Below are positions 1-46,210 of a DNA stretch of 46,210 nucleotides, piece after piece. A program made the position numbers and the translations under genes. Source of the stretch: Gammaproteobacteria bacterium (lineage in GTDB: Bacteria > Pseudomonadota > Gammaproteobacteria > Steroidobacterales > Steroidobacteraceae); the NCBI GenBank assembly GCA_028293805.1, contig JAQGOC010000123.1:1-46210 (forward strand), read 5' to 3'. The notes under the pieces were generated by a model. It did no database searches, was not told the origin of the DNA, and was given only the letters and a program-made list of their open reading frames with translations. Every line of letters starts with the position of its first letter. Within the stretch, counting starts at the first letter, position 1.

Positions 1-674
1 GTCGTAAACAACTCGCGGATGTCCACCTTGCGTGGATTTTTGGCGGGCGGCTTGTAGGTGCACAGGATGAACAAGGGCACCATGACCGCCCGGGACCAGT
101 ACGACACCTTGTCGAGATGAAACGGAAACCACCGCGGCAGGAGCATGATCTCAACCGGGATGTAGGGCACGCCACGCCAGGGGATCTGGCCGAACTGCGC
201 CAGCGCGATGCGCGTGAAGACGTTAGCGCGAGCGGCGCCACCTCGCTCCAGGATTGCCGCGCGGGCCCGCGCCATATGAGGCGCGTCCGGGCTGTCACCC
301 GCGAGCTTCAGCGCATAGTAGGCTTTGACGCTGCAGCTGATGTCGAGCTCGCCCCCGTAATACAACGGCCAGCCGCCATGCTCCGCCTGATGAGCGCGCA
401 GGTATGCGGCGAGCTTCACCTCCAGAGCCGGATCGAGCTCATCGAGGTAGTGCATCATCAAAATGTATTCGGCCGGAATCGTGCAGTCCGCTTCGAGCTC
501 GAACAGCCAATAGCCCGCCGCGCTCTGCCGCTGGAGCAAGGCGTCGCGCGCGCTCTCGATGGTGCCATCCAGCGTTGACTGCTCGACGACGCGCTCAAAA
601 CGCAATGAACGCAGCTCTGGCGAGGTCCTCTCGAGGTCGGCGACGGACTCGCGTGCGTGAGAGTTACGATTCAA
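1..674 (-). CDS. shc: Squalene-hopene cyclase, N-terminal part (cut by window edge)
   Basis: Cyclises squalene to hopene/hopanol at the membrane, the committed step of hopanoid synthesis. About 224 N-terminal codons are present; the family is usually 630-700 residues and the catalytic DxDD region lies beyond the left edge. Reading the minus strand gives the N-terminal QW-type repeat QRQSAAGYWLFELEAD, then HQAEHGGWPLYYGGELDIS and SYWSRAVMVPLFIL, all typical of bacterial cyclases. The chosen start is TTG at 674, with GGGAG about 8 bases upstream. This TTG overlaps the stop of the squalene synthase gene (TTGA), so the two are probably translationally coupled. No frameshift is seen in the visible part. 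Confidence 0.93.
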   Translation of the reverse strand, partial: MNRNSHARESVADLERTSPELRSLRFERVVEQSTLDGTIESARDALLQRQSAAGYWLFELEADCTIPAEYILMMHYLDELDPALEVKLAAYLRAHQAEHGGWPLYYGGELDISCSVKAYYALKLAGDSPDAPHMARARAAILERGGAARANVFTRIALAQFGQIPWRGVPYIPVEIMLLPRWFPFHLDKVSYWSRAVMVPLFILCTYKPPAKNPRKVDIRELFT

Positions 675-1867
675 AGGCCGGATCTCCCTTCAGAACGGCG
701 AGCGATGCGCTCCAACGTGACAGGACGGGTGCCATGGGCGTATTCCGCTGTCGCAGCGGCTGCCAGGTGCAGCGCCGGCCGCGGCGGGCGACACACCAGC
801 GAGGGCGCTGCGAGCGGCACACCACGGGCCGCCCACTTGAAAAGCACCTTGAGCAGCCAGTTGCTGCGCACCGCGACGTTGGTCGATATCTGGGTCAGGG
901 CAACCGCCGCATGTGACACCTTGACCTGCGCGCCGCTCGTAAAGCCCGGCGTGTCTGCGATCCTGCGCAGCGTGAGTACCGCAAGTCCTATAGCCCACAG
1001 GCAGAAGCGCCGGATTCCCGCCTCTTCGGCCGGAATCAGCAATGTGAACGCAAGAGCGTTACGCAGGTGAGCGTGAGCCACGCCGACCAGCTCGCGCATG
1101 CCTGCATCGAAAGGCGTATCGCCGTGTCCCGGGGAGAGCTGCGCCAGGTCGATCCCATGGCGCGTAAAGACTTCCTGCGGCAGCCAGCAGGCGCCCCGAC
1201 TGCGATCCTCCCATACATCCTTCAGGATATTGGTCATCTGCAGACCTTGCGCGAACGAGACCGCGAGCTCCTGCAGGGGGCCACGCTGCAGCCTGACTGT
1301 TGCGGAATAGCTGCAGAACAGCTCGGTGAGCATCTGCCCGACGACCCCTGCCACGTAGTAGCAGTAATCGTCCAGGTCGGTCGAACGGGGCAGACCGCGC
1401 AGGCTGGCAGTCTGCTGGAATTGATGCATGCCGCTGCACATGACCTCGACACACCGCTGGATTGCGACGCGCTGCTGGTCATCGAGTCGCGCCGTCACTG
1501 CGATGACTCGGCCCATGTTGAGCACCAGATCGCGTTCCGCCGGCAACGTCCGCTCCGAAAGCTGCGGCACGACATCCTGCGCCAACAGCGCCGCGTCTTC
1601 CTTGCCCCACACCACGGCTACAAACCGTTGCAGCAACACGAGCGTCGCGGCCGCCGAGGGCGCGGTCTCATCCTCGATCGTGTCGGCGATGCGGCAGAGC
1701 AAATAAGCATTGGTCACAGGGGTCCGCAGCGCCGGGGGCAACTGCGGAATCGTCAGTGCGAACGTCCGCGACACGTGGGGCAGCACCCGATCCTGGTAAC
1801 CCTCGTCGGAACTACTCGAGTCCACTTGGACAGTGTCTTGCGACATGGTACGGATAACACCACTCAA
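671..1867 (-). CDS. Squalene synthase (SQS-type, phytoene/squalene synthase family)
   Basis: Condenses two farnesyl diphosphates, most likely to squalene for the overlapping cyclase gene. The 398-residue product resembles eukaryotic-type squalene synthase more than bacterial HpnC/HpnD. It has SRTFALTIPQLP near residue 35, the first Asp-rich motif AYLLCRIADTIEDE, the block YCYYVAGVVGQMLTELF (human SQS has YCHYVAGLVG) and the second Asp motif NILKDVWED. A hydrophobic stretch follows at about residues 283-300. The start is probably TTG at 1867 with AAAGG 8 bases upstream; ATG at 1846 is an alternative with a poor ribosome site. No hpnC, hpnD or hpnE is present in the window. The exact product (squalene or a related C30 compound) is inferred from family and neighbour. 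Confidence 0.88.
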   Translation of the reverse strand: MSGVIRTMSQDTVQVDSSSSDEGYQDRVLPHVSRTFALTIPQLPPALRTPVTNAYLLCRIADTIEDETAPSAAATLVLLQRFVAVVWGKEDAALLAQDVVPQLSERTLPAERDLVLNMGRVIAVTARLDDQQRVAIQRCVEVMCSGMHQFQQTASLRGLPRSTDLDDYCYYVAGVVGQMLTELFCSYSATVRLQRGPLQELAVSFAQGLQMTNILKDVWEDRSRGACWLPQEVFTRHGIDLAQLSPGHGDTPFDAGMRELVGVAHAHLRNALAFTLLIPAEEAGIRRFCLWAIGLAVLTLRRIADTPGFTSGAQVKVSHAAVALTQISTNVAVRSNWLLKVLFKWAARGVPLAAPSLVCRPPRPALHLAAAATAEYAHGTRPVTLERIARRSEGRSGL

Positions 1868-2134
1868 ACACAGAGCCTTTGGAACAAGTCAACGTCCGCC
1901 GGCCCGAAGGCCGCGGGAGTCGCGCGCGCCGGCGCCGCGTGGGCGCCTCATTTACCTTGTTGCGCCTGAAGGCGGCGCTACCCGCCCCCGGCTGATGCGG
2001 ACTTTACCATGCAATCATTCCGCTAAGTTCCACCCCTTTAGAGTGAGGCCGGCACGCAGGTCCGCGAAGTTATCCACAGCCTCGCAAAGCCAAGGCGCGC
2101 CAAGCACGGGGGTCTTGTGGGTATACTGCGACGG
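1868..2134. promoter_or_regulatory. Divergent intergenic region between squalene synthase and dxs
   Basis: This 267-base spacer separates divergent genes and must hold promoters for both. It contains GC-rich, self-complementary stretches at about 1890-1985. A TATACT hexamer (2122-2127) lies 7 bases before the preferred dxs ATG at 2135, so the dxs message could be leaderless; no convincing -35 element is seen. No small gene is apparent. Confidence 0.4.
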
Positions 2135-4039
2135 ATGATCGACAAGCACCCGCTGCTCAGCAGCCTCGATTCCCCGGCGGATTTGCGCCGCTTGCCCGTC
2201 ACGAGGCTGCCGGAGCTCGCTGCGCAGCTGCGCGAGTTCCTGATCCACGGTGTGAGCACCCGCGGAGGTCATTTTGCCTCGGGGCTGGGTACGGTCGAGC
2301 TGACGATTGCCCTGCACTATGTGTACGACACGCCCCATGATCGCCTGGTCTGGGACGTGGGACACCAGGCCTATCCGCACAAAGTGCTCACCGGCAGGCG
2401 CGAGCGGCTGCCCTCGATCAAGCAACCCGGAGGGCTGGCGCCTTTCCCTAGCCGTACCGAAAGCGAGTACGACACGTTCGGCGTGGGCCATTCGAGCACC
2501 TCCATCAGCGCCGCCCTCGGGATGGCGATCGCGGCAGCCCGCCAGGGCACTGGCCGGCGTGCCGTGGCGATCATCGGCGACGGCGCCCTGACGGCGGGAA
2601 TGGCGTTCGAAGCCCTGAACCACGCAGGCTCGCTGCCGACTGACCTGCTGGTGATTCTGAACGACAACAACATGTCCATCTCCGAGAACGTGGGCGCCTT
2701 GTCGAACCACTTCGCCCGTGCACTCTCAGGGCGCGTTTACGCGCATCTGCGCGAGGGTGGCAAGAAGATGCTGAGTCAGATGCCGACCGTGCGGGAGCTG
2801 GCGCGGCGTTCGGAGGAACACCTCAAAGGCATGTTGTTGCCGGGAACGCTATTCGAGGAAATGGGATTCAACTACATCGGACCGATCGATGGGCACGACG
2901 TCAAAGCGCTCGTCAAAACGCTGCATAACGTGCGCAACCTCCACGGCCCGCAGTTGCTGCACGTAGTGACCCGCAAGGGCAAGGGATACGCACCCGCTGA
3001 AGCCGATCCGATCAAGTGGCACGGCCCGGGCCCGTTCGACGCCGCGAGCGGCACTCTAATCAAGGAGAAGAGCTCCGGCCCGTCGTATTCGCAGATCTTC
3101 GGGCAGTGGCTGTGCGATATCGCCGCTGCCGAGCCGAAGATCATCGGCATCACTCCGGCCATGCGCGAGGGTTCCGGCCTCGTCGAATTTTCGAAACGCT
3201 TTCCCGAGCGCTACTTCGACGTGGCGATTGCCGAACAGCACGCTGTGACTTTTGCTGCCGGCCTTGCGACCGAAGGGCTGAAGCCGGTCGTGGCGATTTA
3301 TTCGACCTTTCTGCAGCGTGCCTACGATCAGCTGATCCACGACGTGGCCCTGCAACAGCTGCCGGTCGTCTTCGCCGTGGACCGGGCCGGGCTCGTGGGC
3401 AGCGACGGCGCAACTCATCAGGGCAGCTACGATTTGAGCTATCTGCGCTGCATACCGAATCTGGTCATCATGGCCCCGTCGGATGAGAACGAATGCCGGC
3501 AGATGCTGTACACGGCGAGCACGCTCGCTGGGCCTGCGGTCGTGCGTTATCCCCGTGGCGCCGGGCCGGGCGTGTCTGTGGCCGCAAAGATGACCGCACT
3601 GCCTGTGGGGCGCGCCCAGATTCGCCGCGAGGGACGCAGTGGGCTTGCGCTGCTCGTATTCGGCACACTCCTCGAGGCGTCCCAGAAGATTGCCGAACGT
3701 CTCGATGCGACGCTCGTCAACATGCGTTTCGTGAAACCGCTCGATGAGACGCTTGTCGTTGAGCTCGCCGCCCGACACCGAGCGATCGTCACCATAGAGG
3801 AGAACGCCACTGCTGGCGGCGCGGGCTCCGCTGTCGGTGAGGTGTTGGCCGCACACGGGGTGTTGGTTCCGCGCCTGCAGCTCGGCATCCCCGACCAATT
3901 CATCGAGCACGGCTCGCGCGAGAGTTGTCTCGTCGCAGCAGGCCTCGATGCAGCCGGATTGAGTGCGAGTGTCGAGCGCTGGTGGGCGCCACAGAACCGG
4001 CGGGAGGAGGAGAGTCGGCGGTCGGCTTGCGGGACCTAG
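2135..4039 (+). CDS. dxs: 1-deoxy-D-xylulose-5-phosphate synthase
   Basis: Condenses pyruvate and glyceraldehyde 3-phosphate in a thiamine-diphosphate-dependent step, the entry to the MEP isoprenoid pathway (cytosolic). The product of about 634 residues is full length. It shows [19 protein letters not shown] and [11 protein letters not shown] near the N-terminus, the ThDP-binding stretch from GDGALTAG to NDNNMSIS, the transketolase pyrimidine-domain block [15 protein letters not shown] and the C-terminal [10 protein letters not shown]. The reading frame is open from a GTG at 2117, but ATG at 2135 gives the usual Dxs N-terminus ([20 protein letters not shown]). It converges with ispA, 18 bases apart, and supplies the same pathway. 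Confidence 0.97.
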
Positions 4040-4057
4040 CGAGCCGCTAACTTACCG

Positions 4058-5002
4058 TCAGTAGCGCCGCGCGAGCAGCCAATCCGCCAGCGACCGCAGC
4101 AGGTCCGCACGCGGTCCCAAGGGCGCGAGCGCGTCGAAAGCCTGCTGATGCAACAGGCGCACTCGGTCCTGCGAAGCCTCGATTCCAATGACGGACGGAT
4201 GGGTGGGTTTCGAACGCTCGCTATCCGCGCCGGTGGCCTTGCCCAGGGTCGTCGCATCGCCGAGCACATCCAGCAGATCGTCCTGAATCTGGAAGGCCAG
4301 CCCGATCGGATTCACGAAACCGGCCAGCGCGTGCTGCCAACGGGGATCGAGCGCCGGTACGCAGGCCGCCGCCATCATTACGCTGACGCGAATGAGGGCG
4401 CCCGTCTTGCGCGCGTGCATCTCCTCTACCTGCACCAGGTCGAGCTTCCTGCCTTGCGCGGCGAGATCGATAGCCTGGCCCCCGGCCATGCCAAAGGTGC
4501 CGCTTGCCTCGGCCAGCAACTCGACCAGCCGCAAACGAATCGCCGCCGCGGCAGGCAGTGCAGGATCGCGAGCCAACACCTGGAAGGCCAACGTCTGCAG
4601 TGCATCTCCTACCAGGACAGCCGTCGCCTCGTCATATGCCTTGTGGCAGGTAGGCCGGCCGCGCCGCAGATCGTCGTCGTCCATCGCCGGAAGATCGTCG
4701 TGTACCAGCGAGTACACGTGCACGAGCTCGATTGCGCAGGCTGCCGCCTCGACGTCCTCTTCGGTGAGCCCGACCGCGTGCGCAGTGGCAAACACCAACG
4801 CGGGCCGTATCCGCTTGCCGCCGCCCAGTACGCTGTAACGCATTGCCTCATGCAAGCGCGCCGGCAACACGTCGGCGCCCGGAAGCCGCGCCGCCAATGC
4901 CAATTCCATACGCGCCTGCCAGGATTCGAGGCGGGCGCGAAATGCATCGCGCTGCGATGATTCGCCCTGAGTGTCTTGTCGAGCGGACAGTCCGCTGTTC
5001 AC
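4058..5002 (-). CDS. ispA: Farnesyl diphosphate synthase (IspA-type polyprenyl synthase)
   Basis: Adds IPP to DMAPP and GPP to give farnesyl diphosphate, the substrate of the squalene synthase in this window. The 314-residue product has the bacterial first Asp-rich motif HDDLPAMDDDDLRRGRPTCH and the second, FQIQDDLLDVLGD. YSLVHDDLP just before the first motif is like E. coli IspA, so a C15 product is likely, although geranylgeranyl diphosphate cannot be excluded from sequence alone. It starts with GTG at 5002, with GGAAG 7 bases upstream. It is the last gene of the minus-strand group idi-hpnH-ispA, 37 bases after the hpnH stop. Confidence 0.95.
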   Translation of the reverse strand: MNSGLSARQDTQGESSQRDAFRARLESWQARMELALAARLPGADVLPARLHEAMRYSVLGGGKRIRPALVFATAHAVGLTEEDVEAAACAIELVHVYSLVHDDLPAMDDDDLRRGRPTCHKAYDEATAVLVGDALQTLAFQVLARDPALPAAAAIRLRLVELLAEASGTFGMAGGQAIDLAAQGRKLDLVQVEEMHARKTGALIRVSVMMAAACVPALDPRWQHALAGFVNPIGLAFQIQDDLLDVLGDATTLGKATGADSERSKPTHPSVIGIEASQDRVRLLHQQAFDALAPLGPRADLLRSLADWLLARRY

Positions 5003-5039
5003 GCCCGAGCTTCCACCACCGAGGAAGTACGCTTGTTTC

Positions 5040-6200
5040 TCATTGCAGCCTCGAGGGGGCGTCAGGTTCGCGAGTCGAGCGCTTTATGTCGGCCACGGCA
5101 ATGGTGGCGACAGTGTGCCGTACGCCTCCTTCGGCGTCGTACACGATCGGCAGGTCGGGTGCCATCGGGCCCGTGAGCTGCGGCCCTCGCAGAGCCGCTT
5201 TCAGCGCCTTGAATGGGTGAGCGAAAGCGTCATCCACCGCGGTGCCTTCGAAGCCGCAGTGCGCCATGCAGTTGTCGCAAGCGGGATTGCGGCCCACGCC
5301 GTACTTGCCCCACTCGGTATCCGCCATCAGAGACTGGAAGGTGGGCGCGTAGCCTTCATCGGTCAGCAGGTAACAGGGCCGCTGCCAGCCGAAGATGTTG
5401 TACGTGGGCGTGCTCCATGGCGTGCACTGGTACGCCTGGTTGCCGGCCAGGAAATCGAGAAACAGCCCCGAGTGGTTGAACGACCAGCGGCTGCGGGAGC
5501 CGCCGTTCTTCTTGCCCCGTTTGAAGATCTCGCGGAACAGGCGCTTGCTGGCGCTGCGGCCCAGGAAAACATCCTGCCGCGGAGCGTGGTGATAGCTGTA
5601 GCCGGGAGAGACCATGATGCCTTCGATCCCCAGCGCCATCGCTTCGTCGAAAAACGCGGCAACGTGATCGGGATCCTCGCCACTGAACAACGTGCAATTG
5701 ATGGTGACGCGAAAGCCCTTGCCCCGTGCGAGCCGGATCGCCGCGACCGCCTTGTCGAACACGCCCTCCTGGCACACCGACTCGTCGTGACGCTCACGGC
5801 TGCCGTCCAGGTGAATGGAGAAAGTCAGGTAAGGCGAGGGTTCGTATTCGTGGATGTGCTTGGGCAGCAGAATGGCGTTCGTGCACAGGTACACGAATTT
5901 CTTGCGGGCCACGATGCCGGCGACGATCTGCGGCATCTCCTTGTGGATCAGCGGCTCCCCGCCGGGGATCGACACCATCGGGGCGCCGCATTCATCCACC
6001 GCGCGCAGCGCGTCCGCAACGCTCAGGCGCTTCTGCAGAATCTCCTTGGGATGGTCGATTTTGCCGCAGCCCGAGCAGGCGAGATTGCACTGAAACAACG
6101 GTTCCAGCATCAGGACCAGCGGATAGCGCTGCACGCCCCGCAGCTTGCGGCCGGCGATGTACCGTCCAACACGGTACGCTTGAAGTAACGGAACGCCCAA
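5040..6200 (-). CDS. hpnH: Hopanoid radical SAM protein HpnH (adenosylhopane synthesis)
   Basis: Joins the 5'-deoxyadenosyl group to hopene (diploptene), the first step of C35 bacteriohopanepolyol side-chain synthesis. The 386-residue product has the radical SAM cluster CNLACSGC (Cys38, Cys42, Cys45), the SAM-binding SIPGGEPL, and C-terminal cysteines in CDNCMAHCGFEG typical of the HpnH family. It starts with TTG at 6200. A strong AGGAG site 7 bases upstream overlaps the stop codon of idi, so the two are coupled. HpnG, which would act next, is not in the window. Confidence 0.95.
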   Translation of the reverse strand: MGVPLLQAYRVGRYIAGRKLRGVQRYPLVLMLEPLFQCNLACSGCGKIDHPKEILQKRLSVADALRAVDECGAPMVSIPGGEPLIHKEMPQIVAGIVARKKFVYLCTNAILLPKHIHEYEPSPYLTFSIHLDGSRERHDESVCQEGVFDKAVAAIRLARGKGFRVTINCTLFSGEDPDHVAAFFDEAMALGIEGIMVSPGYSYHHAPRQDVFLGRSASKRLFREIFKRGKKNGGSRSRWSFNHSGLFLDFLAGNQAYQCTPWSTPTYNIFGWQRPCYLLTDEGYAPTFQSLMADTEWGKYGVGRNPACDNCMAHCGFEGTAVDDAFAHPFKALKAALRGPQLTGPMAPDLPIVYDAEGGVRHTVATIAVADIKRSTREPDAPSRLQ

Positions 6201-6210
6201 CTTGTAACTC

Positions 6211-6801
6211 CTACTTCAGGGCGAGCAGTGCTGCGCGGTGATCCCGCCAGATACGTGCCCACTCCAACTTGAACCACGGGGTAAACTTTTCGGCGCCGCT
6301 GCCGGCCAGCTCGGCCCGCAGCGCTTGCGGTGCGATCCAGCGCCACGCCTCAATCTCGTTCCGGTCGATCCGCAGCGGCTCGGTGCAGCGGCCTATGAAC
6401 ACCGAGCACAGCTCCTGTTCGGCGCCGGCCGCCTCGAACTGCGCCTGATACTGAAACTTGAACAAAAACTGCAACGGACAACGCACGCCCAGCTCCTCGT
6501 GCAGGCGGCGCTGAATCGCCGCCTCCATGCTCTCGGCACGCCGCGGATGACTGCAGCAGCTGTTCGACCAGTACAGCGGCCAGAGACGCTTCGACGCCGC
6601 GCGTTGCTGCAGCAGCAGCTCCCCACTACCGTTGAAGATCAGCAAAGAGAAGGCCCGATGCAGCACGCCGCGACCGTCGTGGCACTCGGCCTTGCTCAGG
6701 TACCCCACTTCGCGGTCGGCTTCGTCCACCAGGATGAGCGATTCGGAATCCGCCGCGACTTCGTTGACGCTGCTGCGACTCTCCCGATCTTCATCCGTCA
6801 T
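6211..6801 (-). CDS. idi: Isopentenyl-diphosphate delta-isomerase, type I
   Basis: Interconverts IPP and DMAPP, balancing precursors for IspA. This is a Nudix-fold enzyme of about 196 residues. Visible features are LVDEADREVGYLSKAECH, the catalytic-cysteine region YWSNSCCSHPR (compare NSVCGHP in E. coli Idi) and the Nudix-like helix RRLHEELGV. The frame is open upstream to 6867, but ATG at 6801 (MTDEDRE) is preferred because the extra 22 residues look unlike the family and AGGG lies about 9 bases before it. It is cotranscribed with hpnH, 10 bases apart. Confidence 0.92.
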   Translation of the reverse strand: MTDEDRESRSSVNEVAADSESLILVDEADREVGYLSKAECHDGRGVLHRAFSLLIFNGSGELLLQQRAASKRLWPLYWSNSCCSHPRRAESMEAAIQRRLHEELGVRCPLQFLFKFQYQAQFEAAGAEQELCSVFIGRCTEPLRIDRNEIEAWRWIAPQALRAELAGSGAEKFTPWFKLEWARIWRDHRAALLALK

Positions 6802-6961
6802 AAGGACAACCCTACGCTGCCGCACCAGATAAACGCCAGGGCGACCCATCCGCTGCGCCATGAGCATTCAGCGGTACATGATAGCCGCGTGACAGGCGTT
6901 CGCCAAAGCAATCTTAAGAGGTAGGAAACCGGCATCCCTTGCCTCGCACCGCGTCCGGGAC

Positions 6962-8059
6962 CTACTCCATGGGGCTGCCACAGCGGCCCAGTACGCCGCG
7001 AAGGTCGCGGATCGCTGGAAACACCTCGTTATTCCAGTCTGCGCCTTGCGAGTCGTAGGCCCTCTGCTCGTGCTCCACGATGTCCTTGTCCTCGGCGAAG
7101 ATCCGCTCGGTGAACCATGTCACGAACGGCCACACCGCATGGATCAGGCCGGGCACTGGCGGCTTCTTCACCGACAAATAACCGTAGGTGCGGTTGGTGC
7201 GCTGCTCAGCATCCAGGGGCGTGTAGCCCAGCCAGACATCCAGCACCGGATCGTCGGTCAACTGGATGTCGCGACCCAGCCAGACCTTGAGGCTCTGCGC
7301 CGGATAATCGGTACGAATGCGCATGTGGTCGGAGAAATCCTTCTTCGGCACGCCGCGCTTGCGCACCAGGTCGACGATGACCTTCTCACCCAGGGATGAC
7401 TTGCCCTCGGTGCGGCTGAAACTGTATTCCACCTGTGCCCAGTCCTCGCCGTGTTGGCGTCCGATACACTGGGCCTTGATCGAACCCATCTGCTTGCGGT
7501 GCATGAACTGGTGATTCATGTCGAACAGGTTCTCGTGCATGAACGTGTAGTGGCAGGCCACCTCACGGTTGAGGCGGCGGGTCTTGTAGTCCTTGCGTTG
7601 CGAGGAGCCGAGCGTTTTCGGCAGGCGACCTTCCGCCAGCGCCGGATCACCGGGAAACACGAAGATCAGGCCATCAACCTCGCGCGCGGGATAGCTCTTC
7701 ACCCCGTTCGGCAGACGCTCCTTGCCCAGGTAGGGCACGTCCACGCACTTGCCGCTGCAATCGTAGGCCCAGCCGTGATAGTGGCATTTGAGCTGGTCAC
7801 CCATCACCACGCCAAGGTGCAGTGGCACCTGACGGTGGGCGCACCGGTCCTCGAGCGCGAACACTCGCCCGCTGCTGCCCCGATACAGAACGATCGGCTG
7901 GCTCGCGAAGCGGCGGCCGAGCGTCTTGCCCACCTGCAACTCATCGGACCAGGCGACGGCATACCAATAGTCGGGATGCGCGCCTACGCGCCGCAGATCG
8001 AAGGCGTTGGCCGAATTCGCAGTGGGCAGAGTGATCAGGTGCAAACTATCTTCCGACAT
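6962..8059 (-). CDS. Rieske non-haem iron oxygenase, catalytic subunit
   Basis: Predicted oxygenase that inserts O2-derived oxygen into an unknown hydrophobic substrate, using electrons from a ferredoxin/reductase not found here. Of about 365 residues, the Rieske [2Fe-2S] ligands are Cys73/His75 (CAHRQ) and Cys92/His95 (CHYHGW). The mononuclear iron site is ENLFDMNHQFMH, giving the bridging Asp and two His. ATG at 8059 is preferred because GGAG sits 6 bases upstream; the frame continues to a GTG at 8092. It lies 160 bases upstream of idi on the same strand. That context hints at a hopanoid or other isoprenoid substrate, but aromatic-ring or sterol oxygenases share these motifs, so the substrate is open. 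Confidence 0.88.
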   Translation of the reverse strand: MSEDSLHLITLPTANSANAFDLRRVGAHPDYWYAVAWSDELQVGKTLGRRFASQPIVLYRGSSGRVFALEDRCAHRQVPLHLGVVMGDQLKCHYHGWAYDCSGKCVDVPYLGKERLPNGVKSYPAREVDGLIFVFPGDPALAEGRLPKTLGSSQRKDYKTRRLNREVACHYTFMHENLFDMNHQFMHRKQMGSIKAQCIGRQHGEDWAQVEYSFSRTEGKSSLGEKVIVDLVRKRGVPKKDFSDHMRIRTDYPAQSLKVWLGRDIQLTDDPVLDVWLGYTPLDAEQRTNRTYGYLSVKKPPVPGLIHAVWPFVTWFTERIFAEDKDIVEHEQRAYDSQGADWNNEVFPAIRDLRGVLGRCGSPME

Positions 8060-8450
8060 CGGGCTCTCCAACGGCGATCTGGAAACAGGCACTTTACAGG
8101 TACAAGAGTAGCTCTTCGAGAAGCCCCACGCTCAAGCGATGACCGGAGGCCGGGGTGCCGCTGGCTTTCGGGCTCTTGCGGTCCGAACCTGCTGCGCGTC
8201 GCGAGACTGCATGGGACTGACCTCATCGAAGTGGTGGCCCTGAGCTTACAGTTTACATATATTTAGTTCTATAACATATTGATATACCGTACTTTTTATA
8301 TGGTCTTCCTTCGTGCCCCGGAGGAGCGAATCTCGGGCAGGCCCTCGGCTGCTGCTCCAGCTCCTTCTACCTATTGGCCCCAACCCATTGCCTTCAGGGC
8401 GCAGGTATCGCACGTTCGATCCCGTGACCCGGGCAGAATGGAGTCAAAGA
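8060..8450. promoter_or_regulatory. Divergent intergenic region with AT-rich island
   Basis: This 391-base spacer lies between the Rieske gene and the esterase gene. Positions 8245-8302 are strikingly AT-rich for this window, with several TATA-like hexamers, and are the likely promoter zone for the glycan-utilisation genes to the right. No single -35/-10 pair stands out. No small gene is supported. Confidence 0.4.
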
Positions 8451-9674
8451 ATGAAACTTCTCGTCATGAGCGTTGCAGTGATCCTCGCTGCTCTCAACCC
8501 ACCGGCACCGCAGGCACGAGCGGCGGAACAATTCGCACCGGCTGCTTCCAATGTGCCTGGTGCACCGACCCCCGGCATACATCCGGATCGGAGTATCACC
8601 TTCACGCTGAAGGCGCCGGAGGCGCCGAGCGTTCAGGTGGCGGGTGGCGACGGACTCGGAAAGGGACCGTTTCTCATGACGAAAGACGCCGAGGGTCTGT
8701 GGAGTGTGACCACGCCGCCTGCCGTTCCAGGATTTCATTATTACTGGTTCATTCTGCACGGCGTTTCGGTGAATGATCCCTCGAGCGAAACGTTCTTCGG
8801 CTATGGCAAGGAAACCAGCGGAATAGAAGTTCCGGAGCCGGATGCGACTTTCTACGCCATCAACAACGTTCCACACGGCGAGGTGCGCGCGACGTGGTAC
8901 CTGTCGAAAACAACCGGGGAGTGGCGGCGGGCGCTCGTCTACACTCCTCCCGACTACGATAAACACCCGAAGACGCGTTATCCGGTACTGATTCTCCAGC
9001 ATGGCTCGGGTGAGAACGAAACGGGCTGGACGCGTCAAGGCAGGGCGCAATTCATACTCGACAATCTGATCGCCGCGGGCAAGGCACGACCGATGATCGT
9101 CGTCATGGATCGCGGCTACGCCACTACGGCAGGAACGCCGGCCGCCCAGGTCGGACCGGCGGCTTGGCAACAGAATCTCCAGCTGGCCTTCAGCACGTTC
9201 GAAGACGTGGTCATCCATGATCTGATCCCCACAATCGATTCCTCTTACCGGACGATCCCGGATCGGGAGCATCGAGCGATGGCCGGCCTGTCGATGGGCG
9301 GCATGCAGACGCTTTTCATCACACTGCACCACCTCGATCTGTTTGCCTACATCGGCTCGCTCAGCGGCCCGATGATCCCGGGCGCTGTTGCGCAACGGGG
9401 CGCAGGAAGTCCACAACGAGATCAGTTCGACACCCGAACAGCCTACGAGGGCGCCTTCTCGGACCCTTCGGCATTCAACACGAGAGTGAAGCTGCTTTGG
9501 CTCGGTATCGGGACCGCGGAGCCGGAGAATTTCCGCGCCAGCATCGGCGGCGCGACCGCAGCCCTGCGGGCCGCTGGCGTACGGGTCGTCTACTTCGAGT
9601 CGAATGGAACAGCGCACGAGTGGCAAACCTGGCGCCGCGGCCTCAATGATTTCGCGCCACGACTGTTCCGCTGA
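8451..9674 (+). CDS. Secreted CE1-like esterase with N-terminal E-set domain
   Basis: Predicted periplasmic or secreted carbohydrate esterase that removes acyl or feruloyl groups from a glycan. Of 407 residues, 1-24 form a signal peptide (MKLLVMSVAVILAALNPPAP onwards). Residues about 40-120 resemble the immunoglobulin-like E-set/CBM48 domain seen before esterase-D-type catalytic domains. An alpha/beta hydrolase follows, with the nucleophile Ser281 in GLSMGG and the likely catalytic His389 in THAEHWQ-like context (actual residues TAHEWQTWRR). ATG at 8451 has GGAG 7 bases upstream; upstream in-frame codons lack a signal peptide. It is followed at 61 bases by the GH92 gene and probably cotranscribed. 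The ester substrate cannot be read from sequence. Confidence 0.85.
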   Translation: MKLLVMSVAVILAALNPPAPQARAAEQFAPAASNVPGAPTPGIHPDRSITFTLKAPEAPSVQVAGGDGLGKGPFLMTKDAEGLWSVTTPPAVPGFHYYWFILHGVSVNDPSSETFFGYGKETSGIEVPEPDATFYAINNVPHGEVRATWYLSKTTGEWRRALVYTPPDYDKHPKTRYPVLILQHGSGENETGWTRQGRAQFILDNLIAAGKARPMIVVMDRGYATTAGTPAAQVGPAAWQQNLQLAFSTFEDVVIHDLIPTIDSSYRTIPDREHRAMAGLSMGGMQTLFITLHHLDLFAYIGSLSGPMIPGAVAQRGAGSPQRDQFDTRTAYEGAFSDPSAFNTRVKLLWLGIGTAEPENFRASIGGATAALRAAGVRVVYFESNGTAHEWQTWRRGLNDFAPRLFR

Positions 9675-9735
9675 GTGCCTGCTGAAGCGCCACCCCCTCT
9701 TGCCCCCCGATTGCCGCTACGTTCTGGTGAAATTC

Positions 9736-11979
9736 ATGCGATTTGGACAGCTGTGTCTTCTCGGCCTCACATTGATTTGCACCGCGGCCCATTCGGCCGC
9801 CGGGCCAGGCGATTCCTCGGCAGTGGACTGGGTGAACACGTTCATCGGTACCGGCGGAGCGAGCGATGGCCCGGAATATGGAGGCACGATGCCTCTGGTG
9901 ACCACACCGTTCGGCATGACAAACTGGACTGCGCAGACACGCCAGAGCCGCATCAGCGTGAGCTCCTATGCATATGAGGACGCGGCGATCTCGGGCTTCA
10001 TCGGCACGCATCAGCCTGCGATCTGGATGGGCGACTACGGTTACGTCACGCTCATGCCGGAAACCGGTGGCATGAAGCCGACGATAGAATATCGGCGGCT
10101 GCCATTCACACATCGCGACGAAGTCAGCACCCCGTACTACTACTCTGTGAAAATGGGTGCCGATCCGGCCCATCAGATCGTCGCAGAGCTCACCGCGACG
10201 GATCATTGCTCTTACATGCGATTCTCATTTCCCCGGGATGGCAGTGGCGGTGTCCTGGTCGAAGCCACTCGCGCGGGAACCGTCGGCTACGTCGCGGTCG
10301 ATGCAGCTCGCAAAGAAATCGTCGGCTATAACCCCGACCGCATGGACGCCTATCTGAGCAACGTCAAACTGCCACACTTCAGGGGCTATTTCGTCGCGCG
10401 ATTCCGGCAGCCCTTGCGCGCACAGAGCGTCTATCAAGGCGTTCTGCCCGTCGCCGAGCGAACCGAAGTGACCGGGGATGCAGTCGGGGCATTCGCGCAG
10501 TTCGATACGAAAAAGAACCCCGTGGTCGAGGTGCAGGTAGGTACCTCCTTCATCAGCATCGAGCAGGCACGCGCCAATCTCGATGTGGAGTTACCGGCGT
10601 GGGACTTCGAAGCCAAACGGGACGAACTGAAAAGAAAATGGAATGCCAAGCTGGGGATCGCGACGCTGGAAGGTGCGACCGATGACCAGCGCCATATCTT
10701 CTACACGGCCCTCTATCACGCCCTGCTCTATCCGAAGTTATTCTCCGAGAACGGCCGCTATTACAGCGCATTCGACGACAAGATACATGACGGGGAGTCC
10801 TACACGGCCTTTTCGTTATGGGACACGTTCCGGGCCGAGAACAGCCTGTTGACGCTGTTCGCGCCGGAGCGCATCGATGGCATGATCAAGGCCCTGCTGC
10901 AGGATTACCGGGAGGGCGGCTGGCTGCCGAAATGGCCGAATCCGTCCTATACCAACATCATGATCGGGACCCACGCGGATTCCCTGATCGCCGAGGCGGT
11001 GCGCAAGGGATTCAAAGGATTTGATTACCAGCTTGCCTATGAGGCCGTCTACAAGGATGCCGATACTCCACCCGAGGGCGACACCACCCGGCGCTGGCTC
11101 GACCGCGAGCCCGGCGTCCCCTACGAGGCGCGTGCCGGCCTGAGCTACGCGAAGCGGCTCGGCTACATCCCGGCCGACAAGGTGTCTGAATCGGCTTCCA
11201 GTACTTTGGAGGAATCCTACGACGACTATGCCGCAGCTCAGGTAGCCAAAGCCGCGGGCAAGCCGGCGGAGTACCAATCGCTCATGCAGCGCTCGCACAA
11301 CTACCAAAAGCTCTTCAATCCGGCGCGCGGGTTCATGCAGCCCCGCAATTCCGACAGTTCCTGGGCGAGTCCCGATACAGGCTGGACCGAAGGCGACCAG
11401 TGGGTCTATCTCTTCGCTCCGTTACACGACATCTCCGGCGTAATGGCCCTGCTCGGCGGGACGGACGCCTTCAATGCCAAACTCGATGCGCATTTCGGGG
11501 GCCACCACAACCATCACGACAATGAGCCCAGTCATCATTATGGGTATCTGTACGACTTCGGTGGACAACCGTGGAAGACACAGGCGATCGTGCGCCAGAT
11601 TGCAAGCACCGCTTACGCCAATTCGCCGAATGGCATGCTGGGCAATGAAGACTGCGGACAGATGTCCGCGTGGTACATCTTCACGGCCCTCGGGTTCTAC
11701 CCGGTAAATCCCGCGTCGGCGCAATACATGATCGGTAGCCCATTGTTCGCGCGTGTCACGTTGAATCTGCCGAACGGCAAGCGTTTCGAAATTTCGGCCC
11801 CGGGCAATTCGCCCGACACACCCTACATCCAGTCGGTCAAATTGAACGGCGCGCCGCTGCTCGCCCCCGTGATCGCCTATGAGCAGCTGGAAGCGGGCGG
11901 CAGGCTCGAATTCGTCATGGGAGCAAGACCGTCGGATTGGGCCTCGACCTGGCGGCCGGAACAGGCTTCGACGCCCTGA
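9736..11979 (+). CDS. Secreted GH92 alpha-mannosidase
   Basis: Exo-acting, calcium-dependent alpha-mannosidase by family (GH92 enzymes invert and trim mannose from glycans). Of 747 residues, the first 22 form a signal peptide (MRFGQLCLLGLTLICTAAHS). Family blocks include WVNTFIGTGG, PLVTTPFGMT, SGFIGTHQP, LWDTFRAENSL, the NEPSHHYGYLYDFGGQPWKT block (Glu expected as general acid) and GNEDCGQMSAWYIF (Asp expected as base). ATG at 9736 is the start that yields the signal peptide. The linkage (alpha-1,2, -1,3 or others) is not resolved. It follows the esterase gene and converges with the sulfatase gene. Confidence 0.95.
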   Translation: MRFGQLCLLGLTLICTAAHSAAGPGDSSAVDWVNTFIGTGGASDGPEYGGTMPLVTTPFGMTNWTAQTRQSRISVSSYAYEDAAISGFIGTHQPAIWMGDYGYVTLMPETGGMKPTIEYRRLPFTHRDEVSTPYYYSVKMGADPAHQIVAELTATDHCSYMRFSFPRDGSGGVLVEATRAGTVGYVAVDAARKEIVGYNPDRMDAYLSNVKLPHFRGYFVARFRQPLRAQSVYQGVLPVAERTEVTGDAVGAFAQFDTKKNPVVEVQVGTSFISIEQARANLDVELPAWDFEAKRDELKRKWNAKLGIATLEGATDDQRHIFYTALYHALLYPKLFSENGRYYSAFDDKIHDGESYTAFSLWDTFRAENSLLTLFAPERIDGMIKALLQDYREGGWLPKWPNPSYTNIMIGTHADSLIAEAVRKGFKGFDYQLAYEAVYKDADTPPEGDTTRRWLDREPGVPYEARAGLSYAKRLGYIPADKVSESASSTLEESYDDYAAAQVAKAAGKPAEYQSLMQRSHNYQKLFNPARGFMQPRNSDSSWASPDTGWTEGDQWVYLFAPLHDISGVMALLGGTDAFNAKLDAHFGGHHNHHDNEPSHHYGYLYDFGGQPWKTQAIVRQIASTAYANSPNGMLGNEDCGQMSAWYIFTALGFYPVNPASAQYMIGSPLFARVTLNLPNGKRFEISAPGNSPDTPYIQSVKLNGAPLLAPVIAYEQLEAGGRLEFVMGARPSDWASTWRPEQASTP

Positions 11980-11994
11980 CGCTCCCGGAAGGGC

Positions 11995-13410
11995 TCAGGA
12001 TGAATGTTCGAATGGGGAAGTCTGTCCCTGTAACCAGGGATCCCGCGTAGCTACGCGCCATTCCCGCAGCTTGGCGCGCATCTCGCTCAAGGTGACCGCG
12101 TGGTGTGGGCTGCCCGCGAGATTGGTTAACTGGTCGGGGTCCTGGACGACATCGTAGAGCTCCTCTGCGGGCCGGCGCAGATATCGCACTAGGGGGCGCT
12201 TGCCGAGCTTTGCGCCACTTGCCTCTATGGCTTTCCAACTCGGTGAAGACGCTACATCCCCCGCAATCGGAAAGGGCAATTCATGCGCCAGATTTGCGAG
12301 GTAGGCGTAACGGGACGTGCGCATCAGGCGCATCGGATAGTACTGGTTGATTTCGTGGAAACAGTGGGCGGCGAATATCCTATCCCAACCTGATGGACGT
12401 GCCTGCGTCAGCACGGGCAGCAGCGATCGACCGTGCAGCTTGTACGCCGCTGGCGCCTCTGCCTGCGCAAAATCGAGGATGGTGGGAGAAATGTCGACCC
12501 AACTCACCATCGCTTCGGACCGGACGCCGGGTGTCGCATGCGGCGCACGGATGATCAAAGGCAGATGAATGCCTTCATCGTAGAGGGTTGTCTTGGCGCC
12601 GGGGAATGCGCGGCCGTTGTCCGACACGAAGATCACGAGAGTGTCATCCTCGCGACCGGCCGCTTTCAACTCCGAGAGCAGTAACCCGACCCCATGGTCC
12701 ATCCGGCTGACGGATTCGTAGTACTGAGCCAAGTCCTCACGGACAGCCGGAAGGTCCGGCAGGTGCGCCGGAATCTTCACCTCGGCGGGATCGTAGGTCA
12801 TGCGCGGTACACCCGGCCACGCGCGGGTATTTCCGAAATTCTCCTCCGCGCGGTGCGGGTCGCTGAATCCGACAGTGATGAAGCAAGGTTTGCCCCCCTG
12901 CCCCCGCATGAACTGGCCGGCAGCGGCGGCCATGGCGGCGACATCGCGAATGCCCGCTTTTTCCGGAACGAGCTCGACATCATAGAGAAGCGCCCTGTCA
13001 GGTCGTACGTGCTTCTTGCCCACGAGCGCTGTCGCGTATCCCGCCTCACTCATGAGTCTGGGGAGCGTGACCACCCAGTCGAGGAGCGACTGATTGTGAA
13101 CATCGTGCGCCAGGCCGTACATACCGTTGGCGTGTGAATAAAGCCCGCTGTACAGCACTGAACGGCTCGAGCTGCAGGACGAAACCGTTGCATAGCCCTG
13201 CGTGAACAGGGTGCCCTGCGCAGCCAACCGGTCCAAATTTGGAGTCTTGACCGTCCCGCCATAGCACCCTGCGTCCAACCCCTGATCGTCCGCAATGATC
13301 AGCAGCACGCTGCGCTGAGCCGATTTCGAGGTCCTGTTCGAGGATTGCCCGTGTGATGCCGCGGAGGCCAGTCCGGTCGTTGACCCAATGAGGAAATCTC
13401 GACGGTCCAT
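11995..13410 (-). CDS. Sulfatase, N-sulfoglucosamine sulfohydrolase (SGSH)-like
   Basis: Predicted periplasmic sulfatase. The 471 residues follow human heparan N-sulfatase through most of their length: GMYGLAHDVHNQSLLDW, ALVGKKHV, RMDHGVGLLLSELKAAG, VIFVSDNGRAFP, HGRSLLPVL and the end TRDPW. The N-terminal MDRRDFLIGSTTG looks like a Tat signal (RRxFL). The formylglycine site reads C79-S-S-S-R; Cys is kept, but Pro of the usual CxPSR is Ser, as can occur in CxxSR variants. Asp41/Asp42 match the metal site. ATG at 13410 has GGGGGA 7 bases upstream. It needs a formylglycine-generating enzyme, which is not in the window. Substrate could be an N- or O-sulfated sugar. Confidence 0.9.
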   Translation of the reverse strand: MDRRDFLIGSTTGLASAASHGQSSNRTSKSAQRSVLLIIADDQGLDAGCYGGTVKTPNLDRLAAQGTLFTQGYATVSSCSSSRSVLYSGLYSHANGMYGLAHDVHNQSLLDWVVTLPRLMSEAGYATALVGKKHVRPDRALLYDVELVPEKAGIRDVAAMAAAAGQFMRGQGGKPCFITVGFSDPHRAEENFGNTRAWPGVPRMTYDPAEVKIPAHLPDLPAVREDLAQYYESVSRMDHGVGLLLSELKAAGREDDTLVIFVSDNGRAFPGAKTTLYDEGIHLPLIIRAPHATPGVRSEAMVSWVDISPTILDFAQAEAPAAYKLHGRSLLPVLTQARPSGWDRIFAAHCFHEINQYYPMRLMRTSRYAYLANLAHELPFPIAGDVASSPSWKAIEASGAKLGKRPLVRYLRRPAEELYDVVQDPDQLTNLAGSPHHAVTLSEMRAKLREWRVATRDPWLQGQTSPFEHSS

Positions 13411-13614
13411 CAAAGCGTCCCCCGTGTCCCAATGTAGGATTGCCGGTCACCCATCCAGAAGGGCAAAATAATCCGTAGCGGCGTTTTTGGCGAGCGCTGC
13501 AGCGCCGTCCTTTCGGGACGTCCTGTGCCCGCAGCTGCAATCGCTGCAGAGATGCGCAAAAAATGCCTGTTGCATAACGGGCTGGCCATACATCGCCGCC
13601 GAAGGGGTCATTCG
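13411..13614. promoter_or_regulatory. Divergent regulatory region with GCTGCA repeats
   Basis: This 204-base region separates the sulfatase (minus) from the GH13 gene (plus). It holds a perfect 12-base palindrome GCGCTGCAGCGC (13494-13505). GCTGCA recurs at 13496-13501, 13534-13539 and 13543-13548. These may be operator half-sites for a shared regulator; this is an inference from repetition only. Confidence 0.35.
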
Positions 13615-15777
13615 ATGAAAAGCGTCTGGACCGCCTGCATCGTACTGCTGTTTGCAGCTTTGCCGCTCTCCGGCAGAGTCATGTCCGCACCCGTTGGCGC
13701 GGACACCGGGCCGCCTGCGCTTTCCGAGCCGGGCTACATCGACTGGCTCGAAGCGCGCTCGATGCTTCACCAGGCGCAGTTATTGGCGCGGCGCTACTCT
13801 GGCAGTGCCGTTCAGTGGCAGCACCCATACGGAATACCACAACCGCGAGCGGCCTCGTCGCGGGCGTCTGTGTGGTTTACCGCCTATCCTGCTTCAACGA
13901 TTGGTGCCTCTCCCGGTGCGTCGGTGCTGACTACTCTTGCAGACGAGCGGCTGTGGAAGGCTTTCCAGGCCATAGGCATTCAAGGCATACACACCAGTCC
14001 CATGAAGCGGTCCGGCGGCGTGAGCGGTCGCGCCTACACACCATCGGTAGACGGTAATTTTGACCGCATCAGCTTCGATATCGATCCCGCGTTTGGCACG
14101 GAGGAGCAATACAGGAGCCTGGTCCAGGCTGCGCGTCTTCACGGAGCCATCGTCATAGGCGATATCGTTCCGGGACATACCGGCAAGGGCCCCGACTTTC
14201 GCCTCGCGGAACGGGCGTACGCCGATTATCCCGGTCTCTATCACATGGTGCCCATCGAACCCACCGACTGGGGGCTGCTACCACCGGTGCCCACGGGAGG
14301 CGATTCCGTCAATCTCAGTCCGGCCGCGGTCGATGCGCTTCACGCCAAGGGCTACATCGTCGGCATGCTTTCCTCGAAAATCTTTTACCAGCGCGGCGTC
14401 AAAGACTCCGACTGGAGCGCTACGGACATCGTCCGCGGCGTCGATGGGGCGGAGCGCCGTTGGGTGTACCTGCACTATTTCAAGCAGGGCCAACCGACCC
14501 TCAACTGGCTCGACCCGACATTCGCGGCACAGCGACTCGTGATCGGTGATGCAGTCCATGAGCTGGGCGTGCTGGGCGACGGTATGTTGCGCCTCGACGC
14601 GAACGGTCTGCTGGGAATCGAACGCGGCTTGGGCAGCGCACCTGTCTGGTCGGAGGGACATCCCCTGTCCAACACCTCGAATCAGCTCATCGCAGACATG
14701 GTGCGCAAGCTGGGGGGATTCACTTTCCAGGAGCTTGCCCTCCCGCTGGATGACCTGCGCACGATGTCGAGCGGAGGCGCGGACCTGTCCTATGATTTCG
14801 TGACCCGACCCGCGTATGAGCACGCGCTTCTCACGGGTGATGCGGAATTCCTGCGCCTCGTATTCCAACTCATGCGCCGCTATGACGTCGATCCGGCCGG
14901 GCTGATCCATGCCCTGCAGAATCACGACGAGCTGACGATGGGGATGGCCCATTTCGCCGGCCGACATGCAGACGAGCTCTTTGCGTTCCGCGGCGGCCAG
15001 GTCACCGGAAGGCAGCTGCGCAGCATGGTGCAGCAGGACATGTACACCCGTCTCATTCTCACGGACGCGCCCTATAACCTGATGTTCGGTGACGGCGTCG
15101 CATCGACGACGGCCACAGTCATCGCTTCCGCGCTGGGCATCAAGGACATTTCGAAGTTGGCCCCGGCTGACGTCGAGAAGATAAAGCGGGTGCACCTGCT
15201 GCTTGCCTTCTACAATGCGTTCCAGCCCGGCGTGTTCGCCCTTTCCGGCTGGGACCTCGTCGGCGCCCTGACTTTGCCCGCGGCGGTGGTGCGAGATCGG
15301 CTCGCCGACGGCGATACACGCTGGATAAACCGAGGCGCATACGATCTGATCGGTGCGAATCCGAAGGCAATCAGGTCAGCTGCGGGCTTGCCACGCGCCG
15401 TCGCCCTGTACGGACCGCTCCCGAAACAGCTCGAAAGACAAGACTCGTTCGCGTCCCAGCTGGCTCGCATGCTGAAAGCACGCGCAGACCTGCATCTGTA
15501 TGCGGCGCGCCTGGCCGATGTACCTGCTGTGCAATCGAAGGGGCTATTCGTGCTGGTACATGAGTTGCCGGAGCATTCGGAACTGGAAGTCACGGTGATC
15601 AACTTCAGTCCTTCACCAGTGGACGAGACAGTGCTCATTCATGACACGGCGCAGAGTGCGCCGGCTATCGACGTGCTGGATCCGAAAGCCCCGCCGCTGC
15701 ACGTCGATACTGGAGGCAACCTGCGGCTGAGGCTCAAGGCATTTGAGGGAAAGGCACTGCGTATCAAACGGTCCTGA
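13615..15777 (+). CDS. Exported GH13-like glycosidase/transglycosidase
   Basis: Predicted alpha-glucan-active enzyme of the alpha-amylase superfamily, exported. Of 720 residues, the first 24 or so form a signal peptide ([20 protein letters not shown]). Catalytic blocks are GMLRLDANG (nucleophile Asp328), [10 protein letters not shown] (acid/base Glu373) and LQNHDE (Asp438). Region I is unusual: [14 protein letters not shown] replaces the common DxVxNH. The C-terminal part (about 630-720) looks like the usual beta-sandwich. ATG at 13615 has a GGGG site 7 bases upstream. Trehalose synthase-like and amylosucrase-like relatives are possible; the subfamily is not resolved. It converges with the GH65 gene, which could act on an alpha-glucoside product. 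Confidence 0.8.
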
Positions 15778-15812
15778 GGTGGCGCACGCACGCCGGCAAC
15801 TGACCGGGCAAG

Positions 15813-18119
15813 CTACAACGGTGTCCGCGTCAAGCGCGTTTTACCGGTTCCATCACGACTTACGAGGATGTCGTAGTGCTGGCCGCGGAACTCGATATTG
15901 CGCAACGTAACTGACTTCCAAGCGTCCGGCAGTACCGGCCGATAGGCTTCGCTCAAGCCTTTCTCATCGATGCGCAGGCCGGTCAGACCATAAACGAAGC
16001 TCTGCACGAATCCGGCCGAGGTCGCCAGGATGTAGCCGGCGTTGTTTTCGGCGGTCTCGCTGCGTACATTGAAGGGGGATTTCAGAAAACCGACCAGATT
16101 GCGATCGATCCAGCGACCGGCAACATTGCCCTCGCCCAGCTCGGCGGCGTGCACGGCGAGCATGGACATCATCATTTCGTTCGGGTCATTGCCGTGGACC
16201 TTCAACTCATTGAGCTGAAACGCGAAGTCGTTCCTGCGCACCTGCGCGGACATTGGCAGGTCGAGATTCGGATAGACCAGCCAGGACAGCGAAGATCCCA
16301 TCCAGGTGATCTTGTCATGGGGTACTACCGCGTCGAAATCGAGGTGACGTTGCTCTTTTTCCGAGAATGGGATGTACATCCGCCGAGAGATCCGCGCCCA
16401 TTGCGGGTCCGGCGCCGCACCGACCAGCCTGGCCGCCGCTATGGCTATGTTCAGCGCCTTGCGGGCCGCCGCATTGGTGAATGAATCGTTGGGGACATCG
16501 TCGTACGCCTCGTCCGGCGAAGTGACGTGGTGGATTTCGTAGCGGTTCGCGGATTTGTTGAAATCGACGCGGCTGACCCAGAACTCCGCGATCTCGCGGA
16601 TCACAGGCCAGCCGTGCTCCTTGAGCCAGGCGAGATCGCCAGTGGCCAGATAATATTGCCATTGCGCGATCGCAATATCTGCGTTGACATGAATTTCGCG
16701 AAACACGCCGTATGCAAAGTGCGGTGTGTGGTCCACTCCCGTTTCCGGATCGGCTTCCCACGGGTACATCGTGCCGCGCACACCGTACTGGCGCGCGCGA
16801 TCGCGTGCGGGTTGCATCGTGCGGTGACGGAACATCACGATCGGCTTGGCGCGCTCCGGATGGAGCAACAACAGTGACGGGAACACCCACGAATCGCTAT
16901 CCCAGAACGCGTGTCCAGCGTAGTTCGGCGTCAGTGCGCAAGCACCCATCGGCCATGCTGTGCCGACCGTGGAGTTCGATAGCAGATAAAACAAGTCCGA
17001 ATGAACGGCCTGCTGTGCCTTTGCGTCGCCGTCAATCAGCACATCCGACTTCCATAGCTCGTTCCAGGCTGCACGGTGAGCGTCAAGGAGCTTTTCGAAT
17101 CCGTCGAGCCGTGCAGCTTTGGCCAATGCCAGGGTCTGCTGCGCGTCCCCGCCCCAGTTCTGCCTGGAGACCGCCACATACTTCACGAAGATATAGGTCT
17201 TCCCCTGCTGAACCGGGACACTGATCAACAGACTCTGCTCGTACTGCGTCTCGACCAGCTTCACGTCGGCAGGCACGACATCCGAAGGGAGCCCTATCGC
17301 CGCGCCTTCTGCCATGAACAGGCCCTCTTCCGCGCGTCCGTCGAGCCAGAACGTCAGATCGTTTGTTGCGCCGCCTTTGGCGTGCACGTGGGTATCGCCG
17401 TGATACCAGACCGGCGCGCGGTCGGGGGTCTTGTAATTTATTGGCTCGAGCACCGTCATGTTATTTGCGGCAACGGCGGCCATCATCTCCTCGCCCGTCA
17501 TCGTGCGAATCGGGAAACGCGGCTGATGTGGCGCCCAGAGCATGAACGAAAACACCAGCTGGACCGTGCCGGTAAAGTCAGGCGTAATTGAAATCTGAGT
17601 CGCCCCGAGGTGCGGTGCGGCCTGGCTGGCGAAAGTGACGACTGCGACGTCGGTACTTTTCCCACCGGCGTCGGTGTACCGATAGCTCGTGCTCAACGTG
17701 CCGTCGTGCATGTTCAGCGTCTGGCTGTAGTCCTGGAACGCTTTCGCGTCCAGTTTGACGTCGTTGAGCCAGAACTGCCCGGCGCTCGAAGTGCCTGTGC
17801 TGTAGTTGATTCCGCTCCAGCCAGGGATTGCGGCCGGCCGCGCAATGTCGTCTTTGGCGTAATCCATGAATGCGACGAGATACGCAAGATTGTTCTCGGT
17901 GCCCCGCGGACCGGTCATTGTCGACAGGTAGCCGTTGGCCAGATAGGTGGGGAAATACGCGCCGAAGTCCTTGCTCGTCGCGGTGAGCAGAAAGCTCGGG
18001 TCGGTTTGCGCCTGCGCGGCAGGTGTGCAGCATCCAAGGGCGGCGGCCAGCAGGCACGCCGCGCACCGCCATCCCGAGCGCACCCTCTTCCCCCTGTTCA
18101 CGAGAGTCCGGACCGTCAT
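15813..18119 (-). CDS. Exported GH65 family enzyme (acid trehalase/PGGHG-like)
   Basis: Predicted inverting alpha-glucosidase or phosphorylase of GH65. Of about 768 residues, an N-terminal signal peptide ends near AAQAQ. The (alpha/alpha)6-barrel blocks are HAFWDSDSWVFPSLLLLHPE, GTMYPWEADPETG, HHVTSPDEAYDDV (expected general acid Glu537) and ILATSAGFVQSFVYG. Blocks such as MYPWE are closest to acid trehalases and protein-glucosylgalactosyl-hydroxylysine glucosidase rather than to cytosolic maltose phosphorylase. Export also argues for hydrolysis. Start choice is uncertain: ATG at 18119 gives the signal peptide, and a TTG at 18152 sits right behind an AAGGA. It follows the TonB receptor gene by about 37 bases, so the two form an operon. 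Confidence 0.87.
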   Translation of the reverse strand: MTVRTLVNRGKRVRSGWRCAACLLAAALGCCTPAAQAQTDPSFLLTATSKDFGAYFPTYLANGYLSTMTGPRGTENNLAYLVAFMDYAKDDIARPAAIPGWSGINYSTGTSSAGQFWLNDVKLDAKAFQDYSQTLNMHDGTLSTSYRYTDAGGKSTDVAVVTFASQAAPHLGATQISITPDFTGTVQLVFSFMLWAPHQPRFPIRTMTGEEMMAAVAANNMTVLEPINYKTPDRAPVWYHGDTHVHAKGGATNDLTFWLDGRAEEGLFMAEGAAIGLPSDVVPADVKLVETQYEQSLLISVPVQQGKTYIFVKYVAVSRQNWGGDAQQTLALAKAARLDGFEKLLDAHRAAWNELWKSDVLIDGDAKAQQAVHSDLFYLLSNSTVGTAWPMGACALTPNYAGHAFWDSDSWVFPSLLLLHPERAKPIVMFRHRTMQPARDRARQYGVRGTMYPWEADPETGVDHTPHFAYGVFREIHVNADIAIAQWQYYLATGDLAWLKEHGWPVIREIAEFWVSRVDFNKSANRYEIHHVTSPDEAYDDVPNDSFTNAAARKALNIAIAAARLVGAAPDPQWARISRRMYIPFSEKEQRHLDFDAVVPHDKITWMGSSLSWLVYPNLDLPMSAQVRRNDFAFQLNELKVHGNDPNEMMMSMLAVHAAELGEGNVAGRWIDRNLVGFLKSPFNVRSETAENNAGYILATSAGFVQSFVYGLTGLRIDEKGLSEAYRPVLPDAWKSVTLRNIEFRGQHYDILVSRDGTGKTRLTRTPL

Positions 18120-18156
18120 TCGAGCCGGTCCGGACCGCCCGTGCAGGCGCAATTCC

Positions 18157-20718
18157 TTAGAATTTGTATTTCACCTCGACATTGACCTCGCGGCCCTCGA
18201 GCGGGCGCGCGAGGATCACGCCGCCACTGCCGGCGGCGGCGCCGAAAATGCGGGAATTGCTCTCCGTCAGTCCCAGCGTATTGGTCACGTTAGTGCCCTG
18301 CACACGCAATTCCCAATTTTCGCCGTAGTTCGTGACCGCTCCGAAGTCGAGCGTGTCATAGGTACCGAGCTGCTGCAGCCCCGACTGATCCTGCGTATGT
18401 GGCCCGACGTGACTGTAAGTCAGGAACGCGCTCAGGTCGCCCCACGGCACGGGAACCGAATAGCTCGGCTGCACCGCAATCCGGAACTTCGGCTGGCGCT
18501 GCAGTTGCTTGCCCTCGATAACCGCACAGCCATTGCCGGTCACGGTATTCACGTACGGGATGCAGGCATTGTAGTGCGTGTAGTGGCCATTGAGGTAGGC
18601 GCCGACGAAGGCGACCTTCAAGCGCTCGATCGGACTGACCACGATATTGAAATTGATGCCCTTGGAATCGGACCCGTACACCAGCTGGCTGCCGATCGGA
18701 GTTCCCGCCCCGTTGGTAGGCTGGTACTGCAGGCCGGCGAACTTCTTGTGATAGGCGGTGATATCCGCAAAAATCCAGCTCGCCTGATACTTGAAGCCGA
18801 TTTCCTGATTCTGGATGCTCTGCTCCGGCGGAGTATGGCCCGTGGTATTCCCACGTATGCCGTTGTCGAAGTCCAGGTAATGGTAGCCCGTGTTCACACG
18901 GGCATACACGCTCATGTTCCTGGACAGCTCGTAGTTGGCACCCACGGTCCACGGCACGCGGGTTGGATTGTAGTCGGTGGTGGTGAAGGTTCCGTTGCAT
19001 ACCGGCGTGCTGTTGTCGTAGACCGTGAGCGGATTTCCGTCCAGGTTGACGTTGCTGAGATTGCAGACGCGGTTGCTCGCTTTCACGTGCTCGACGCGCG
19101 CGGAGGCGTCAAAGAGCCAGGGTCCGATCCGCCATGAATCCGAGAGATACAGCGCCGTGTTGGTTGCGTTGCCGTCCTCCGTAATATCGAAGTTACCGTT
19201 GAAGTCGATGAATCCTTGGCTGTCGGTGCGCTGGAACGTCTGGCCGTTCTGCACATAGCTGACCACGATCGGTCTGGCGTTGGGGGTATTCGTCATCAGC
19301 ATCTGGTTGCCGAGCGACCATTTGTCATGATCCGTGTAATGCGCCACGTAGAGGCCGAGGGTCGCCGTATTGCCCTCGAACAGCAGCTTGTTCACCCGCA
19401 GGTCGTTGTTGATCGAGAATAGGTGCTTGTGAATGAACCACCAGCCCTGATGAATGACGCTCTGATTGGGGTCGACCGGACCGCCGCCGTGGGCGTAGGT
19501 CGCCGTTGCCGACCCGGCCGGCAGCTGATAGCCCCCGAGCCCGGTCGTGAGGTTGTACAGTTCATCGGTCAGGGTCGCCGGATTGCTGCCCGAAAACAGG
19601 GCATTCGTATCCATGTTCCCGCCATCGAACAGAAACCGATCGGAGACCGACCAGCCGCCGTCGAACTGCAGATCCGCATTGGCCCCGAGAAAATGCACAT
19701 CCGCGCCGCGGCCATTCGCCAAGTCGGCGTTCCCGCCTTGTCCGCCGGGATAGGTGGGCAGAAAGACGTGCCGCAGGGCCTCGCTGTTATAAGTAGAGGT
19801 CAGCGGATCGAAGCCCGGATAGGCGCTGAAGTGGTCCGCGCCTTGCTGGATCAGGGGAATCGGCGTAATGAACTGGTTCTTGTCACGCAGCACACGGGCC
19901 CAGACCGTGAAGGTTCCCATGTCCACGTCGTGGGAAATTGTCGCCGTAAACTGGCCGCCGTTGTCGGCAGGATATTGCGGATCGCGCACGCCCTTGCTGT
20001 AACGATAGAAGCCACCGGCGCTCCCGTACCAGCCGTCGCTGATCTTGCCCGCATAAAAGGCGTCCAGTCTTTCCAGGTTCTCGGACCCGTAGGTAAAGCC
20101 CAGGCTGCCGGTCGGTTTGTCCGTCCCGCGCTTCAGGATGTAGTTGGCCGTGGCGCCCGGCTGTCCATCGGCAAACACGACCGCTGGACCGCCCTGCACG
20201 ATCTCCACACGTTCCACCGTATCGTCGAGCCGCATCATCGAGCTCTGCTCGAAGAACGACAACGTGGGCGCGCCGTACAGCGGCGATCCCATGATCTGAT
20301 TGGTGAAATACGGTGCATCGCCGCCACCGGGGAAGCCGGCGATCTCGATGTTGGCGCCCGTCTGGCCGCCGGTGGATTCGGGCCAGATACCCGGAGAAAC
20401 CTTCAACAGATCCGCGGCGCTTTTCGGGTTCGCCGCCCTGATCTGATCAGCGTCCACCGTCGTGATGGAATAACTCGCGTCGAGCTTCTTCACGCTCACC
20501 GCGGTCGCCGTCACAACGACTTGTTCCAAGCCTTGATTTTCCGAGGTCGTCGGTGCCTCGGCCGTGGGCGCCGAGCTACTGGTGGTGGTAGCTTGCCCTT
20601 GGGGATCCGCAGCCCGTGCCCCATGAGGCGTGAGTGCTGCCGCAAACAGGGCAATCACTGCGAGTTGGGTGGACTGTCGATTCGCTGACCTGCGCGCCGT
20701 ACAGAGAAGCAGTGACAT
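18157..20718 (-). CDS. TonB-dependent outer-membrane receptor
   Basis: Outer-membrane beta-barrel that takes up a ligand, here probably an oligosaccharide, with TonB energy. About 853 residues: signal peptide ending AARA, a low-complexity Ser/Thr/Ala linker, a TonB-box-like EQVVVTATA, plug domain (about 70-190, with VERVEIVQGGPAVVFADG), then a barrel ending VEVKYKF with terminal Phe. ATG at 20718 has a GGGGGG tract 7 bases upstream; ATG at 20724 is too close to it. It is transcribed with the GH65 gene and there is no SusD next to it, so this is a TonB-only glycan locus rather than a Bacteroidetes-type SusCD pair. Confidence 0.93.
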   Translation of the reverse strand: MSLLLCTARRSANRQSTQLAVIALFAAALTPHGARAADPQGQATTTSSSAPTAEAPTTSENQGLEQVVVTATAVSVKKLDASYSITTVDADQIRAANPKSAADLLKVSPGIWPESTGGQTGANIEIAGFPGGGDAPYFTNQIMGSPLYGAPTLSFFEQSSMMRLDDTVERVEIVQGGPAVVFADGQPGATANYILKRGTDKPTGSLGFTYGSENLERLDAFYAGKISDGWYGSAGGFYRYSKGVRDPQYPADNGGQFTATISHDVDMGTFTVWARVLRDKNQFITPIPLIQQGADHFSAYPGFDPLTSTYNSEALRHVFLPTYPGGQGGNADLANGRGADVHFLGANADLQFDGGWSVSDRFLFDGGNMDTNALFSGSNPATLTDELYNLTTGLGGYQLPAGSATATYAHGGGPVDPNQSVIHQGWWFIHKHLFSINNDLRVNKLLFEGNTATLGLYVAHYTDHDKWSLGNQMLMTNTPNARPIVVSYVQNGQTFQRTDSQGFIDFNGNFDITEDGNATNTALYLSDSWRIGPWLFDASARVEHVKASNRVCNLSNVNLDGNPLTVYDNSTPVCNGTFTTTDYNPTRVPWTVGANYELSRNMSVYARVNTGYHYLDFDNGIRGNTTGHTPPEQSIQNQEIGFKYQASWIFADITAYHKKFAGLQYQPTNGAGTPIGSQLVYGSDSKGINFNIVVSPIERLKVAFVGAYLNGHYTHYNACIPYVNTVTGNGCAVIEGKQLQRQPKFRIAVQPSYSVPVPWGDLSAFLTYSHVGPHTQDQSGLQQLGTYDTLDFGAVTNYGENWELRVQGTNVTNTLGLTESNSRIFGAAAGSGGVILARPLEGREVNVEVKYKF

Positions 20719-20724
20719 ACTCAT

Positions 20725-21210
20725 TCCCCCCTGAAATAAGTGATTGCGAGCGCCCGGACGGGTCTTGGCTCACAGAAAGTGCAATCCTAAGTCACTCGCG
20801 GCGTGTCTGCCAAGCCACATCGCTCAACAACTGCTTGCTTACGTAGCTATGCAGTCAGTTGATTTTGCGCCACACGCCGGTACCACTGTCCTGACTATGG
20901 TTCAGCCGCGGATGTTGGCGCTCTGGGCCTGAGGCTGTAGCTTGACCTGGAGCGGGAACGGCTGTTTGTTGCAACGCAACCGTCTGACCTATATTAGACG
21001 TCGTATATCGTCGACTTAGTCTCGAGGCTGCGAAACTCGGCCTATGGTCAATGTGCGTAACTATGGTGGCACGAGACTCTCGACGAGCACTCGGTTCTGG
21101 AGGACAGTGGTCCGCCGCCGGCGTCCGTATAGGGAAACGGCCCATCTCACCGCTGATCGCGCGAATCGCCGGGGCGCAGTCACTCGCCCGACGCGCTTAC
21201 GGAGGCTGCC
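20725..21210. promoter_or_regulatory. Divergent intergenic region with an 18-base dyad
   Basis: This 486-base spacer lies between the TonB receptor and the nitroreductase. The most evident element is ATATTAGACGTCGTATAT at 20991-21008, symmetric except for two positions in each half. It overlaps a possible -10 (TATATT, 20990-20995) that has TTGTTG (20966-20971) 18 bases before it, pointing right. This could be an operator over the nitroreductase promoter. No small gene is supported. Confidence 0.4.
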
Positions 21211-21843
21211 ATGACCAAGAGCCTGAACGAAGAAGGAATGGATCTGCTGTTCCGGGCAGCACGTACTCACAACAACTGGCTGGACCGGCCCGTGAGTGAC
21301 GATACGCTGCACCAACTTTACGATCTGATGAAGTGGGGACCGACGAGCGCCAACGCGTCGCCGGCCCGGCTCCTGTTCCTGCGCACACAGCAAGCGAAGG
21401 CTAGATTGCTGCCAGCCCTGGCCCCAGCCAATGTCGAGAAGACGCGGACGGCGCCCGTGACAGCCATCATCGCTTTCGACCTGAAGTTCTACGAGAAGCT
21501 GCCGCGACTCTTCCCACACAACCCTGCCATGCGCGAAGCGTTCGTCAACGCCCCGCAGCTGGTCGAAGTGACTGCCCGGCGCAATTCATCTTTGCAAGGC
21601 GCCTATTTCATCATCGCCGCCCGCGCGGTCGGACTGGATTGCGGCCCGATGTCCGGCTTCGACAATGCGAAGGTCGACGAGGAATTCTTCGCCGCCGGCA
21701 AATGCCAAGGTTGCGATGAGGAATTTGTTCCCGAAGGTCACGTCCGGGCCAACTTCCTATGCAATATCGGCTATGGCGACCCCTCGAAGCTCTTTCCCCG
21801 CAGCCCACGGCTGAAATTCGAAGAGGCGTGCATGCTTCTGTGA
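21211..21843 (+). CDS. RutE/HadB-type nitroreductase (malonic semialdehyde reductase-like)
   Basis: FMN-dependent NAD(P)H oxidoreductase. The 210 residues follow E. coli RutE closely: [63 protein letters not shown] and the C-terminal FEEACMLL. RutE reduces malonic semialdehyde to 3-hydroxypropionate in uracil breakdown; no other rut genes are present here, so the substrate may differ. It has a small insertion near residue 165 with CQGC relative to E. coli RutE. ATG at 21211 has a strong GGAGG 5 bases upstream. It converges with the sugar transferase gene and appears unrelated to its neighbours. Confidence 0.9.
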
Positions 21844-21874
21844 CCAAACACCGTGCCGATACGCGGTCTTACCT

Positions 21875-23290
21875 TCAACGGGCTCCCTTACCCATGAGAA
21901 CGACCTCTGCCGTCTGCAAGAGAATCGCTACGTCGAAGATCAGACTATTGTGCTTTATGTAGTAGAGATCGTACTGAAGCTTCTCCTGCGCGTCCCGTTC
22001 GGACGCGCCGTACGGATAACACAGCTGCGCCCAGCCGGTGATGCCCGGCTTTACGCGGTGCCGCTGCCCATAATACGGAATCTTCTCGGTGAGCTCTTTC
22101 ACGAATTGAGGCCGCTCGGGCCGCGGCCCGACGAAACTCATCTCACCGCGCAACACATTCATCACCTGCGGGAGCTCGTCGATGCGCACTTTCCGGATCA
22201 CGGCCCCGACGCGAGTGACGCGCGGGTCTGACCGTTGCGCCCACCGGGCCCGGCCGTCCGCTTCCGCGTCCGTGCGCATGCTACGAAACTTAAGCACATT
22301 GAATGTCCGACCACCGAGTCCGATGCGAGGCTGTTGATAGAAGATTGGCGCCCGCCAGTTATCCTCAAGCTTGATCGCGAGTCCGGTAACCACCATGAGC
22401 GGAAGGAACAAGACCAGAATCAACACGCTGGCAAGGACGTCAAGGAGTCTGGATGAGAACAGTCGGATGGGGTCACGTCGAAAGCCCTCGCCAAAGATCA
22501 TCCAGCTCGGATGCATCATATCGATGCATACACCCCCGGTTTCGCGCTCGAGAAAATCGAGCAACTGCGTCACTTCGATGCCGGCGAAACGGCACTCGAG
22601 CAGTGCCACACCCGGAAAGCCCAGGCGTCGATCCTCCATCGCAACGACGACCTCGTCCACTTGATGCCTTTCGCACAGTTCGCAGAGCCCGCCGGCTGGC
22701 AGACCGAGGACCGGCTCGCAAGAGACTTCTATGCTTTCACCAGGCGGTTGCACGAACCCCACGATGTCGAAACCGCGCGGGTCGCCACGCCGCCGCAGCC
22801 GAGAGACTGCGGCGGTGCGGCTTCCCCCCCCATACACGAGCACCCGATGCTTGAATACCCTCCCATCCGCGGCACTGAAAAAAGCCAGTCGTGACAGCAC
22901 GACCCCGAACAATGCAAAGAGGGCTGCCAGTCCCAGTACGCCGCGGCCCAGCCACAGCAGGGGAAAGATATAGAACATTGCAGCGGTCATGACGGTGCCA
23001 TTTGCAACTCCCGCCAACAAGCGGGCCGCTGTGCCCGACACCCGCGTAGTCTGGAGCGAATTGTACAGACCAAACGAGAGCAAGCTCAGCAGTAACGCAG
23101 CGGTGAAGACCGCCGCGCACGGCCACAACATCTCCTCCCCGTCCTGCGCGCTATCGGCTCCTATCGGGTGCCATGACCCGAAGCGAACCCTGAATGCGAG
23201 CAGCAGCGCACCGAAAAAGATGAGTGTCTCGCCGCAGGCCAGCGCCGCCATCCACCTGTGGACGTACCGGCCGAAAAGTCGAATACGCAC
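21875..23290 (-). CDS. Polyprenyl-phosphate sugar-1-phosphate transferase (exosortase-system EpsB type)
   Basis: Starts glycan synthesis by moving a sugar-1-phosphate from a UDP-sugar to undecaprenyl phosphate at the inner membrane. Of 471 residues, the N-terminal half has about four membrane segments (about 12-150), followed by a Rossmann-like region (VLVYGGGSRTAAV). A further membrane helix (about 282-307) precedes the catalytic domain with FNVLKFRSMRTDAE, IDELPQVMNVLRGEMSFVGP and GITGWAQ. The pattern is that of WcaJ/EpsB-like enzymes common in PEP-CTERM/exosortase loci. It starts with GTG at 23290 behind GGGGAGGGAGG. It diverges from the exosortase gene across about 400 bases. Confidence 0.92.
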   Translation of the reverse strand: MRIRLFGRYVHRWMAALACGETLIFFGALLLAFRVRFGSWHPIGADSAQDGEEMLWPCAAVFTAALLLSLLSFGLYNSLQTTRVSGTAARLLAGVANGTVMTAAMFYIFPLLWLGRGVLGLAALFALFGVVLSRLAFFSAADGRVFKHRVLVYGGGSRTAAVSRLRRRGDPRGFDIVGFVQPPGESIEVSCEPVLGLPAGGLCELCERHQVDEVVVAMEDRRLGFPGVALLECRFAGIEVTQLLDFLERETGGVCIDMMHPSWMIFGEGFRRDPIRLFSSRLLDVLASVLILVLFLPLMVVTGLAIKLEDNWRAPIFYQQPRIGLGGRTFNVLKFRSMRTDAEADGRARWAQRSDPRVTRVGAVIRKVRIDELPQVMNVLRGEMSFVGPRPERPQFVKELTEKIPYYGQRHRVKPGITGWAQLCYPYGASERDAQEKLQYDLYYIKHNSLIFDVAILLQTAEVVLMGKGAR

Positions 23291-23688
23291 CCTCCCTCCC
23301 CTGGGGGCGTATTCGCCCTCGGCCGGCCGCCCCCTGTTATGTCGCCCTACATTCTCTTATGTTCCAACCAGGTGACAACAAGCCGGGGACGAATCGGCAC
23401 CGTGTGGGGATGATTCCCCATAAGGCGGGACAACGGTCCGTTCCCCGTGGTGAGCCGGGGCGATACGAGCCTTTCGCCAGCCCGAGTGCGGGTGGCCTGA
23501 TCCGTAAGTTAGGTAGTACCTCATCCCTGACGAGCTTGGGGCAGGCAGGCATCCGCATGACAAACGAATAGCACCCCGCCGTCGAGGCGCCTATGATGAA
23601 AACTCGCGGCTGCCAATCCGGCGGCCCCACAACAGCTCGCGGGCATCCTGCTCCGTTATGGCCACGACTTTTCCTGTAGGACGAGCGA
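23291..23688. promoter_or_regulatory. Divergent intergenic region, sugar transferase / exosortase E
   Basis: This 398-base spacer holds several short inverted repeats: TGGGGAtgatTCCCCA (23405-23420), CCCCG/CGGGG arms (23443-23460) and AGGTAGTACCT (23511-23521). These could be hairpins or operators. I checked for a sigma-54 site (GG, ten bases, GC with a good match) and found none convincing. No small gene is supported. Confidence 0.35.
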
Positions 23689-25392
23689 TTGAGAATCTCT
23701 CGGGCTAACGCGAGTCCCGGCATCACCACTGCCGCGTGGCGGGCAACGCCCCGTTCCCCAGCCGCCCTCCTCGACATTGCAACGGCCACTCGCGCAAGCC
23801 TTGCCGGCCGTCTGACCGTGATCGCATTGGTGTTGTTCGCCGAAAAAGTCATCCTCAACTTCTTTGTTAATTTTGACGGACCGCAGTCGACGACCCGCCT
23901 GGGAACAATCGTGAACGCCGCGCAGTTGTTGGGACTACGCTTCGTCGTCAGCTTCGCGGCACTGCTGGCTCTCTTCGGCTACGTGAGCGGCAGCGACCGC
24001 CTCGCGCAGGCAAATGCGGCGGCCCGGGGCGTGGCTGTGCGAACGCCGTGGTTGGTTCTGCAAGGAATGCTTGTAGCGGCGCTCGCACTGCTTGTGTGGT
24101 CCTTGGATGGTGAGCGCGGGATCCTCCTGCCATTCTCGATCACAGTAGCGCTGCTGGGGGCGCTCGGGATCGCGGCCGCAATGGCGCTGTTCACCGCGAT
24201 GGCGCCGTGGACGCTGTGGCTCCGAGCCGCCAAGGCCCTTGGTGCAGCTGCGGTATACGCTTTCATCGCCTCGCTGATCGCCACATGTGTCATATATTGG
24301 AGCCAGGCGCTATGGGCGCCGACAGCACGAGTCACTTTCGAGCTCGTGCGCGACCTCTTGACCCCGCTCATTCCGACCCTGCACAGCGATCCCGTCACTC
24401 GGGTTCTCAGCACGAAGCACTTCGCGGTCGAGGTCTCCGATATCTGCTCAGGGCTCGAGGGAGTGGGACTGATGCTGGCGTTCTGCTGCGCATGGCTGGT
24501 CTGCTTCCGCCAAGAGTACGTCTTTCCGCGGGCGCTGATCCTGATTCCCTGTGGACTGGCGCTGATTTTCGCGCTCAACGTGGTGCGAATCGCCGCTCTC
24601 GTGCTGATCGGAAACAGCGGACATCCTGAAGTCGCCCGCTACGGCTTCCACTCGCAAGCGGGCTGGATCGCGTTCAATATGGCCGCGTGCGGCATTGCGC
24701 TTGCCAGTCGGCGTGTTGCCTGGCTGAACCGCACGGCCGCAACCGGCGTCGAAGCCAACGCGGACAATCCGACAGCGGCCTATCTGCTTCCTTTGTTGGC
24801 AATCCTCGCTGCCGGGATCCTGGCGCGTGCACTCTCCAGCGGCTTTGTTGTCTTGGATTCGCTCCGGCTGGCCGCCGGTGTCCTGATGCTCTGGGTCTTC
24901 TGGCGCAGACTGGCGATGCTCAGTTGGCGCTTCAGTTGGCGCGGACCGCTCGCCGGTCTGTTGGTGTTTGCCCTCTGGATTGCGGCAGCGGACGTGCTCC
25001 TTGCGCGCAGCACGATGCCAGCGACTCTGAGCGCCTCGCCTGACTGGGCACGCGATGGCTGGATTGCCGGAAGGCTCGCCACGAGCGTGCTCGTCGTGCC
25101 AATTGCCGAAGAGCTGGCCTATCGGGGCTACCTGCTGCGCAGGATCGCCGCCGCGGACTTCGAGGGCGTGGCCTTCCGCAGTGTGGGCGGCTGGTCGTTA
25201 CTGGCCTCCTCCTTGCTCTTTGGCTTCGCGCACGGCGCGATGTGGCTTGCCGGTATTGCCGCCGGTGCAATCTATGCAGTCGTGTTGATTCGGACGGAGC
25301 GGATAGGCGAGGCCGTTGCGGCCCACGCCACCACCAACGGCCTGCTCGCGGCGTACGTGCTGCTGCTAAACCACTGGGAAATCTGGAGATAA
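23689..25392 (+). CDS. xrtE: Exosortase E fused to CPBP/CAAX-type protease (VPEID-CTERM system)
   Basis: Polytopic inner-membrane transpeptidase/protease that recognises a C-terminal sorting tail, cleaves it and probably passes the substrate to another molecule. The N-terminal half is the exosortase domain with the triad Cys253 (EVSDICSGLEG), Arg300 (LNVVRIAAL) and His321 (YGFHSQAGW). The C-terminal half (about 390-565) is a CPBP/CAAX-protease-like domain with PIAEELAYRGYLLRR (Glu474, Glu475, Arg479), FGFAHGAMW and HATTNGLLA. This fusion is diagnostic of the exosortase E family. The start is TTG at 23689 with AGGA 7 bases upstream. Its likely substrate is encoded 113 bases downstream. Confidence 0.93.
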   Translation: MRISRANASPGITTAAWRATPRSPAALLDIATATRASLAGRLTVIALVLFAEKVILNFFVNFDGPQSTTRLGTIVNAAQLLGLRFVVSFAALLALFGYVSGSDRLAQANAAARGVAVRTPWLVLQGMLVAALALLVWSLDGERGILLPFSITVALLGALGIAAAMALFTAMAPWTLWLRAAKALGAAAVYAFIASLIATCVIYWSQALWAPTARVTFELVRDLLTPLIPTLHSDPVTRVLSTKHFAVEVSDICSGLEGVGLMLAFCCAWLVCFRQEYVFPRALILIPCGLALIFALNVVRIAALVLIGNSGHPEVARYGFHSQAGWIAFNMAACGIALASRRVAWLNRTAATGVEANADNPTAAYLLPLLAILAAGILARALSSGFVVLDSLRLAAGVLMLWVFWRRLAMLSWRFSWRGPLAGLLVFALWIAAADVLLARSTMPATLSASPDWARDGWIAGRLATSVLVVPIAEELAYRGYLLRRIAAADFEGVAFRSVGGWSLLASSLLFGFAHGAMWLAGIAAGAIYAVVLIRTERIGEAVAAHATTNGLLAAYVLLLNHWEIWR

Positions 25393-25505
25393 CTCGCGGA
25401 GCCCAAGGGTAAGCTTGTGCAGCTGGTCAGTTTGATAGCAGTCAGCCCGTAGAATACGACCAGCAGATGTGTTAGGGTGTTGGCGACCCATGGGAGGGAA
25501 ACACC

Positions 25506-25721
25506 GTGCTCAAATCAATTGCTACTATGATGGCGATCATCTCCATCGGAGCCGCTACCGCGGCGTATGCGGACCCGGGCGGGGTGCCTAACGGGGGCAA
25601 TGGCAATGGCAAGGACAAGTCGATTGCAGCTCCCGAGATGGACCCTGCCACTGCCACGAGCGCATTGATCCTGCTCGCCGGGGGTCTTGCCGTCGTTCGC
25701 GGCCGTCGCGGCAACAGCTGA
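25506..25721 (+). CDS. VPEID-CTERM-like exosortase E substrate, 71 residues
   Basis: Predicted secreted peptide sorted by the adjacent exosortase E. Residues 1-22 are a signal peptide (cleavage after AAYA). Residues 23-42 are rich in Gly and Asn (DPGGVPNGGNGNG). The sorting tail begins APEMD (residues 42-46), a variant of VPEID, followed by a hydrophobic helix (about 48-64) and the basic end RGRRGNS. After both cuts only about 20 residues would remain. The start is GTG at 25506 behind a strong GGGAGGG. It converges tightly with the sulfotransferase gene. The assignment rests on tail architecture and the neighbouring exosortase, not on sequence length. Confidence 0.88.
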   Translation: MLKSIATMMAIISIGAATAAYADPGGVPNGGNGNGKDKSIAAPEMDPATATSALILLAGGLAVVRGRRGNS

Positions 25722-25727
25722 GGTCAG

Positions 25728-27023
25728 TCAATCAGGCGACCAGGGGCCGCGCTCCTGGCGCCTGCTCGAGCGACAACGCTCTGCGGCGAAGCGTGCTCGT
25801 ATGCGCGGCGGGAGCGTTGTAACTTTTCTGTTGAGGGGATCCCCGGCTGCAGCGGCGTTCCCAAACTCCACGAATGTCTCGTCCACCTGCTCTTCTATCG
25901 CCGCGAACCACTCATCAGCTGCATAGGATTGCCACTTGCCGACTGTGCCCGGCCTCACCAGAGGCAACAAGGTGCTCGCGTCATACTCGGCTGCCGCAAG
26001 TTTGCTGAAAATGGTTCGCAGACCCGATTCAGGGCTGGCGAGGAGATCTTCCAAGGCGATCGAGACATCCGCATAGAGGCGCCCGAACAGGTATGACAAC
26101 TTCCAGATCTGATAGAAAAGCTCGTACGGGTGCGAGCGCTCATCCAACGTCAGGAACGGGAAATAGGAGTGCAGGTCCCTGCCCCACTGCAGCAGATAAA
26201 ATCCGTCGATCGCCTCGAATTCGCGCACCGTATTGCTCCTGGAGCTCTTGAGATCTCGCCCGAGCGCAGAGCACCACTGATCGCGGGGATGACGGAAGAT
26301 GTGCAGTATTCTCGCGCTCGGAAATCGCGCACGCAGCCACGGCAGCCGCAGGTCCATCTCATTGAATTGCAGCACCGGCCGGCCGGGGGCCCGCTCGATC
26401 AGGGTTTCGATATAACGCTGCATGCCGGGCTCCCAGGCGTGCGCCGGCATGTACAGGCGCTGGAATTTCCAATCCGCTGAGAAGTAATTGCCGAGCACGT
26501 CCAGTCCGTCGTACTCGGCCCAATAATCACAGACCTTCAGGTGTGAGGCATCGACGTGCGAGCCGCGCGTCGCCGGATCGAACCAGCGCCGCTCGTTGAA
26601 AGGTTCGTAGTACGAGGTGAACGACGGAACGTTCCTGAACAGATTCCAGATGAGCGTGCTACCGCTGCGAAACCGGCCTGTAACGAAGATCACATCGCAG
26701 CGGCGACACGCACGCAGACTCCGCCTCTCCCTGCGCAATTCGGGATACGGCGCTTCCAGTACGCAGTGGGCCGATAACTCCCGCGGGAATGGCGCAGCGT
26801 TCTGTTTATGCAAAAGGTCGGAAAAGACGTCAAGACTTTCCTGAATGAAGGCTACGCGACGCATTGCGGTAAAGAAGCGCTGTCGTGCAGCGCTTCTGAG
26901 CTGCCAGAGAATGGGTATGCGTTTCAGGATTGAGGTCAGGTCCACATGATGCTCGAATCTTCTGGACAGGTGCGGAAAGTCCTGGTGCGAGGGCGTCAAG
27001 CTGGCTCTACTCGAGGTTTTCAA
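25728..27023 (-). CDS. PAPS-dependent sulfotransferase
   Basis: Transfers sulfate from PAPS to an acceptor, here most likely a sugar of the locus glycan. Of 431 residues, the 5'-phosphosulfate loop is FVTGRFRSGSTLIWNLF (about 111-127) and the 3'-phosphate motif is ILHIFRHPRDQWCSALGRD (about 243-261). PGTVGKWQSY near residue 375 resembles the C-terminal GxxGxWK motif. The N-terminal 100 residues are not recognised. The listed start is a TTG at 27023 with a weak ribosome site, so the true start may be further in. No PAPS synthesis genes are in the window. Confidence 0.85.
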   Translation of the reverse strand: MKTSSRASLTPSHQDFPHLSRRFEHHVDLTSILKRIPILWQLRSAARQRFFTAMRRVAFIQESLDVFSDLLHKQNAAPFPRELSAHCVLEAPYPELRRERRSLRACRRCDVIFVTGRFRSGSTLIWNLFRNVPSFTSYYEPFNERRWFDPATRGSHVDASHLKVCDYWAEYDGLDVLGNYFSADWKFQRLYMPAHAWEPGMQRYIETLIERAPGRPVLQFNEMDLRLPWLRARFPSARILHIFRHPRDQWCSALGRDLKSSRSNTVREFEAIDGFYLLQWGRDLHSYFPFLTLDERSHPYELFYQIWKLSYLFGRLYADVSIALEDLLASPESGLRTIFSKLAAAEYDASTLLPLVRPGTVGKWQSYAADEWFAAIEEQVDETFVEFGNAAAAGDPLNRKVTTLPPRIRARFAAERCRSSRRQERGPWSPD

Positions 27024-27447
27024 TTTAGCTCATCGCCGCGCGATTGCCATAGGAATGTTGTCGGGGCGAGCACACCGGCGCATCCGTTAGGGTTAGAACA
27101 GTCCCGCAAAGCGTAGCAGTCAAAGGCAGCTTTCAATTCAACCTCGTCGCGCTGCAGCAGCGTGCGCACTTGCCTCCAGGCATGCGTGCACGCGTGACTT
27201 TAGGGCACGAAACTCTCACCAGGTAGTCCACTGACGTTACCTGGATCTGTACCGTATTCGGCAGTAAGACATCCCGACACAGCAGTAATCAGCGCGGCCG
27301 CAAAAAATAGTGCTCACAACAGCACTCGATTGAATGCACTGCGCCTTATACTATCCGGGCGCCGAAGCTCCACGAAGCTCTATACGTATATAAACGGCGT
27401 AGGGGACGACTGATCCTTCCACAACATCACGCGAGGAGCACCCGAGC
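27024..27447. promoter_or_regulatory. Divergent intergenic region before the glycan operon
   Basis: This 424-base spacer should hold the main promoter of the plus-strand glycan operon. Visible elements: an inverted repeat CCAGGTA/TACCTGG with a 12-base loop (27219-27244), a direct repeat GAAGCTC at 27364-27370 and 27374-27380, and the perfect palindrome TATACGTATA (27381-27390). No sigma-54 match and no clear -35/-10 pair were found. No small gene is supported. Confidence 0.4.
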
Positions 27448-27969
27448 ATGCCCGTAGCGGAAAGCGTCCGGATTGGAGAGAACGTCACCATATTCGACCC
27501 TGCACTCGTCAATCTCTATGGCTGCGCGATCGGGAAAGACACGAAGATCGGTGTGTTCGTCGAGATTCAAAAAAACGCCATTATTGGCGCCCGCTGCAAG
27601 GTTTCCTCACACACCTTCATCTGTGAGGGTGTCGTGATCGAGGACGAGGTGTTTATCGGTCACGGCGTGATGTTCACTAATGACCGATATCCCCGGGCAA
27701 GCAATGCGGATGGAACGCCGCAAACAGAGGCCGACTGGACGCTCGAGACTACTCGGGTCGGGCGCACGGCTTCCATAGGATCAAACGCCACAATTCTCTG
27801 CGGCGCAATCATTGGGCAGGGCGCACTCGTTGGCGCTGGCGCTGTGGTGACCGGGCACGTCGATGATTACGCAATCATGGCCGGCGTTCCAGCGCGCAAG
27901 ATCGGCGATACACGCCACCGCAAACCACAGCTTCGCGGCGGCATACCGCACGAGCGCCGCGATCTATAG
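27448..27969 (+). CDS. Left-handed beta-helix acyltransferase (WbpD-like)
   Basis: Predicted N-acetyltransferase for a UDP-amino sugar. The 173 residues are mostly hexapeptide repeats ([LIV]-G-x-x-x-x), for example AIGKDTKIGVFVEI and GAIIGQGALVGAGAVVTGHV, ending in the common AGVPARKIG. FTNDRYPRA is typical of WbpD/WlbB enzymes. The next two genes match the WbpB (dehydrogenase) and WbpE (aminotransferase) steps, so the trio probably installs a 3-acetamido group on a UDP-hexosamine uronic acid or related sugar. ATG at 27448 has GGAG 9 bases upstream. It is the first gene of the operon. Confidence 0.87.
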   Translation: MPVAESVRIGENVTIFDPALVNLYGCAIGKDTKIGVFVEIQKNAIIGARCKVSSHTFICEGVVIEDEVFIGHGVMFTNDRYPRASNADGTPQTEADWTLETTRVGRTASIGSNATILCGAIIGQGALVGAGAVVTGHVDDYAIMAGVPARKIGDTRHRKPQLRGGIPHERRDL

Positions 27970-27986
27970 CCATAAGGTACGCAGAC

Positions 27987-29009
27987 ATGCTCAACATTGG
28001 CGTCATCGGCTATGGCTACTGGGGACCGAATCTGGTGAGGAATTTCGCAGAGCTTTCCGGGGCAACTGTTGCTGCCGTCTCCGATCTGGATCCGAAGAAG
28101 CTTGCGACCGTACAGCGCCGCTATCCTGCAGTAACGACGACGACTGACTGGCAACAGTTGATACGCGACCCCCGGATCGATGTCATAGCGGTTGCAACTC
28201 CGGTCAGCTCGCACTTCGAGCTCGGCATGGCGACCCTCAAAGCGGGCAAACATCTATGGATCGAGAAGCCCATGGCCGAGACCTCGCTCCAGGCTCGTAA
28301 GCTCCTTGACGAAGCGGACCGGCGCAAACGCGTTCTATTCGTGGACCACACCTTCGTGTACACAGGCGCCATTCGCAAGATGTCCGAAATAATCGGCGCC
28401 GGGGAACTTGGCCGGATTTTTTATTATGACTCGATCCGTGTAAACCTTGGCCTCTTCCAACGTGACGTCAGTGTCATCTCTGACCTCGCCGTCCACGACT
28501 TCTCGCTGCTCGAATTTCTCTTCCACGAGCACCCCGTCGCCGTCTCCGCCAGTGGTATCAACCACTTTCCGGGCACACCGGAGAATCTTGCCTACATTAC
28601 ACTCTTCTACGACTCCGGAATGATCGCGCACGCGAACGTCAGCTGGCTCGCCCCTGTGAAGGTGCGCCAGATCCTCATTGGCGGCAGCAGGAAGATGATT
28701 ACCTACGATGATCTCGAGCCCAGTGAAAAAGTGAAGATCTACGACAAGGGCGTCAGCTTTACGGATGATCCAAAGGCCATCCTGGAGATGCGCGTCGGCT
28801 ATCGCACAGGAGACATGTGGGCTCCCAAGCTCGACACGACCGAAGCCTTGCGCATAGAAGGTGAACACTTTATCGACTGCATCGACTGCGGCGGGTCCCC
28901 TCGGACCGATGCCCGGCTCGGTTTGAAGGTCGTTGAGCTGATCGAAGCCGCGACGAGCTCGATGCGCGGCCGTGGCGAAACCGTGTACCTGAATCGCAGG
29001 ACAATATAG
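27987..29009 (+). CDS. Gfo/Idh/MocA family sugar-nucleotide oxidoreductase (WbpB-like)
   Basis: NAD(P)-dependent oxidation of a sugar nucleotide, probably at C3, giving the keto substrate for the following aminotransferase. Of 340 residues, the Rossmann motif is IGVIGYGYWGPNLVRNF at the N-terminus. The family signature EKPMA (about residue 92) and the Gfo/Idh C-terminal domain (about 125-300) are present. It starts 17 bases after the acetyltransferase stop and ends one base before the aminotransferase start. The exact sugar is inferred from the WbpB/D/E-like set; the C6 dehydrogenase of that pathway is not in the window. Confidence 0.88.
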   Translation: MLNIGVIGYGYWGPNLVRNFAELSGATVAAVSDLDPKKLATVQRRYPAVTTTTDWQQLIRDPRIDVIAVATPVSSHFELGMATLKAGKHLWIEKPMAETSLQARKLLDEADRRKRVLFVDHTFVYTGAIRKMSEIIGAGELGRIFYYDSIRVNLGLFQRDVSVISDLAVHDFSLLEFLFHEHPVAVSASGINHFPGTPENLAYITLFYDSGMIAHANVSWLAPVKVRQILIGGSRKMITYDDLEPSEKVKIYDKGVSFTDDPKAILEMRVGYRTGDMWAPKLDTTEALRIEGEHFIDCIDCGGSPRTDARLGLKVVELIEAATSSMRGRGETVYLNRRTI

Positions 29010-29010
29010 C

Positions 29011-30150
29011 GTGATTCCGTTCGTCGACCTGCGGACTCAGTACCACAGCATCAAAGGCGAGATCGATGCGGCCATTGCCGGCGTGCTCGAGAGCTGCCAG
29101 TTCACACTCGGCAGCGAGGTGGAAAAGTTCGAGGAAGAGTTTGCCGCTTATACGGGGAGCACGTTCGCCATTGGCGTGAATACCGGCACGAGCGCCCTAC
29201 ACCTGGCGCTGCTCGCTGCCAATGTTGGGCCGGGCGATGAGGTCATTACCGTTCCATTTACGTTCGTAGCCACTGTCGCGGCAATCCACTACACCGGGGC
29301 CAAAGCGGTGTTCGTGGACATCGACCCGCGGACGTACACGATCGACCCCGCCCAGATAGAAGCGGCCGTCACTTCGAGGACGAAGGCAATCATCCCGGTA
29401 CACCTCTACGGTCAACCGGCCGATATGGATCCAATCATGGTGACCGCGAAGAAGCGCGGACTCATTGTGATCGAGGATGCCTGCCAGGCGCACGGGGCCG
29501 AGTACAAAGGCAAGCGCGTGGGCAGCATAGGCGACTTCGGCTGCTTCAGCTTCTATCCGGGAAAGAACCTTGGCGCATACGGCGAAGGCGGCCTGGTCAC
29601 GACCCAGAAGGGCGAGTTCAACCGCATCGTACGCATGCTGCGAGACTGGGGCGCCGAGAGAAAGTATCAGCACGTGCTGAAGGGCTACAACTATCGGCTC
29701 GAGGGTATTCAGGGTGCGGTGCTGCGCGTGAAGCTGAAATGCCTCGAGAGATGGACCGAGGAACGTCGCGCTATAGCAGCCCGTTATGACCTCCACTTCG
29801 CGGGCAGCAGAATCATCACACCGCAAGCGATGCCGTACGCGCGCCACGTGTATCACATTTATGCGATCCGCGCCGACCGGCGTTCCAGGTGGCAGGAAGA
29901 GCTGCAGGCCCAAGACATCCAGACGGGGATCCACTATCCGACTCCGGTCCATTTGCTGCCCGCCTATGCTGACCTCGAGTACCGGGAGGGCCAATTTCCG
30001 CACTCGGAAAAGGCAGCGAACGAGGTCTTGTCTTTGCCGATGTTTCCCGAGCTCACCGCTGAGCAAACCGACACGGTGGCGCATGCGGTTCTCGAGCTCG
30101 CCTCGCATACACGGGCGGGCGCAGGTGGACAACCAAAGGCCGCAAGGTGA
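29011..30150 (+). CDS. DegT/DnrJ/EryC1 aminotransferase (WbpE-like)
   Basis: PLP-dependent sugar-nucleotide aminotransferase. Of 379 residues, landmarks are FVDLRTQYHSIKGEID at the N-terminus, NTGTSALHLAL, the PLP-stacking IEDACQAHGA and the Schiff-base lysine in FSFYPGKNLGAYGEGG. It starts with GTG at 29011, one base after the oxidoreductase stop, with AGGA about 9 bases upstream. It most likely aminates the 3-keto sugar made by the preceding enzyme. Its stop overlaps the next start by four bases (GTGA). Confidence 0.92.
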   Translation: MIPFVDLRTQYHSIKGEIDAAIAGVLESCQFTLGSEVEKFEEEFAAYTGSTFAIGVNTGTSALHLALLAANVGPGDEVITVPFTFVATVAAIHYTGAKAVFVDIDPRTYTIDPAQIEAAVTSRTKAIIPVHLYGQPADMDPIMVTAKKRGLIVIEDACQAHGAEYKGKRVGSIGDFGCFSFYPGKNLGAYGEGGLVTTQKGEFNRIVRMLRDWGAERKYQHVLKGYNYRLEGIQGAVLRVKLKCLERWTEERRAIAARYDLHFAGSRIITPQAMPYARHVYHIYAIRADRRSRWQEELQAQDIQTGIHYPTPVHLLPAYADLEYREGQFPHSEKAANEVLSLPMFPELTAEQTDTVAHAVLELASHTRAGAGGQPKAAR

Positions 30151-30785
30151 AAGCCCACAACGCCACGCCGCTGCTGATCTTTCCCTGTAATGGAAATGGG
30201 CTCGAAGCGCTCGACTGCCTGGGAGAAGGCTGGTACTTCAAGGGTTTCGTCGACGATACCGCGGCAAAGCAGGCGAGCGGCGCATACGGATTCCGAGTCA
30301 TGCCGCGCGGGCGGCTCGCCGACCTGGCAGATGCGCAGGTACTCGCAGTGCCGGGAGGGCCAACATCGTACCGCTCCAGAAGACAGGTGATCGAGGGACT
30401 GCAGGTCCCGCACGAGCGATTTGCACGCGTGATCCACCCGACAGCCTGCATTTCATCGCTCGCAAAACTCGGACACAACGTGCTCATCATGGCTGGGGTC
30501 GTCGTTACGAGCAATGCTGTGATCGGCAGCCACGTGTGCGTGCTGCCAAACACAGTAGTGCACCACGATGCTGTGATTGGAGACTGGAGCCTGGTCGGCT
30601 CCAACGTCACGGTGTCAGGCGGCGTAGCCATCGGCCGGAACTGCTACATCGGAAGCGGATCGAGCATCATGCACGGGATCCGGATCGGTGATGCTGCGTT
30701 GGTCGGAATCGGCAGCAACGTTATCCGTGACGTTGCTGCAGAGGCATGTGTAGCCGGCAATCCGGCTCACATTCTTTCCGCATGA
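30147..30785 (+). CDS. NeuD/PglD-type sugar O- or N-acyltransferase
   Basis: Predicted acetyltransferase with an N-terminal Rossmann-like half (about 1-85) and a C-terminal left-handed beta-helix (about 95-212), the usual NeuD/PglD layout. Hexapeptide repeats include VLIMAGVVVTSNAVIG and GVAIGRNCYIGSGSSIMHG, and the end is VAGNPAHILSA. Some Gly-rich N-terminal motif residues of PglD are replaced (FPCNGNGLEAL). It starts with GTG at 30147 overlapping the aminotransferase stop. It could acetylate the amino group made by the second DegT enzyme or O-acetylate a sugar; sequence does not decide. Confidence 0.85.
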   Translation: MKAHNATPLLIFPCNGNGLEALDCLGEGWYFKGFVDDTAAKQASGAYGFRVMPRGRLADLADAQVLAVPGGPTSYRSRRQVIEGLQVPHERFARVIHPTACISSLAKLGHNVLIMAGVVVTSNAVIGSHVCVLPNTVVHHDAVIGDWSLVGSNVTVSGGVAIGRNCYIGSGSSIMHGIRIGDAALVGIGSNVIRDVAAEACVAGNPAHILSA

Positions 30786-30888
30786 GCTCCGGCCCTGATG
30801 GGCGCGATCAGACGCCCTCCTCCTAGAACGACAGAAGAGCGAATTGCGAAGCTGACCGTTACATAACGTTAGACAGTGAGCGCGGAAA

Positions 30889-31857
30889 ATGGACATCAGC
30901 GGGGCGCGAATTCTGGTAACCGGCGGTTGCGGTCTGATCGGCTCGACCACCGTCGATCTGCTTCTGCGGGACCACGCTCCCGAGCGGATCGTCATTCTCG
31001 ACAATCTGAACCGGGGATCGCTCGCCAATGTCGAGCACGCTCTGATGGATGAGCGAGTCACGCTGATTCGCGGCGATATACGCGACGTCGAGTTGACGCA
31101 CGACGTCACGAAGGGCATGGATTTCGTCATCCACATGGCAACGCTTCGCATTACAGCGTGCGCCGCTGAGCCGCGCGAAGCGCTCGGGGTCATGTGCGAT
31201 GGAAGCTTCAACGTGCTCGAGGCCGCACAGTCAGCAGGTGTGAAGAAAATCGTAGCTGCCTCTTCTGCCTCCATCTACGGTCTTGCGGAGCAGTTTCCGA
31301 CTAGGGAGACCCACCACCCGTACAACAATCGCACGTGGTACGGTGCGAGCAAGATCATGCTCGAGGGGCTGCTGCGATCCTTCAACGACATGTACGGCCT
31401 GCCCTACGTCGCACTCCGCTATTTCAATGTCTACGGACCGCGAATGGACATTCATGGAAAGTACACAGAGGTGCTCATTCGCTGGATGGAACGCGTCAGC
31501 GCGGGCCAGAGACCGCTGATATTGGGGGACGGCCGAACCACCATGGATTTCGTCTACATAGAGGACGTGGCCCTATCGAATATTTTGGCCTTGCAGTCCG
31601 CCGTTACAGACGATGTGTTCAATGTTGCCCGTGGTGAAGAAACCAGCCTCGACAAGTTGGCCACCACCTTGCTTCGGGTGATGCAATCGAACCTGACGCC
31701 CGAGTACGGCCCCGAGCGTGCGGTAAACCCGGTGGGGCGACGCCTGGCCGATATCACCAAGGCAGAGCGCCTGCTCGGATTCAGCGCGAAGGTTGGGCTG
31801 GAGGAAGGTCTTGGACGACTGCTCGAGTGGTGGCAGGCGCAGAGGAAAGCCATTTGA
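30889..31857 (+). CDS. NAD-dependent sugar-nucleotide epimerase/dehydratase (extended SDR)
   Basis: Extended short-chain dehydrogenase acting on a nucleotide sugar. Of 322 residues, the NAD-binding motif is VTGGCGLIGS (about 10-19), the catalytic pair is Tyr-x3-Lys in WYGASKI, and YFNVYGPRMD and DFVYIEDV are typical of UDP-glucose 4-epimerase/dTDP-dehydratase relatives. It could be a 4-epimerase or a 4,6-dehydratase feeding the following aminotransferase. A 103-base gap precedes it, with a GTTAcaTAAC dyad near 30859-30868, so a secondary promoter is possible. Its stop overlaps the next start (TTGA). Confidence 0.88.
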   Translation: MDISGARILVTGGCGLIGSTTVDLLLRDHAPERIVILDNLNRGSLANVEHALMDERVTLIRGDIRDVELTHDVTKGMDFVIHMATLRITACAAEPREALGVMCDGSFNVLEAAQSAGVKKIVAASSASIYGLAEQFPTRETHHPYNNRTWYGASKIMLEGLLRSFNDMYGLPYVALRYFNVYGPRMDIHGKYTEVLIRWMERVSAGQRPLILGDGRTTMDFVYIEDVALSNILALQSAVTDDVFNVARGEETSLDKLATTLLRVMQSNLTPEYGPERAVNPVGRRLADITKAERLLGFSAKVGLEEGLGRLLEWWQAQRKAI

Positions 31858-33002
31858 GCCGCATACCTCTTCTGAAGCCTGTGATGGACGAACGCGAGGC
31901 GGATGCGGCACGTCGTGTGATCCTGAGCGGCTGGGTCACTCAAGGGCCGGAAGTTGCCGCATTTGAGAGAGAATTTGCGCAGCTGGTGGGCGCGCCGCAT
32001 GCATGCGCTGTCTCGAACTGCACGACCGCACTGCATCTGGCACTTCTCACAGCGGGCGTGAAAGCCGGTGACGAAGTCATCACCGTCAGTCATTCCTTTA
32101 TAGCCACGGCCAACGTAGTGCGCTATTGCGGTGCAAGCCCGGTGTTCGTGGACATCGAGCCTGATACTTACAATATCGATCCGGAGCTCGTCGCCGCCGC
32201 GATTTCTCCGCGCACCCGCGCAATACTGGTCGTGCACCAGATGGGAATGCCTTGCAATCTGGAGCGGATCATCGCCATCGCGCGCTCCCGTTCCGTTCCC
32301 GTAATCGAGGACGCGGCCTGCGCTATTGGCAGTGAGATCCTGTGGGAAGGAAACTGGGAGAAGATTGGCAGGCCGCATGGGGAGATAACCTGCTTCTCCT
32401 TTCATCCGCGCAAGGTGATCAGCACGGGTGATGGTGGAATGATTACCACTGCCAGCGGGGACTGGGATGCGAGCTTCCGGCTGTTTCGTCAGCACGCGAT
32501 GAGCGTCCCGGATATGGTGCGGCACGGCTCGCCCAAGGTGATCTTTGAGTCATACCCGACGCTTGGATTCAACTACCGCATGACGGATATCCAGGCGGCT
32601 GTCGGCCGTGAGCAGTTACACCGGCTGAGCGATATCGTCAGCTCGAGGCGTCTGCTGGCCGGGAGGTACGAACAACTGCTCGCCGGGATTCCGGGCTTGC
32701 GGCTGCCGCACGAACCGCCATGGGCAAGGTCAAACTGGCAGAGCTATTGCGTCCGTCTGGCCGACGGGTGCAACCAAAAGCGTGTGATGCAGTCGATGCT
32801 CGATGCCGGGATAGCAACCCGTCGTGGAATCATGTGCAGTCATCGTGAGCCGCCCTACGCAGACGCACTCGTCAGCGGCTCACTTGCAAAATCGGAAGCG
32901 GCGCAGGATCACGGCTTGATTCTGCCCCTGTTCCCACAGATGACGCCCTCTGATCAGGAGCGCGTTGCCGCCGAACTGAAGGCCGCATGCACCCTATGCT
33001 GA
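31854..33002 (+). CDS. DegT/DnrJ/EryC1 aminotransferase, second copy
   Basis: PLP-dependent sugar aminotransferase of about 382 residues, only distantly like the copy at 29011. It shows PVMDEREADAARRVILSGW, NCTTALHLALLTAG, VIEDAACAIGSEI and the lysine motif FSFHPRKVISTGDGG. This resembles PglE/PseC-like and perosamine-synthase-like members. The start is TTG at 31854 with AGAGGA 7 bases upstream, overlapping the epimerase stop; upstream in-frame codons lie inside the epimerase. It most likely works on the keto product of the preceding SDR enzyme. Confidence 0.9.
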   Translation: MSRIPLLKPVMDEREADAARRVILSGWVTQGPEVAAFEREFAQLVGAPHACAVSNCTTALHLALLTAGVKAGDEVITVSHSFIATANVVRYCGASPVFVDIEPDTYNIDPELVAAAISPRTRAILVVHQMGMPCNLERIIAIARSRSVPVIEDAACAIGSEILWEGNWEKIGRPHGEITCFSFHPRKVISTGDGGMITTASGDWDASFRLFRQHAMSVPDMVRHGSPKVIFESYPTLGFNYRMTDIQAAVGREQLHRLSDIVSSRRLLAGRYEQLLAGIPGLRLPHEPPWARSNWQSYCVRLADGCNQKRVMQSMLDAGIATRRGIMCSHREPPYADALVSGSLAKSEAAQDHGLILPLFPQMTPSDQERVAAELKAACTLC

Positions 33003-33910
33003 AACAGCCGGACTCCTCCGCAGCCATGCTCGACACCGCTCGGCCCGGGATCAGTGCGAGCAAGAACCCGTCGGCGCGCGAGGGGCCCGCCCGACCCGTC
33101 CGGGAAATCAGGCCGCACCGCGGCCTCTTTGACCTCGATCTCGGTTCCGTGTGGCGGTATCGGGAGCTCCTGCACTTCCTGGTCCTGCGGGAGCTCAAAG
33201 TTCGTTACAAGCAGGCCGCTCTCGGAGCCGCGTGGGTCATCATGCAGCCTCTGTTTACGCTGGCCATCTTCACCGCCGTCTTCGGTGTTTTCGCCCGCAT
33301 CCCCTCCGATGGCATTCCTTACGCACTGTTCGCACTGGCGGCGGTGATCCCATGGACCTATTTTTCCGAGGCGCTGCGCCGCTCGAGCACCGGCCTGCTC
33401 GATGACTCCGAACTGATCCGCAAAATATACTTTCCCCGACTCGTACTCCCGCTGGCGGCGGTCATCGCTCCGGTCGTCGACTTCCTGATCTCCCTCGGAG
33501 TGTTAGTGCTCGTGATGGCATGGTACCGTGTCCCTCCGACCATCCATCTGCTGATCATGCCGGCGTTCCTCGCGATGGCTGTTGGATTAGCGCTGGCCTT
33601 CGGATTGTGGCTCGGACCACTGAACGTGAGGTACCGCGATATCAAACATATCCTGCCGTTCTTCGTTCAGGTCTGGATGTATGCCTCGCCGGTCGTCTAT
33701 CCCCTCAGCATGGTACCGGAGCGATGGCGCCTTCTGTACAGCCTGAACCCTATGGTCGGCATCATCGAAGGCTTTCGGTGGACGCTTCTGGGAACGACCA
33801 CTCCGAATTCCACCGCCATTGCAATAACGATCGCGCTCACGCTCGTCTTCCTCGCCGGCGGCTTGATCTTCTTCAGGCGCGCAGAGCGCACTTTCGCGGA
33901 TGTTATCTGA
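32987..33910 (+). CDS. wzm: ABC-2 type polysaccharide exporter, permease
   Basis: Inner-membrane channel subunit for export of a lipid-linked glycan. Of 307 residues, the N-terminal 55 are cytosolic and Pro/Arg-rich, with RELKVRYKQAALGAAW marking the start of the Wzm/KpsM domain. About six membrane helices follow, with PLNVRYRDIKHILPFFVQ and the characteristic ASPVVYPLSMVPE and SLNPMVGIIEGFR. ATG at 32987 lies 16 bases inside the preceding gene; its own stop shares one base with the ATG of the ATPase gene (TGATG). Confidence 0.94.
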   Translation: MHPMLKQPDSSAAMLDTARPGISASKNPSAREGPARPVREIRPHRGLFDLDLGSVWRYRELLHFLVLRELKVRYKQAALGAAWVIMQPLFTLAIFTAVFGVFARIPSDGIPYALFALAAVIPWTYFSEALRRSSTGLLDDSELIRKIYFPRLVLPLAAVIAPVVDFLISLGVLVLVMAWYRVPPTIHLLIMPAFLAMAVGLALAFGLWLGPLNVRYRDIKHILPFFVQVWMYASPVVYPLSMVPERWRLLYSLNPMVGIIEGFRWTLLGTTTPNSTAIAITIALTLVFLAGGLIFFRRAERTFADVI

Positions 33911-35190
33911 TGTCTGCCCTCGCGGTCGAAGTTGAGGGACTCGGAAAACATTACCTTCTCGGGGCGAATCGGCAACGCGCCGATACGCTTCGTGACCTCA
34001 TCGCCGCCGCCGCCCGATCGGCGTTGACACCTGGGGCGCGCGCGGTTCGTCAGCGCTTCTGGGCTCTCAAAGGGGCGACCTTCCGAATTGCTCAGGGTGA
34101 AAGCGTTGGGATCATCGGCCTGAACGGTGCGGGAAAGAGCACGCTGCTCAAGATGCTCGCCGGAATCATCGAACCGAGCGAAGGATGGGCCCGAATCTGC
34201 GGCCGCGTGGGCGCCCTTCTCGAGGTCGGCACCGGCTTCCATTGGGAATTGACCGGCCGGGAGAACGTTTATCTCTACGGCTCGATCCTGGGAATGAGCA
34301 GGAGAGAGATCGCTTGCAGGTTCGATGCGATCGTCGCTTTTGCCGAAATGGCTCAATTCATCGACACGCCGGTCAAGCGGTATTCGAGCGGCATGTATGT
34401 GCGGCTCGCCTTTTCAGTCGCGGCCCAACTCGAGCCGGAGATCCTGCTCATCGATGAAGTGCTGGCGGTGGGGGATCTGTCTTTTCAGCGAAAATGCACC
34501 GACTTTGCGCGGAATCTGCAAAAGCGCAGCGCGACGATCGTGTGCGTATCGCACAACATGCACAGTATCAAGACGATGTGCGATCGGGTTATTTATCTGC
34601 GCAAGGGAAGCGTGGTTTTCGACGGACCGACCGAGCGCGGCCTGGAGCTCTACGAAAAGGACTGTCGCCTGTCGGACCTCGCCTGGATCGGCACCCCCCG
34701 GGAGGAGTGGCCGATCGAGATCACCGGGTGCGAGTTGATCGATGAGAACGGCATCTGCAGGTCGGTATGGGACTTCGGCAAGCCGCTCAGAGTTCGCATC
34801 TCCTTCAACGCAAAACGAATGGTTGCCGATCCAAATTTTATCGTCGCTTTCACACGCGCGGACGGGGTGGTATGTTGTAATTACAGTTCGGAGGCGGACG
34901 GCATCGCCGCTGGACAGATCACCGGTCCGGGCCGCATAGAAATCGAAGCGCCGCCATTGAAGCTGGTGTCGGACATGTACTCCGTGTCCGTTCTGGTCCG
35001 CGAGCGTGGGTTCGGCAAGATCGTTTGCGGACAGGTAGGCGCGACCTTCCACGTGCGGCATGCGTTGTTCGACACTCATTTCGGTGTCTACCACGAGCCG
35101 GCAACCTGGCGTTTCTGCCCCGCCGGCGCAGACAAGCACGGCGACAGCGCCATTGCACCGTCGAACCAGGGCCATCAGCCAGGGCGTTGA
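33910..35190 (+). CDS. wzt: ABC polysaccharide exporter ATPase with C-terminal glycan-binding domain
   Basis: Drives export of the glycan through Wzm. Of 426 residues, the ATPase domain has Walker A GIIGLNGAGKSTLLKML, signature KRYSSGMYVRLAFS and Walker B ILLIDEVLAVGD. After residue 255 there is an extension of about 160 residues (from IEITGCELIDENG to ATWRF) matching the Wzt C-terminal domain, which in known systems binds a terminal modification of the finished chain. So the exported glycan probably carries an end cap; the sulfotransferase and acyltransferases here are candidates for making it. ATG at 33910 overlaps the permease stop. Confidence 0.94.
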   Translation: MSALAVEVEGLGKHYLLGANRQRADTLRDLIAAAARSALTPGARAVRQRFWALKGATFRIAQGESVGIIGLNGAGKSTLLKMLAGIIEPSEGWARICGRVGALLEVGTGFHWELTGRENVYLYGSILGMSRREIACRFDAIVAFAEMAQFIDTPVKRYSSGMYVRLAFSVAAQLEPEILLIDEVLAVGDLSFQRKCTDFARNLQKRSATIVCVSHNMHSIKTMCDRVIYLRKGSVVFDGPTERGLELYEKDCRLSDLAWIGTPREEWPIEITGCELIDENGICRSVWDFGKPLRVRISFNAKRMVADPNFIVAFTRADGVVCCNYSSEADGIAAGQITGPGRIEIEAPPLKLVSDMYSVSVLVRERGFGKIVCGQVGATFHVRHALFDTHFGVYHEPATWRFCPAGADKHGDSAIAPSNQGHQPGR

Positions 35191-35192
35191 AT

Positions 35193-36287
35193 ATGACCAG
35201 CGTTGATGTCGTTGTCCCCTCTTACAACTACGCCCAGTATCTGCCGGGTTGTGTCGAGAGCCTCTTTGTCCAGGAAGGCATAAACCCGCGGGTTCTGGTC
35301 ATAGACGATGCGTCCACCGACGACACACCGGCCGTTGCCGCACGTCTCCTAAGCCGATACCGTGGCCTGGAATACCGTCGTCATAGCCGCAATACGGGCC
35401 ATATCGCCACATACAACGAGGGACTCCTGGCGTGGGCGGTGGCCCCGTATGTGCTGCTGATATCAGCTGACGATCTACTGGCCCCCGGAGCGCTCAAGCG
35501 CGCCGTCGACCAAATGGACCGACATCAGGGCATCGGAATGGTCTGCGGGATGGCGCTCCTCTTCGAGTCTCGGGATGACCTCGCGGGCGCTCCAACGGCC
35601 AGGTCGAACTCGGTGCCCGACGGGCCCGATATTCAGATCCTGCCAACCGCACAGCTTCTCCTGCACTGTGTCCGGGGCAACCCGATTTCTACGCCTACGG
35701 TAGTCGTCAGAACGGAGCTGCAGCGCGCCGTGGGGCCTTATGCGCCCGAGCTTCCCCATACCGGCGACATGGAAATGTGGATGCGTTTCGCGATAAATAG
35801 CGAAATAGCCGTGACCCGGTTTGTGCAAGCGTACAAACGCCTCCACAGCGGCAACATGAGTAAGGATTATTTCGCGCTCCGTGAGCTTCGCGAGCGCTTC
35901 AAAGCTGTCCAGTACGCCTTCTCCCGAGACTCGGAGGGATACGCGCGGCACGGGCTTTCGCAAGACTACGTCCGTCGCACCATGGCCGCCGATGCGCTGT
36001 GGGTGGCAAATGGATTCATCGACGTCGGCGATCACCCCGCGGCTCGAGACTGTCTGCAATTTGCGGTCGACCTGTGGCCAGCGATCGTGAAGTCAACTGC
36101 GTCGCGCAAGACACGACTCAAGCTCCGCCTCGGTCCGCAGCTATGGGAGGAGTTGAGGTCAGTCGCGACCCTGCTCGGGAGGTTATCCGGTCGCGAGCAA
36201 AATGTGACAGATCCCCGACGGGGCCCGCGGCCCGGAACGCTTCAGGGGTGGTGGCCGGAGCATGAGCCTGGCAACGTGAGGCAATGA
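35193..36287 (+). CDS. Family 2 glycosyltransferase
   Basis: Cytosolic GT-A glycosyltransferase adding a sugar to the growing glycan. Of 364 residues, the N-terminus is VDVVVPSYNYAQYLPGCVES, with VLVIDDASTDDTP and the metal-binding region LLISADDLLAPGAL (DD at about 90). TGDMEMWMRFA matches the GT2 acceptor-side motif. The last 80 or so residues are basic and not recognised. It starts 2 bases after the wzt stop and ends the tightly packed block. Donor and acceptor are unknown. Confidence 0.88.
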   Translation: MTSVDVVVPSYNYAQYLPGCVESLFVQEGINPRVLVIDDASTDDTPAVAARLLSRYRGLEYRRHSRNTGHIATYNEGLLAWAVAPYVLLISADDLLAPGALKRAVDQMDRHQGIGMVCGMALLFESRDDLAGAPTARSNSVPDGPDIQILPTAQLLLHCVRGNPISTPTVVVRTELQRAVGPYAPELPHTGDMEMWMRFAINSEIAVTRFVQAYKRLHSGNMSKDYFALRELRERFKAVQYAFSRDSEGYARHGLSQDYVRRTMAADALWVANGFIDVGDHPAARDCLQFAVDLWPAIVKSTASRKTRLKLRLGPQLWEELRSVATLLGRLSGREQNVTDPRRGPRPGTLQGWWPEHEPGNVRQ

Positions 36288-36398
36288 TCGCAAAGGCGCA
36301 ACTTGCGGCAGTGAAAGGCTATTGGCCCGTGTCGTGGATCGGTCCAGGGCAGCGGCAACCGCTTTCTGAAAGAGCAGCTTCCATCGGAGTTGACCAAC

Positions 36399-37358
36399 AT
36401 GCAACTCGGCGATACCAGGCGTATTCTCGTCACCGGCGGAGCCGGTTTCCTTGGGAGTCATCTTTGCGAGCGGCTGATCGCCGCTGGCCACGAGGTCATC
36501 TGCGTGGACAACTGCTACACCGGCTCAAAGATCAATGTCCGGCGACTGCTCGACAATCCCCTGTTCGAATTCATTCGTCACGACGTGACATTTCCGCTCT
36601 ACATCGAAGTAGACGAGATCTATAATCTCGCCTGCCCCGCGTCCCCCATACACTATCAGTTCGACCCCGTGCAGACGACCAAGACCTCGGTCCACGGTGC
36701 CATCAATATGCTTGGCCTGGCAAAGCGCGTGAAGGCAAAAATTCTGCAGGCATCCACCTCAGAGGTGTATGGCGACCCCGCGGTACACCCGCAGACCGAA
36801 GATTATTGGGGAAATGTCAATCCTATAGGCCCGCGCTCCTGCTATGACGAAGGCAAGAGATGTGCCGAGACTCTGTTCTTCGATTATTCCCGGCAACTTC
36901 GGCTGCGCATCAAAGTCGCCCGGATCTTCAATACCTACGGACCGCGGATGCACCCGAACGACGGACGCGTCGTTTCGAATTTCATCGTTCAGGCCCTGAA
37001 AAATGCGCCCCTGACGGTATTTGGTGACGGCTCTCAGACGCGGTCATTCTGCTACGTCGATGACCTGATCGATGGGCTCATGCGCTTGATGGATAGCCCC
37101 GATGAATTCACCGGCCCCGTGAACCTCGGAAATCCGCGTGAATTCACGATTCGCGAGCTGGCAGAAACCGTCATCAGGCTGACCGGCTCCGCTTCGCGCC
37201 TCATCTTCAGCCCGTTGCCGCAGGATGATCCGCGCCAGCGTCGGCCGAATATCTCCTTGGCAGCAGAACAACTGGGATGGCAGCCCAAGATAGCGCTCGA
37301 GAAGGGCCTGGGTCGAACGATCGAGTATTTCACCGCCACTCTGCCGAGCGCCCGATGA
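36399..37358 (+). CDS. uxs: UDP-glucuronate decarboxylase (UDP-xylose synthase)
   Basis: Converts UDP-glucuronate to UDP-xylose. The 319 residues show [60 protein letters not shown], the Tyr-x3-Lys pair in [13 protein letters not shown], and [18 protein letters not shown]. These blocks are diagnostic of the UXS branch of extended SDRs. ATG at 36399 has GGAG 9 bases upstream. No UDP-glucose dehydrogenase is in the window, so UDP-glucuronate must come from elsewhere. Its stop overlaps galE (ATGA). Confidence 0.95.
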
Positions 37359-38371
37359 GTGCCGGGACGGTAATCGTGACGGGCGGTGCCGGCTACATCG
37401 GCAGCCATACCTGCAAGGCGCTTGCGAAAGCCGGTTTCGTGCCGGTGACACTGGATAACATGGTCTGCGGCCACGAAACAGCCGTCCGGTGGGGGCCGCT
37501 CGAAAAGGTCGATCTCGCAGAAATTACGGCTCTGGATGCGGTATTCGGCGCATACACTCCGATCGCCGTAATGCATTTCGCCGCGTTTGCCTACGTGGGA
37601 GAAAGCGTGGTGGCGCCGCAGAAGTATTATCGCAACAACGTCGGAGGCACTTTGAATCTGCTCGACGTGATGCTCCGGCATCGGTGTCGAAATATTGTGT
37701 TCTCGAGCACGTGCGCCACCTACGGAGCACCAACGGCGCTACCGATTACGGAGGACCAGGTTCAGCAACCGATCAATCCCTACGGATGGAGCAAGCTCAT
37801 GGTCGAGCGGATTCTGAGTGACTACGAGCGCGCCTACGGAATGCGGTACTGCGCACTCCGGTATTTCAATGCTGCGGGAGCGGACCCGGAGGGGGAGCTC
37901 GGTGAGGACCACTCACCGGAGACGCACCTCATTCCTGTGGTAATCGAGGCCGCCCTGGGCCAGCGGCCATGCGTCGAGGTGTTCGGCACAGACTATTCGA
38001 CTAGCGACGGCACTGCCGTGCGCGACTACATCCATGTGACGGACCTTGCCGGGGCACACGAACGTGCGCTCGCGCATCTGCTAGCGGGCGGTGCCAGCTC
38101 TTTCCTGAATGTCGGCACGGGCCGAGGACACTCAGTCCGTGAGGTCGTCAAGAGCGTTCAGAGGGTGACGGGAAAGGAAGTGCCGGTGAAAAACTCGCCA
38201 CGTCGGCCCGGCGATCCTCCGACACTCATTGCCGACCCAACGCGCGCCATCGCCATTCTGCAATGGCAACCGCGAATTCTGGATCTCGACACGATGGTCT
38301 CAACGGCGGTTCGATGGCGCGTATCACGCAGCAGGACGCCCGCGGCGGCCAGAGCCCCTACGGCTGCGTGA
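37355..38371 (+). CDS. galE: UDP-glucose 4-epimerase
   Basis: Interconverts UDP-glucose and UDP-galactose (or the GlcNAc/GalNAc pair). The 338 residues show [41 protein letters not shown], the catalytic Tyr-x3-Lys in [32 protein letters not shown], and the GalE-specific [14 protein letters not shown] and [11 protein letters not shown] at 37355 overlaps the uxs stop, so the two are coupled. It converges with the GT4 gene, 31 bases apart. Confidence 0.95.
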
Positions 38372-38402
38372 GCTACTCGCCTCGCGATGAGTTCGGTCCC
38401 TG

Positions 38403-39551
38403 TCAGTCCAAGGAGGCTACGGACCCATTCAGCACGCGCTCGTAGACCTCCTGGACCTTTGCGGCATGCGTGCGCTGGCTGAAAATCTCCTCTGCTCTAC
38501 GCCTTCCTGCCGTCCCCATCTGAAGCCTTAGAGACGCGTCCTCCAGCAGTCGTGTTACGGCGGTGGACATGCCTGCGACGTCGTGCGGCTCGAACAAAAA
38601 GCCCGTCACTCCGTCATCGACAATCTCCGGGATACCGTCGATGCGCGTCGCCACAACCGGTTTTGCACACCCGTGAGCTTCCGCCAGCGATAACGGAAGC
38701 CCTTCCTGCAACGAAGGTAGAACGATTACGTCACTCGCGGCGACCCAATCCACCGTATCGGCACGGAACCCGACAAACCGGACCCTGGAGGCAATACCCA
38801 GCGTCCGCGCGTAGTCCTCCATTGCAACGCGATAGGCTCCCTTGCCTTCAATGTCGTCGCCCACCACCAGAAACAGGGCTAGCGGCAGGCGCCCGAGTAC
38901 TTGCTTTGCCACATCGAGGAAGTCCCGGTGGCCCTTTCGTTCGCTCACGGAACCAACGATCGTAACCACCTGCGAATTACCCTCCAGTCCAAGGGACCGA
39001 CGCAGTTGGTCGAGATTCTCAGGTGGCCGAAAACGGTGGGTGTCCACTGCATTTTCGACGGGCACGATGGGCACTGACCGCAGACATGTCAATCCCGCGC
39101 TCTTCAGTTGCCCGCGCATGTGAGCGCTGCACGTGATCACGACATCGGGTCTCACTTTGAATGCCCAAGCGAGCCCGCGGTGGTCCGGCGGAAACTGCAA
39201 ATGGCAAATACGGCCGACCCCAAGCATGCGAGCCGCGACGCTCGCATGCCGATAACAGCGGCTGTCGTTGGCATGAACGAAGCGTATTCTCTGGCTGACC
39301 AGGACCCGCCCCAGCTGCGAGACCAGCCTCAGCCCTTGGACACTACTGCGCGTGAGAGCTGCCTCGACAGGCAGGATCAGGTGAGGGACGCCGCGCATAC
39401 GCAGCTCTGATTCCATCGGCCCGCGTGTGGGCAAGACGGACACCGCCCGGAAGCGGTCTGGATTCAGATGATCGAAAAGGCCCAGTAGCGCTCGGTTGCC
39501 GCCGGCGATGTGAGCGGAATTGTGAATGTACAGGATCGAGATGGGCCGCAT
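38403..39551 (-). CDS. Family 4 glycosyltransferase
   Basis: Retaining GT-B glycosyltransferase. Of 382 residues, the N-terminal domain begins ISILYIHNSAHIAGGNRALL. The C-terminal donor-binding domain has GSVSERKGHRDFLDVA, ASDVIVLPSLQEGLPLSLAE (the conserved Glu motif) and KPVVATRIDGIPEIV. ATG at 39551 has GGACGAG just upstream. It is on the opposite strand to the biosynthetic operon but belongs to the same locus by content. Two near-identical 13-base repeats (39583-39595 and 39599-39611) lie about 30-60 bases upstream of its start. Sugar specificity is not readable. Confidence 0.9.
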   Translation of the reverse strand: MRPISILYIHNSAHIAGGNRALLGLFDHLNPDRFRAVSVLPTRGPMESELRMRGVPHLILPVEAALTRSSVQGLRLVSQLGRVLVSQRIRFVHANDSRCYRHASVAARMLGVGRICHLQFPPDHRGLAWAFKVRPDVVITCSAHMRGQLKSAGLTCLRSVPIVPVENAVDTHRFRPPENLDQLRRSLGLEGNSQVVTIVGSVSERKGHRDFLDVAKQVLGRLPLALFLVVGDDIEGKGAYRVAMEDYARTLGIASRVRFVGFRADTVDWVAASDVIVLPSLQEGLPLSLAEAHGCAKPVVATRIDGIPEIVDDGVTGFLFEPHDVAGMSTAVTRLLEDASLRLQMGTAGRRRAEEIFSQRTHAAKVQEVYERVLNGSVASLD

Positions 39552-40182
39552 AACTCGTCCGATCCGAAACCCGATCTATTCCGGCAGACGTCTACCGCGG
39601 CAGACATCTACGATCGGCCCACGCCAAGTCGGTCGCGGGTCGCTGAAATGATCTTACGCCACATTCATCAGAACTTTCGAAGTCCGCGCTGATGACGAGC
39701 GGCGCAGGGGAAGCGGTACGCCCGGCGAGCCATTCAAGAACCGGCGTGTCGGGGAACAGCGCCACGTGCGCGAAAGAGTTCTCCGCAGCCTGATCAGGCC
39801 ATAGGTCTCACCGCACAACCAACAATGGCATCCCATTCTGTCGCTTTTCTTAGACAGCACATCTTCCCTGCATTCAAAGAGTTACCGGAGAGCGGCTTCC
39901 TGGTGCAGCCACGCCGCGACACAGCTGGCGTTCTCCTGCAGTAGGAAACGCGCGATTTGACTCTCCGCGGAAATTTGGTTCGAGAATCAAAGTCAGCATT
40001 TGCTCAAGGAATTTAGCAATAAGTAAGCAACTCGGGGTGGCGCCCATATTGGAACTGTCGTTTGCATGTCGCCGCTGGCACGTTCCCTGCAACAGCCCCG
40101 CAGCGCCGTAGGCTGGGCTGGCGCGCATTCGCGCGTTACTCAACCGTACGCGTCTTGATTCAGAAAACATGGGGAGCCTGAG
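39552..40182. promoter_or_regulatory. Long divergent intergenic region (631 bases)
   Basis: This is the longest gene-free stretch in the window. It holds the 16-base-period direct repeat GGCAGAC[G/A]TCTAC (39583-39611) near the GT4 gene and a strong sigma-54 promoter match (listed separately) near the beta-helix gene. Short open frames here (for example 39654-39860 minus) lack a ribosome site and family features. The middle (39700-40000) shows nothing I can assign. Confidence 0.5.
40075..40091 (+). promoter_or_regulatory. Sigma-54 (RpoN) -24/-12 promoter
   Basis: The sequence ctggcacgttccctgca matches the RpoN consensus YTGGCACGNNNNTTGCW at 12 of 13 defined positions (only the first T of TTGC is C), with the required ten bases between GG and GC. 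It points to the beta-helix gene, whose GTG lies at 40183, giving a leader of about 80 bases. The enhancer-binding activator is not in the window. Exosortase/PEP-CTERM loci in other proteobacteria are known to use RpoN with PrsK/PrsR-type regulators, which fits the setting. Confidence 0.75.
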
Positions 40183-41409
40183 GTGCACGTAAAGTCGATA
40201 AGTCATGTCCTTACCGCTGTGTGGGTAGTCCTCGTCTTCTGCTGCGGCAGCGTCGCCAATGCCCAGACGGTCACCAATGTCACCACAGCAGCTGGATTGC
40301 AGTCGGCTGTCTCCGCAGCAAATGCTGCCGGAGGCAATCGAATCATTCTGCTGGCCGATGGCACTTACACCGTGACCAGCATGCTGAACATCACAGCTCC
40401 GAACGTCACCATTGCCGGCCAGGCCGGCCATCGAGCCAGCGTCATCATTCAAGGCGATGCGATGAGCGCGACTGCCACGGTCGGCATCGTGATTCGCGCA
40501 GATGCCAGCAATTTCACTCTGCACGACGTTACTGTGCAGCGCAGCGGTTATCACCTCGTTCAGGTCGTCGGCGAGGATAGCGCCCAGTCGCCGGTGATCA
40601 GGGATTGCATCCTGCGCGACTCCTATCAGCAGATGCTCAAGGTCAGCCAGGACCCGGCCAGGCCCAACGTTACTTCCAACAATGGCCGCGTTGAGAACTG
40701 CGTGTTTGAATATTCCGCTGGGATCGGCCCCGAGTACTACATCGGCGGCATCGACGCGCACGGCTCGCAAAACTGGATCGTCCGGGGGAACACCTTCAGG
40801 AACATAATGAGTCCGAACACCGCCATTGCGGAATTTGCGGTTCACTTCTGGGATCTGCCCTCCGCGAACAATCTCGTCGAGAAAAACACGATCGTAAATT
40901 GCGATCGCGGGGTCGGCTTCGGCCTGGACGGCCGCGGCAACAGCGGTGGAATCATTCGCAATAACATGATCTACCACGCCGCCAACGTTGGCCGCTTCTC
41001 CGATTCTGGAATAAGCCTGATAGACAGTCCCAACTCCCAGGTCTACAACAATACGATCCTGATGCTCGACTCGTTTCCGTGGGCCATCGACTACCGCTAT
41101 GGCGATACGACCGGGGTTCTCATCGAGAACAATGCGACGAACCTGCCGATCTTGGCCCGCGACGGTGCCACCGGCACCGTGGGCAGCAATGTGACGAACG
41201 CAGTCGCGAGCTGGTTCGTCGCGCCGGCGAGCGGCGATCTGCATGTGGCAAGCGCGATTCCCAACCTCGTCGACAAGGGAGTGGCGATTCCAGGCCTGAC
41301 CGATGATTTCGATGGGACCCCTCGCCCCCAGGGATCCGGCTACGACATCGGCGCACAGGAGTGGGTGGGAGTTAGACCCGACGCCCCGACAAATCTGCAA
41401 GTCAAGTGA
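40183..41409 (+). CDS. Secreted right-handed parallel beta-helix protein
   Basis: Predicted exported protein that binds or cleaves a polysaccharide. Of 408 residues, the signal peptide ends near VANAQ. It is followed by an N-terminal cap with IILLADGTYTVTSMLNI and then pectate-lyase-like coils (NNLVEKNTIVNC, GGIIRNNMIYHA, SQVYNNTILML). The fold is shared by PL6 alginate/chondroitin lyases and by non-enzymatic proteins; I see no decisive catalytic set. YDIGAQEW near the end resembles the DxGAxE end of choice-of-anchor-type beta-helix proteins. The final residues PDAPTNLQVK match the tail of the next gene. GTG start at 40183 has GGGGAG 6 bases upstream. Confidence 0.85.
   Translation: MHVKSISHVLTAVWVVLVFCCGSVANAQTVTNVTTAAGLQSAVSAANAAGGNRIILLADGTYTVTSMLNITAPNVTIAGQAGHRASVIIQGDAMSATATVGIVIRADASNFTLHDVTVQRSGYHLVQVVGEDSAQSPVIRDCILRDSYQQMLKVSQDPARPNVTSNNGRVENCVFEYSAGIGPEYYIGGIDAHGSQNWIVRGNTFRNIMSPNTAIAEFAVHFWDLPSANNLVEKNTIVNCDRGVGFGLDGRGNSGGIIRNNMIYHAANVGRFSDSGISLIDSPNSQVYNNTILMLDSFPWAIDYRYGDTTGVLIENNATNLPILARDGATGTVGSNVTNAVASWFVAPASGDLHVASAIPNLVDKGVAIPGLTDDFDGTPRPQGSGYDIGAQEWVGVRPDAPTNLQVK
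41377..41403 (+). other. C-terminal PDAPTNLQV tail of the beta-helix protein
   Basis: Nine codons just before the final Lys and stop. The same peptide pattern, PD[A/P]PTNLQV, ends the next, unrelated protein. It looks like the first strand of a fibronectin type III domain that is then cut short. Six of the nine codons differ silently between the two copies. Confidence 0.7.
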
Positions 41410-41441
41410 CTGACATAGAAGCAATGATAGTGGAGAGATTC

Positions 41442-42731
41442 ATGAAGTTGACCGTCGATTCCCGCTCCCTTTTTTCGCTGGCACTGTCCGTCGCATTCGC
41501 CGTGACATTGCCTCGACCAGCATGGTCGCAATCTACTGAGCCGCTGCTGCAACAGAGCAATCTTGCGTATCAGGGCGCGTTCAGGGTACCGCAGGGTAGC
41601 TCTGATACGACGACGTTTGATTATGGTGGTACCGCCCTCACGTACAATCCAGGCAACAAGTCTTTGTACATGGTGGGCCACGACTGGTACCAGCTTTCGG
41701 CCGAGATCTCGATCCCCTCGATCGTCAACAGCACGAACATCAGCAGTCTCGCAACGGCGACCATACTGCAGACGTTTGCCGATTCTACGCAGGGGAAGCT
41801 GAATCAAATCAACCCCAGCGACCCGAACACCAAGAAGGTCGGAGGGCAGCTCGTATACAACGGTAAGCTGGTCGTGGCGGGCTATTCCTTTTACGACGGC
41901 AGCGGAGCTCAGAGCACGTCGCACTTCGCACGGCCTCTTAGTCTGTCTACGACCGGTCAGGTCCAGGGTCCTGTCCGGATCGGAACGCAATATCCCGGTT
42001 TCGTCAGTGGATACATGACGCTCGTGCCACCGGAGTGGCAGTCGCAGCTCGGCGGCCCGGCGCTCACAGGCAACTGCTGCCTGAACATCATCTCCGAGCA
42101 ATCCAATGGACCTGCCGTGTCGGTGTTCGATCCGAGCAAGCTCGGTGTGCAGAGCCCGGTGCCGGCCACGCCTCTCGTCGGATATCCCTACCCTCACATT
42201 CTCGGCCCCAGCGAAACGAGCCAGAATCAGTACTTCAATCTCACCACCAAGATCACCGGCGTCGTGTTCCCGGTCGGCACGCGCAGCGTCCTGTTCTTTG
42301 GACGGCACGGAACTGGTCCTTACTGCTATGGTCCAGGCACCCCCGATCAATCGCTGGCGGGCAAGCCAGCCGACGGTGGCGTCGATGTCTACTGCTATGA
42401 TCCCGCGGACTCAAGCAAGGGGACGCACGCCTACCCCTATGCCTATCAGGTCTGGGCCTATGATGCGATCGACTTGGCGAGCGTTAAGAACGGAACCAAA
42501 TTGCAGTATCAGATCACGCCGTACGCTGTGTGGACGTTCCACCTTCCGTTCGAGAGCTCTGACGCCCACCTGACCGGAGGCGCCGGGTACGACCCGCAGA
42601 CGAACAGTATCTATCTCTCGCAGAGATGCGAGGACACCAACTGCGCGCCGATCATCCACGTGTTCAAGGTGAATGGAACCGTTGGAACCGTAACGACGCC
42701 GGACCCTCCGACCAACCTACAGGTTCACTGA
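41442..42731 (+). CDS. Secreted protein of unknown function, NCC paralogue 1
   Basis: I do not recognise a named family. Of 429 residues, the first 29 form a signal peptide ending RPAWSQ. The body has recurring short blocks such as SLYMVGHDWYQLSAEISIP, TGVVFPVGTRSVLFFGRHG and YPYAYQVWAYDAIDLASVK, which suggest a beta-propeller-like fold (inference). Conserved cysteines include a vicinal pair Cys212-Cys213 in LTGNCCLNIIS and PYCYGPG. The C-terminus is PDPPTNLQVH. It is closely paralogous to the gene at 42890 and follows the beta-helix gene by 32 bases, so it should share the sigma-54 promoter. ATG at 41442 has GGAGA about 6 bases upstream. Confidence 0.82.
   Translation: MKLTVDSRSLFSLALSVAFAVTLPRPAWSQSTEPLLQQSNLAYQGAFRVPQGSSDTTTFDYGGTALTYNPGNKSLYMVGHDWYQLSAEISIPSIVNSTNISSLATATILQTFADSTQGKLNQINPSDPNTKKVGGQLVYNGKLVVAGYSFYDGSGAQSTSHFARPLSLSTTGQVQGPVRIGTQYPGFVSGYMTLVPPEWQSQLGGPALTGNCCLNIISEQSNGPAVSVFDPSKLGVQSPVPATPLVGYPYPHILGPSETSQNQYFNLTTKITGVVFPVGTRSVLFFGRHGTGPYCYGPGTPDQSLAGKPADGGVDVYCYDPADSSKGTHAYPYAYQVWAYDAIDLASVKNGTKLQYQITPYAVWTFHLPFESSDAHLTGGAGYDPQTNSIYLSQRCEDTNCAPIIHVFKVNGTVGTVTTPDPPTNLQVH
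42699..42725 (+). other. C-terminal PDPPTNLQV tail of NCC paralogue 1
   Basis: Nine codons before the final His and stop, matching the tail of the preceding beta-helix protein except Ala to Pro at position 3. The downstream paralogue at 42890 lacks it. No hydrophobic helix or basic end follows, so it is not an exosortase or LPXTG-type signal. Confidence 0.7.
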
Positions 42732-42762
42732 CTGCGAAGCGTCTCATCAGGAGCCATGAGGA

Positions 42763-42796
42763 GGAGGCAGCCCGGAGCTCAACCTGGGCCGCCTCT
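42763..42796 (+). terminator. Possible hairpin terminator or attenuator
   Basis: Arms around AGGCAGCCC (42765-42773) and GGGCCGCCT (42786-42794) pair with one mismatch and can extend by one or two pairs, with a 12-base loop. There is no U-tract after it, so it may be a weak terminator, a Rho-related element or just an mRNA-stabilising stem between the two paralogues. Confidence 0.3.
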
Positions 42797-42830
42797 TGCG
42801 GAGGATGGACCGCGGTAGGACGCTAGCTTG

Positions 42831-42845
42831 TGGCGAAACACTGGC
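42831..42845 (+). promoter_or_regulatory. Weak sigma-54-like element before NCC paralogue 2
   Basis: TGGCgaaacacTGGC has the correct ten-base spacing between GG and GC but matches the consensus poorly elsewhere. It lies 45 bases before the ATG at 42890. It is listed only because the same gene group has a strong sigma-54 site upstream. Confidence 0.2.
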
Positions 42846-42889
42846 GCAAATCTCCGCCAGCGGCCAATATTCGCCATCGGTGAGTCCAT

Positions 42890-44035
42890 ATGCCGAGCGG
42901 AAACTTCATTGCGCTGGTTCTCTCGACCTTGGCCGTGCTCATAGACGCAGGCGCCGCGCGAGATCGGAGGCCTGCCCTCGTATCCCACGACGACATGACG
43001 TATCTCGGCGCCTTCCACGTGCCGATGGCGGGCGGCCGTGGCTTCAGTTACGGCGGCAGCGGCCTGGCATTCAATGGGGCAAAGGACTCGCTGTACATCG
43101 TCGGTAACGTCAATGATCTGCTGACTGCCGAAATCTCGATTCCGCCGGTTGGCGGAACCGCTGTGGTCCTGCAGCCCTTGGCGGGCATCGGCGCGGCCAA
43201 ACTCGGCGCTCTCGGCTCGGGCCAACTCCGAATCGGCGGCAATCTGGTCTATCACGACAGATTATATACGACCGGTTTTGTCTACTACGATGCTTCTGCG
43301 TCTCAGACTCAGTCTCACCTTTACCGTTCGCTGGATTTGAGCGCGCCCGACATCACGGGGCCCTACCGCGTCGGCAAGAAGGGGGCCGGGTATTACTCGG
43401 GCTACATGACCGAGGTCCCGCCTGAGTGGCGGGACAAACTGGGTGCTCCCGCGATGACAGGGAACTGCTGCCTTTCCATCATCAGCCGCACGTCTTACGG
43501 TCCATCAGTCTCCGCGTGGGACCCCGAGAACACCGGGATCAACGCACGTATTCTCCTAGCGTACGATCAAGACCATCAAACTCTGGGTTCGTATGCCGAA
43601 TCCGGTTCGCATCCGGTGTTCAACGGCACGACCCGGATCACGGGCATCTTCTTCCCCGCGGGTACAGCCAGCGTTCTCTTCTACGGCTCTACCGGCGTGG
43701 GCAACTACTGTTACGGCGAAGGAGCTGCATGTAACGATCCCACAAACAATTGGAAAGGCGAGCACGCGTATCCATACCGCGCGTACATCTGGGCTTACGA
43801 TGCAAGCGATCTCGCCGCCGTACGCTCTGGGTCGAAGCGAGCCTACGAGGTCAAGCCCTACGCGACCTGGGAGCTGAGTGAGTTCGGCACCGTGGGCGCG
43901 GACTTCGCCACGGGTGGTGCCGCTTACGACCCCGCAACGGGTCGCGTGTATCTCTCCCAAATCGCAGGTGATGGTGCTCTACCGCTCGTTCACGTTTATC
44001 AGATCATGAGCTCCCATGCCGTCGCTCGGCAATAA
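42890..44035 (+). CDS. Secreted protein of unknown function, NCC paralogue 2
   Basis: Paralogue of the preceding gene; function unknown. Of 381 residues, the signal peptide is within the first 24 (MPSGNFIALVLSTLAVLIDA). Shared blocks are YLGAFHVP, LYIVGNVNDLLTAEISIPP, GYMTEVPPEWRDKLG, MTGNCCLSIIS (Cys193-Cys194), FFPAGTASVLFYGSTG, NYCYGEG, HAYPYRAYIWAYDASDLAAV and GGAAYDPATGRVYLSQ. It lacks the PTNLQV tail, and ends VYQIMSSHAVARQ. A 158-base gap separates it from paralogue 1. ATG at 42890 has GGTGAG 5 bases upstream. The vicinal Cys pair conserved in both copies may form a rare vicinal disulfide or bind a ligand (inference). Confidence 0.82.
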   Translation: MPSGNFIALVLSTLAVLIDAGAARDRRPALVSHDDMTYLGAFHVPMAGGRGFSYGGSGLAFNGAKDSLYIVGNVNDLLTAEISIPPVGGTAVVLQPLAGIGAAKLGALGSGQLRIGGNLVYHDRLYTTGFVYYDASASQTQSHLYRSLDLSAPDITGPYRVGKKGAGYYSGYMTEVPPEWRDKLGAPAMTGNCCLSIISRTSYGPSVSAWDPENTGINARILLAYDQDHQTLGSYAESGSHPVFNGTTRITGIFFPAGTASVLFYGSTGVGNYCYGEGAACNDPTNNWKGEHAYPYRAYIWAYDASDLAAVRSGSKRAYEVKPYATWELSEFGTVGADFATGGAAYDPATGRVYLSQIAGDGALPLVHVYQIMSSHAVARQ

Positions 44036-44062
44036 AACCGCTTGTGACCCGCTCATGTTGAA

Positions 44063-45436
44063 TCACGGTGCAAGCCCACTCCGCGGCAGTCGCCGCGGAT
44101 GCCCGCCGGCAGGTAGAGGTACGAATCGAACTGTGCTGTCCGGAAGCTCGAGAGCACCGGACTCACGGCTGATGAGCAGAACGGCATGCACCAGGGCGCA
44201 GAGGCAGAAGAAGATTTCCGCCATCTGCAGCGACAGGAACAGAGCACACACAACGAAGCCGCACATACCACACAGCACCGCCTCATTTATGAAATAGAGC
44301 CTCGCGTCCGGGCCGCCCGGGCTGGCTGTTTTGAGCCGCTTGCCGTTGCGCCACAACGCGATGACGGAGCCGAAGCCCAGCAGCAGATACATCATGCCCG
44401 CCACGACTCCCGACTCGGCGGCGATCTGAAAGAATGTGTTGTGGGCTTCGCGGGGTTTCTTGTCCGAGAAGTCCGGGAACGCTACACCGAACGAGGCCAG
44501 GCCGACGCCGCTCACCGGATGAGCGGCTATCATCCCCACCGCGGCATGCCAGGCCTCGAGGCGCGTTGCCGCGGAGGTCTCCGTCGCATACTCCTCAATG
44601 GTTCCGGCACGCTCCTTCATGGTCTCACCGGCCTGCCATTGGTAGACCACGAGGAACGCGGGAATCAGCAGAAGGCTCAGGACCCGGTGCTTTGAACGGA
44701 TGGCCATGACCGCCAAAGTGACGGCAAGGCCGATCAGACCACCCCGCGAGCCAGTGAGGAAGACAGCGTGCCACGTGAACGGAATGATCAGCCAGAGGCT
44801 CCAGCGGAGCCATTTGTGCTTTACCGACTGCCCGAGATACCAGAGGAAGGGCTGCAACACGACGAAGAGCATGGCGAACTGGTTTTCATCCGCATAAGAG
44901 CCGACACCGTATACATCGACAGGGCCGGCGAGCCGCCCGAAGAAGTGACCCGAGAGATATTGATCGTTGGCCCAATAAACCAGATAGGCGCCGCTCAGCG
45001 CGACAACCCAGGTCAATATCCAGACCTTCCGTGCTTCATCGATGACCAGGCACGCCATGAGGCACAGCAGAAACATCTTATTAAAGACCGAAAGAGCCCA
45101 CTGTGGATCCGCGAATCGGAACGGCCCTGCCACATCGGTGTAAGGGCCGACGAAGTACGAGATCACGAAGCAGACCCACAGCGTCAGGAGAAACAGTATC
45201 CTTGAGCTCAGCAATCTGCTGATCACGTAGTCGCCGCGCAGCAGCGCGATCAGAAATCCGATGCAGGTCGGTACCATTATCCAGATCACGGGCCGTAGAT
45301 CGCCGAAATTCCAGTACCAGACGGCCTGCGGCGTCAGGATTGCAACGAGATAGGCAGCGACGACGCCGATCCAGGGTCGCGCCAGACTCACAATCGAGAC
45401 AATCGACAATGCGAATAGGAAGAAGAGGCGGCCCAT
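44063..45436 (-). CDS. O-antigen ligase/polymerase-like membrane protein
   Basis: Polytopic inner-membrane protein of the WaaL/Wzy superfamily, joining a lipid-linked glycan to an acceptor or polymerising it on the periplasmic side. Of 457 residues, about ten to twelve membrane segments are visible. The start RPWIGVVAAYLVAILTPQAV and the large periplasmic loop with TSAATRLEAWHAAVGMIAAH, HPVSGVGLASFG and EAHNTFFQIAAESG resemble the putative O-glycosylation ligases of exosortase systems. It starts at ATG 45436, 12 bases after the stop of the upstream GT4 gene. No Shine-Dalgarno is seen, so translational coupling is likely. Ligase versus polymerase cannot be decided from sequence. Confidence 0.88.
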   Translation of the reverse strand: MGRLFFLFALSIVSIVSLARPWIGVVAAYLVAILTPQAVWYWNFGDLRPVIWIMVPTCIGFLIALLRGDYVISRLLSSRILFLLTLWVCFVISYFVGPYTDVAGPFRFADPQWALSVFNKMFLLCLMACLVIDEARKVWILTWVVALSGAYLVYWANDQYLSGHFFGRLAGPVDVYGVGSYADENQFAMLFVVLQPFLWYLGQSVKHKWLRWSLWLIIPFTWHAVFLTGSRGGLIGLAVTLAVMAIRSKHRVLSLLLIPAFLVVYQWQAGETMKERAGTIEEYATETSAATRLEAWHAAVGMIAAHPVSGVGLASFGVAFPDFSDKKPREAHNTFFQIAAESGVVAGMMYLLLGFGSVIALWRNGKRLKTASPGGPDARLYFINEAVLCGMCGFVVCALFLSLQMAEIFFCLCALVHAVLLISRESGALELPDSTVRFVPLPAGGHPRRLPRSGLAP

Positions 45437-45448
45437 AGGTGTAGGAGG

Positions 45449-46210
45449 CTATCGCATGTTGCCCTTGAGGGCATCCTGAATGGCTGTTCTAGTGCGTTCA
45501 ACTACGTGCTCCCAGGCGTGCTCGGCAGCCCACACGCGAGCCTGATCTCCCATACTCCGTCTCAGGGCAGGGTCAGTTGCCAAGTTGCGCACCGCTGAGG
45601 CGATAGCGTCCGAATCGTTGCCATCCACCACAATACCGGTTTCCATGTTGAGCACGGCTTCCGGCTGACCGCCTGAATTGCCGCACACAGACGGAACTCC
45701 GGCCGCGGCCGCCTCAAGAAAGACGATCCCAAAGCCTTCGATCATCTGGCCCACCTGGATGGATGGCATAGTGTAGATATCCGAGGCCGCGAGCAAAAGC
45801 CGCTTCTCGCGCTCCGGGACCGCTCCCGGAAACCGAATCCAGTCTTGCAGGCCCGTTTCTTGAGCTATTTCCTTCAAACGAGCGCGCTCCTCACCCTCTC
45901 CCGCACACACGAATGCCATCGGCAGGCCTTCGCATCGCAGTTTGCGCAGAACCTCGATTCCCATGCGATGGTTCTTGCGAGGCTCCATTCTCGCAATTGT
46001 TGAGAAGACGACCGTGCCGGACGGCCAGCCCCAGGCTGCGCGATATCTGGCTGCTTCCTCTGGGGGAACCCGATAGCTCGGCGGATCCACCCCAGGATGC
46101 ACGCAGACCATCTTGCTGTTCGGGGACAGTTGACTGACGAGCCTGCGTGTCGATTGGCTGTTGGCGATGACCAGGTCTGCAGCCTGGTAGGCGCATTTGG
46201 CCATGAAAGC
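45449..46210 (-). CDS. Family 4 glycosyltransferase, C-terminal part (cut by window edge)
   Basis: Retaining GT-B glycosyltransferase; about 253 codons are visible and the N-terminal domain lies beyond the right edge. The frame stays open to the last base, so the Met at 46204 is internal. Landmarks are AADLVIANSQSTRRLV, STIARMEPRKNHRMGIEVLR, YTMPSIQVGQMIEGFGIVFL and the donor-site block EAAAAGVPSVCGNSGGQPE. The GQMIEGFGIVFLEA block with G-E-x7-E-like spacing is typical of PimB-like GT4 enzymes. It is upstream of and probably cotranscribed with the ligase/polymerase gene. Confidence 0.92.
   Translation of the reverse strand, partial: AFMAKCAYQAADLVIANSQSTRRLVSQLSPNSKMVCVHPGVDPPSYRVPPEEAARYRAAWGWPSGTVVFSTIARMEPRKNHRMGIEVLRKLRCEGLPMAFVCAGEGEERARLKEIAQETGLQDWIRFPGAVPEREKRLLLAASDIYTMPSIQVGQMIEGFGIVFLEAAAAGVPSVCGNSGGQPEAVLNMETGIVVDGNDSDAIASAVRNLATDPALRRSMGDQARVWAAEHAWEHVVERTRTAIQDALKGNMR

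What the first reader, a model, noticed from the sequence alone, without database searches (positions are those of the whole stretch)
23689..25721. Complete exosortase E / VPEID-CTERM pair: fused sortase-protease next to its likely single substrate
The sequence shows an exosortase domain (Cys253, Arg300, His321) fused to a CPBP/CAAX-type protease domain (Glu474-Glu475-x3-Arg479). It is followed at 113 bases by a 71-residue protein with a signal peptide and an APEMD-helix-RGRR tail. The fusion and tail class are known as the exosortase E system, but its biological role is largely undescribed. Here it sits at the edge of a sulfated-glycan export locus, which suggests the substrate may be joined to that glycan or lipid.
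Basis: partly seen in the sequence, partly recalled or inferred. Interest (0 to 1): 0.78.

Follow-up and report, generated by a model that had tools for sequence, protein, structure and literature searches.

The report
Fused membrane sortase and tag peptide
A bacterium carries a membrane enzyme that joins two protein-cutting modules, next to one tiny secreted peptide that is little more than the enzyme's recognition tag; the enzyme family is known, but the near-absence of any protein attached to the tag is a fresh clue to what it does.

Summary
ORF 23689-25392 is an exosortase fused to a CPBP protease and passes the exosortase E model (TIGR04162, 188 bits, cut-off 150). The 71-aa tail protein starts 113 bases later but scores only 14.5 bits on the VPEID-CTERM model (cut-off 33): its tail is a variant. 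70 of 83 distinct XrtE loci carry such a protein nearby; a slightly stricter rule fires once in 777 kb further away. The tail is unique in this 89%-complete genome.

The proposed link to the neighbouring glycan is not supported: no neighbour gene is shared by more than 9 of 83 loci.

What stands out: the partner is mostly signal peptide and tag. The stretch before PE has a median of 13 residues. In tandem copies the tail is conserved while that stretch drifts. In one related gamma clade the same tail sits on secreted proteins of 209-342 aa; in three of its four genomes XrtE is the only exosortase found. So the tail is a portable sorting tag. Structure prediction could not be run.

The parts
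23689..25392 (+). xrtE: exosortase domain (Cys253, Arg300, His321) fused to a CPBP/Rce1-like glutamic intramembrane protease domain (Glu474, His515, His546, Asn550)
   Evidence: TIGR04162 188 bits, TIGR03008 121 bits; PF09721 and PF02517; residue conservation over 76 aligned XrtE proteins
25506..25721 (+). 71-aa dedicated partner: signal peptide, about 20-residue Gly/Asn-rich stretch, APEMD + helix + RGRR tail
   Evidence: tail profile E 2.7e-13; same kind of ORF near 70 of 83 XrtE loci, this one included; TIGR04161 below cut-off
25626..25712 (+). sorting tag proper as matched by the tail profile (model positions 1-29 of 31)
   Evidence: consensus, paralogue comparison
21875..23290 (-). divergent TIGR03013 EpsB_2-type glycosylphosphotransferase; neighbour, not shown to belong to the pair
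   Evidence: 541 bits; a second copy over cut-off on contig C173; relative in only 1 of 82 other XrtE loci
25728..27023 (-). sulfotransferase (PF13469), convergent neighbour, not shown to belong
   Evidence: relative in 0 of 82 other XrtE loci

Best explanation
This is a dedicated exosortase E sorting pair. The 71-aa pre-peptide is exported by Sec, signal peptidase removes its N-terminus, and the C-terminal helix holds it in the inner membrane with APEMD at the periplasmic face. The exosortase half (Cys/Arg/His) recognises the tag and cuts at or near it, most likely passing the new C-terminus to an unknown lipid or sugar acceptor. The CPBP half makes a second cut in the same tag, perhaps to clear the helix stub. 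The product in this cell is a Gly/Asn-rich peptide of about 20 residues, not a folded surface protein. Shown: fusion, intact catalytic residues, partnership, tag conservation, presence of the tag on secreted proteins in a sister clade. Inferred: cleavage, transfer, order of the two cuts, acceptor.
For: TIGR04162 hit; all 68 XrtE proteins scanned (the window's included) match it at E 1e-43 or better. Partner near 70 of 83 loci; a slightly stricter rule gives 89 hits within 1 kb (151 kb) against 1 beyond 2.5 kb (777 kb). In 196 genomes (own included) XrtE passes the cut-off in 8, the tail profile hits 9, both in 7; each of the two tail-only genomes has a tail cut by a contig end, and one of them (G036) a second tail inside another contig. 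Exosortase triad 76 of 76, CPBP residues 72-76 of 76. Tail pN 0.13 against pS 0.57 (medians of 29 paralogue pairs) and identity tail 0.78, stretch before PE 0.35. Same tail on 7 secreted-looking proteins of 209-342 aa in 4 of 39 genomes, one with a Pfam domain, Ice_binding; XrtE is the only exosortase found in 3 of those 4. By alignment hydropathy Cys253 and His321 fall on the positive-poor (periplasmic) side and Glu474 at the opposite end of a helix (crude).
Against: No cleavage or transfer has been shown here, and none for XrtE in the passages I read. Glu474 is lost in 2 of 76 (L032, L036) and His515 replaced in 4 of 76, and L032 still has a partner, so the protease may not always be needed. 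L036/G401 keeps XrtE with no tail found in its held genome at E 0.01 (the same contig is in G052, 82% complete). L081 has full flanks and no local partner, although its genome has 6 tails elsewhere. L068 has only an ordinary PEP-CTERM protein beside it. The membrane orientation rests on hydropathy only; structure prediction failed and was then switched off.
Confidence: 0.72

Rival explanations
1. One reading: XrtE joins the peptide to the glycan made by this very locus (an O-antigen-like, possibly sulfated polymer), perhaps through a 3-amino sugar, as type IX secretion cargo is joined to A-LPS.
For: The neighbouring genes look like an amino-sugar and ABC-export glycan locus: acetyltransferase near PDB 3mqg, UDP-GlcNAc 3-dehydrogenase-like protein, QdtB/WbpE-like aminotransferase, ABC-2, Wzt_C, Wzy_C. 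PMC7468200 (passages seen) describes a Wbp-pathway linking sugar on type IX cargo and speculates about a similar acceptor for exosortases. Epimerase relatives lie in 4-5 of 82 other XrtE loci.
Against: Most of these genes do not recur at other XrtE loci: the aminotransferases and sulfotransferase in 0 of 82, the dehydrogenase in 2, the glycosylphosphotransferase in 1; no Pfam family in more than 3 of 121 near neighbours. The UDP-GlcNAc 3-dehydrogenase model is far below its cut-off (152 of 450 bits).
Confidence: 0.13
2. The pair works like a peptide-maturation (RiPP-like) system: the tag is a follower that two membrane proteases remove, and the product of interest is the short released or modified peptide.
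For: The stretch between signal peptide and tag is short (median 13 residues from hydrophobic core to PE, 59 of 90 at most 15) and differs between tandem copies while the tag is kept. 15 of 70 loci have two or more copies.
Against: I saw no shared motif in the short stretch. The same tag is on larger secreted-looking proteins in a sister clade, which suits a sorting tag better. No export or immunity gene was seen to recur widely nearby.
Confidence: 0.12
3. The small partner is not a substrate but a small membrane subunit or regulator of XrtE, kept for its helix.
For: The helix is conserved residue by residue (Leu 86 of 90, Gly 82 of 90, two Arg 79 and 80 of 90) and many partners have almost nothing else. 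It persists where cargo proteins with the same tail exist elsewhere (G399, G402, G403).
Against: Motif plus helix plus basic end is the architecture of known C-terminal sorting tags; cargo proteins carry the same helix. Several copies per genome and lack of a local copy at L081 fit substrates better than a subunit.
Confidence: 0.1

Closest known systems
Exosortase E / VPEID-CTERM system (NCBIfam TIGR04162, TIGR04161)
   Same: Fused exosortase-CPBP enzyme passes the model; small tail protein adjacent. In two genomes whose tails pass TIGR04161, the tail gene lies next to an ORF with CSGxE and EExxxR motifs (not scanned with TIGR04162), and its spacer is Gly/Asn/Trp- or Gly/Ser-rich.
   Different: Tail APEMDP... 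scores below the TIGR04161 cut-off; partner lies downstream of the enzyme (upstream in 49 of 70 loci).
XrtA (EpsH) / PEP-CTERM
   Same: Homologous exosortase domain; motif-helix-basic tail. Four fusions of EpsH-like and CAAX-protease-like domains were already noted in 2006 (PMC1569441, passages seen).
   Different: PEP-CTERM genomes have a median of eight substrates and EPS genes. This genome holds a separate XrtA-like enzyme fused to EpsI with EPS genes and one classic PEP-CTERM protein on contig C246.
Myxosortase MrtX / MYXO-CTERM and MrtJ / JDVT-CTERM
   Same: CPBP protease acting on a tripartite C-terminal tag; MrtJ is also a two-gene, one-target module (PMC11980579, passages seen). The residues named there (E146, H188, H223, N227) correspond by motif to Glu474, His515, His546, Asn550.
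   Different: No invariant Cys in the XrtE tag; an exosortase domain is fused on.
Rhombosortase / GlyGly-CTERM dedicated systems
   Same: Enzyme and target mostly adjacent when the genome has a single target (PMC3237569, passages seen).
   Different: Rhomboid-type enzyme and another motif; XrtE partners are mostly tag with little cargo.

Membership tests
Exosortase E (TIGR04162) | Whole-protein score over the curated cut-off | tested here: met
   188.2 bits, cut-off 150
Exosortase E (TIGR04162) | Exosortase Cys, Arg, His present | tested here: met
   Cys253, Arg300, His321; 76 of 76 aligned
Exosortase E (TIGR04162) | C-terminal CPBP protease domain with EExxxR, His and HxxxN | tested here: met
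   PF02517 52.7 bits; E474, E475, R479, H515, H546, N550
VPEID-CTERM (TIGR04161) | Partner tail over the curated cut-off | tested here: not met
   14.5 bits for the protein, 16.6 for the tail alone, cut-off 33; 37 of 54 related tails match at E 1 or better
VPEID-CTERM (TIGR04161) | Tail adjacent to xrtE and co-distributed with it | tested here: met
   70 of 83 loci; of 196 genomes 7 with both, 1 enzyme only, 2 tail only, 186 neither (18 more genomes have XrtE-model matches below the cut-off)
VPEID-CTERM (TIGR04161) | Tail is cleaved by the enzyme | not testable with these tools
   needs mutants and mass spectrometry
PEP-CTERM (TIGR02595) | Tail over the PEP-CTERM cut-off | tested here: not met
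   The window protein is not matched at E 1; the only match in this genome is C246:10014-10094
Myxosortase family (NF040914) | Score over cut-off | tested here: not met
   33.8 bits, cut-off 100

The most novel reading that the evidence does not exclude
Exosortase E systems are, across at least four phyla, tag-first systems: the ancestral and usual partner is a bare tag (signal peptide joined almost directly to the recognition helix), so the biological product is a short peptide conjugate or processed helix rather than an anchored protein. One gammaproteobacterial clade later spread the tag onto real secreted proteins. The two active sites of the fusion act on the two conserved ends of the same tag (PE[IM]D outside, R[GS]RR inside).
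Probability: 0.27. Interest if true: 0.74.

Novelty: new variant of a known kind. Interest (0 to 1): 0.5.

Why it matters
What exosortases and archaeosortases attach to their substrates is called unidentified or unclear in passages seen here. XrtE pairs reduce the problem to one enzyme and a peptide of tens of residues, small enough to read whole by mass spectrometry. Named strains occur among the relatives (Singulisphaera acidiphila, Terracidiphilus gabretensis, Silvibacterium bohemicum, Acidicapsa dinghuensis, Aquisphaera insulae). The tag profile built here finds the window's partner, which the present VPEID-CTERM model scores below its cut-off.

Tried and rejected
Chance pairing: rejected by the near/far control and the genome profiles (the genomes are related, so Fisher p 1.4e-10 overstates it).

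A conserved glycan operon around xrtE: looked for by clustering 852 neighbour ORFs from 83 loci (the largest shared cluster spans 9 loci, a TonB-type outer-membrane protein, the next 7, an ABC ATPase, then 6, a sugar epimerase that includes a window gene), by tblastn of 35 window ORFs, xrtE included, and by Pfam on 121 neighbour proteins hand-picked from 273 printed. No widely shared gene found. Neighbours were called by a longest-ORF rule, not a gene finder, and many contigs are short, so genes may be missed.

Link between protease decay and partner loss: L036 has Glu474 to Ala and no tail found in its held genome, but L032 has Glu474 to Gly and keeps a partner, so no rule follows.

Signal-peptide cleavage sites were estimated by a crude rule; I rely instead on the distance from hydrophobic core to PE. 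Promoter and terminator scan gave nothing useful. No solved structure matches the XrtE profile at E 1. The tree is the quick one; the careful search did not finish.

Literature: the 2012 exosortase paper (PMC3256604, known from a reference list) is not held, so whether tag-only partners were described there is unknown to me. 'VPEID-CTERM' is in neither of the 2 papers returned; 'VPEID' is in none of the 10 papers listed of the 81 that hold VPEID or exosortase; the other 71 were not seen.

Of the 13 loci without a partner by the rule, 8 are cut by a contig end in or within 500 bases of xrtE (L039, L050, L054, L060, L061, L093, L100, L103); L042 and L082 hold a tail remnant or a tail ORF without a signal peptide by HMM; L068 has an ordinary PEP-CTERM protein; L036 and L081 have none.

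Full report
OBSERVATION. The upstream sequence AGGACGAGCGA-TTG and GGGAGGGAAACACC-GTG offers plausible ribosome sites for both starts (read by eye). The large protein passes TIGR04162 (188.2 bits against 150), TIGR03008 (121 against 81) and TIGR04178 (48 against 23), and both Pfam domains. The tail protein fails TIGR04161 (14.5 against 33), has no Pfam hit at E 0.1, and is not a PEP-CTERM match in the genome search.

RELATIVES. In 196 genomes (own included) XrtE passes the cut-off in 8; 18 more have weaker matches. A scan of genome contigs found 320 relatives and kept 80: mainly Acidobacteriota, then Gammaproteobacteria, Planctomycetota and one Binatota. With the window, L003 and L004 this gives 83 distinct loci. 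All 68 enzymes scanned, the window's included, match TIGR04162 at E 1e-43 or better. In a quick tree of 74 enzymes (the careful search did not finish) the 11 Pseudomonadota rows named as such plus the window form one supported group (100); L003 and L004 fall elsewhere, on long branches.

PARTNER. A script asking for PE, a hydrophobic helix and a basic end within 2.5 kb found a partner at 70 of 83 loci (90 proteins). Eight of the other 13 are cut by a contig end; two hold a damaged tail. The median absolute gap is 62 bases; 49 nearest partners lie upstream on the same strand, 15 downstream, 6 downstream and convergent. As control, a slightly stricter rule fires 89 times within 1 kb of xrtE (151 kb) and once beyond 2.5 kb (777 kb), that one a doubtful match. 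In the 196 genomes the tail profile hits 9, of which 7 are XrtE genomes. The two others (G036, G064) each have a tail cut at its 5' side by a contig end, where the window's gene order would place xrtE off the contig; G036 has a second tail protein inside another contig. In the window's own genome the tail is unique, with the caveat of 89% completeness and 392 contigs.

THE PARTNER HAS LITTLE CARGO. Of 90 partners, 31 are at most 60 aa and 79 at most 100 aa; from the end of the signal peptide's hydrophobic core to PE the median is 13 residues, at most 15 in 59 and at most 40 in 80. Some are 49-52 aa in a frame that allows no longer start. Stretches of 16-60 residues are rich in Ala, Gly, Pro, Ser and Asp. 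Two genomes whose tails pass TIGR04161 show the same kind of spacer. The exceptions are L105 (FecR domain, 304 aa), L032 (83 residues) and a 298-aa Pro/Ser-rich protein in G036.

SELECTION. In 29 pairs of copies from 15 loci the median identity is 0.50 for the signal peptide, 0.35 for the stretch before PE and 0.78 for the tail; median tail pS is 0.57 and pN 0.13. The pairs are not independent: 10 come from L053 and 6 from L104. The consensus is [AV]PEIDPxSAxSALALLxGxLLVxRGRRK; P and E are fixed by the search rule, and hydrophobic helix and basic end are demanded by it, but not which residues.

THE TAG IS PORTABLE. Searching 39 genomes with the tail profile found tails in 38. I fetched 13 of the distant places listed. 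Seven proteins of 209-342 aa with signal-like N-termini carry the same tail, in G399, G402, G403 and G414; the other six fetched are 59-114 aa. One of the seven has an Ice_binding domain, the other six no Pfam hit. The XrtE proteins of these four genomes form one supported clade (96). In G399, G402 and G403 XrtE is the only exosortase found, so it is the natural enzyme for those tails. G414 has a second exosortase. This supports a sorting tag and speaks against the tail being only a subunit of XrtE.

TWO ACTIVE SITES. Exosortase residues are invariant in 76 of 76; CPBP residues range from 72 to 76 of 76. The myxosortase paper gives E146 and H188 as water-bridging and H223/N227 as oxyanion residues (passages); the window's Glu474, His515, His546 and Asn550 correspond by motif. 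Alignment-averaged hydropathy and positive charges place Cys253 and His321 on one face and Glu474 at the far end of a helix. From this I infer, without structure, that the two sites may serve the two conserved ends of the tag.

NEIGHBOURHOOD. The window is a glycan locus, but its genes are rarely found at other XrtE loci: most in 0-2 of 82, sugar epimerases in 4-5. This genome also has an XrtA-like exosortase fused to EpsI with XrtA-type EPS genes and its own PEP-CTERM protein on another contig. So two separate tag-enzyme pairs coexist.

VERDICT. A true exosortase E enzyme with a variant tail on its partner; known in kind. EpsH-CAAX-protease fusions were noted in 2006. The bare-tag nature of most partners, the conservation of the tag, and its use on larger proteins in one clade are what I would pass on. 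I could not read the 2012 exosortase paper, so I do not claim the bare-tag point is unpublished.

Noticed in passing
G000:C246 (L121 10707-12227 and 10002-10574): Second exosortase, XrtA-like (183.7 bits, cut-off 208) fused to an EpsI domain, with XrtA-type chain-length and tyrosine-kinase-like genes and one classic VPEPGT PEP-CTERM protein.
   Followed up: partly
window 27448-30150: Acetyltransferase, sugar 3-dehydrogenase-like and QdtB/WbpE-like aminotransferase genes in a row, suggesting a 3-amino sugar in the nearby glycan.
   Followed up: partly
L036 / G401: XrtE with the first CPBP Glu changed to Ala and no tail protein found in its held genome: possibly a decaying system.
   Followed up: partly
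L053, L104, L063, L045, L049: Two to five near-bare tag genes beside one xrtE.
   Followed up: partly
L155 1033-2061: Ice-binding-like secreted protein (PF11999) carrying an XrtE-type tail.
   Followed up: no
near neighbours of xrtE in the relatives: Fatty-acid hydroxylase (PF04116) in 3 of 121 near neighbours, the joint highest count; probably chance.
   Followed up: no
NCBIfam TIGR04161: The VPEID-CTERM model matches only 37 of 54 XrtE-linked tails even at E 1; it looks narrow for these groups.
   Followed up: partly
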